This document shows positions 1-36,073 of a DNA stretch of 36,073 nucleotides, one piece after another. The notes beneath the pieces were generated by a model, which was not told the origin of the DNA, made no database searches, and saw only the letters and a program-made list of their open reading frames with translations. Source of the DNA: a virus; IMG/VR virus record IMGVR_UViG_3300048126_000068, positions 1 to 36,073 of that record. One strand, written 5' to 3'. Position 1 is the stretch's first letter. The number at the start of each line of letters is the position of its first letter. Made by a program: the position numbers and the translations under genes.

Positions 1-191
1 CTCGTATAAACTTTTCCACTCATTTAGGAATGCCTCAAAGTCTGGCTTTTCAGTATAACATGCGCTGTTGTTGGCTAGTCCCCGTTGAGGATTATCTTGC
101 CACCACTGGCCTGACTTGCATCGTCGGAGTCTATCGTCAGTGAGGTTAGACAGACTGATGAGAGCGGACCTGCGTACACCGCCGACGACGA
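1..191. repeat. terminal direct repeat, left copy (assembly closure of a circular genome)
   Basis: These 191 bases recur at 35883-36073 with a single difference (G at 64, A at 35946). The repeat lies inside the ribonucleotide reductase gene, and the reading frame continues without a break when the two copies are superimposed. This is what a circular or circularly permuted genome looks like when it is opened at an arbitrary point. It is probably not a biological terminal repeat, because those normally lie between genes. Confidence 0.93.
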
Positions 192-855
192 CGATCTGTG
201 CAATCTTACAGCAGATATCATGACATTCGATGGAGCTAAGTTTACGTCCAGCAGCCTCCCGAAAGACGCTGACTGTGAAGTTGAACAGATCGACAAGAGG
301 CTCTGGACCAGATGCTCTACCGCCGAAGGTCTTAAGGGTTGCCCCTGCAAGTCGTACTCCAGACACGTCCCATTTTGGAAGTTGGCCTGAATACAACAAG
401 CTAATAAGTTCCCGGTAAGCTTTAGCCCATCCAATTTTGCTATCGGCGACGTGTATAACTGAATCGGTATCATGAAATTCCTCTGCTACTTCTGGTAGTT
501 TAGATACGTATTGTCGTTCAACAGAGTATCCTACACCTGTACCGCACATAAGTACGTACATCATCTCATCGAACGCTTTAGGGTGGTCAATAGGTAGGTA
601 GCTACAGTTGAAGCCAGCTACGTTGTCACGGTCAAGAGCGTCACCAGCAGTCATCAACGCTCTCATGCTAGGCATAACACCCATGTCATGAATGTCTGCA
701 AAGATACCGTTAGCCTGCTCTAGTGTTAGCTTACCCTTCTCAATCCAGAAGTTTAAGTAACGGTCAATTGTTTCTTCCCAAGTCTCACGGCGCTGCTCCT
801 CTGGTAGGTAACGTGCGTAGCGTGACTTGTGAATGTATTGTTGATATGCGTCCAT
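1..855 (-). CDS. nrdJ: class II (B12-dependent) ribonucleoside-triphosphate reductase, N-terminal part
   Basis: First 285 codons of a monomeric adenosylcobalamin-dependent ribonucleotide reductase, which turns ribonucleotides into deoxyribonucleotides for phage DNA synthesis. The gene runs off base 1 and continues from 35882 down to 34866, giving 623 residues in all. The Lactobacillus leichmannii enzyme has 739, so this is a compact phage form. This part carries the first redox cysteine (C84 in AGFNCSYLPI, matching C119 of the Lactobacillus enzyme) and the glycine-rich MCGTGVGYSVERQ segment. The ATG at 855 follows a GAGAGG ribosome site and shares one base with the TAA of the upstream gene (TAATG), implying coupled translation. 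Class II enzymes need no oxygen and no separate small subunit. Confidence 0.95.
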   Translation of the reverse strand, partial: MDAYQQYIHKSRYARYLPEEQRRETWEETIDRYLNFWIEKGKLTLEQANGIFADIHDMGVMPSMRALMTAGDALDRDNVAGFNCSYLPIDHPKAFDEMMYVLMCGTGVGYSVERQYVSKLPEVAEEFHDTDSVIHVADSKIGWAKAYRELISLLYSGQLPKWDVSGVRLAGATLKTFGGRASGPEPLVDLFNFTVSVFREAAGRKLSSIECHDICCKIAQIVVVGGVRRSALISLSNLTDDRLRRCKSGQWWQDNPQRGLANNSACYTEKPDFEAFLNEWKSLYE

Positions 856-1097
856 TAAGATTGCACCTCTCTGTCTAGCAGTAATTGAATGTAGTGCATG
901 GCTTTACGTAGATCCTCGACACCGTTCTTGTCACGCCATCGGGTTATGTACTTTACTACGTTAGCCTCACACCAATCAAGGTTATTGTCAATAATAAAAT
1001 CGATAGGTTGAATGTTATAACGTGCGTAATGGTGTCCGCCCACTTGTCTTTTGCGGGCATCGTCCCACTGTTTAGGTGTTGCATTGTCAATACTCAT
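855..1097 (-). CDS. DUF3310-type small phage protein
   Basis: An 80-residue protein with the pattern HYxxYxIQPIDFI...CEANVVKYITRWRDKNGVEDLRKAMHYIQLLL, typical of the DUF3310 family found widely in tailed phages beside nucleotide-metabolism genes. Some databases call these 'nucleotide kinase', but I see no P-loop, so no enzymatic role is claimed. The start overlaps the stop of the metallophosphoesterase (ATGA) and the stop overlaps the reductase start (TAATG), so it is wedged into a coupled translation chain. The family call is from memory of the conserved core; the function is unknown. Confidence 0.85.
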   Translation of the reverse strand: MSIDNATPKQWDDARKRQVGGHHYARYNIQPIDFIIDNNLDWCEANVVKYITRWRDKNGVEDLRKAMHYIQLLLDREVQS

Positions 1098-1858
1098 CCA
1101 TACTTCCTTTTAAGATAACTCATGCTAATAGGTAGCTCATCAAAGGAACCGTTGTCTACCTCGTTTAGCATCCATATTCCAGACCAGCTACCGTTCGTTT
1201 GAGGGTTTAAGTAGCCTTCACTGTGGTTGTAATATATACCAGCAAACAATCCAGTGATGTTACTACCGTCTGCCTTACGTGCGTAGGCTATGTCTCTGTC
1301 TTGGACGTGTCCCATGATGCACGACATGAACTTCTTTTGCAACATGAGTTTTGCACAGGTGACTGGTCTGCCCATGACTCCGCTCGTGAAGTAGTGACAG
1401 TACGCGATGCCATCAATGATGATTGGTTGTAGAAAAGGGATAACCTCCCATCCTGCTTCTTCCAATAAGAAATGATCATAGCTCATAAGTCCTTCTAGTT
1501 TTGGATCAGATTCAATAGCACGTTCGATCCGCTGTTCGTGGTTACCTAACAAGAATACCATCCGTGGTGTCCATGTCTTCTTCTTGTTACTACGCAAGCG
1601 TTCCTTCTCTGCTTCGATAGGCGCTAGGAAATGCTCCATAGCGTTCTGCCCTGCTCGTATGTCTCGTGTGTACCGCCGTCCTTCAAAGGACTTTTTACCT
1701 ACGTCATAGCTACTGAGACTTTCCATGTCCCAGTGATCCCCCAGATGAATGATAACGTCAGGCTTTGTTGCGGCTGCATACTTACCAGCCCAGTACAAAT
1801 GATCAACACTGTTACCGGGCTTGACTTGCGTATCAGGTATTACTAGGTGTCTCGTCAT
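1094..1858 (-). CDS. calcineurin-like metallophosphoesterase
   Basis: A 254-residue protein with the metal-binding motifs of the calcineurin-like phosphoesterase superfamily: PDTQ near the N-terminus (in place of the usual DxH), LGDHWD (GDxxD), LGNHEQR (GNHE) and MGHVQD (GHxQ). Such enzymes use two metal ions to hydrolyse phosphomonoesters or phosphodiesters. Similar genes sit beside T7-type replication genes in marine podoviruses, including SIO1-like phages, but their natural substrate is unknown. Four-base overlaps on both sides place it inside the replication operon. Q for H in the first motif may alter metal binding or specificity. Confidence 0.88.
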   Translation of the reverse strand: MTRHLVIPDTQVKPGNSVDHLYWAGKYAAATKPDVIIHLGDHWDMESLSSYDVGKKSFEGRRYTRDIRAGQNAMEHFLAPIEAEKERLRSNKKKTWTPRMVFLLGNHEQRIERAIESDPKLEGLMSYDHFLLEEAGWEVIPFLQPIIIDGIAYCHYFTSGVMGRPVTCAKLMLQKKFMSCIMGHVQDRDIAYARKADGSNITGLFAGIYYNHSEGYLNPQTNGSWSGIWMLNEVDNGSFDELPISMSYLKRKYG

Positions 1859-2262
1859 TGCTTTTTACTCCATCCGACAGGACAGGTTTCTGGTGTGTAC
1901 CATGCGAAACCTTGCTTCTCTGCCCATTCTTGCATGGTGTATCGTGTCCCGTCAGCTCTACGTCTTGCTCCGGGCATTGCAGTTCTTGGGTTCTGGAAGA
2001 CAAAGACCAACTCCTCCTTCTCCCCAAGGCTGCTGTTAATGTCAACATATTTCCTCGCCTCTGCGCGGTCACGGAACCTCCCTTTAGCTTCAATATATAT
2101 AGTAGAATGTGTACTGTAATATACAAAGTCAGGCTCGTACGTCTTGACTTGGGTATATGTTAACTTACCAACATGGTACTCGCATCGTCTGAACTTCTGG
2201 TGAAGGTCATACTCGAACCAGCTATCGTACCCTTTAGGTATGTTACGCTTCGTTCTCTTCAC
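1855..2262 (-). CDS. T7 endonuclease I-like Holliday junction resolvase
   Basis: About 135 residues resembling T7 gp3. The PD-(D/E)XK active site is visible as E17 in SWFEYDL, D in YEPDF and ExK in YIEAKGRF; in T7 these are E20, D55, E65 and K67. T7 gp3 resolves branched DNA and helps degrade host DNA. I chose the GTG at 2262, preceded by GGGAAAGA, because it puts the first catalytic Glu at about the same distance from the N-terminus as in T7. An alternative start at 2328 adds 22 residues and would overlap the exonuclease gene by 86 bases instead of 20. The stop overlaps the phosphoesterase start (ATGA). Confidence 0.88.
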   Translation of the reverse strand: MKRTKRNIPKGYDSWFEYDLHQKFRRCEYHVGKLTYTQVKTYEPDFVYYSTHSTIYIEAKGRFRDRAEARKYVDINSSLGEKEELVFVFQNPRTAMPGARRRADGTRYTMQEWAEKQGFAWYTPETCPVGWSKKQ

Positions 2263-2935
2263 TTGGTCTTTCCCATAGTTGATTAGGTTCACGACGTAGC
2301 CAGAGCAGCCTAGCGTTCTCAATGACACGCTCTTCAGACTCTAACAACTCAACACACTTGTTGAACATCTCTATCTCTGACAGTCCTTCAAGGATCTTCT
2401 GAGACTTCTTGTCACCAATACCATACACACCGACAATGTTATCAGCTTTGTCACCCATGATGATTTGACGATAGAAGAACAACAGACCTTCCTTTTCATT
2501 AACAGAAGTCAGTTGACGTTTGTTGAAATTGTAGTGTCTGCACGGTACTTGTTGGAAGTCCTTGTCAAGACTAACAATGATGCTGTCAGGAGTAGCGGTA
2601 GCGTCGATAGCAATCAAGTCATCAGCTTCCTCGTCCTCTGTAACAACAGCATTCCAATCTTTGATAAGGTACTCACGTATAGCTTGCAAGTGTACAGGCT
2701 TTTCTTTGTCCTTACGGTTACCCTTGTAAGGCGCAGTCACAGCTATGTCGTTACGAAAGTTACCCTTTCCTGTCAGGTAGACACGGTAGTCAGGCTCGCC
2801 ATCTATCATAGTGTATAGATCACTTACCAGATCAGACAAGAAACTGCCCGTAGTATAACAGGCAGTCTTGGCTGACTCATCGTTGCACTTGAATGCACAA
2901 CGATAAGCCACGATGTCACCGTCGATCAGGATCAC
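2243..2935 (-). CDS. 5'-3' exonuclease (PIN/H3TH fold, T7 gp6-like role)
   Basis: A 230-residue FLAP/5'-3' exonuclease. It begins with the metal-binding LIDGDIVAY, followed by EDEEADDLIAI, the SLDKDFQQV acidic cluster, and a helix-hairpin-helix segment MGDKADNIVGVYGIGDKKSQKIL that grips the DNA backbone. In T7 the equivalent enzyme removes RNA primers and digests host DNA to feed nucleotide pools. It overlaps the ssDNA-binding gene by four bases, and its 3' end overlaps the resolvase gene. The motif set is complete, so it is probably active. Confidence 0.93.
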   Translation of the reverse strand: MILIDGDIVAYRCAFKCNDESAKTACYTTGSFLSDLVSDLYTMIDGEPDYRVYLTGKGNFRNDIAVTAPYKGNRKDKEKPVHLQAIREYLIKDWNAVVTEDEEADDLIAIDATATPDSIIVSLDKDFQQVPCRHYNFNKRQLTSVNEKEGLLFFYRQIIMGDKADNIVGVYGIGDKKSQKILEGLSEIEMFNKCVELLESEERVIENARLLWLRREPNQLWERPSEENEA

Positions 2936-3336
2936 AACGCTTCCGCTTCAGAGACTGAGTTGTCAGCGTATTCGATAAGGTTAGTAACCTTCATCTTGAT
3001 CATGGATGGTGAACGTCCAGTACCAACAGACCAGTCATAGTATCCTACAACAGCGATAGCTTCAGATCCGTTAGCGATAAGAACATCTTCAGGAATCTCA
3101 ACACCGTTCTCATCTGTTAGACGCATAGGGTTGTTGCTCTTCATAGTGATAAAGAAGCCACGGTCATCACCCTTGTTGCTAGGTGCAATACCCATCTCTT
3201 CGATGGCCTCAACAGCTTTATCGCTGAGGTTACCAAGTTGTACCTGATACTTGTTACTGAACTTATTAAGCTTGTTACGCTCACACCAGTAGACGGTACC
3301 GCGTACAGTGATGGGTGGTAGTTTGTTTGCAGACAT
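2932..3336 (-). CDS. probable single-stranded DNA-binding protein
   Basis: A 134-residue protein beginning with an OB-fold-like strand pattern (ITVRGTVYWCERNKLNKFSNKYQVQLG) and ending in an acidic tail (NSVSEAEAL), as in T7 gp2.5 and other phage SSBs whose tails contact polymerase and helicase. It sits between the DNA polymerase and the 5'-3' exonuclease, where T7-type phages often carry their SSB. A strong AAGGAG site lies just after the polymerase stop, suggesting high expression, as an SSB needs. The function is inferred from context and overall look; no unique SSB motif is visible. Confidence 0.65.
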   Translation of the reverse strand: MSANKLPPITVRGTVYWCERNKLNKFSNKYQVQLGNLSDKAVEAIEEMGIAPSNKGDDRGFFITMKSNNPMRLTDENGVEIPEDVLIANGSEAIAVVGYYDWSVGTGRSPSMIKMKVTNLIEYADNSVSEAEAL

Positions 3337-3346
3337 AAGTTTCTCC

Positions 3347-4987
3347 TTAATGTGTCTCTGCCCAATTGTTACCTACTCTATACTCGCCGTCTAAGGGACA
3401 CCGTAGGCTGAGTGTCTCACCGGCGATTCTGATTGCACGTACACCTATACGTCCGACTGTGTCAGCGTAGTGGGCAGGTGTTTCTATCTGCCATTCATCG
3501 TGTACGTTTGCTACAAATCTATGTGGTATGTTGCGTAGTTTATCTGACAAGTGTACCAAAGCTTGCTTCATAACAATAGCCCCGGCACCTTGTAGTAATG
3601 TATTCAGTGCGGCGTGTTCTGATCTGACTCTGAGCTTTCGTCCGTCGAGTCCAGTAAGGATGCCTGATGCAGCCTGTCCGTGAGTATCTCTTCTAACTCT
3701 TTCAAGAGACGGCGTGTTAGAAAGAAATGTTTCTTTAAGTCTGCGTCCAGTAACGCTATTTCCTCCAACGATAGCTCCGATCTTAGCATCTCCGGCTCCA
3801 TACAGAAACGCATAAATGAATGTTTTCGCAAGAGGGCGGCTCTCAAGTTTAGCTGCTCGTTGATTAGCTGTATGAATATCGCCATTGAGTAGTTCATTAG
3901 TATAGTTCTCGTCGTCCATGTAGTGAGCTAACATACGTAACTCTAAACCGCTGGCGTCTATACCAACCAACTTGTTACCTTCATCCACTGTCCAGCATGA
4001 GCGGCACTCAGTACCGAACGGTGCAGATACTGCTGGTACTTGTGCCATGTTAGGTGACTGGTGTGTCATACGTCCTGTCACAGCTCCGTTGGTAATGACT
4101 CTACCGTGTACTCTACCATCGTCCTTGACAGCTTTCAACCATGAATCTATCTGAGCTACTCGCTTCTGCAACATCATGTAACGTGCAACTGCTTTGGCTT
4201 CGGGAAGGTCTATACTGTCCAACACCTTCTCGTCAACGATGATATTACCCTTCTCAGTCTTCTTGTCAAACTTAACACCAAGACCCTGTAGTCGCTCTGC
4301 AATCTGCTTACGTGATCCGGGATTGAACACAGTGACTTTGTCCTTCAGTCGCTTACCTGTCTTCTCAGAGATACGTTCTTCAACAATAGGTGGGAAGATA
4401 GCTTGTAACTCTGCTTCGATGTTGTTCATCTCAAACATAAGATCCATCATCAACTTCTCAGCGAAGGGTGTATCCAACTTGAAGCCGTTACGCTCCTGCT
4501 CAGTCACGACCCAGCCTACACGATGCTCAAGATCAATACACTCCTTCGAGAAACCTTCCTTGCGTAGCTGTAGTTCAAGCCACTTGTGTACACGCTCAGT
4601 CAGTTCAACGTCAGCGATACAGTACTCGATCATCTCGTCTGTTAGTCCACCGTCGTAGTCTGTAAAGTCGAGCTTGCCTGTTCCTCCAAGGATTGTTCCC
4701 CAGTTACGCAGTGAATGTCCACCTTCTTGGCTTGGATTGTAGAGTCTGGAGAGGTATAGAGTATCCACAACAAGATGCCTAGGAATGCGTACGTCCCAAA
4801 CACTATCGAGAACACGGCAATCAAATCCAATGAGATTATGTCCGATAACTTGTTCCGCATCATGCAACACCTTCTTCAAAGACTCTGGCGTCGTATGTAC
4901 TTGGGTGCTGTTCTTCACCTTCGTAACGGCACACCAGATCGTTGAGTGATCCAAAGTAGTTTCTATATCCAAGTAACAGGTATTCAT
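3347..4987 (-). CDS. family A DNA polymerase with 3'-5' exonuclease (T7 gp5-like)
   Basis: About 546 residues. The proofreading domain has all three motifs: LDIET (Exo I), IGHNLIGFD (Exo II) and YCIADVEL (Exo III). The polymerase domain has motif A GIDASGLELRMLAHY, motif B RPLAKTFIYAFLYGAG and motif C VHDEW with the catalytic Asp. The residue matching Phe762 of E. coli Pol I (Tyr526 of T7) is Tyr392. At roughly 550 residues it is shorter than T7 gp5 (about 700). I chose the ATG at 4987, which has GAGAG five bases upstream and starts MNTCYLDIE. An in-frame ATG at 4999 has no clear ribosome site. Host thioredoxin as a processivity factor is neither supported nor excluded. Confidence 0.95.
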   Translation of the reverse strand: MNTCYLDIETTLDHSTIWCAVTKVKNSTQVHTTPESLKKVLHDAEQVIGHNLIGFDCRVLDSVWDVRIPRHLVVDTLYLSRLYNPSQEGGHSLRNWGTILGGTGKLDFTDYDGGLTDEMIEYCIADVELTERVHKWLELQLRKEGFSKECIDLEHRVGWVVTEQERNGFKLDTPFAEKLMMDLMFEMNNIEAELQAIFPPIVEERISEKTGKRLKDKVTVFNPGSRKQIAERLQGLGVKFDKKTEKGNIIVDEKVLDSIDLPEAKAVARYMMLQKRVAQIDSWLKAVKDDGRVHGRVITNGAVTGRMTHQSPNMAQVPAVSAPFGTECRSCWTVDEGNKLVGIDASGLELRMLAHYMDDENYTNELLNGDIHTANQRAAKLESRPLAKTFIYAFLYGAGDAKIGAIVGGNSVTGRRLKETFLSNTPSLERVRRDTHGQAASGILTGLDGRKLRVRSEHAALNTLLQGAGAIVMKQALVHLSDKLRNIPHRFVANVHDEWQIETPAHYADTVGRIGVRAIRIAGETLSLRCPLDGEYRVGNNWAETH

Positions 4988-5025
4988 CGTATCTCTCATT
5001 CAGTTCGTTACGTTCAGTCTTATGG

Positions 5026-5268
5026 TTAAACTTCTGGTAAGTCTCCGTCAACTGTTCCTGTTCCAATATCCAAGTCCCAATCTTGCTCATGGTGTATCAT
5101 CTCCTCTATGTCTGCGAGTGTTCGTAGATCTGCACGGTCAATCACATCTCCGTCATCTAAACTAACAGCGAAACATTTGTTGCACAAGTCTACAAACTCT
5201 TGGCTAACAGCGAATCGTCTTGTAGCTTCGTAGTCTGTTAGCTCTACGTCACACGCTATACATCTCAC
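5026..5268 (-). CDS. small zinc-ribbon-like protein
   Basis: An 80-residue acidic protein with two CxxC knuckles (C3-x2-C6 and C29-x2-C32), enough to bind one zinc ion. It lies between the PD-(D/E)XK nuclease and the DNA polymerase and overlaps the nuclease stop by four bases (ATGA), so it belongs to the replication operon. I cannot name a family. A zinc-dependent protein-protein or DNA contact is likely from the cysteine pairs alone. Confidence 0.7.
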   Translation of the reverse strand: MRCIACDVELTDYEATRRFAVSQEFVDLCNKCFAVSLDDGDVIDRADLRTLADIEEMIHHEQDWDLDIGTGTVDGDLPEV

Positions 5269-5738
5269 AACATCAAATCCTCTAACTGATTTATTCTAAG
5301 GTTGTAGCAGTTAGCTCGAACAATGAATCCATTATCACCGTCCTGTTCCCCTTTCTTCAAGAATCTAGCATCCTCAAAATACTTGTCTTTGTCAAGCCAT
5401 CCAAGAACATACAGATCACCTTGACGTATGTAACGAGTGAACAAATACTTATCACATTGCTGGTGCAGTGATGTTTCTGCAATGCTGCAATCGTAGTAGT
5501 CCTTTGGTGGAACCGTTGTCTCTTTTGTTTTAACGTCAATGGTGATGCCGTTCCACGTCAAGTCATAGTCCTTGCAAGGCGTACGTTCACAGCCTAAATA
5601 ATCAGCCAGCATAATCTCTGCCAAGAAACCAACAGCATTACCAGCACCTTTACGAATGCTGTTGCGTATCGCCCCCATCTCAGCAGACTCAGTTAATGCT
5701 TTCTCTTTCTGTTCATCAGTAGGTGTAAGAGTAATCAT
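5265..5738 (-). CDS. PD-(D/E)XK-type nuclease, putative
   Basis: A 157-residue protein with a plausible restriction-endonuclease-like core: a helix with Glu (GFLAEIMLADYLG), then DYDLTWNGITIDVKTKE, where the Asp of YDL and the D-V-K of IDVKTK match D-x(n)-(D/E)xK. Two conserved-looking cysteines follow. Its position between primase-helicase and DNA polymerase suggests DNA processing during replication or host DNA breakdown. It overlaps both neighbours by four bases. The superfamily call rests on motif spacing, and I do not recognise the specific family. Confidence 0.6.
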   Translation of the reverse strand: MITLTPTDEQKEKALTESAEMGAIRNSIRKGAGNAVGFLAEIMLADYLGCERTPCKDYDLTWNGITIDVKTKETTVPPKDYYDCSIAETSLHQQCDKYLFTRYIRQGDLYVLGWLDKDKYFEDARFLKKGEQDGDNGFIVRANCYNLRINQLEDLML

Positions 5739-7354
5739 AACGGTTTCTCCTCACGTTCCTCACGCTGTGTTAATCGTCCAGTTGCCTCGTTGTAGAATAC
5801 CTCACACGCCTTGCCTGTCTTACCCGTGTACCTGTTCTTCAACACACGCAGCACGGTCGTGTTTCTGACAACGGGATCATCACTCTGACTATTACGTTCA
5901 GCACCAATGACCGCATCAGAGAGCTGTGCAATCGACGCAGAGCCACGTAACATACCAAGGCTAGTGACAGCGCCGTCCTCCAATTGCTTCCCTTCAGGGC
6001 GTCGTAGGTGGCTCACAAGGAACATACAAATACCCATCTCCTGTACGAACGTACGTAGCTTAGTCATGATCATGTCCAAGGCACGTCGTTCATCACCGTT
6101 GCTCTGGTCAGACACCAAGATAGAGACGTGATCGAGTACGATGTACCTCACGCCTAGTACCTTGACGAAGTATCTCATACGGCCCAGTACGTTTTCTATC
6201 TCGTTACTACCGAAGTGTTCCCACAGATAGACACGGTTCTCATAGTCCATCGTATCGTACACAAGGTCAATGTCTTGGTCGTCGTACTCACAGTCAGGTA
6301 GGTGGATAGGTTTGTTCAGTTCAAGACCGACAAGCCCACGCATGGTACGCTCAGGTGTCTCTTCAAGAAACATTAGACCAAGGTTGTCCTCAGACTGCGC
6401 CATGATGGAGCTAACAATCTCACGTAGGAGTGTTGACTTACCTAGTCCAGAGCCTGCACAGATCGTCACCAGCTCCGCCGTGCGTATACCGTACAGATGT
6501 TTGTTCAGTCCCTCGAATGGGTACTGTACCTCTGCCTTGGTGAGTGGCTTCTTAATCAGATCACGTAGCTCACCAGCACCCACGATACCTTCAGGTGTGT
6601 AAGGCTGGGCAGACCAGAACACTTTGGTGTACATCTCCGCCTGATTGTTAACAAGATAATCACACGCATCCTTGTAGCCGTTGACGTGCTTAACAATCCT
6701 TGCCTTGTTACCGAACAGATCAGCACACTCCTTCGCTGCCTTCTGTCCCGGCTCGTCAGCATCGAAACAAATAACAATGTTCTCGAAGCTGTTCAGCCAA
6801 TCATAAAAAAGGCGACAGTCCTTTGCCGCCGACGTTGCACCGTTACGGACACTGACAACGGGATACTTACTACCTGTCATTTGGTGAGCCGCTAACGCAT
6901 CATACTCACCTTCAACGATAGTCACATACTTACCACCTTCAGGGAACAAGTGTTGGCCATACATTCCTGCGTTCTTCCAATCTCCAACGATGCTGAAACG
7001 CTTGTCAGGGTTACGAACCTTGGCAGCTATCGGCTTTGTTGGATCGTCAGGGTTGTAGTAACCGAATGTTGTAACTTCACCTTGCTTGAGTGCTGCGTAC
7101 TTCTTCGCCGTCGTTCCTGTAATGAGACGGTCAGTAATCGTACGGTACTCCGCTGTGATTAACCGATGTTCTGTCTGACTGAACGATGGCTTTGGCGCAT
7201 CGCTGATAGATCCTAGCTCTCTCACGTTATCCTTCGTTGCGGCTTTGGTGTACTTGCTACAGTTAAAACAATAACTAGAGCCGTCCTCGTTGTACGATAA
7301 CGCATCACTGCTACCGCAATCTGAACACGGCTGGTGCGTCTCAGTGAATGCCAT
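5735..7354 (-). CDS. T7 gp4-like primase-helicase
   Basis: A 539-residue bifunctional primase-helicase. The zinc-binding domain has C10, C13, C29 and C32, exactly the CxxC-x15-CxxC spacing of T7 gp4. The TOPRIM primase core shows VEGEYDALAAH and CFDADEPGQ. The hexameric RecA-like helicase has Walker A GSGLGKST (about 301-308), Walker B YIVLDH (about 404-409) and the SHLRRP motif. The C-terminus is charged (REEREEKPL). I chose the ATG at 7354, with CAGGA five bases upstream. An upstream in-frame start at 7390 would overlap the previous gene by 50 bases instead of 14. Key residues are intact. Confidence 0.96.
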   Translation of the reverse strand: MAFTETHQPCSDCGSSDALSYNEDGSSYCFNCSKYTKAATKDNVRELGSISDAPKPSFSQTEHRLITAEYRTITDRLITGTTAKKYAALKQGEVTTFGYYNPDDPTKPIAAKVRNPDKRFSIVGDWKNAGMYGQHLFPEGGKYVTIVEGEYDALAAHQMTGSKYPVVSVRNGATSAAKDCRLFYDWLNSFENIVICFDADEPGQKAAKECADLFGNKARIVKHVNGYKDACDYLVNNQAEMYTKVFWSAQPYTPEGIVGAGELRDLIKKPLTKAEVQYPFEGLNKHLYGIRTAELVTICAGSGLGKSTLLREIVSSIMAQSEDNLGLMFLEETPERTMRGLVGLELNKPIHLPDCEYDDQDIDLVYDTMDYENRVYLWEHFGSNEIENVLGRMRYFVKVLGVRYIVLDHVSILVSDQSNGDERRALDMIMTKLRTFVQEMGICMFLVSHLRRPEGKQLEDGAVTSLGMLRGSASIAQLSDAVIGAERNSQSDDPVVRNTTVLRVLKNRYTGKTGKACEVFYNEATGRLTQREEREEKPL

Positions 7355-7523
7355 AACGTCCTGCCCCCATGTCAGTGTAAAGCTCGTCAACTTCTTCGTC
7401 GTCCATTGCTTCTAACAAGTCAGTAAAGAAACCACCTGCAATGTTCATAGCTTCAATGAGCGTTAACGTCTCAAGCTGTCGTTCAACAAGCTCACTTACT
7501 TTCTGTTCTTTAGAGATACTCAT
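7341..7523 (-). CDS. small acidic hypothetical protein
   Basis: Sixty residues, acidic and largely helical by composition (SELVERQLETLTLIEAMNI, then a DDEEVDELYTDMG stretch). It is preceded by AAGG about ten bases upstream and by a possible promoter at 7581-7611, making it the first gene downstream of that signal. Its 3' end overlaps the primase-helicase start by 14 bases. No family recognised; it may simply be an early small protein that binds a host or replication factor. Confidence 0.6.
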   Translation of the reverse strand: MSISKEQKVSELVERQLETLTLIEAMNIAGGFFTDLLEAMDDEEVDELYTDMGAGRYGIH

Positions 7524-7580
7524 AGGTTAAATACCTTATAAGATAATATTTTTAAATTAAACTTTTCTGCTTCTGTATAG

Positions 7581-7611
7581 ATTATAAACACAGCTTACAG
7601 TTCTTCGTCAA
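7581..7611 (-). promoter_or_regulatory. possible sigma-70 promoter for the replication operon
   Basis: On the minus strand, TTGACG (7611-7606) is followed 19 bases later by a perfect TATAAT (7586-7581). The -35 matches consensus at five of six positions. The spacer is two bases longer than ideal, which lowers confidence. It overlaps the end of the preceding small gene and falls in the only sizeable gap (7524-7594) among the minus-strand genes. It could boost transcription of primase-helicase, polymerase and downstream genes. Confidence 0.42.
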
Positions 7612-7777
7612 CAATGTGTTCAACAATTTTATCGTAGACGTGTTGATCAATCATCTCGACCAGCTCGACGCCGTGCCACTTGACAGAGTCGAGGACGATC
7701 AACCCATCCTCGCTGGTAAACTCTACGGTAATGTCAACTAGTATTTCTACGTCAAACAGATTACATTCACCCCTCAT
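7595..7777 (-). CDS. small hypothetical protein
   Basis: Sixty residues, acidic, with alternating hydrophobic positions suggesting a small beta-sheet followed by a helix (VEILVDITVEFTSEDGLIVLDSVKWHGVELVEMI). It starts at an ATG that overlaps the stop of the 53-residue gene upstream (ATGA), with GTGAGG five bases before it. No family recognised. Confidence 0.6.
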   Translation of the reverse strand: MRGECNLFDVEILVDITVEFTSEDGLIVLDSVKWHGVELVEMIDQHVYDKIVEHIVDEEL

Positions 7778-7935
7778 AAAACCTCACTCGTATGCTTGAC
7801 AATTCTGTATCGTTTACCATTGTCCCGCTTTGTTTGCACGTAATACTTCGCTTCGCCTACGTCGTCCGTTGAAAACACCTGTGACCAAACATCGTCGTAT
7901 AACTCAACTACATATATTGTATTAACACCAATCAT
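7774..7935 (-). CDS. small hypothetical protein (53 aa)
   Basis: A 53-residue reading frame starting MIGVNTIYVVELYDDVWSQV and ending RIVKHTSEVL. It is supported by an excellent ribosome site (AGGAGTGAG, four bases from the ATG) and by a four-base ATGA overlap with the next gene. Without it this stretch would be a 168-base hole in an otherwise gapless operon. The last part (EAKYYVQTKRDNGKRYRIVK) is basic and strand-rich. No family recognised. Confidence 0.7.
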   Translation of the reverse strand: MIGVNTIYVVELYDDVWSQVFSTDDVGEAKYYVQTKRDNGKRYRIVKHTSEVL

Positions 7936-7944
7936 GTCTCACTC

Positions 7945-8223
7945 CTAAATCATGTTCACATATTCATCATTGATAATTGTCTGCACATGGATGTAACCTT
8001 CAGGCCAGTACGTGTAAGACTCTTTAAGTGCCTTCGCTGTTCTATGTACCGCCGCCTCGAAGTGTTCAAACATTCCTAGCTCTTCTTTGTAATACCAGAA
8101 GGGTATGCGTAACACTGGCTCCGCCGGTCCGTTGTATTCGTAGTACACGATTATCTCTGCGTCGTTACCAACGGGTCCATCGTTGCCAAACATCTTTGTG
8201 TGATCGTTCTCTGGTTGTTTCAT
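7945..8223 (-). CDS. small hypothetical protein
   Basis: Ninety-two residues, aromatic-rich (YYEYNGP, PFWYYKEELGMFEHFEAAVHR, YTYWPEGYIHVQT) and mildly acidic, probably a compact soluble alpha/beta fold. The ribosome site AGGAGTGAGAC is identical to that of the 53-residue gene downstream. It starts four bases after the sigma-4.2-like gene stops. No family recognised. Confidence 0.65.
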   Translation of the reverse strand: MKQPENDHTKMFGNDGPVGNDAEIIVYYEYNGPAEPVLRIPFWYYKEELGMFEHFEAAVHRTAKALKESYTYWPEGYIHVQTIINDEYVNMI

Positions 8224-8226
8224 GTC

Positions 8227-8400
8227 TCACTCCTTTGCGTCTATGAAACGCTGTAGCTTTCCCATCTCTTTAAGTTTCTTCAGCGCGTCCCGCTCAATCT
8301 TCTGCACTGTTATGCGGTGCAGTCCTAACGCCTTCGCTACTTCTTCTTGCGTCATGTGATAATCTGCTGGGCTGCCGTGGTACTTCCGTTTGTCTGCCAT
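8227..8400 (-). CDS. stand-alone sigma-70 region 4.2-like DNA-binding protein (57 aa)
   Basis: A 57-residue protein whose residues 16-45 read MTQEEVAKALGLHRITVQKIERDALKKLKE. This lines up with the -35-recognising region 4.2 of sigma-70 (TxEEVxKxxxxxRxxxxxIExxALxKL) and has nothing before it but a 15-residue leader, so regions 1-3 and the -10-binding domain are absent. It could bind -35 elements or the RNA polymerase beta flap and act as activator, co-activator or competitor of the host sigma factor. The ATG follows GAGG by five bases and sits directly after the previous stop (TAG-ATG). The resemblance is clear; the mode of action is inference. Confidence 0.8.
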   Translation of the reverse strand: MADKRKYHGSPADYHMTQEEVAKALGLHRITVQKIERDALKKLKEMGKLQRFIDAKE

Positions 8401-8625
8401 CTATGCCTCAAGTGTTGCCTGTCCTGTCACTTCGATATGTAACCACCCTATCCATGCAATGTAACTAGCTCCGCTGTATTCGTCTGCCGGTACGTATGCC
8501 GTGGACAATCTAAAGGTACCAGTGAAGTACAAGTCGATCAAGTGTCTGTCCGTCTCGATAACGAGTCCGTTATTCCCAAAGTCTGTCACGTATTTGTAGT
8601 ACCGTTTAGCCGTTGTGATCTTCAT
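8401..8625 (-). CDS. small hypothetical protein
   Basis: Seventy-four residues beginning MKITTAKRYYKYVTDFGNNGLVIETDRHLIDLYF, with an overall alternating strand-like pattern and a short acidic C-terminus. It overlaps the start of its upstream neighbour's coding end by four bases (ATGA) and abuts the sigma-4.2-like gene. No family recognised. Confidence 0.65.
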   Translation of the reverse strand: MKITTAKRYYKYVTDFGNNGLVIETDRHLIDLYFTGTFRLSTAYVPADEYSGASYIAWIGWLHIEVTGQATLEA

Positions 8626-8798
8626 CGCATCAACCTCCCTTGTTTGTTTAATTCTTTCATGCGCTTTTTGTAACGTGCATTGCGCTTGCGTCGTCGTCGG
8701 TTGCGTGGATCATTCCAGCTCTCATAAGCCCAGCAAAGACCAGCCCAGACTGGCACAAAGCTGAATAAAATTGCAATGTCAAGTAGTGTTGGGTTCAT
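8622..8798 (-). CDS. small single-pass membrane protein with basic tail
   Basis: Fifty-eight residues: a hydrophobic N-terminal segment (LLDIAILFSFVPVWAGLCWAY, about residues 4-24) followed by a strongly basic tail (DPRNRRRRKRNARYKKRMKELNKQGRLMR). By the positive-inside rule the tail should face the cytoplasm. I chose the ATG at 8798, which has GGGAGG seven bases upstream; an in-frame ATG at 8813 lacks this spacing. An early membrane protein could act in superinfection exclusion or in anchoring replication, but nothing in the sequence decides this. Confidence 0.65.
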   Translation of the reverse strand: MNPTLLDIAILFSFVPVWAGLCWAYESWNDPRNRRRRKRNARYKKRMKELNKQGRLMR

Positions 8799-8800
8799 TA

Positions 8801-8998
8801 TCACGCCTCCCATGTTTCTTTAACGTCGTCTAAGCTTTTACACCAAAGCCACACCTCTAAGCTGCCGCCGTTCATGTCACCAAGTGATAACTGTCCAGCC
8901 TTGTAAGCTTCCATGTAGTTGTAATAGTCATTCTCCGATGTGTAAAGATCGCCACCGTCTCTGTCTATGATTGTGTAACCGAATGTTTCATCGTTCAT
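8801..8998 (-). CDS. small acidic hypothetical protein
   Basis: Sixty-five residues, acidic, with a central EAYKAGQLSLGDMNGGSLEVWLW segment. The ATG shares one base with the TAA of the GP88-like gene upstream (TAATG) and has GAGGG about eight bases before it. No family recognised. Confidence 0.65.
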   Translation of the reverse strand: MNDETFGYTIIDRDGGDLYTSENDYYNYMEAYKAGQLSLGDMNGGSLEVWLWCKSLDDVKETWEA

Positions 8999-9645
8999 TA
9001 TGCCGCCCTCGCTATGATGTTTCGTTGATTCTTTTCCATTGTCTTACCGTGTCCGATGTAACAAACAACCGCCACATCTTTTGACCAACACGCTCGACAC
9101 GTTCCGCACTTGCCCGCTCGCGTGTATGCCTCACAGACTGCCGCGCCTACTGGTACACTTTCAAGTGTCGCAATTGTGGACGTTGTAGCGCCTTCGATAG
9201 TCTCGCCGGTGATACTGTCAGATGATCGGCGAATCACTACGTTCGGTAATGCTTCCATCTGTGCGAGTACGTCCCGAAACTTTGTAAACTTATGCATCCG
9301 CGTCGGTAACCAATGCTTAACCCACGGCGTAGCTGTCATTACTTCCAAGATCTTGTTAGCTAGACGCAAGTCATAAACGTCGCCGCTGTCAAACCATCTG
9401 AAGTATCGGTCGTTGTCCAATTCCGCCACCATGTCAGCGACCCACTCCGAACGCTTCCAATCCTCTTTGTTATGCTCTCGCGGCGCTTTGACGTTCTTGA
9501 AGCGATAATTACCGGTAGTTGCGTAACATCCTTTACAAGCATCGACTAATGAGCCGTCGCGTTTCTTCGATGCCGGACAAGTGTCTAACGCTTGCAGTGA
9601 CCATGACCGACAAGGCATCTTTGAAGCTTTCGATAATTTCAACAC
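8998..9645 (-). CDS. GP88-like cysteine-rich phage protein
   Basis: A 215-residue protein resembling the phage 'gene product 88' family: an N-terminal SKMPCRSWSLQALDTCP...CKGCYATTGNYRF block, a central FDSGDVYD/W-rich region, and a C-terminal CEAYTRAGKCGTCRACW...VCYIGHGK block. Ten or so clustered cysteines suggest metal or iron-sulfur binding. The biochemical role of the family is unknown. It starts at GTG 9645 with GGGGTGG upstream, directly after the winged-helix gene. The family call is from memory of the cysteine pattern and should be treated as moderate. Confidence 0.6.
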   Translation of the reverse strand: MLKLSKASKMPCRSWSLQALDTCPASKKRDGSLVDACKGCYATTGNYRFKNVKAPREHNKEDWKRSEWVADMVAELDNDRYFRWFDSGDVYDLRLANKILEVMTATPWVKHWLPTRMHKFTKFRDVLAQMEALPNVVIRRSSDSITGETIEGATTSTIATLESVPVGAAVCEAYTRAGKCGTCRACWSKDVAVVCYIGHGKTMEKNQRNIIARAA

Positions 9646-9646
9646 G

Positions 9647-9838
9647 TTACCACCCCAACCATTCTAAAACGTCATCTGAATAATAAACCGACTGAACACC
9701 AAACATGTCCACAAATTCTTGCCAGTCTTCGCCTTGCTTCTCAATCTCTCGCCGAGCTTCTGTCGGTGATATTTCGAGATGCTGTGCCGTTTCTTCGTAT
9801 GTCATTGCGTTGTCTCCGTTGTTTGTGGAGCCGCTCAC
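9647..9838 (-). CDS. small helix-turn-helix / winged-helix protein
   Basis: Up to 63 residues. The core MTYEETAQHLEISPTEARREIEKQG...VYYSDDVLEWLGW looks like a short MerR/excisionase-type winged helix: a turn-helix segment (ETAQHLEISPTEARREI) followed by a strand and a short C-terminal helix. Two starts are possible. GTG 9838 has AGGGG five bases upstream and a GTGA overlap with the preceding gene. ATG 9805 has GGAG eight bases upstream and gives 52 residues. It could regulate the phage's own promoters or act on the control region 250 bases away. Confidence 0.6.
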   Translation of the reverse strand: MSGSTNNGDNAMTYEETAQHLEISPTEARREIEKQGEDWQEFVDMFGVQSVYYSDDVLEWLGW

Positions 9839-10056
9839 GCGGCCCCTAGTAGTTGTTCAGCCGCGTCCGTCATTGGATAACCTGAGTTGGCCGCTGAGAG
9901 TTTACAATTACCGAACGAGCCTTCCTTCAAAATGACACAATCAAAGAAAGGATACGTTGCGGCATCGTCGCGGTCCAACGCGATAATAAATTCAATATCC
10001 CAACCACGCTCGCCAGTCTCAGGATGACATGTATATATTTCATATAAGTTGAACAT
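9835..10056 (-). CDS. first leftward gene, hypothetical protein
   Basis: Seventy-three residues, beginning MFNLYEIYTCHPETGERGWDIEFIIALDRDDAATYPFFDCVILKE. It is the first gene of the leftward operon, next to the intergenic control region, so probably among the earliest expressed. AAGG lies about ten bases upstream. The fold appears alpha/beta with two cysteines. No family recognised. Confidence 0.65.
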   Translation of the reverse strand: MFNLYEIYTCHPETGERGWDIEFIIALDRDDAATYPFFDCVILKEGSFGNCKLSAANSGYPMTDAAEQLLGAA

Positions 10057-10179
10057 ATCTAATTACCTTTATCAGTGAAGTTGTATATAGATTAGGTGAG
10101 AGGATTTGATAAGTCCAATATTAATTTTGAATACTGAAATGCAAAACCATTCACGGAATGAATACTGTTGAGGTTCTGG

Positions 10180-10210
10180 GGTGTGTCTGAGGTGTGTCTG
10201 CGGTGTGTCT
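10180..10210. repeat. three tandem 11-bp iterons GGTGTGTCT(NN)
   Basis: GGTGTGTCT occurs at 10180, 10191 and 10202, exactly 11 bp apart, so all copies face the same side of the helix. An inverted relative (CACACCTCA, 10232-10240) matches TGAGGTGTG at 10188-10196. In-phase iterons are typical of replication-initiator or cooperative repressor binding. Confidence 0.8.
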
Positions 10211-10237
10211 ATAGGGTCCCACATAGACTCTCACACC
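10202..10237. repeat. imperfect inverted repeat beside the iterons
   Basis: Arms GGTGTG (10202-10207) / CACACC (10232-10237), TCTAT (10208-10212) / ATAGA (10223-10227) and GGG (10214-10216) / CCC (10218-10220) nest around T10217. It could be a protein-binding dyad or extrude as a hairpin. There is no T-run on either side, so a terminator is unlikely. Confidence 0.6.
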
Positions 10238-10266
10238 TCACCCTGTCAGTTCTATTTTGACACTGA

Positions 10267-10314
10267 GTAGACATGCGAATATGCATATATAAAGATATCT
10301 TTATGTTTGTCTAC
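10267..10314. repeat. nested AT-rich palindromes
   Basis: GTAGACA (10267-10273) and TGTCTAC (10308-10314) form the outer arms. Inside lie the perfect palindromes ATATGCATAT (10279-10288) and TAAAGATATCTTTA (10290-10303). The AT-rich palindromes suggest dimeric regulator sites or a DNA-unwinding element. Confidence 0.7.
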
Positions 10315-10452
10315 AAAGATCTGGGCCGGGGGAGGGGCTGTGACTGCGGCGACTACGGCATGTCCCACCTAGATACAAAAAAGAGTCAAATTAGACCTTA
10401 AAATAACCCCTAGTTATCTAACAAGAAACAATATATAAATCAATAACATGAG

Positions 10453-10471
10453 CGGTTCAGAATCTGGACCG
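10453..10471. promoter_or_regulatory. operator-like 19-bp dyad
   Basis: CGGTTCAGAATCTGGACCG is a near-perfect dyad: arms of nine around a central A, with one mismatched pair. It ends 46 bp before the -35 of the rightward late promoter, a distance compatible with an activator or a looping repressor. No second copy was found nearby. Confidence 0.5.
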
Positions 10472-10517
10472 TGCTGGTACAGTTTAAAGGACAATACAGT
10501 CTTGTTAAAAATAATGC

Positions 10518-10546
10518 TTGACAAATCCCTAAAAGTATGGTACAAT
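10518..10546 (+). promoter_or_regulatory. strong sigma-70 promoter for the rightward late operon
   Basis: Perfect -35 TTGACA (10518-10523), a 17-base spacer, and -10 TACAAT (10541-10546) with an extended TG element (TGG just before the -10). Transcription should begin near 10553, leaving a leader of about 120 bases before the small terminase gene. The flanks (AATGC before TTGACA, GTATG before the -10) match the promoter at 15627. Confidence 0.85.
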
Positions 10547-10560
10547 AAATAGTATATTAT

Positions 10561-10660
10561 GTCTTTAAAGATTCTTTACCGCGCTGAGTAAGATAAATTT
10601 TATATAATAATTATTAAATGTATGTCATATAAGCACGGTAACGAGACTTTAAAGAGTCTT
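10561..10660 (+). repeat. phased TTTAAAGA repeats in the late leader
   Basis: G(T/A)CTTTAAAGA(T/G)TCTT occurs at 10561 and 10645, 84 bp apart (about eight helical turns). The second copy also forms a small hairpin (AGACT 10644-10648 / AGTCT 10655-10659) just before the AGAGG ribosome site of the small terminase gene. This could be an operator pair or a translational control element. Confidence 0.45.
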
Positions 10661-10673
10661 ATAAGAGGTATGT

Positions 10674-11084
10674 ATGTCAAATGTTGATAATCCTCCTCGC
10701 CGAAAGCGTGGAAGACCGCGTAAAAGTGACGTTACAACAGTAAAAAAAGGTAATCGCAACGCTGTTGGTCGCCCGAAGGGTGACGCTGCCGTCATTAACG
10801 AATACAAAGCACGTATGTTGGCGTCTCCAAAGTCCCGAAAGGTGCTTGACACTATCTTTGATGCAGCTCTTGACCACGATCATAAGAATCAAGCAGCAGC
10901 GTGGAAGCTTGTAATGGATCGTATACTGCCCGTTGCAGCATTTGAGAAGGATATTGTTAAGGATGGTGGCCGTAACGCCATTCAGATTAACATTAGTGGT
11001 GTTGGTGCAGTAGATGTGAGTGAACCTACAACAGTTGCTACGTCTAGCGACATTATAGAGGGTGAAGTAGTCGATGAATCTTAA
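10674..11084 (+). CDS. terminase small subunit, putative
   Basis: A 136-residue protein whose N-terminus is rich in basic AT-hook-like motifs (PRRKRGRPRK and VGRPKG), followed by a helical core (INEYKARMLASPKSRKVLDTIFDAALDHDHKNQAAAWKLVMDRILPVAAFEK) and an acidic tail. Small terminases bind phage DNA and hand it to the large subunit. The first position of the late operon, close upstream of the large terminase, supports this. AGAGG lies six bases before the ATG. Its 3' end overlaps the M15 peptidase gene by 11 bases. The call rests on position and DNA-binding character, not on a diagnostic motif. Confidence 0.7.
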   Translation: MSNVDNPPRRKRGRPRKSDVTTVKKGNRNAVGRPKGDAAVINEYKARMLASPKSRKVLDTIFDAALDHDHKNQAAAWKLVMDRILPVAAFEKDIVKDGGRNAIQINISGVGAVDVSEPTTVATSSDIIEGEVVDES

Positions 11085-11424
11085 GCATTTTGATCCTTCA
11101 GAGTTTAACTGTCAAGTCACTGGTACCAATAACATGGAGCGAGACTTTTTAGAAAAGATGGACGAGTTAAGAGCAGCGTGTGGGTTTCCTTTTACGATCA
11201 CTAGCGGGTATCGACACCCGACTGAGCATCCGATTGAGGCTAAGAAAGACGTACCCGGCACCCATGCTCAGGGAATCGCGGCGGATATAAAAATAACAAA
11301 CGCCGTGTTTCGCCTTAAGATTGTAACGGAGGCAATTCGTTTAGGATTTACTGGAATAGGTATTGCTTCTGACTTTGTACACGTAGATACACGCGGAACA
11401 ACACCCGTTATGTGGACGTATTAG
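11074..11424 (+). CDS. M15 zinc peptidase (endolysin-type L,D/D,D-carboxy- or endopeptidase)
   Basis: A 116-residue single-domain peptidase of the M15A type that cuts peptidoglycan stem peptides. Zinc ligands are visible as H64 and D71 in GTHAQGIAAD and H103 in FVHVDTRG, with TSGYRHPTEHP upstream as in VanY/Ply-like enzymes. There is no signal peptide, so release would need a holin; a 3TM holin gene is present at 22994. Its location between the two terminase genes is unusual for a lysis gene. It overlaps both neighbours by about a dozen bases. It might instead be a virion-associated entry enzyme, but soluble endolysin is the simpler reading. Confidence 0.9.
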   Translation: MNLKHFDPSEFNCQVTGTNNMERDFLEKMDELRAACGFPFTITSGYRHPTEHPIEAKKDVPGTHAQGIAADIKITNAVFRLKIVTEAIRLGFTGIGIASDFVHVDTRGTTPVMWTY

Positions 11425-12674
11425 TGGATCTTAATATAGAACTACTGCCGTGGCAACAAGATGTCTGGGCAGACAGTACTAGATTTAAAATAGTTGCAGC
11501 GGGACGACGTACTGGTAAGTCCAGATTAGCTGCGTGGATGTTAATTGTTAACGCACTACAGGCAAATAAAGGTCATGTATTTTACGTCGCACCTACTCAG
11601 GGACAAGCCAGAGACATCATGTGGCAAACCCTTCTGGAACTGGGAAATCCTGTTATTAGTGGTAGTCACATTAATAATTTGCAAATCAAGCTTGTCAACG
11701 GAGCCACAATCAGCCTCAAAGGTGCAGATAGACCAGAGACAATGCGAGGTGTCAGCCTTAAGTTTTTAGTGCTAGACGAATACGCAGACATGAAACCTGA
11801 CGTATTTGAACAAATCTTGAGACCAGCACTTGCGGATCAAAAAGGTTCTGCAATGTTCATTGGTACGCCAATGGGAAGGAACCACTTTTACGAACTATAC
11901 AAATATGCGGAGCTAGATGATGACCCTACGTACAAGGCTTGGCATTTTACATCTTACGATAATCCTTTATTGGACCCGTCAGAAATTGATATTGCAAAAA
12001 GAAGCATGTCAAGCTATGCGTTCCGTCAAGAATTTATGGCATCGTTTGAAGCTCGTGGGTCAGAAATGTTTAAAGAGGACTGGGTATCTTTTAGCGAAGA
12101 CAAACCTGAAATAGGAGATTACTACATTGCCGTTGACTTGGCAGGTTTTGAAGAAGTCAACAAAAAGAAAACTAAGAATTCCAAGCTTGACGACACAGCG
12201 ATTGCCGTGGTTAAGGTCAATGAGCATGGTTGGTATGTTGACAATATTATATACGGTCGATGGTCACTTGACGAGACAGCACTTAAAATATTTCAGGCCG
12301 TTAGAGATTACCGTCCCGTATCGGTTGGAATCGAAAGAGGTATTGCTAAACAAGCCGTGATGTCTCCTTTAATGGATATGCAAAAACGCTATGGTATGTT
12401 CTTTAGAGTAGAAGAACTTACTCATGGTAACAAAAAGAAAACAGATCGTGTTATGTGGGCGTTACAAGGACGATTTGAAAACGGATACATAACGCTAAAC
12501 AAGGGTGAGTGGAACAGTAGGTTTCTTGATCAATTATTTCAGTTTCCCGATCCATTAACCCACGATGACTTAATAGACGCTTTGGCGTACATTGATCAGT
12601 TAGCAAATGTGGCTTACGACTACGATTACGAAATCGAAGACCACGAAATCTTAGACGTAGTAGCAGGATACTAA
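11412..12674 (+). CDS. terminase large subunit
   Basis: A 420-residue packaging motor with ATPase and nuclease domains. Walker A is AAGRRTGKS (29-37) and Walker B FLVLDEYAD with D122 and E123. IGTPMGRNHFY matches the coupling motif. The RNase H-like nuclease has AVDLAG (D242), GIERG (E308) and HDDLIDALAY (D385, D386, D389). It drives DNA into the procapsid through the portal. The start is uncertain: GTG 11412 overlaps the peptidase gene by 13 bases, while GTG 11424 has GGA at a better distance. At 420 residues it is on the short side, but all motifs are present. Confidence 0.94.
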   Translation: MDVLVDLNIELLPWQQDVWADSTRFKIVAAGRRTGKSRLAAWMLIVNALQANKGHVFYVAPTQGQARDIMWQTLLELGNPVISGSHINNLQIKLVNGATISLKGADRPETMRGVSLKFLVLDEYADMKPDVFEQILRPALADQKGSAMFIGTPMGRNHFYELYKYAELDDDPTYKAWHFTSYDNPLLDPSEIDIAKRSMSSYAFRQEFMASFEARGSEMFKEDWVSFSEDKPEIGDYYIAVDLAGFEEVNKKKTKNSKLDDTAIAVVKVNEHGWYVDNIIYGRWSLDETALKIFQAVRDYRPVSVGIERGIAKQAVMSPLMDMQKRYGMFFRVEELTHGNKKKTDRVMWALQGRFENGYITLNKGEWNSRFLDQLFQFPDPLTHDDLIDALAYIDQLANVAYDYDYEIEDHEILDVVAGY

Positions 12675-12675
12675 T

Positions 12676-14709
12676 ATGAGTGAACTATACGATAATGACC
12701 CTCTGATGATCCAAGAAGCCTTAGAAGACTGGGTTATAACTAAATGTGAAGACTGGAGGGATTACTACGAAAGCAACTATGAAAACAAATTTGAAGAATA
12801 CTATAGATTATGGCGTGGTCAATGGGATCCTGCTGACAGCCAGCGTGGGTCTGAGCGTTCCCGTATTATTTCTCCTGCACTTCAACAGGCAGTTGAGTCT
12901 AATGTAGCGGAACTAGAAGAAGCTACGTTTGGACGTGGTAAGTGGTTTGATGTTAGTGATAACTTTGGCGACACTGATAAGCAAGACGTACAGTTTCTTC
13001 GTAATAAACTTACTGAAGACTTTGAAGATTGTATGGTACGTAAAGCAGTAGCAGAATGTCTTATTAACTCAGCAGTTTTTGGTACAGGCATTGGTGAAAT
13101 TGTTATTGAAGAAATGAAAGAGATGGCTCCAGCTACTCAACCAATTATGGGAGGTGATCTTCAAGCTGTTGGTGTTAACATCACAGAACGTGTCAAAGTA
13201 AAACTTAAACCTGTACTGCCTCAGAACTTTTTGATTGATCCTGTAGCTACATCTGTAGAAGACGCTTTGGGTGTAGCTATTGATGAGTTTGTCAGTATGC
13301 ACCAAGTAGAACTACTGCAAGAACAAGGTGTGTACCGTGACGTTTATGTTGGTCCTGCTGCTCCTGATACTGATCTAGAGCCTGACCAAGACATCACTAT
13401 TTATAACGACGACAAGGTACGTTTGACTAAGTATTACGGTTTAGTGCCACGAGAGCTTCTAGATGCCGCTACAAGCGACGATGATGAAGAAGTAGCAGAT
13501 AAGGAAGGGTCTGAATCAAAGTACGTAGAAGCCGTTGTAGTAGTTGCTAACGGCGGTATTCTTCTTAAGGCTGAAGCTAATCCTTATATGATGATAGATC
13601 GTCCTGTTGTTGCTTTTCCTTGGGACGTAGTACCCGGACGTTTTTGGGGCCGTGGCGTGTGTGAAAAAGGATACAACAGCCAAAAAGCACTTGACACAGA
13701 GCTACGTGCCAGAATTGACGCACTTAGTTTAACTATTCACCCAATGATGGCTATTGACGCTACACGTCTACCCCGTGGTGCTAAACCAGAAGTACGTCCC
13801 GGTAAGATGATCCTAACCAACGGAGACCCCCGTGAAGTACTTCAACCGTTCAACTTTGGTCAAGTTAATCAAATCACTTTTGCTCAGGCCGGAGCATTGC
13901 AGCAAATGGTACAGCAAGCAACAGGAGCAGTGGACTCAGCAGGAATTGCAGGTCAAGTTAATGGCGAGAGTACTGCCGCTGGCATTAGTATGTCTCTTGG
14001 CGCTATTATTAAACGCCATAAGCGTACACTGATTAACTTCCAGCAGTCTTTCCTTATTCCTTTTGTTAAGAAAGCCGCACACCGTTACATGCAGTTTGAT
14101 CCTGAAAATTACCCTGTTGCTGACTACAAGTTTAACGCAAGCAGCACTCTGGGTATTATTGCGCGTGAGTACGAAGTTACTCAGCTTGTGCAGTTGTTAC
14201 AGACAATGGGTAAAGACTCGCCGTTGTACAACACACTTATTCAATCTGTTGTTGACAACATGAATTTGTCTAACCGTGAAGAACTACTTGCAGCCTTGTC
14301 TCAAGCTTCGCAACCTAATCCGCAAGCACAACAAATGCAACAACAAATACAACAATTACAGATGCAGTTCCAACAATCCCAAACAGCAGCACTATCTGCT
14401 CAAGCGCAAGAATCACAAGCACGAGCTGCCAAGTTAGCTGCGGAGGCTCAAGCAGTACCTCAAGAACTAGAAATTGATAAGATAAATGCTATTACTAGAA
14501 ACCTTAAAGAAGGTGACGCTGAAGATAAAGAGTTTGAACGCCGTATGAAAGTGGCTGATACTCTCATCAAAGAAAAAACACTACAAGGTAAAACTAATGC
14601 TAATAACGCAAAAGGAAATGCAACACCTGCTAGACCAAGTCAACAACCACTTCCAAGGAACATTCCAACGCCTACAGGAACTGGAACGCAAGGTGGAGGA
14701 ACTATCTAA
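12676..14709 (+). CDS. portal protein
   Basis: A 677-residue head-tail connector, directly after the large terminase. The N-terminal half shows the portal pattern WVITKCEDWRDYYESNYENKFEEYYRLWRGQWDP...SRIISPALQQAVESNVAELEEATFG, followed by the FPWDVVPGRFWGRGVCEKGYNSQKALDTELRARIDALSL clip/stem region. The last 180 residues are glutamine- and alanine-rich coiled coil (QQMQQQIQQLQMQFQQSQ), probably the barrel extending into the capsid as in P22-size portals (P22 has about 725 residues). A Thr/Gly-rich tail ends the protein. It overlaps the next gene by one base (TAATG). Confidence 0.9.
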   Translation: MSELYDNDPLMIQEALEDWVITKCEDWRDYYESNYENKFEEYYRLWRGQWDPADSQRGSERSRIISPALQQAVESNVAELEEATFGRGKWFDVSDNFGDTDKQDVQFLRNKLTEDFEDCMVRKAVAECLINSAVFGTGIGEIVIEEMKEMAPATQPIMGGDLQAVGVNITERVKVKLKPVLPQNFLIDPVATSVEDALGVAIDEFVSMHQVELLQEQGVYRDVYVGPAAPDTDLEPDQDITIYNDDKVRLTKYYGLVPRELLDAATSDDDEEVADKEGSESKYVEAVVVVANGGILLKAEANPYMMIDRPVVAFPWDVVPGRFWGRGVCEKGYNSQKALDTELRARIDALSLTIHPMMAIDATRLPRGAKPEVRPGKMILTNGDPREVLQPFNFGQVNQITFAQAGALQQMVQQATGAVDSAGIAGQVNGESTAAGISMSLGAIIKRHKRTLINFQQSFLIPFVKKAAHRYMQFDPENYPVADYKFNASSTLGIIAREYEVTQLVQLLQTMGKDSPLYNTLIQSVVDNMNLSNREELLAALSQASQPNPQAQQMQQQIQQLQMQFQQSQTAALSAQAQESQARAAKLAAEAQAVPQELEIDKINAITRNLKEGDAEDKEFERRMKVADTLIKEKTLQGKTNANNAKGNATPARPSQQPLPRNIPTPTGTGTQGGGTI

Positions 14710-14975
14710 TGCCAGCAAAGAAAGATCCAAAACTAGCACGAGCGGGCGTAAACGGGTACAACAAACCAAAGCGGACGCCTAATCATCCAACAAAAAAGTT
14801 TGTAGTAGTTGCCAAGGAAGGTGACAAGACTAAAACTATTCGTTTTGGTGACGCCAAAATGACTATTAAGAAAGACCAACCTGCACGTCGTAAATCGTTT
14901 AGAGCTAGACACAAATGTGACACAAACCCACCCAGTAAGTTAACAGCTAGATACTGGTCATGTAAAAAATGGTAA
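14709..14975 (+). CDS. small basic phage protein (PAKKDPKLARAGV family)
   Basis: Eighty-eight residues, very basic, starting MPAKKDPKLARAGVNGYNKPKRTPNHPTKKFVVVAKEGDKTKTIRFGDAKM and ending FRARHKCDTNPPSKLTARYWSCKKW. I recall near-identical openings in many marine phage genomes, always near structural genes; the function is unknown. It shares one base with the portal stop (TAATG). The strand-rich VVVAKEGDKTKTIRFGD core and two late cysteines suggest a small folded domain. A nucleic-acid or capsid-interior role is conceivable from charge alone. Confidence 0.75.
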   Translation: MPAKKDPKLARAGVNGYNKPKRTPNHPTKKFVVVAKEGDKTKTIRFGDAKMTIKKDQPARRKSFRARHKCDTNPPSKLTARYWSCKKW

Positions 14976-14985
14976 GGAGATTACT

Positions 14986-15216
14986 ATGCCACAAGGAAAA
15001 GGAACATACGGAAAAAAAGTAGGACGACCACCTAAAAAGCGTACTACAACAGCTAATAGATCACCAAGTCGGACACCGGGAATAAGTCCTCCAAACATAC
15101 CTAGTGAAGCTCCTAGTCGACGTGGACCAAGACCAGCAACACGCAGAGCGGCTACTCGTAATAGACGAGGCACACAAAGCGCTACAAGACGTGGATCAAG
15201 AACGCGTCGTCCATAA
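14986..15216 (+). CDS. very basic low-complexity small protein
   Basis: Seventy-six residues with almost no acidic residues: an opening KGTYGKKVGRPPKKRTTT (AT-hook-like GRPPKK), then a Pro/Ser/Arg-rich tail (SRRGPRPATRRAATRNRRGTQSATRRGSRTRRP). It should be intrinsically disordered and bind nucleic acid non-specifically, perhaps packaged DNA or RNA. AAGGAG lies upstream of the ATG. The stop shares a base with the next start (TAATG). Confidence 0.65.
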   Translation: MPQGKGTYGKKVGRPPKKRTTTANRSPSRTPGISPPNIPSEAPSRRGPRPATRRAATRNRRGTQSATRRGSRTRRP

Positions 15217-15377
15217 TGGCTAAAGCAAAAAGTAAAAAAGCTAACGACGCTTGTGCAAAGAAGGTCAAGTCCAGATACAAGGTCTGGCCTTCTGCGTACG
15301 CTTCTGGTGCTGTAGCCAAATGCCGTAAGGTAGGTGCTAAAAACTGGGGTAACAAAAGTGGCCGTAAGAAAAAGTAA
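15216..15377 (+). CDS. small basic protein (53 aa)
   Basis: A 53-residue frame, MAKAKSKKANDACAKKVKSRYKVWPSAYASGAVAKCRKVGAKNWGNKSGRKKK, given here as its beginning MAKAKSKKAND and its core YKVWPSAYASGAVAKCRKVG. Such short lysine-rich proteins with a conserved WPSAYASGA core and two cysteines recur in marine phages and large DNA viruses; their function is unknown. The ATG overlaps the upstream stop by one base (TAATG), which supports real translation. Its 3' end overlaps the next gene by 20 bases. Confidence 0.75.
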   Translation: MAKAKSKKANDACAKKVKSRYKVWPSAYASGAVAKCRKVGAKNWGNKSGRKKK

Positions 15378-15630
15378 GAAAGGCGCTGCTCTTAAGAAGT
15401 GGTTTAATGAAGAGTGGGTAGACGTTAAAACAGGTAAACCTTGTGGGCGTAAGTCTGCTAAAAAAGGTGAGTCTAAACGTCCGTACCCTTCTTGTAGGCC
15501 AAAATCTGTTGCGGCTAAAATGACTAAAGCTGAAAAAGCTTCTTCTGCTCGTCGTAAAACAGGGCCAAAGCGTATAGCCCATGCAGTAACAGCATCAGGA
15601 CGTAGAAGAAAAAATACAAGAAATGCTTGA
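15358..15630 (+). CDS. small basic protein with CGR...CRP motif
   Basis: About 90 residues from the GTG at 15358, which has GGGG eight bases upstream; an in-frame GTG at 15334 is possible. The core LKKWFNEEWVDVKTGKPCGRK...YPSCRPKSVAAKMTKAEKASSARRKT has paired cysteines and a conserved-looking MTxxExxSSxRRKT segment. I recall this pattern in both marine phages and giant viruses. The function is unknown, and the high positive charge fits nucleic-acid binding. It is the last gene before the second late promoter. Confidence 0.7.
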   Translation: MAVRKSKKGAALKKWFNEEWVDVKTGKPCGRKSAKKGESKRPYPSCRPKSVAAKMTKAEKASSARRKTGPKRIAHAVTASGRRRKNTRNA

Positions 15631-15655
15631 CATTCAACAAAATGTATGATATAAT
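15627..15655 (+). promoter_or_regulatory. strong sigma-70 promoter ahead of the capsid genes
   Basis: TTGACA (15627-15632), a 17-base spacer and a perfect TATAAT (15650-15655) with extended TG (TGA before the -10). It begins AATGCTTGACA and carries GTATG just before the -10, as at 10518. It lies in the 55-base gap before a small gene and should drive scaffold and capsid, which end in a terminator at 17997. Confidence 0.88.
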
Positions 15656-15685
15656 ATAACTATACAGTAAACTTTAGAGGAAACT

Positions 15686-15940
15686 ATGACACCCGAGCTT
15701 GAAACATACTTTAACAATTACAATGAATTGTTTAATCATGAAGGTTTCAAACAACTCGTTAGTGAGCTTTCTAACAACGCAACACAGTTAGCAGATATTC
15801 AAACAGTAAAAGACCAAGAAGATTTATATTATCGTAAAGGTCAAGTAGCTGCTTTTGCAACTGTTATTAATCTACAAGGTACTATTGAAGCTGCTCGTGA
15901 TCAAGCAGAGGCAGAGGTTGAAGAACCCGTAGATGTATAA
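15686..15940 (+). CDS. small hypothetical protein, capsid operon
   Basis: Eighty-four residues, acidic and predicted helical (ELETYFNNYNELFNHEGFKQLVSELSNNATQLADIQTVKDQEDLYYRKGQVAAFATVINLQGTIEAARDQAEAEVEE). Similar small helical proteins precede scaffold genes in other marine podoviruses; the role is unknown. It is the first gene after the promoter at 15627, with AGAGGA six bases before the ATG. It overlaps the zinc-ribbon gene by eight bases. Confidence 0.7.
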   Translation: MTPELETYFNNYNELFNHEGFKQLVSELSNNATQLADIQTVKDQEDLYYRKGQVAAFATVINLQGTIEAARDQAEAEVEEPVDV

Positions 15941-16142
15941 GATATATGACTTCCGTTGTACTAACGGACACGTCTTTGAAGAAATGGTAGAGTCTGGCGT
16001 TACAACCAGTAGGTGCGGTTGTGGCGCTATCGCTACTCGTATGGTATCTGCCCCGTCCTTTCACCTTGATGGTGCTTCTGGAGATTTTCCCGGTCAGCAC
16101 ATGAAGTGGGTTAAAGAACACGAAAAAGCAGGTAAACAATAA
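15933..16142 (+). CDS. FmdB-like zinc-ribbon protein
   Basis: Sixty-nine residues starting MYKIYDFRCTNGHVFEEMVESGVTTSRCGCGAIATRMVSAPSFHLDG. The CTNGHxFE...CGCG...TRMVSAPSF pattern is that of the short FmdB-type zinc ribbons common in bacteria and marine phages. One zinc ion could be bound by C9, H13, C28 and C30. The function in phages is unknown; location in the capsid operon suggests assembly or regulation. Confidence 0.75.
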   Translation: MYKIYDFRCTNGHVFEEMVESGVTTSRCGCGAIATRMVSAPSFHLDGASGDFPGQHMKWVKEHEKAGKQ

Positions 16143-16177
16143 CATCTCCATAATGATAACGATCACGGAGTTTAATC

Positions 16178-16978
16178 ATGTCTAGAGCAACGATTATAGA
16201 TCAAGCCCCTGAAGAAGGTAACGCTGATCAAATCGAACAAAACGAAGTTAACGAGATTCAACAAGAACCAGCAGTTGAGCAACCTCAGCCCGAAGAATCA
16301 AACTTACCAAATAAATATCAAGGTAAGTCTTTAGAAGAAGTTGTACAGATGCACCAAGAAGCCGAAAAGCTTTTAGGTCGTCAATCTTCTGAGGTGGGTG
16401 AACTTCGTAAAGTGGTGGATGATTACATTGCTACTCAAACACCAGCAGCACCTCAACAGCAACACGTTGAGCCTGAAGATGATATTGACTATTTTACAGA
16501 TCCTCAAGCAGCCGTCAACCGTGCTATTGAGAATCATCCTAAGATTAGAGAAGCAGAGCAGTACACTGAGCAGTACAAAAAACAGTCGTCACTTGCAACG
16601 CTTCAAGCTAAACATCCAGACATGCAGACGATCCTTAGTGATCCTAAGTTTGCAGAATGGATCAAGGCATCTAAGATCAGGACTCAGTTGTTTGTAGCGG
16701 CTGACCAACAGTACGACGCTGACTCTGCTGATGAACTATTTACACTCTGGAAAGAACGTAAAGTAGTTGCACAGCAAACTGCCCAAGTTGAAAAACAGGC
16801 ACGTAAGCAGACACTTAAGGCAGCTAATACAGGTAACGCACGAGGCACTGGAGAGGGTTCACGTAAGAAAGTATATCGCAGGTCCGACATTATTAAACTA
16901 ATGAAAACAGACCCTGAGCGTTATCAAGCATTGTCAAATGAAATATTGACAGCATACGCGGAGGGTCGGGTCAAATAA
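16178..16978 (+). CDS. capsid scaffolding protein
   Basis: A 266-residue protein directly before the major capsid gene, as T7 gp9 precedes gp10. The N-terminus is acidic and disordered (Q/E/P-rich). The middle is helical with an NKYQGKSLEEVVQMHQEAEKLLGRQSSEVGELR element common in T7-type scaffolds. The C-terminus is a basic helical segment (KKVYRRSDIIKLMKTDPERYQALSNEILTAYAEGRVK), the region that usually contacts the coat protein. It shapes the procapsid and leaves during maturation. CGGAG lies nine bases before the ATG. Confidence 0.88.
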   Translation: MSRATIIDQAPEEGNADQIEQNEVNEIQQEPAVEQPQPEESNLPNKYQGKSLEEVVQMHQEAEKLLGRQSSEVGELRKVVDDYIATQTPAAPQQQHVEPEDDIDYFTDPQAAVNRAIENHPKIREAEQYTEQYKKQSSLATLQAKHPDMQTILSDPKFAEWIKASKIRTQLFVAADQQYDADSADELFTLWKERKVVAQQTAQVEKQARKQTLKAANTGNARGTGEGSRKKVYRRSDIIKLMKTDPERYQALSNEILTAYAEGRVK

Positions 16979-16995
16979 TCTAAAGGAGATTAATC

Positions 16996-17988
16996 ATGGC
17001 TGGCGAAACTTCCGGAACTTACTTCACAGCAAATGCTGTGGTAGACAAAACAGCAGCAGGTACTTTCATTCCAGAAATTTGGAGTGACGAGATCATTGCT
17101 GCATACCAAAAGAACCTCAAGATGGCTCCACTTGTCAAGCGCATCCAAATGTCTGGCAAGAAGGGCGATGTAATCCACATCCCTAAGCCTACTCGTGGTT
17201 CAGCTTCTGCTAAAGCGGAATCAACTGCGGTAACAATCCAAGCAAACCTTGAGTCAGAGTTGACTGTCACTGTTGATCGTCACTTCGAGTACTCACGTCT
17301 TATCGAAGACATTGTAGAAGTACAGGCGCTTAACAGCCTCCGTCAGTTCTACACTGAAGACGCTGGCTACCAGCTTGCTCTTAAGGTAGACACTGATCTT
17401 ATCAATGCTGCTACTGGCTTTGGTGATGGTACTCGTACTCAAACTCCAGCTAATACTGGTGCTAACTGGGTTAACAGCAACAGCTACTACTTTAACGCCG
17501 CTACTGGCCTTTCTGCTTATGCTGCTGACACTGTAACTTCAGGTGACAACTTCACTGACCTTGGTTTCCGTGAAGCTATCAAGCTGATGGACGACGCTGA
17601 TGTACCTATGGAAGGTCGTTGTCTCGTAGTCCCACCCGCAGTACGTAAGTCTTTGATGGGCATTGAGCGTTACGTGTCTTCTGACTTTGTTGGTGGTCGT
17701 GGTGTAGAGTCTGGCCTTATCGGTAACCTCTACGGCGTAGACATTTACGTTTCAAGCAACGCTCCAGTAATGGAAGCATCAGGTCAAAACAGTGCTTCTA
17801 CTGCTGACACTCGTGGCTGCTTGTTCTTCCACGCTGAAGCTCTTGTTATGGCAGAGCAAATGGCTGTCCGGTCACAAACACAGTACAAGCAGGAATACCT
17901 GTCAACACTGTTCACTTCGGACACTCTGTACGGCGTAGAAGTATACCGTCCAGAAGCAGGCTTCATCCTCGCAGTTTGCGACGAGTAA
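16996..17988 (+). CDS. major capsid protein
   Basis: A 330-residue coat protein, presumably with the HK97 fold. The N-terminal part (IPEIWSDEIIAAYQKNLKMAPLVKRIQMSGKKGDVIHIPKPTRGSASAKAE) and the ESELTVTVDRHFEYSRLIEDIVEVQAL segment are typical of marine podovirus coat proteins. VVPPAVRKSLMGIERYVSSDFVGG corresponds to the late A-domain region. AAAGGAG sits seven bases before the ATG. Codon use is more C-rich at third positions than its neighbours, consistent with very high expression. The operon ends in a terminator directly after it. Confidence 0.93.
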   Translation: MAGETSGTYFTANAVVDKTAAGTFIPEIWSDEIIAAYQKNLKMAPLVKRIQMSGKKGDVIHIPKPTRGSASAKAESTAVTIQANLESELTVTVDRHFEYSRLIEDIVEVQALNSLRQFYTEDAGYQLALKVDTDLINAATGFGDGTRTQTPANTGANWVNSNSYYFNAATGLSAYAADTVTSGDNFTDLGFREAIKLMDDADVPMEGRCLVVPPAVRKSLMGIERYVSSDFVGGRGVESGLIGNLYGVDIYVSSNAPVMEASGQNSASTADTRGCLFFHAEALVMAEQMAVRSQTQYKQEYLSTLFTSDTLYGVEVYRPEAGFILAVCDE

Positions 17989-17996
17989 GTCCACTA

Positions 17997-18019
17997 GGGG
18001 GTCAGCAATGGCCCCTTTT
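17997..18019 (+). terminator. rho-independent terminator after the major capsid gene
   Basis: GGGG (17997-18000) pairs with CCCC (18012-18015), and TCA/TGG closes a GCAA tetraloop (18005-18008) with one bulged G. TTTT follows at once, and the next 25 bases are T/C-rich. It lies in the 68-base gap before the tail fibre gene and should let capsid mRNA outnumber downstream messages. Confidence 0.8.
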
Positions 18020-18056
18020 CCTACCTCCTTTTTCTTCTCTGCAATAGGACTTTCCA

Positions 18057-21000
18057 ATGTCGAACTATTCTAAGACAACAGACTTTGAAGCTAAAGACTC
18101 GTTACCTACAGGCGACTCAGGAAAGATTATCCGTGGCGCTGAATTTGAAACCGAGTTTGATGCAATCTCTACAGCTATTGCAACCAAAGCTGACACAGCA
18201 GGACCTACGTTTACCGGAACCCTGACCTTTGAAACTATTTCTGACGGAACCATTGGTGTTACTGCCTTTGTCGATGAAGACAACATGGCGTCTGATAGTG
18301 CAACTCTGGTTCCCACACAGCAGTCCGTAAAAGCGTACGTTGATTCACAAGTCACTGCACAAGACCTAGATTTCCAAGCTGACTCAGGTGGTGCGTTAAG
18401 CATTGATTTAGACTCTGAGGCGCTAACACTTACAGGCGGTACTGGTATTGACACGTCTGGCTCAGGTAATTCCGTTACCTTTGATATTGACTCTACTGTT
18501 ACAACCTTAACAGGCACACAAACACTTACTAACAAGACGCTTACCACTCCTACTATCTCTGGCAACCTAACTACAGACGGAACTATTGATGGCCGTGACG
18601 TTGCTACAGATGGTGCTAAGTTAGATGGTATCGAAGCAGGTGCTACTGCTGATCAAACAGCCTCAGAGATTCGTACACTGGTTGAATCAGCCACAGACTC
18701 TAACGTTTTCACTGACGCAGATCACAGCAAGCTAGATGGCATTGAGGCTAGTGCTACAGCAGATCAAACAGATGCTGAGATCAGAGCCGCAGTAGAAGCC
18801 GCTACGGACTCCAATGTATTTACCGATGCTGACCACAGCAAACTGGACGGTATCGAAGCCTCAGCAGACGTAACAGATACAGCTAACGTTACAGCCGCTG
18901 GCGCCTTGATGGACTCAGAGGTTACTAACCTTGCACAGGTTAAGGCGTTCGACTCTTCTGATTACGCTACAGCCGCGCAAGGCACTACTGCTGACTCTGC
19001 ATTACAGAACGTAGTAGAAGACACTACGCCACAACTGGGTGGTGATCTTGCGTCTAATGGCAATGACATTCTATTTGCCGACAACGACAAGGCTATCTTC
19101 GGTGCTGGCTCTGACCTACAGATTTATCATCATTCAGGTGGTAACAGTATAATTGCTGAAACTGGAACTGGTGACCTTTTTGTACAAGCTACAAATATTC
19201 AGTTAGAAGATGCAAGCGGCAATAATATGATTGTTGCAAATAGTGGTGGTGCTGTAAATTTATATCATAATACTGGAGAAAAACTAGCCACAACCTCCAC
19301 AGGCATCGACGTAACGGGGAGTGTTGTTAGCGACGGCTTGACTCTTGATAATAACGGTTCGGTTATTTTTAACGCCCCGCAAGCAACAGATACAGTTCTT
19401 ATCGGCACAAATGATAACGACCTTGTTCTACGCACTGATGATGGCGATATCATTCTCAAAACAAATGAAAATAAACAGCAATTAAAAGTAAGCAACAACG
19501 GCGACATTAGCTTCTACGAAGACACTGGCACGACTGCGAAGTTGTTCTGGGATGCTTCTGCGGAAGCGTTGGGTATTGGTACTAGTTCGCCTAGCGATAA
19601 GCTAGAGCTTTTTACCACTGACACAGACTCTGGGATTAATCTTGTAGCTAATAACGGCAACAATCAACTTTCACATAGTCCTAAATTAAAATTCAATGGT
19701 GAGTATCAAAGCAACGGGCCGTTTATTCAGGGTTTAAACACAGGGGCGGTAGGTTACAAAGCTCTAGTATTTAACACAGTGCGAACAGACAATGATTATA
19801 CTACATTGCCAGCAGAAGCCATGCGTATCGGTTCTAGCGGTAAAGTAAGTATTGGAACTACGGCGGCTTCGGGTCTTTTAAACGTCTATGATTCTGGAAC
19901 AGACAATCGGTTATATTTGCAACATTCTGGTACAGGCACTACTGCCAGTGATGGGCTTCTTGTCGCTTCTATTTTAAGCAATGGGTATCTTTGGAACTAC
20001 GAATCGGGTTCGCTTCTTTTTGCAACTAACAACACAGAACGCATGCAGATCGACTCAGCAGGTAATGTTGGTATTGGTAGCAGCACAGCCAACCACTTTT
20101 CAACAGCAGGCACTACGAATGTTCTAGGCGTTAAAAGCACAAGCGGAGGTTTAATTTCAATTGCCGCTACTGGGACTAACTTTTCTGGCATAGATTTAGG
20201 CACAGACAGTATCCGAAGAGGTGGCGTATATTCTTTAAATGGTTCTAATTTAGGTTTTTATACTAACGCCACAAACTCTGGTACAGCACTAGCAGAACGC
20301 ATGCGTATCGACTCTAGCGGTCAGGTTGGTATTGGTGTTAGCAGTCCGTCAGCTCTATTGCATGTATCTGCATCTCCGGAAGTTGTTACTAGGCTTACAC
20401 GTTCGGCTGGCTCTAACGCTTTAGTTTTGGTTCAAGATCCTACAACTACACTGCCTCCTTATATTGGAAGTTATGGCAATGCTATGGCTTTTGGTCGTTA
20501 TGGTGGCGGTGAGTCTATGCGTATCGACTCTAGCGGGAATGTTGGTATTGGGACTGGTTCGCCTAGTGCGCCTCTGCACGTTGATGCCGCAGGTATGGGA
20601 GATATTTATTCAGGTTTAATCCAAAATTCAACCACAGACACAGACCATTACAATGTTGTTAGATTTATGCAAGGAGCATCAGGTTCAGCTACTGGATATA
20701 TAGGAACTGGTGGTTCTGCAACAAGCAATGTTGCCTTTAGAAATAATTTTGTAGTTGGTACACAAACTGCTAATTCTTTTGTATTGACTACTAATGATAC
20801 AGAACGCATGCGCATTGATGCTAGCGGTAATGTCCTTATCGGGATGACTAACGATACTCCCGGTTTAGGAGATACAGATACTGGAGCTTCTTTCAGAGCA
20901 GATGGTGCTTCGTTTGTTTCAAGAACTTTGTCAGACACTTCTGGTTCAACTTTCTATGTCAACCGCAATACTAATGATGGAAATTTAATTCAGTTCCAAA

Positions 21001-22106
21001 AAGACGGCACCACAGTCGGTAGTATTGGTACTTTATCCTCAAAAATATATGTTGGCTCGGGCGACACATCTTTATTCTTTGACTCTTTAAGAGATGCGTT
21101 GGTTCCGCACGATGCTTCTACAAACGCGGCAAGAGGCTCGGCCATTGACTTAGGAAGAGATGTTGTAAAGTTCAAAGACCTTTACCTGTCAGGCAACATT
21201 ACAATGGGGTCTAGCGCCCAAATTAACGCATCCAATGCCTTTTACCTTGACAGTGACATAATTCACTTTAGACGAAATAACGAAACAGAAAGCGCAAGAA
21301 TAGATAGCTCTGGCAACTTGCTGGTTGGTAAGTCGTCATCAAGTTTTTCAACAGCAGGAATAGAAGCACGTTCAGGCGGTACATTATGGGCTACTGCTGA
21401 CGGAACAAATGCGGCGTCTTTTAATAGGAAAACATCTGACGGAGCAATTGCATACTTCAGCAAAGACGGCACCACAGTCGGTAGTATTGGTACATATGTA
21501 AGTTTGCCGTTTATTGGTAAGTCCGATGTAAACTTGTTGTTTGACCCTGCTGGCCCTCACATGATACCAAGAGGAACTAATGGCGGTGCTAGAGATGCCG
21601 CTATAAATCTTGGTTCATCGTCTAACCGCTTCAAAGACATTCACCTGTCAGGCGTTATTTATGGTGTACAACAAACTCTTACTCGTGACAGTGCTGCACC
21701 TTTAGAGCTTAATAGAACAACTAACGATGGTGAATTAGTCTATTTTAAGCAAGCAGGCATTGTTAGAGGCTCTATTTCCATCAGCGGCTCTGCCACTTCT
21801 TATAACACTAGTTCTGACTACCGTTTGAAAGAAAACGTAATAGCAATGTCAGGTGCTACTGAAAGGCTTAAGCAGTTAGCACCTAAGCGATTCAACTTTA
21901 TTGCTGATGCCGATACAACTGTCGATGGCTTTTTAGCACACGAAGTTGCAGATGTTGTGCCTGAAGCAATTACAGGCGCTAAGGATGCTGTAGATGATGA
22001 CGGCAATGCAGTGTACCAAGGCATTGACCAATCCAAACTTGTGCCGCTACTTGTGGCAACAATCCAAGAACTTGAGGCACGTATTGCCGCACTTGAATCT
22101 AACTAA
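18057..22106 (+). CDS. tail fibre with C-terminal S74 intramolecular chaperone
   Basis: A 1349-residue fibre. The N-terminal part (YSKTTDFEAKDSLPTGDSGKIIRGAEFETEFDAI) is the usual virion-anchoring segment of marine phage fibres. Next come repeats of the type DADHSKLDGIEASATADQTDAEIR (about residues 190-290) and then a long shaft with several copies of (E)RMRIDSSGNVGIGTxSP, as in trimeric beta-helical spikes. The last 97 residues form a peptidase S74 domain with the Ser-Lys dyad S1253/K1258 in SDYRLKEN, which helps trimerise the fibre and then cuts itself off. A closing coiled coil (LVPLLVATIQELEARIAALE) ends it. The fibre recognises the host receptor. TAGGA precedes the ATG. Confidence 0.93.
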   Translation: MSNYSKTTDFEAKDSLPTGDSGKIIRGAEFETEFDAISTAIATKADTAGPTFTGTLTFETISDGTIGVTAFVDEDNMASDSATLVPTQQSVKAYVDSQVTAQDLDFQADSGGALSIDLDSEALTLTGGTGIDTSGSGNSVTFDIDSTVTTLTGTQTLTNKTLTTPTISGNLTTDGTIDGRDVATDGAKLDGIEAGATADQTASEIRTLVESATDSNVFTDADHSKLDGIEASATADQTDAEIRAAVEAATDSNVFTDADHSKLDGIEASADVTDTANVTAAGALMDSEVTNLAQVKAFDSSDYATAAQGTTADSALQNVVEDTTPQLGGDLASNGNDILFADNDKAIFGAGSDLQIYHHSGGNSIIAETGTGDLFVQATNIQLEDASGNNMIVANSGGAVNLYHNTGEKLATTSTGIDVTGSVVSDGLTLDNNGSVIFNAPQATDTVLIGTNDNDLVLRTDDGDIILKTNENKQQLKVSNNGDISFYEDTGTTAKLFWDASAEALGIGTSSPSDKLELFTTDTDSGINLVANNGNNQLSHSPKLKFNGEYQSNGPFIQGLNTGAVGYKALVFNTVRTDNDYTTLPAEAMRIGSSGKVSIGTTAASGLLNVYDSGTDNRLYLQHSGTGTTASDGLLVASILSNGYLWNYESGSLLFATNNTERMQIDSAGNVGIGSSTANHFSTAGTTNVLGVKSTSGGLISIAATGTNFSGIDLGTDSIRRGGVYSLNGSNLGFYTNATNSGTALAERMRIDSSGQVGIGVSSPSALLHVSASPEVVTRLTRSAGSNALVLVQDPTTTLPPYIGSYGNAMAFGRYGGGESMRIDSSGNVGIGTGSPSAPLHVDAAGMGDIYSGLIQNSTTDTDHYNVVRFMQGASGSATGYIGTGGSATSNVAFRNNFVVGTQTANSFVLTTNDTERMRIDASGNVLIGMTNDTPGLGDTDTGASFRADGASFVSRTLSDTSGSTFYVNRNTNDGNLIQFQKDGTTVGSIGTLSSKIYVGSGDTSLFFDSLRDALVPHDASTNAARGSAIDLGRDVVKFKDLYLSGNITMGSSAQINASNAFYLDSDIIHFRRNNETESARIDSSGNLLVGKSSSSFSTAGIEARSGGTLWATADGTNAASFNRKTSDGAIAYFSKDGTTVGSIGTYVSLPFIGKSDVNLLFDPAGPHMIPRGTNGGARDAAINLGSSSNRFKDIHLSGVIYGVQQTLTRDSAAPLELNRTTNDGELVYFKQAGIVRGSISISGSATSYNTSSDYRLKENVIAMSGATERLKQLAPKRFNFIADADTTVDGFLAHEVADVVPEAITGAKDAVDDDGNAVYQGIDQSKLVPLLVATIQELEARIAALESN

Positions 22107-22117
22107 GGAGAAGCCTA

Positions 22118-22435
22118 ATGGCTACATGGACTATCGCAAACCTTGAGCGTAACGTGGCAGACGGCGGTGTAACCGTTGCACACTGGCGTGTTACTGAAGA
22201 AGAAACTGTTGGTACTGGCGATGACGCTGTGACCTACTCTGCATCCTCATACGGCACTGTAGGCTTTACACCCGACGCTGACGCTGACGGCTTTGTAGCT
22301 TACGATGACCTTACTGAGTCTGCTGTACTGGCATGGGTACACGAGTCAGTCGATCAAGACGCTACTGAGGCGGCACTGACAGCCAACATCGAAGCACAGA
22401 AGAACCCTGTGTCTGCTGATGGTATGCCTTGGTAA
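22118..22435 (+). CDS. conserved phage protein after the tail fibre
   Basis: A 105-residue protein of the type MATWTIANLERNVADGGVTVAHWRVTEEETVG...YSASSYGTVGFTPDADADGFVAYDDLTESAVLAWV...DGMPW, which I recall directly after fibre genes in many marine phages. It should fold as a small beta-rich domain with a C-terminal helix. A role as fibre accessory or assembly factor is possible but unproven. AAGGAG lies upstream of the ATG, and its stop overlaps the next start (TAATG). Confidence 0.75.
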   Translation: MATWTIANLERNVADGGVTVAHWRVTEEETVGTGDDAVTYSASSYGTVGFTPDADADGFVAYDDLTESAVLAWVHESVDQDATEAALTANIEAQKNPVSADGMPW

Positions 22436-22797
22436 TGCCTGAGATTGATGACAACACCAGAGTTGCTATACCGCTAAGGAACTTAGTTGCTCTTGGTGCT
22501 GGCATCGTTATGGCTACTACTGCTTACGTAACTCTTGACACTCGTATCATTTCTATTGAACACGGTCAGGAAATACAAAACATGAACATCCTAGAAAACT
22601 CTGCATTTGTTCGTGAGTGGCCTCTAGGTCTACGTGGTGCGTTACCAGACGATCTTATACAGAACGCTAAGATTATGGCTTTGGAAGAACGCAACGTAGA
22701 GATACACGAGTTACGCAGGCAGTTAAATAAAGTAGAAGTAGAGATAGGTAAATTAAATGCACAGGTGACTGTGGATCACCAAGGCGGTAAGGAATAG
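22435..22797 (+). CDS. membrane-anchored protein with coiled coil (lysis cassette)
   Basis: About 120 residues from the ATG at 22435. One transmembrane segment (LRNLVALGAGIVMATTAYVTL, about residues 14-34) is followed by an outside domain ending in a heptad-like coiled coil (IMALEERNVEIHELRRQLNKVEVEIGKLNAQV). This topology fits an inner-membrane spanin-like or holin-associated protein. Related proteins recur before holins in marine phages, but no function has been assigned that I know of. Translation is probably coupled to the upstream gene (TAATG). Confidence 0.7.
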   Translation: MPEIDDNTRVAIPLRNLVALGAGIVMATTAYVTLDTRIISIEHGQEIQNMNILENSAFVREWPLGLRGALPDDLIQNAKIMALEERNVEIHELRRQLNKVEVEIGKLNAQVTVDHQGGKE

Positions 22798-22799
22798 TC

Positions 22800-22997
22800 A
22801 TGTCAGATCTAGAGCAGGCATTAAGTCGGTTAGAAGCTCATGAGCGTGAGTGTAGTATTCGCTATGAAATGATTCAGATGCAACTGGATGCACACAATCA
22901 ACGCTTTGACAAACTAGAGAAGATGATGACAGGCGGCTTTGCCTCTATTGCTATCATCGTGACTATGGCTATTGCTATCTTGGAGTTTGCTAGATGA
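22800..22997 (+). CDS. XhlA-like membrane protein
   Basis: Sixty-five residues: an N-terminal coiled coil (DLEQALSRLEAHERECSIRYEMIQMQLDAHNQRFDKLEKMM) and a C-terminal transmembrane segment (GGFASIAIIVTMAIAILEFA). This is the layout of XhlA-type holin partners, which assist membrane lesion formation. It overlaps the 3TM holin gene by four bases (ATGA), and AAGGAA lies five to six bases before its start. The family call is from topology. Confidence 0.68.
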   Translation: MSDLEQALSRLEAHERECSIRYEMIQMQLDAHNQRFDKLEKMMTGGFASIAIIVTMAIAILEFAR

Positions 22998-23392
22998 TTG
23001 AGTCGCTCATAGGGCCTGTAACAGGGCTTCTGGACAAGTTTGTACAGGACAAGGACCAGAAGGCTAGGTTAGCTCATGAAGTCGCTACAATGGCTCAGAG
23101 ACACGCTCAGGAGCTTGCTAAGTCACAACTAGAGGTTAACAAGGTAGAAGCAGCACACAAGTCCTTGTTTGTCTCTGGATGGAGACCTGCTGTTGGCTGG
23201 TGTTGCGTACTAGGTATGATGGGCAACTTTATGGTCATACCGTTTACCAACTTTGTTTTAGCTCTGTTGGCTATTGAAGTTACTATACCACTCATTGACC
23301 TAGAGACTATGATGCCTGTATTAATGGGTATGCTTGGTCTTGGTGCTATGCGTTCTTATGAAAAAACCAAGGGCGTGTCGAGGGAAAAGTAA
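22994..23392 (+). CDS. holin of the 3TM type
   Basis: A 132-residue holin of the type known from gene transfer agents and marine phages. A helical N-terminus with DKDQKARLAHEV and EVNKVEAAHKSLFVSGWRPAVGWCC leads into the first membrane segment; two more hydrophobic stretches follow (FMVIPFTNFVLALLAIEVTI and MMPVLMGMLGLGAMRSYEKTKGV). The FVxGWRPxxGW and LGxGxxRxYEKxKGV signatures are characteristic. It would open the inner membrane at lysis and release the M15 endolysin encoded at 11074. Confidence 0.9.
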   Translation: MIESLIGPVTGLLDKFVQDKDQKARLAHEVATMAQRHAQELAKSQLEVNKVEAAHKSLFVSGWRPAVGWCCVLGMMGNFMVIPFTNFVLALLAIEVTIPLIDLETMMPVLMGMLGLGAMRSYEKTKGVSREK

Positions 23393-26300
23393 ATGGCATA
23401 TTACATAGGCACACAAGAGTTTGCAACCATTGGTGAAGCTACTGATTTTATTCGTAGGAATCCTGACGTAGTAGAAGAAGGTTTACGAATTACGTCTGAG
23501 CCTGTTGGCAACGAAGGTATGTTGACTGGCGGTGTTAAAGGCGAGCCTGTAAAACAAGCTCCCATTGTTACGCCTGCTCCCGAGCCTGCTCCTGCCTCCG
23601 CTCCAGAACCTGAAACAGAAATGACGTTTACGTTTGTTGAAGGTAGAGAGCGTGGTGGTGCGTCACAAAACTACTTGTATGGACAAGAAGGTGAAGTACA
23701 ACAGTTAACAGTTAGTGAGCTACGTGATTACTTTGAAAGCGATAAGGTAAATAGACTTCCTGAAGTATTTGGTACGTTTGATAACTACCTTGCTTACATG
23801 ACTGAGCGTGAACAATTAATTCAGTCTGGTGACTACGATACAGGCAGTTGGTCAGAGGCTGACGCTGGGTTTAGCGAAGATCAAGAAATGATTCTTGAGG
23901 GTGACGCTGACCTTACTATTGACCCTAGTGATCCCGGTCAAAACTTAGAAAACCTACGTAGACAGCAAACAAGCACACAACAAGGCGCTTACAACAACTG
24001 GATTAACTCTGACGCCAACCAAGCACTGCTACAGAAATACGGTGTTAACCCTGTTGTATACAGTAACTCCGGCGACAAGTTTGCATGGAATGGTTCTGCG
24101 TATGTAAAGGTTGTAGACGAAGACCACGCTGGTCTTGCTGACTTTGTAAAGATGGGGATTACAACTGCTATTGGCATTATGTCAGGCGGTGCTTTGGCTC
24201 CAGCTTTAGGTGGTGTTGGCTCTGCTGTTGTTAGCAATGCAATAACGCAAGCTATTACTACTGGCTCTATTGATCCTGACCAACTACTTCAGACTGCGGC
24301 TACTGCTGGTTTAGGCCAAGCCGTAAGTCAAATTATTGGCCCTCAAATTGAAAGTGCTTTGGGCGGCATTGATCTTTCAGAAATAACAGGCATTGAAGAG
24401 GTAGACAATGTTCTAAACGCAATGGGTCAAACGGCTATTCGCCAAGCAGTATTTGATGGCGAGTTAGACATGGATCAGATTGTTTCTTCTGGTTTGTTTG
24501 CTGGAGCTATGGAGCTTGCTGACTTTATCTTAGAGCCGCTTACTCAAAATGCCTCTCAAGCAACAATTGAAGAGCAAAACAGAAGAGCGTTAGAGCTTGT
24601 AAATGCTGTTGGCGAAGATGCGGCAGGAGAAGTAATTGCTCGAATGAGTGATTCCATTAACACTGCTATTGCTGAACAGCAGAATGCGGCAATCGCTAAT
24701 CAACTAAGAGATTTGTCAGGCAACCTTCAGTCTATTTATGAGCAGGCTTATGCGGTATCACCACAACCCAGCGGCCCTTCTGTTGAAGACTTTATGGCTA
24801 ACTCTGTTGATGACGCAGACTCTGAGCTTGCAGACACTACGGCTGACTTAACAGAAGCAGATCAAGATTTTTTGGATGTTGAGCCATTTCAAGAGTTTGA
24901 GCCTAGTTTTCAAGATATAGACAACCCATTTGAAGGCGACGAGCTAATTAATGGCGTTTACTATAACGATGCTGGATTCCCTGTAGGCGTTAGCCCAGAT
25001 GCTACACCTGAGCAAATTCTTGAGCAGTTTGTTAATGACAAGAACGCATGGACTACAGCCACTGGCGTATCTGCTCATGGCTTGCCTGAAGATGCGCTAG
25101 CTATTTTAGTAGGAGGAGGTGATGTATTTACTACAGCCGAAGGCACTTTCCAAAACCTCGAAAGCCTTAGTGACCTTTTAGTAGAAAATGGTTTAGTTCT
25201 AGCAATGGATTCTAACGGCGGATATATATTAATTTCTGGTACAGAGTCTACTACGGGCTTCCACTCAAGTATTGACCAAGATGCTTTAATGGACCTTGAG
25301 TTTGTTGGCAATCAACAATTTATACCGCCACCCACTTCTTCAGAAAGCAATCCTCTTTTAGACCCAACAGATACAAGTGAGGTTTCCGAAGATATTCGAG
25401 ACATCTTGATTGATGTTCAAGAGGCTCCAGACACCCCTCTTAATTTAGAAGTGGAAGTAGATCCGTTTGAGTATGAAGAAGATCCAATAGAAACGCCTGA
25501 GCCGCCACCAGAGCCAGAACCTGTAGATCCTGTAGATCCAATTACTACAGATGAACAACAAACGTCCGGCGAAACTGGCACACCGCCTACAACACCTACT
25601 GACGTTCCGGTTACTGAAACACTGTTTCCTGAGTATTTTCCTGCTCCAGCACCTGCTCCAGCACCTGCTCCAGCACCTGCTCCAGCACCTGCTCCAGCAC
25701 CTGCTCCAGCACCTGCACCAGCTCCTGCACCAGCTCCTGCACCAGCTCCTGCACCAGCACCTGCGCCAGCACCTGCTCCAGCACCTGCTCCAGCACCGGT
25801 TCAAGGGCCACAAGGAGATCCGGGCCAAGACGGAACAGACGGCGTAGATGGTGTAGACGGCGTAGATGGTGTAGACGGTGTAGATGGTGTAGACGGTGTA
25901 GATGGTGTAGACGGTGTAGATGGCGTAGACGGACAACAAGGGGAAAGAGGAGAACAAGGAGAACAAGGTGAAAGGGGTGAACAAGGTGAAAGAGGCGAAC
26001 CCGGAAGAGATGCTGACCCAGAGGTAATACGTGGCATTGTAGAAGGCGTTTTAGAAAATACACCTTTTGCCACACCTGAAGAGGTTGCTAATGCTGTAGC
26101 TGAAGCGGGCTATGCAACACCAGAAGATATTGGCACTGCTCTTGCGCAAGCCGGATTTGCCACCCCGGAAGATATTACTACCGCACTAACAAATGCTGGA
26201 TTTACTACACCGGAAGATGTTGCTACTGCTTTAGCCAACGCAGGATATGTAACACCTGAACAGCTAGGTAGTGCTTTGGCGGCGTCAGGTTTTGCTACGC

Positions 26301-27355
26301 CAGACGATGTTGTTAATGCAATTTCAAGCGCAGGTTTTACGACTCCAGAAGATGTTGCTACTGCTTTATCTAATGCGGGATATGTAACGCCTGAACAATT
26401 AGGCAGTGCTTTAGCGGCATCAGGTTTTGCTACCCCAACAGACATTGTAACTGCTTTATCAAATTCCGGATTTACAACTCCAGAAGACGTTGCTACCGCC
26501 CTTTCTAATGCCGGTTATGTAACACCAGAGCAACTGGGAAGTGCATTAGCTTCGGCTGGCTTTGCTACTCCAACAGACATTGTAACTGCCTTATCAAATG
26601 CTGGATTTACTACTCCCGAGGATGTAGCAACCGCTTTGTCTAATGCTGGTTATGTAACGCCTGAGCAGTTAGGAAGCGCGTTAGCATCAGCAGGATTTGC
26701 TACACCAGAAGATATTACCACTGCTGTAACAAACGCTGGGTTTGCAACACCAGAAGACATTGATGCCGCGTTAAGTGGTGCAGGTTTTGCAACGGCAGAA
26801 GATGTTGCGGCAGGACAAACAGCGGCACAAGAAGAGCGACAAGATTTACAGCAAGCTGTTCTTGATGTTCAAGGGAATATTGATGACCTTGATGATGCTA
26901 CTCGCGAGCAGTTTGAAACCTTTGGTGGCACCGTTACGGATCTTTTCTCTGACGTAAATGTTGATATTGAAGCGTTACAGACTGGTCAACTTAGCCAAGC
27001 ACAAGCACAACAAGCGTTTGAAGAAAGTGTTGCTAGTCAATTTACTGGCTTAATTTCTGATGTAGCAGGATTAGGTACTCAAATTGGTGGAATTGGTCAG
27101 GGCTTAGGAGAGTTAGGACAAGGCATAGGAATGCTTGGAGCAGGTTTAGGTTTAGGTTTAGGTGGTCTTGGACAACAACAAGAACAAATTATTGCTCAAC
27201 TTTCTAAACCAGACGTTATACAGTTTGATCCGTTCCTTCAAGGTCTTAGTCCGTTTCAAATGTTAACACCTATAGCACTTGCTCCACAAAAACAAATAAA
27301 TGCTGAAGAAGAACTTGATAAATTTTTTGGTAGACAGTCAGGAATGCTTGTATGA
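23393..27355 (+). CDS. 1320-aa mosaic virion protein: Pro-Ala rod, collagen-like segment, 15-residue repeats
   Basis: No family recognised for the whole protein. In order: a short N-terminal element (YYIGTQEFATIGEATDFIRRNPDVVEEGL), an acidic region, and a Gly/Ala-rich hydrophobic segment (about 250-320) able to enter membranes. More acidic sequence follows, then a (PA)26P rod at 750-802, 23 Gly-X-Y triplets at 805-873, sixteen 15-residue repeats at 892-1131, and a helical stretch. It ends in a glycine-rich hydrophobic segment (GIGQGLGELGQGIGMLGAGLGLGLGGLG). It lies between the holin and the tail tubular genes, so it is probably part of the tail or ejected material. A trimeric fibre-like part is suggested by the collagen-like region. 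The stop overlaps the next start (ATGA). Confidence 0.8.
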   Translation: MAYYIGTQEFATIGEATDFIRRNPDVVEEGLRITSEPVGNEGMLTGGVKGEPVKQAPIVTPAPEPAPASAPEPETEMTFTFVEGRERGGASQNYLYGQEGEVQQLTVSELRDYFESDKVNRLPEVFGTFDNYLAYMTEREQLIQSGDYDTGSWSEADAGFSEDQEMILEGDADLTIDPSDPGQNLENLRRQQTSTQQGAYNNWINSDANQALLQKYGVNPVVYSNSGDKFAWNGSAYVKVVDEDHAGLADFVKMGITTAIGIMSGGALAPALGGVGSAVVSNAITQAITTGSIDPDQLLQTAATAGLGQAVSQIIGPQIESALGGIDLSEITGIEEVDNVLNAMGQTAIRQAVFDGELDMDQIVSSGLFAGAMELADFILEPLTQNASQATIEEQNRRALELVNAVGEDAAGEVIARMSDSINTAIAEQQNAAIANQLRDLSGNLQSIYEQAYAVSPQPSGPSVEDFMANSVDDADSELADTTADLTEADQDFLDVEPFQEFEPSFQDIDNPFEGDELINGVYYNDAGFPVGVSPDATPEQILEQFVNDKNAWTTATGVSAHGLPEDALAILVGGGDVFTTAEGTFQNLESLSDLLVENGLVLAMDSNGGYILISGTESTTGFHSSIDQDALMDLEFVGNQQFIPPPTSSESNPLLDPTDTSEVSEDIRDILIDVQEAPDTPLNLEVEVDPFEYEEDPIETPEPPPEPEPVDPVDPITTDEQQTSGETGTPPTTPTDVPVTETLFPEYFPAPAPAPAPAPAPAPAPAPAPAPAPAPAPAPAPAPAPAPAPAPAPAPAPAPAPVQGPQGDPGQDGTDGVDGVDGVDGVDGVDGVDGVDGVDGVDGVDGQQGERGEQGEQGERGEQGERGEPGRDADPEVIRGIVEGVLENTPFATPEEVANAVAEAGYATPEDIGTALAQAGFATPEDITTALTNAGFTTPEDVATALANAGYVTPEQLGSALAASGFATPDDVVNAISSAGFTTPEDVATALSNAGYVTPEQLGSALAASGFATPTDIVTALSNSGFTTPEDVATALSNAGYVTPEQLGSALASAGFATPTDIVTALSNAGFTTPEDVATALSNAGYVTPEQLGSALASAGFATPEDITTAVTNAGFATPEDIDAALSGAGFATAEDVAAGQTAAQEERQDLQQAVLDVQGNIDDLDDATREQFETFGGTVTDLFSDVNVDIEALQTGQLSQAQAQQAFEESVASQFTGLISDVAGLGTQIGGIGQGLGELGQGIGMLGAGLGLGLGGLGQQQEQIIAQLSKPDVIQFDPFLQGLSPFQMLTPIALAPQKQINAEEELDKFFGRQSGMLV
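25640..25798 (+). repeat. proline-alanine repeat tract, 13 x 12 bp
   Basis: Thirteen consecutive 12-bp units (CCTGCTCCAGCA and close variants with GCA or GCG) plus a final CCG encode 53 residues of strict Pro-Ala alternation. This should form a stiff extended rod. The variants are grouped (units 7-9 share one form), a sign of unit-by-unit duplication. The antisense frames stay open here only because of the repeat. Confidence 0.95.
25805..26011 (+). repeat. collagen-like Gly-X-Y segment, 23 triplets
   Basis: Twenty-three uninterrupted Gly-X-Y triplets: GPQ GDP GQD GTD, ten GVD, then GQQ GER GEQ GEQ GER GEQ GER GEP GRD. The GVD block alternates GAT and GAC codons with an 18-bp period, so it grew by duplicating a two-triplet unit. 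Collagen-like segments in phage proteins usually form trimeric triple helices. Confidence 0.93.
26066..26785 (+). repeat. sixteen exact-length 15-residue (45-bp) repeats with a higher-order triad
   Basis: Sixteen consecutive repeats of consensus F-A/T-T-P-E-D-x-x-x-A-L-x-x-A-G with no indel, and a decayed seventeenth (26786 on). From repeat 4 to 15 they form four 45-residue triads: FTTPEDVATALxNAG, YVTPEQLGSALAxxG, FATPxDIVTALSNxG (the last position more variable). Each repeat looks like a TP-capped helix followed by a Gly turn. The triads differ at many synonymous sites, so the period is old or under selection. Confidence 0.95.
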
Positions 27356-27999
27356 CATATCTTAACCTTATGAACAATGTACTACGCAGACTTCGTGAAG
27401 AAGAAACATCATCTGTTACTAGTACTACCTACGTTAAAATGGTAGGTGACTTTATTAACGATGCTAAGACATTGGTTGGTCAGGCAGCTGATTGGTCTGC
27501 GTTGCGTGAGACTATAACAATATCTACTGCTGCGTCAGACAACACATACTCGCTGACAGGCGGTGGTGACAACATTAAAGTTATGTCGATGCTTAATGAT
27601 ACTCAAAACTGTTTTATAGAGTATCAAACTAAAGACTGGTTTAACGAGCAGTTGTACATTAGCAGCGCAGCAGAAGGTACGCCACGGTACTTTACCTATA
27701 ACGGTTTAGATTCTAACGGTGACACACAAATCCTTATAGGCCCAACACCAGACGGTGTGTACAGTATACGTGTAGACACTGTTAAGCGACAAGCAGACTT
27801 GAGTGCTAACACTGATGAGTTGCTTATTCCTGCTATGCCAGTGATACACCTTGCTGTAGCGTTGTTGGCTCGTGAGCGTGGTGAGACAGGCGGTACGTCA
27901 ACTGCTGAGTACTTTACTATTGCTAACCAGTACTTGTCTGACGCTATTGCTATTGACGCAGCAAAGCACCCCGAAGAGATGGTATTTAGGACTATCTGA
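27352..27999 (+). CDS. tail tubular protein A (T7 gp11-like adaptor)
   Basis: A 215-residue head-tail adaptor. The N-terminal MTYLNLMNNVLRRLREEETSSVTSTTYVKMVGDFINDAKTLVGQAADWSALR helix pair and the RETITISTAASDNTYSLTG strand segment are the T7 gp11 pattern. The protein forms the ring between portal and nozzle. It is followed one base later by the gp12-like gene, the T7 order. The start overlaps the mosaic protein's stop by four bases. Confidence 0.85.
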   Translation: MTYLNLMNNVLRRLREEETSSVTSTTYVKMVGDFINDAKTLVGQAADWSALRETITISTAASDNTYSLTGGGDNIKVMSMLNDTQNCFIEYQTKDWFNEQLYISSAAEGTPRYFTYNGLDSNGDTQILIGPTPDGVYSIRVDTVKRQADLSANTDELLIPAMPVIHLAVALLARERGETGGTSTAEYFTIANQYLSDAIAIDAAKHPEEMVFRTI

Positions 28000-28000
28000 T

Positions 28001-29524
28001 ATGGCTCAAGAACTTAAGAGTATTAATCTTGTAGCTCCGGCGTTCAAAGGTGTTAACACCGAAGATTCGCCGTTGGCTCAAGACCCGTCGTTTGCAGAGA
28101 TTGCAGACAACGCCGTGATTGATAAACGTGGTCGTATTGCTGCACGTAAGGGCCACACTGTTGTAACAACAAACAAGACTGTCCTTGGTACTGACTCTTT
28201 GTACAGCATCAAAGAATATAGGGACGACGCAGGAAACACCAAGATATTCTCTGTTGGCAACAACAAGATTATGAGTGGTACAACTACACTAGCAGACGAG
28301 ACTCCCGGTAGTTATACAATCAGTGCTAACGACTGGAAGATTGTTAATTTTAATGACCACTTGTTTTTCTTTCAACGTGGTTACGAGCCATTGATTTACT
28401 CAAACCATGTAGGCTCTGTAGAAGCACTGTCAAGTCATCCTCATGCTACAGGCGTTGCTAGTACTATGTACGGCCACGAGGTGTTAGCAGCGTACGGTCG
28501 TTTGTGGACCGCAGACTTTAGTACTAACAAGTCTACTATTTACTGGTCTGATTTGTTAGACGGAGCAGCATGGTCGGGAGGCTCTAGCGGCAACATTGAT
28601 GTATCTAAAGTCTGGCCCGATGGTTATGACGAGATTGTAGCTTTAGCGGCTCACAACGGGCTGTTAATTATTTTTGGTAAGCACAGCATTATTGTGTACG
28701 ACGGCGCTACTTCTCCTGCTTCTATGACGTTGTCAGACACCGTAGCAGGTATTGGTTGCGTCAACAGGGACACTGTGCAGTACACCGGAACAGACGTGTT
28801 GTTTTTGTCACATACGGGTCTTAAGAGCTTTGGCAGAACAATACAAGAAAAGTCAATGCCTATCAGTAGTTTATCTGGTAACATTACAAAAGATATTATT
28901 GCTGCGCTACAGAACGAGACACAATTTTTTAGATCGGTATACAGTCCAGAAGAAGGATTCTACCTGTTAACCTTTACAGGTCAGGATGTAACGTACTGTT
29001 TTGACGTACGAGGTACATTAGAGAATGGATCATACCGTGTTACTCGATGGCCGTCAACTAAGTTCACATCGTACACACGATTAGAAGACGGTACGCTACA
29101 CGTAGGTACAACTAACGGTATCAGTACGTATACAGGTTACAGCGATAACGGTAGTGGTTACAGATTTAAATACTACAGCCCAAGCTTGACATTTGGTGAT
29201 AGTGCTAGAATTAAAATATTAAAGAAGCTAAAGCCTACACTGGTTGGTGCAAACAACTCAGTTGTATTTATGAAGTGGGCTTATGATTTTGATACAACAT
29301 ACGCAACAACAGAGTTTACGGTAGGTACGCAGATAACTGGGTTCTACGGTGAAAGTGAGTATACAACAGTAGAATTTACAGGTGGTCAGCTAACAAACCA
29401 GCGTAGCCTCAACACCACCGGATATGGAACAAGTGTGCAGGTAGGTCTAGAGTCAGAGATAAACGGCTCACCACTGTCACTTCAGGAGATTAACGTAATG
29501 GCTTTGATAGGTAAACTGCTATGA
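28001..29524 (+). CDS. tail tubular protein B (T7 gp12-like nozzle)
   Basis: A 507-residue beta-rich nozzle protein. It opens LVAPAFKGVNTEDSPLAQDPSFAEIADNAVIDKRGRIAARKGH, typical of short-tailed phage nozzle proteins, and continues with blade-like repeats (IYWSDLLDG, LLIIFGKHSIIVYDGA, GLKSFGRTIQEKSMPIS). I start it at the ATG at 28001, which has TTAGGA about nine bases before it. An in-frame upstream extension into the gp11-like gene has no homologous look. The last four bases overlap the next start (ATGA). Confidence 0.87.
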   Translation: MAQELKSINLVAPAFKGVNTEDSPLAQDPSFAEIADNAVIDKRGRIAARKGHTVVTTNKTVLGTDSLYSIKEYRDDAGNTKIFSVGNNKIMSGTTTLADETPGSYTISANDWKIVNFNDHLFFFQRGYEPLIYSNHVGSVEALSSHPHATGVASTMYGHEVLAAYGRLWTADFSTNKSTIYWSDLLDGAAWSGGSSGNIDVSKVWPDGYDEIVALAAHNGLLIIFGKHSIIVYDGATSPASMTLSDTVAGIGCVNRDTVQYTGTDVLFLSHTGLKSFGRTIQEKSMPISSLSGNITKDIIAALQNETQFFRSVYSPEEGFYLLTFTGQDVTYCFDVRGTLENGSYRVTRWPSTKFTSYTRLEDGTLHVGTTNGISTYTGYSDNGSGYRFKYYSPSLTFGDSARIKILKKLKPTLVGANNSVVFMKWAYDFDTTYATTEFTVGTQITGFYGESEYTTVEFTGGQLTNQRSLNTTGYGTSVQVGLESEINGSPLSLQEINVMALIGKLL

Positions 29525-30771
29525 ATGAAGATCTGGATATTGGATTGCCTCCAGAAATGATGGGTATATTAAGTGCCGGAATAGGTGGTTCCAATCCTAT
29601 TATGGCAGCTACTAATGCTCTAAATACTGGTGGTGGGTTTTTTAGTAACGTTTTTGGTAGCCTTGGTGATATAGGCTCTGCCCTATCGCCAGCTATTCCT
29701 GCCATTGCAGGTACATTGTTAACAAGTGAGGCTTATGATCGACTTAGTGATGTTGGTCGTGAGGCTGAAGCAGCAGCAATGGGGCTTGCAGAGCGTGGTC
29801 TTGCTGGGTCACAGTTTAAACCGTTTACTGTAACGACTCCTACAGGTGCAATGTTTACTACACGTATGGGTGGTCAACAACCTGCACCAACGCCAATGGG
29901 TGCAATGGCCTCGCCATCGGGTCAACTTATTGGTGGTGCAAGTCCATTGGCAGGAATGACTCCAGAGCAAATACAAGCGGCTATGACAGGTGGCGGTCTT
30001 GCTGGTGGTATTACAGGCGGATTACCAACACCACAACCTGCGGCACAACCCGCGGTAATGCCAACGCCAACAGGTGGCGGTCTTGAAGTAGGTATGACAC
30101 TGTCGCCTCAAGAACAAGCTATGCAACAACAGTTGTTTGGCGGTGCAGGTGGTTTCTTTGGTCAAGCAGCACAGCCTACTCAAGCTCGTGAGCAAGCCAT
30201 ATTCGATCGTATGAGGGCGGCACAACGTCCTGAAGAGGAACGTCAACGTCTAGCACTAGAAGAGCGTCTGGCAGCACAAGGTCGTCTTGGTGTTAGCTCT
30301 GCTGCCTACGGTGGCGCTACTCCTGAAATGCTGGCTATGGCTACAGCGCAAGAAGAAGCCCGTAACAGAGCCATGCTAGGCGCTATGCAACAGGCTCAGG
30401 CAGAGCAAGCACAGCAAGCAGGACTAGGACAACAGTTCCTTGGTGCAAGTTATCTACCACAAACACAGTTGTTAGCAGCAGCACAACCAGCACAGCGCAT
30501 GGCAGAGCTACAACAACAAGCTCAGTTGTACGGTACAGGACTCTTTGGCGAGACTGCGTTGTCTGGTATTGAGTCTAGACTGCTGGCAGAGCAAGCACGA
30601 GCTAATTTGTTAGGCGGTATAGGCTCTAACGTACTTGCTGGTTTGTTTACGCCACAGGTTACTAAGTCTGGTACTGTTATTGATCCGGGTGGTTTTGGAG
30701 ATATAGGTGGTATTATTGAGGGCGTTGGTAGCGGTCTTGGTGGATTGTTCGAAACTATATTTGGAGGTTAA
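29521..30771 (+). CDS. internal virion-like protein, Gly/Ala/Gln-rich
   Basis: A 416-residue protein rich in Gly, Ala, Gln, Met and Pro. The N-terminus has hydrophobic glycine-rich stretches (FSNVFGSLGDIGSALSPAIPAIAGTLL). The middle is a low-complexity linker (PTPQPAAQPAVMPTPTGGG), then a long amphipathic helical region (QAMQQQLFGG... MLGAMQQAQAEQAQQAGLGQQFLGASYL), and it ends in another glycine-rich hydrophobic segment. Its place after the nozzle gene is where T7 carries gp14, the first ejection protein, so a membrane-inserting ejection role is plausible. No family motif is visible. Confidence 0.65.
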   Translation: MNEDLDIGLPPEMMGILSAGIGGSNPIMAATNALNTGGGFFSNVFGSLGDIGSALSPAIPAIAGTLLTSEAYDRLSDVGREAEAAAMGLAERGLAGSQFKPFTVTTPTGAMFTTRMGGQQPAPTPMGAMASPSGQLIGGASPLAGMTPEQIQAAMTGGGLAGGITGGLPTPQPAAQPAVMPTPTGGGLEVGMTLSPQEQAMQQQLFGGAGGFFGQAAQPTQAREQAIFDRMRAAQRPEEERQRLALEERLAAQGRLGVSSAAYGGATPEMLAMATAQEEARNRAMLGAMQQAQAEQAQQAGLGQQFLGASYLPQTQLLAAAQPAQRMAELQQQAQLYGTGLFGETALSGIESRLLAEQARANLLGGIGSNVLAGLFTPQVTKSGTVIDPGGFGDIGGIIEGVGSGLGGLFETIFGG

Positions 30772-30773
30772 TT

Positions 30774-31970
30774 GTGGCTAAGTTTTCACAAGCATTTTTA
30801 CAAGGTCTGTTACAGCCTTCTTATCAAGAGGGTTTGTTTACTGCTGCGCGTGGTATTGGTCAAGCTCCGGGATTGCGTAGACAGCAACAACAACAACAAG
30901 AAGAAATGCAAAAGCTTCGTGGTATGGGTGCTGTTGAGCGTGCTGAGTTTATGGCAGGCAGGGCAAAAACACCAGAAGAATTAATGCAGGCAGAAGCAGC
31001 AAAAACCACTGCTGTTAAGCAAGGTTCTCTTACAAGTCTTCGTGGTCTTGAAGCAGCACGACAAGCCGCAGGAACCACCGAAGAAAAACTTCGTATAGAA
31101 AACATAATGGCTCGTGTTGCTGTACAGGCTGGAGTAGATCCTTCTACAATTACAGGACGAACGCAAGCAGAACAAGACGATGAAATATCTAGAGAGTTAG
31201 CACAAGGGCGTTTAAAAGATCAACAACGTCAAGAGCAAGAGGCCGCTATAAGTCAAGCATACTACAATGTTCCTGAAGGATCTTTAGAGAAGTTTGAAGA
31301 AAACGCGGTCAAGTCTGGTTTTGGTAATGTTATTGATGAGTTAAAAGAAGATAAAGCAAGAGATGATTTATTTCAACTAGAGTTTAAAAACGCCAAAACT
31401 AAAGCAGAAGAAAACGCATCAATGAAAAAAGCACCGCTGCCTGTTACTTCATTAAGAGACAGAATCACTAATGCTAATATCGACCCTCAACTGAGAGAGC
31501 AGTTTTTATCAGAGCTTGATGACATTAAACAACCAGACTTTAATGCTAATGAGACTTGGAATCCCGGAGAAAGAAAGCAAGCAATGGATTCATTAGAGTC
31601 TCTTAACAGAGCTGTTAGAGCAGAAGTATCTAGAGAGGTTACTAGAAAAAATGCTATACGTGCTGACATTCGTACGCTTGAAAAGCAAAAAACTAAACCG
31701 CCCACTAAGGCTCAAATTGATGAGCAAATGACGCAGGCGCAAGAAAACGTAGTTACTACAGGAGTTTTTGGAAGGACTGTTGAAGACGATCCTGAAGCGG
31801 TTAGAAAAGAAGCTACACGTTTAGCCAGAATTACTAGAGATAATCAGATTAACGACCTACTAGAACAGCGTCGTGCTGAATTAGGCGGAGAAGCTATAGC
31901 ACAACCTGATGAAACTGAAGAGGAAGGTACAGAACTTACCACCAAGGCTGATGAAATAGTAGGACTTTAA
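30774..31970 (+). CDS. internal virion-like protein, coiled coil
   Basis: A 398-residue, charged, mostly helical protein starting at GTG with GGAGG six bases upstream. After FSQAFLQGLLQPSYQEGLFTAARGIG comes a Gln run (QQQQQQEEMQ) and long coiled-coil segments. The C-terminus is acidic (DETEEEGTELTTKADEIVGL). Position and size correspond to the second ejection protein (T7 gp15 position). I see no enzymatic motif. Function is inferred from order and helical character only. Confidence 0.65.
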   Translation: MAKFSQAFLQGLLQPSYQEGLFTAARGIGQAPGLRRQQQQQQEEMQKLRGMGAVERAEFMAGRAKTPEELMQAEAAKTTAVKQGSLTSLRGLEAARQAAGTTEEKLRIENIMARVAVQAGVDPSTITGRTQAEQDDEISRELAQGRLKDQQRQEQEAAISQAYYNVPEGSLEKFEENAVKSGFGNVIDELKEDKARDDLFQLEFKNAKTKAEENASMKKAPLPVTSLRDRITNANIDPQLREQFLSELDDIKQPDFNANETWNPGERKQAMDSLESLNRAVRAEVSREVTRKNAIRADIRTLEKQKTKPPTKAQIDEQMTQAQENVVTTGVFGRTVEDDPEAVRKEATRLARITRDNQINDLLEQRRAELGGEAIAQPDETEEEGTELTTKADEIVGL

Positions 31971-31972
31971 TA

Positions 31973-34864
31973 ATGTCTGATAGGTTAAATAAATACGCTG
32001 CTTGGCTTGTTAAGAACGAAGACAAGAAAGGCACTGAAGAGTTTCAAACAGTCGCTGATGCTTATCGTGAGTTACGTGTACAACCAGAGCGTGAAGCGTT
32101 AGAAGAAGAGTTTGCACAAGCAGAACAAGAAAGAGCAGAAGCGGCTTATCAACTAGAAGCGGCTGAAGACACTGTGCTTGAGAACTTAGCGGAGGGTATT
32201 CAAGAAATGTCTTCTGCTGGTGTAGGTCTTGCTGTAGATACTATAGATGCTTTTACTTCTATTGGACGTGTTCCTTATGAAGCAATAACAGGTAAGGATG
32301 TTCGTACTCTTCGTGAAGCTATGTCAGGGACAGCCCTTGATCTAGATCGCCCTTTTATGGAAGAACGTACAGCGGCTATGTTTGGTCCTAGGCTGGCCGC
32401 TACTATTGCTACAGCAGGCGGTGCTGGTGCTGTTCAAGTTGCTCGCGATCCTGCAAAAATTTCGTCTGCTTTGAAAGACATTGCTGGTTTAGGAATGACT
32501 AAAACTCCTGAATCCGTTGCCGCATCTGCTTTGGTATCAGCCGCTCAAGAATCTCAAACAATCGGTAAAGTAGCTGATGATATTCAAAAGATGACTGATG
32601 AGTATCGTCCACAAATAGAAGCAAGATCCGTTACTCCAGATGGTAGTGGAGGATCAGTAAAGCGTGTTGAAGGCGGTTGGGAGTATGGTGGTGTCCGCGC
32701 TACCGGTAACGCTAAAGAAGGTTATGATATTCCGGGTATTGGAAAAGTAGATAACAAAGCTGATATTAAACTAGCTATTGATGATCAGTTTACTGCCTTT
32801 CAAAAAGCTAGAGAGCAGATGCAGGTAGAGTACAACTTACGTAAGCAGTTACAGAAAACAGAAGACTTTTCTGAGTTGCGTGGCATGACAACAGCACCTA
32901 AGCGTATGACATTTACACTAGGAAGACAGGCTGAAAAAGACGTAGGATTAACAACTCAAGCTATTGACACTGCTGAAGATGCGTTGTACTACAAAGTTAG
33001 TCCTGAAATAGCAGGAGCTGCTACCATTGCTGCACAGGCGTCTGGCGTAAAAATGAACAGGGCTTATGATGAATACCTTCTTCCTGTTGTTCCTGTTATT
33101 CAACTATGGCGAACCAACAAAGAAGCTGCTAAAGCTATGTTGGACTATTCTCGTGGCTTGAAAGGGAACAATCGTTCTCAGTTTTTAAAAAGATTGTCTG
33201 ACTCTGGTGTTTCAAATCAAGAAATACGTGCGGTAAATAACTATCTTAATTTTAGAGGACAGCTTTTTAAAGAGCATCGTTTTAACATAGGTGAAGAAAC
33301 CTCAGTTTTAACTGACAGATTACACATACAAATGCAGCCTATCGAAGAGCTAGGTGAAAAGTCTGCATATGCTAAACGAGGAAGAAAAAATTACTTAGAA
33401 GTTCAACAGGATCAATCTAGACGTGCTTTGCGTAATAGACAAGTTGCTACTGATGAAATGATTGAGCAGTATCAAAATCCTTTTTTGACTGACTTTAAAT
33501 TGTTAAATCAAAATGATTTTTTAAATGAGATAACAAAGCGTATTGATGTAGGCTCTTTGGGTGTTAAAAGTCCTACAGGGCAAGAAGCGTTTCAAGCCGT
33601 GGCTCGACGTCTTGCTGAAGATCTTCCTGACAATGTTGCTGAAAGAGGGGCTAGAATTGTAGAAGATATGGTTATTGGTTCTCAACAACATGCCCCTGCT
33701 GTAGCTCAGTTAATATCTACTTTGTCTTATGGCGGAACACTAATGTCGTTGAAGTCTGCTGTGTTAAACCTTCACGATGTTTTTGTATCTCCTATGCTCA
33801 ATGGCGTTGCTGCCACTATTCGTGGAACTAAACGTGCTTTTGATCGTAAACAAAAAAGTTTTGTAGATCCTAAGTTAACAGGTATTAACAGACAAACACA
33901 AGGAGAGTTTGCTAATAAGTTAGTTGATGAAGTAGGAAGAATGTCTGATGATCCTTCTGCATTAAGAGAGGCAACTAGATTAGCGTCTAAAGGTCTTGAA
34001 AAAGGAATGAGGTACACTTTATTTAGTGGCTTGGATGGAATAGGTAAACGTGCCATTATGAATAGTGTTATTGAGAACGGTTATGATTTAGCCAAGAAAG
34101 GACAATTCAACGACAAATGGGGACGTTACTTTTCTGAAGCAGAAAGGTTTACTATCATCAACGCTTTCCGCAGACACGGTAGAAACTTAGAGGCCATGTC
34201 AGAAAAAGAGTTGAAGCTTATGTCTGAGCTTGCATATGCAGGACTGGGACAACAACAGCTTACTTCAGTAGCGGGAAGACCTTTGGCGTGGTCAACAAAT
34301 CCTGTAATACGTCCTCTGTATACCTTGATGGGTTTTGCTATTGTACAAAGATCTTTGTTACGTAAAAAAGTAATTGATGAGTTAAGAGACGGTAACGAAG
34401 GACAGGCAGCTAAGAATGCTGCTTTGTATATCGCTAGTGCTGGTGTTGGCTATGCTGTTCTTGACGAGGCTCGCGACTTTGTTTTCTCTGGAGGAGAAGA
34501 CGAGATAACAGGAGAAGAGTTGTTGTTTAAAGCGTTGGTAGATCAACCATTGTCTGTTATGACTTTAAACAAAGCACCAACATCGCAGTACCAGTACAAC
34601 AGATTCAAAGCTAACCCTTATGAGTGGGCTGTTACTTCTATTGCGCCTGCGGGTGGTTTGATTGAACAAGGAACAGCGGCAGGTATTGATTTAATAACAG
34701 CACCTATATCAGAAGACCCGGCAAAGAATGTTGAGAAGGCTTGGAAGCATATCATGCAGATACCTGCTTTAAACAACTCTATCGGCACCGCAATGGCGGT
34801 AATGGGTAGTCCTGTTGGTACAACAACTACTGTAGTAAGGGAAGAAGGGGCCGAAGCCCCGTAA
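31973..34864 (+). CDS. large internal virion protein (T7 gp16 position)
   Basis: A 963-residue protein, last in the late operon. It opens NKYAAWLVKNEDKKGTEEFQTVADAYRELR, a short domain I recall from other marine phage ejection proteins, followed by a helical acidic region and a predicted membrane-active stretch (LAATIATAGGAGAVQVA). The long remainder is helical with a hydrophobic patch near residues 815-832 (AALYIASAGVGYAVLDEA). T7 gp16 has a lytic transglycosylase at its N-terminus; I see no such motif here. The last codons (EEGAEAP) overlap the hairpin that ends the converging leftward operon. Confidence 0.75.
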   Translation: MSDRLNKYAAWLVKNEDKKGTEEFQTVADAYRELRVQPEREALEEEFAQAEQERAEAAYQLEAAEDTVLENLAEGIQEMSSAGVGLAVDTIDAFTSIGRVPYEAITGKDVRTLREAMSGTALDLDRPFMEERTAAMFGPRLAATIATAGGAGAVQVARDPAKISSALKDIAGLGMTKTPESVAASALVSAAQESQTIGKVADDIQKMTDEYRPQIEARSVTPDGSGGSVKRVEGGWEYGGVRATGNAKEGYDIPGIGKVDNKADIKLAIDDQFTAFQKAREQMQVEYNLRKQLQKTEDFSELRGMTTAPKRMTFTLGRQAEKDVGLTTQAIDTAEDALYYKVSPEIAGAATIAAQASGVKMNRAYDEYLLPVVPVIQLWRTNKEAAKAMLDYSRGLKGNNRSQFLKRLSDSGVSNQEIRAVNNYLNFRGQLFKEHRFNIGEETSVLTDRLHIQMQPIEELGEKSAYAKRGRKNYLEVQQDQSRRALRNRQVATDEMIEQYQNPFLTDFKLLNQNDFLNEITKRIDVGSLGVKSPTGQEAFQAVARRLAEDLPDNVAERGARIVEDMVIGSQQHAPAVAQLISTLSYGGTLMSLKSAVLNLHDVFVSPMLNGVAATIRGTKRAFDRKQKSFVDPKLTGINRQTQGEFANKLVDEVGRMSDDPSALREATRLASKGLEKGMRYTLFSGLDGIGKRAIMNSVIENGYDLAKKGQFNDKWGRYFSEAERFTIINAFRRHGRNLEAMSEKELKLMSELAYAGLGQQQLTSVAGRPLAWSTNPVIRPLYTLMGFAIVQRSLLRKKVIDELRDGNEGQAAKNAALYIASAGVGYAVLDEARDFVFSGGEDEITGEELLFKALVDQPLSVMTLNKAPTSQYQYNRFKANPYEWAVTSIAPAGGLIEQGTAAGIDLITAPISEDPAKNVEKAWKHIMQIPALNNSIGTAMAVMGSPVGTTTTVVREEGAEAP
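34847..34860 (-). terminator. UUCG-loop terminator ending the leftward operon
   Basis: Read on the minus strand, GGGGC-TTCG-GCCCC forms a five-pair GC stem with an ultrastable C(UUCG)G tetraloop, followed by TTCTTCCCTT. It lies 6-19 bases beyond the reductase stop. On the plus strand the same stem has a CGAA loop and no T-run, so it is expected to work mainly leftwards. It is also coding, forming the end of the 963-residue late protein. Confidence 0.75.
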
Positions 34865-34865
34865 A

Positions 34866-36073
34866 TTAAATCTCGCAGTTGTTACCAGTACAGGCTAACG
34901 TCTGTGACCCTTCAGTCATATCAGAGTTTTCAGAGATGTTCCACTCAATCGTCTCTGGAAACTCTTCCTTCAACTTCTCATAAGTCTCTAAGTCAATAGG
35001 CTCATAAGGTGCTTGTTGATAGGTATGCTCTGAGTAAGGCAAGAACGATATACCACTGATCTTGTCGAACTTGTTATACAACCACTGACCTACCTCAAGA
35101 AACTCATCGTCACGATAGTAACAAGTCATTGACGGTTTGTGTTCGCACCAGTAGTCCTGATAAATCTCCCATAGTTCTAACTGCTCCATAGCACCCATCT
35201 CAGAGGCCACTACAGCCCCGTCAGGAGACTTTATAGGGAAGCTGAATACCTTGGTACTGGGTGACATTACATCGTCTTCTACAGGGATTCCTGCGGCTTC
35301 TAGGACTTGGCAGAGGGGGTCTCTTGAGTCTGCTCTAACTCGTCTAATGTATTGATCTGAGTATCTAGGGTGGATGCCAGAAGCAGAATCAACCAACTGA
35401 CTAACAGTACCGGAAGGTTTAACAGCAGTGATGGCAGTGCTAATATTAATACCAAGCTTAGTAGCCCATTCCTTATTAGTGTTAATCGCTTCTTCCTTGA
35501 GGGTATTAAGCCACGTCTTAAGTTTCTCACGATCTTCTCTCCCTGACAACATGGGGTGATCCATGATGCCTGTCAAGCTAACGCCTAGTAACGCTTCCTC
35601 TTCAGTGTTCTTCTGCCATACCTTACGAAGGTAACGAAAGTCTGTCAAGGTAGCCTGTAAAGTTCCAAGGATAGCCGCAGTACGTACTTTTCGTTGCAAG
35701 TCTGAGAGCGTATCGGTTGCCCTGACAACAACTTCCGATAGATTGCAGAACTGGTTAGGTCGTAGGATGATCTCGCTACATGGATTAGTTCCAAAATCAT
35801 AGGTAGCATCTCGTCGCTCGTTCTTTGCAGCTTGCTTTTGACTTGCGACTCTAGAGAACATACCTCGCTCTCCTGATCGGGACTCGTATAAACTTTTCCA
35901 CTCATTTAGGAATGCCTCAAAGTCTGGCTTTTCAGTATAACATGCACTGTTGTTGGCTAGTCCCCGTTGAGGATTATCTTGCCACCACTGGCCTGACTTG
36001 CATCGTCGGAGTCTATCGTCAGTGAGGTTAGACAGACTGATGAGAGCGGACCTGCGTACACCGCCGACGACGA
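34866..36073 (-). CDS. nrdJ: class II (B12-dependent) ribonucleoside-triphosphate reductase, C-terminal part
   Basis: Remainder of the gene that starts at 855; bases 35883-36073 duplicate the start of the window. It holds the active site: C320 and E322 in NPCSEI match the thiyl-radical cysteine C408 and E410 of the L. leichmannii enzyme, and C331 (QFCNL) matches C419 at the same 11-residue spacing. The tail ends in LACTGNNCEI, whose CX4C pair (C616, C621) matches the C731/C736 pair that re-reduces the active site. All cysteines expected for a working enzyme are present. It is the last gene of the leftward operon and converges on the late operon with one base between them. I see no thioredoxin gene, so the host probably supplies the reductant. 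Confidence 0.95.
   Translation of the reverse strand, partial: VVGGVRRSALISLSNLTDDRLRRCKSGQWWQDNPQRGLANNSACYTEKPDFEAFLNEWKSLYESRSGERGMFSRVASQKQAAKNERRDATYDFGTNPCSEIILRPNQFCNLSEVVVRATDTLSDLQRKVRTAAILGTLQATLTDFRYLRKVWQKNTEEEALLGVSLTGIMDHPMLSGREDREKLKTWLNTLKEEAINTNKEWATKLGINISTAITAVKPSGTVSQLVDSASGIHPRYSDQYIRRVRADSRDPLCQVLEAAGIPVEDDVMSPSTKVFSFPIKSPDGAVVASEMGAMEQLELWEIYQDYWCEHKPSMTCYYRDDEFLEVGQWLYNKFDKISGISFLPYSEHTYQQAPYEPIDLETYEKLKEEFPETIEWNISENSDMTEGSQTLACTGNNCEI
35883..36073. repeat. terminal direct repeat, right copy
   Basis: Second copy of bases 1-191. The only mismatch (A at 35946 against G at 64) falls in a serine codon of the reductase (AGT against AGC), so the protein is unchanged. Silent variation between the two ends suggests reads from closely related genomes rather than a random error. 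Confidence 0.93.

Follow-up and report, generated by a model that had tools for sequence, protein, structure and literature searches.

A modular candidate stalk protein encoded between the holin and tail adaptor genes of an uncultured podovirus lineage

The locus and its 1320-residue product

The window analysed here is the whole 36,073-nucleotide stretch of a viral record (IMG/VR IMGVR_UViG_3300048126_000068). Its capsid, portal and tail-tube proteins are ~22-33% identical to those of pelagiphages, HMO-2011-type phages, cyanophages and others, and the cultured relatives of this phage are only distant. Between the holin and the tail adaptor lies an intact open reading frame, referred to below as the stalk gene after the role proposed for its product, the ATG of which stands immediately 3' of the holin stop (Table 1). 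Its product is strongly acidic, with 216 Asp/Glu against 35 Lys/Arg residues (pI 4.05). As a sequence-only reading had described, the 1320-residue protein harbors a Pro-Ala tract of 53 residues, 23 Gly-X-Y triplets, sixteen 15-residue repeats, to which a degenerate 17th can be added, and a glycine-rich tail; the order of these segments was found as claimed, and so was the place of the gene, flanked by the holin and the tail adaptor/tube, where T7 has no counterpart. The Pfam model Collagen (PF01391) matched the Gly-X-Y segment (E 2.4e-11; 43.7 bits, cut-off 27.2), and well-supported library matches of the whole protein were confined to this collagen stretch.

Table 1. Position of the stalk gene, its neighbours and the parts of its product in the window
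Feature	Position	Strand	Remark
Holin (GTA_holin_3TM), directly upstream neighbour	22994..23392	+	
Whole stalk ORF, 1320 aa, 137 kDa, pI 4.05	23393..27355	+	ATG to TGA, intact
N-terminal region, residues 1-245	23393..24127	+	conserved family domain from about residue 78
N-terminal GMLTGG motif, residues 42-47	23516..23533	+	common to nearly all complete relatives
Ala/Gly/hydrophobic helical stretch, residues 246-400	24128..24592	+	low model confidence, best hydropathy 1.5
Block replaced in near-identical relative L003	24510..24664	+	no DNA alignment; flanks 98% on both sides
Exchangeable cassette, residues 481-700	24833..25492	+	100% DNA identity in L003
(Pro-Ala)n tract, residues 750-802, 53 aa	25640..25798	+	12-bp tandem repeat x13.2
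Collagen-like segment, residues 805-873, 23 Gly-X-Y triplets	25805..26011	+	9/18-bp DNA repeat
Fifteen-residue repeats, residues 892-1146, 16 canonical and a degenerate 17th	26066..26830	+	45-bp and 135-bp DNA periods
Glycine-rich heptad zipper (predicted), residues 1220-1254	27050..27154	+	a/d all hydrophobic in 29 aligned sequences
C-terminal tip FDPFLQGLSPF...GMLV, residues 1278-1320	27224..27352	+	one of at least 4 exchangeable tip types
C-terminal GMLV motif	27341..27352	+	counterpart of N-terminal GMLTGG
Tail adaptor (SU10_adaptor), downstream neighbour	27352..27999	+	start overlaps stalk ORF stop

Further genes of the window belong to the surroundings of this locus. A separate tail fibre of 1349 aa with a C-terminal S74 chaperone domain is encoded at 18057-22106 and is also strongly diverged between close relatives, and a peptidase M15 endolysin candidate lies away from the stalk gene at 11074-11424. 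Three large ORFs (416, 398 and 963 aa) are found 3' of the tail tube at 29521-34864, which by analogy would be the expected place of T7-type ejection genes (gp14-16 analogues); searches of PHROG and Pfam gave no match for them. In many relatives the gene upstream of the stalk gene encodes a different three-helix-type membrane protein of ~114 aa (..NWENIHANNA..SWKDEWFTILFS..; for example at 5561 in L010, 5337 in L047, 5657 in L007 and 1842 in L113), which would seem to be an alternative holin at this position.

A family with conserved ends and an exchangeable middle

With the first 736 residues as query 55 viral loci were matched, and a profile of residues 78-305 (N-domain) found 226 relatives in viral contigs, the best 80 of which were studied. 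No N-domain relative was detected in genome_contigs at the sensitivity used, and on this ground a cellular origin or prophage was set aside. Credible matches were found neither in cultured phages nor, for the family, in the PDB, and PHROGs gave nothing better than E 0.05 for the domain of residues 78-305. Judged by sequence, the protein is a member of a family that is unnamed in the resources searched. A fibre domain of a known family was not found in the stalk protein, and the phage fibre terminal domains PF08400, PF06820 and PF03406 were absent by Pfam from the window protein and eight relatives. Two near-cut-off Pfam matches (a UBA-type and an HHH model), each on single 15-residue repeats, were attributed to chance, Jumonji-type and oxygenase PDB matches of the N-profile (E 0.2-0.9) to noise, and an HNH-like 5' extension in some relatives, inspected by eye, apparently to the overlapping holin 3' end in another frame.

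The slot before the tail adaptor was surveyed in the best 80 of 555 adaptor relatives, a sample of close adaptor relatives. Upstream sequence was readable in 72 loci, and every one of them carried the stalk gene or its recognisable C-terminal end there: 58 were identified by the N-domain, 12 were cut contigs with the C-terminal part and a typical tip only, and the remaining two were complete genes with a diverged N-terminal part and a related tip. Since the slot was filled in 72 of 72 loci, the stalk gene seems to belong to the core genes of the lineage and its slot is apparently obligatory. Where enough flank was available, the gene order was fibre, DUF7936 or other small genes, holin, stalk gene, adaptor and tail tube.

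Members of the family range from 543 to 1715 residues and have in common the N-domain, the hydrophobic stretch and the C-tip, together with a motif resembling GM[LF]T close to either end, while the middle of the protein differs between close relatives and may hold a rigid rod, a collagen helix, helical repeats or coiled coils. By simple patterns, which give undercounts, 36 of 82 members have a Pro-rich tract and 42 the glycine zipper; collagen and the 15-mer array were each detected in 26, and 20 members carry a second type of repeat, ~21 residues long. The rods recur in many members in a fixed order, Pro-rich, then collagen, then 15-mers. Members of 543-760 residues possess the N-domain, hydrophobic stretch and C-tip and none of the three rods, which argues that the core function is independent of the stalk, even if a stalk has been acquired in many phages. 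Beyond what a single sequence can offer, this comparison indicates that the rods are optional, shuffled modules and that the N-domain, the C-tip and the terminal motif are the conserved parts. In one subgroup (L037, L101, L102 and L103) a charged, KEEAAAEQADKDAE-like repeat of great length makes up the stalk; the frame of L102 stops early within it (1009 aa compared to 1591-1633), through an assembly error or a mutation.

Of 84 distinct complete members, nearly all have GM[LF], mostly followed by T, near the N-terminus; at the other end, all 72 slot ORFs have GM[LFM] within their last 30 residues. Counted by length decile in 69 proteins, the motif occurred 73 times in the first decile, 69 times in the last and 35 times across the eight between, counts which come from related sequences and hence do not represent independent events. 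The C-terminal copy lies 4 to 25 residues from the stop and its codons vary synonymously. Because of this variation the terminal motif is considered a feature of the protein, and the idea that it merely reflects a ribosome-binding site overlapping the gene end was set aside. None of the other genes checked in the window had a GM[LF]T-type motif at an end. It is a natural guess that the motif at both ends may act as a docking or prohead-targeting signal, and the matching ends are a specific candidate assembly signal.

Global alignments were made for 45 pairs whose adaptor proteins share at least 95% identity. Median identity was 0.99 for the adaptor, 0.98 for the tail tube and 0.62 for the stalk protein; for the tail fibre the only two pairs available gave 0.42 and 0.25. 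Compared to L003, the DNA of the window gene is 93-100% identical outside the rods, except for residues 361-450 (windows 46-80%), and the replaced block listed in Table 1 indicates internal recombination. In L008 the DNA is 95.6% identical over 23603-24508, yet the adaptor and tube genes reach merely 75.7%. Such sharp switch points are read as marks of segment exchange. The cassette of residues 481-700 is kept in some relatives, and unalignable alternatives stand in its place in L016, L017, L018 and L023. The Pro-Ala tract measures 53 aa in the window, 33 aa in L003 and 16 aa in L004, and the collagen segment has 23 triplets compared to 28-29 in L003 and L004 (28 in L003), lengths which derive from short-read contigs, may be distorted by assembly and are to be treated with caution.

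Against close relatives dN/dS was 0.0-0.5 in nearly every block, and therefore most parts are still under purifying selection; the maxima of 0.53 and 0.77 belong to cassettes swapped for poorly alignable alternatives. Because the reading frame is kept through the tandem arrays in relatives and dN/dS is low in nearly every block, the arrays are not ascribed to chance. Reverse-transcriptase-driven diversification was rejected, as no RVT was found in the 36-kb record, which is possibly incomplete.

Predicted structure and comparison with known systems

All structure predictions were made for single chains. In the model of residues 1-696, confidence was reached for residues 1-40 and, largely, 78-245 alone. 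Foldseek gave nothing significant for the N-domain in the PDB (best E 0.67) or BFVD (best E 0.048), and the VIA-align rows for this model covered low-confidence helices at 330-458 only. The predicted fold is without known structural match in these searches, which is not evidence of a new fold.

In the model of residues 881-1320 the 15-mers formed one 10-residue helix per 15-residue unit, with pLDDT averages of 75-88 for most blocks, and the array is predicted to be a helical solenoid. A designed helical-repeat protein was its best Foldseek match (E 1.9e-3; VIA Z <=6.7), and the predicted arrangement is a common one. By phmmer, the TPE[QD]V helices matched TAL-effector repeats (PDB 9jo8, 3ugm and 4osk; E 5e-16 to 2e-11). 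Both are helical solenoids, but the window protein has a 15-residue unit with one helix, whereas TAL effectors have a 34-residue unit with two, and the two align only with regular 4-residue gaps. A 33-35-residue two-helix repeat with a variable diresidue and a basic DNA-binding surface was not found in the array, which contains 30 Asp/Glu and no Lys or Arg in 255 residues. DNA binding is unlikely because of this lack of Lys/Arg, and the similarity to TAL-effector repeats was set aside as probable convergence.

Residues 1220-1254 comprise five heptads in which positions a and d are hydrophobic in 100% of cells in 29 aligned sequences (26 distinct), with the other phases at <=54%. Glycine takes about half of the remaining positions, and the model has pLDDT <50 there. 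This pattern points to an oligomerisation zipper or coiled coil rather than a membrane segment. The idea of two membrane-active ends put forward earlier is not supported: at the C-terminus the tail is a hydrophobic heptad stretch, and at the N-terminus the hydropathy is a weak 1.5. Residues 246-400 do have the Ala/Gly/hydrophobic composition of the membrane-active-looking segment that had been proposed, but their top 19-residue hydropathy is below usual transmembrane strength, and pLDDT is <50. An oligomer is what both the collagen helix and the heptad pattern, perfect across the 29 aligned sequences, would require, in line with the extended oligomer suggested in that reading. From standard rises per residue, we estimate that the predicted rods would measure about 16 nm (Pro-Ala) and about 20 nm (collagen).

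A studied phage protein of related build is EPclA, a trimeric dumbbell of ~50 nm (PMC3368898). The window protein resembles the collagen-like prophage fibre proteins EPclA/EPclB in having collagen triplets beside a predicted coiled coil, domains at both ends and a putative stalk architecture, which for EPclA/EPclB was shown to be trimeric (PMC3368898). The window protein lacks PfN, PfC and Pf2, its N-domain is unrelated, and it adds a Pro-Ala tract and a predicted helical-repeat solenoid, with modules that are optional between close relatives. Among the PHROGs, phrog_1806 ('collagen like minor tail') and further tail fibre families that contain collagen matched about residues 793-889 and nothing outside the repeats, which is low-complexity similarity only.

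Candidate roles of the stalk gene product

Tentatively, we favour a virion stalk, oligomeric and reshuffled by recombination, that is one of the core proteins of an uncultured marine podovirus lineage and probably serves host contact. The module order, the family, the slot, the heptad pattern, segment exchange and array-length changes were observed, while virion location, trimer state, a docking role of the ends and host contact are inferred. The gene would be one of the core late genes, and its product, probably part of the virion, would form an elongated oligomer, most likely a trimer, in which the C-terminal glycine-rich zipper and the collagen segment hold the chains together. A stalk of tens of nanometres, its length set by the tandem arrays, would be built from the Pro-Ala tract, the collagen helix and the helical-repeat solenoid. 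Docking to conserved partners would fall to the N-domain, the C-tip and the end motifs GM[LF]T/GMLV. What differs between phages, most plausibly host contact of the kind made by a side fibre or appendage, would reside in the stalk modules and the exchangeable cassette. The filled slot beside the tail genes, the collagen helix and heptad pattern, the exchangeable and optional modules, the low identity where adaptor and tube are nearly identical, the switch points, the array-length changes and the related build of EPclA argue for this stalk. Against it stand the short members without a stalk, the core function of which would be other or simpler, the lack of a known fibre domain, the separate S74-type fibre gene in the phage and the conservation of both ends; fibres are usually variable at their receptor-binding end.

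Going further, though with greater reserve, one may see here an undescribed obligatory structural class of marine podoviruses in which unrelated modules are spliced in or lengthened between two fixed, motif-sharing ends, a length-adjustable appendage distinct from both the tail fibre and the T7-type ejection proteins.

The gene is present in hundreds of viral contigs and outside the collagen stretch matches no family in the libraries searched. As its slot was never found empty in the loci surveyed, the product is probably important to the way in which these viruses meet or enter their hosts, and as such undescribed. Should it prove to be a virion appendage, relatives with near-identical tail genes but differing stalk and fibre are natural swaps, which would probe the phage parts that decide host contact and the effect of stalk length.

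The main rival, which we regard as rather unlikely, is an additional ejection (internal virion) protein, whose GM[LF]T ends would target the prohead, whose hydrophobic N-terminal half would enter the membrane and whose zipper and rods would bridge the periplasm. Podovirus ejection proteins reportedly exceed all other virion proteins in variability, are modular and diverge below 10% identity (PMC8954989), and variability therefore does not discriminate between stalk and ejection protein. Like gp14/gp15/gp16 (PMC8954989), the stalk protein is hypervariable and modular, has hydrophobic segments and is encoded near tail genes; its gene occupies a different slot, before adaptor and tail tube. No gp14/gp15/gp16-type homology was found by PHROG/Pfam, an absence that shows little at such divergence. 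The Ala/Gly/hydrophobic stretch is present in all members, short ones included, but reaches a hydropathy of 1.5 only, and the terminal motifs look like a sorting signal. A periplasm-spanning device should be near-constant in length, whereas the members run from 543 to 1715 residues, and the expected ejection place at 29521-34864 is taken by three other large ORFs, though these are without family match. Collagen helices are known from external fibres, and we know of no counterpart of the collagen, Pro-Ala and zipper parts in T7-type ejection proteins.

Improbable, in our view, is that the rods are neutral tandem-DNA expansions in a permissive linker and only a core of ~550 residues matters. All three rods are DNA tandem arrays, their lengths differ between otherwise identical copies, to which short-read assembly may contribute, and short members do without them; however, the frame is kept, dN/dS of the 15-mer block is 0.03-0.37 where computable, the rods keep their order in many members, and the zipper and tip beyond them are conserved.

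Least probable is a non-virion late protein of the lysis cassette or of assembly, e.g. a membrane organiser or assembly jig, which would suit the hydrophobic stretch and the ATG directly after the holin stop, but the stalk gene stop overlaps the adaptor gene start, the endolysin candidate lies elsewhere, and lysis proteins do not typically contain collagen or rods.
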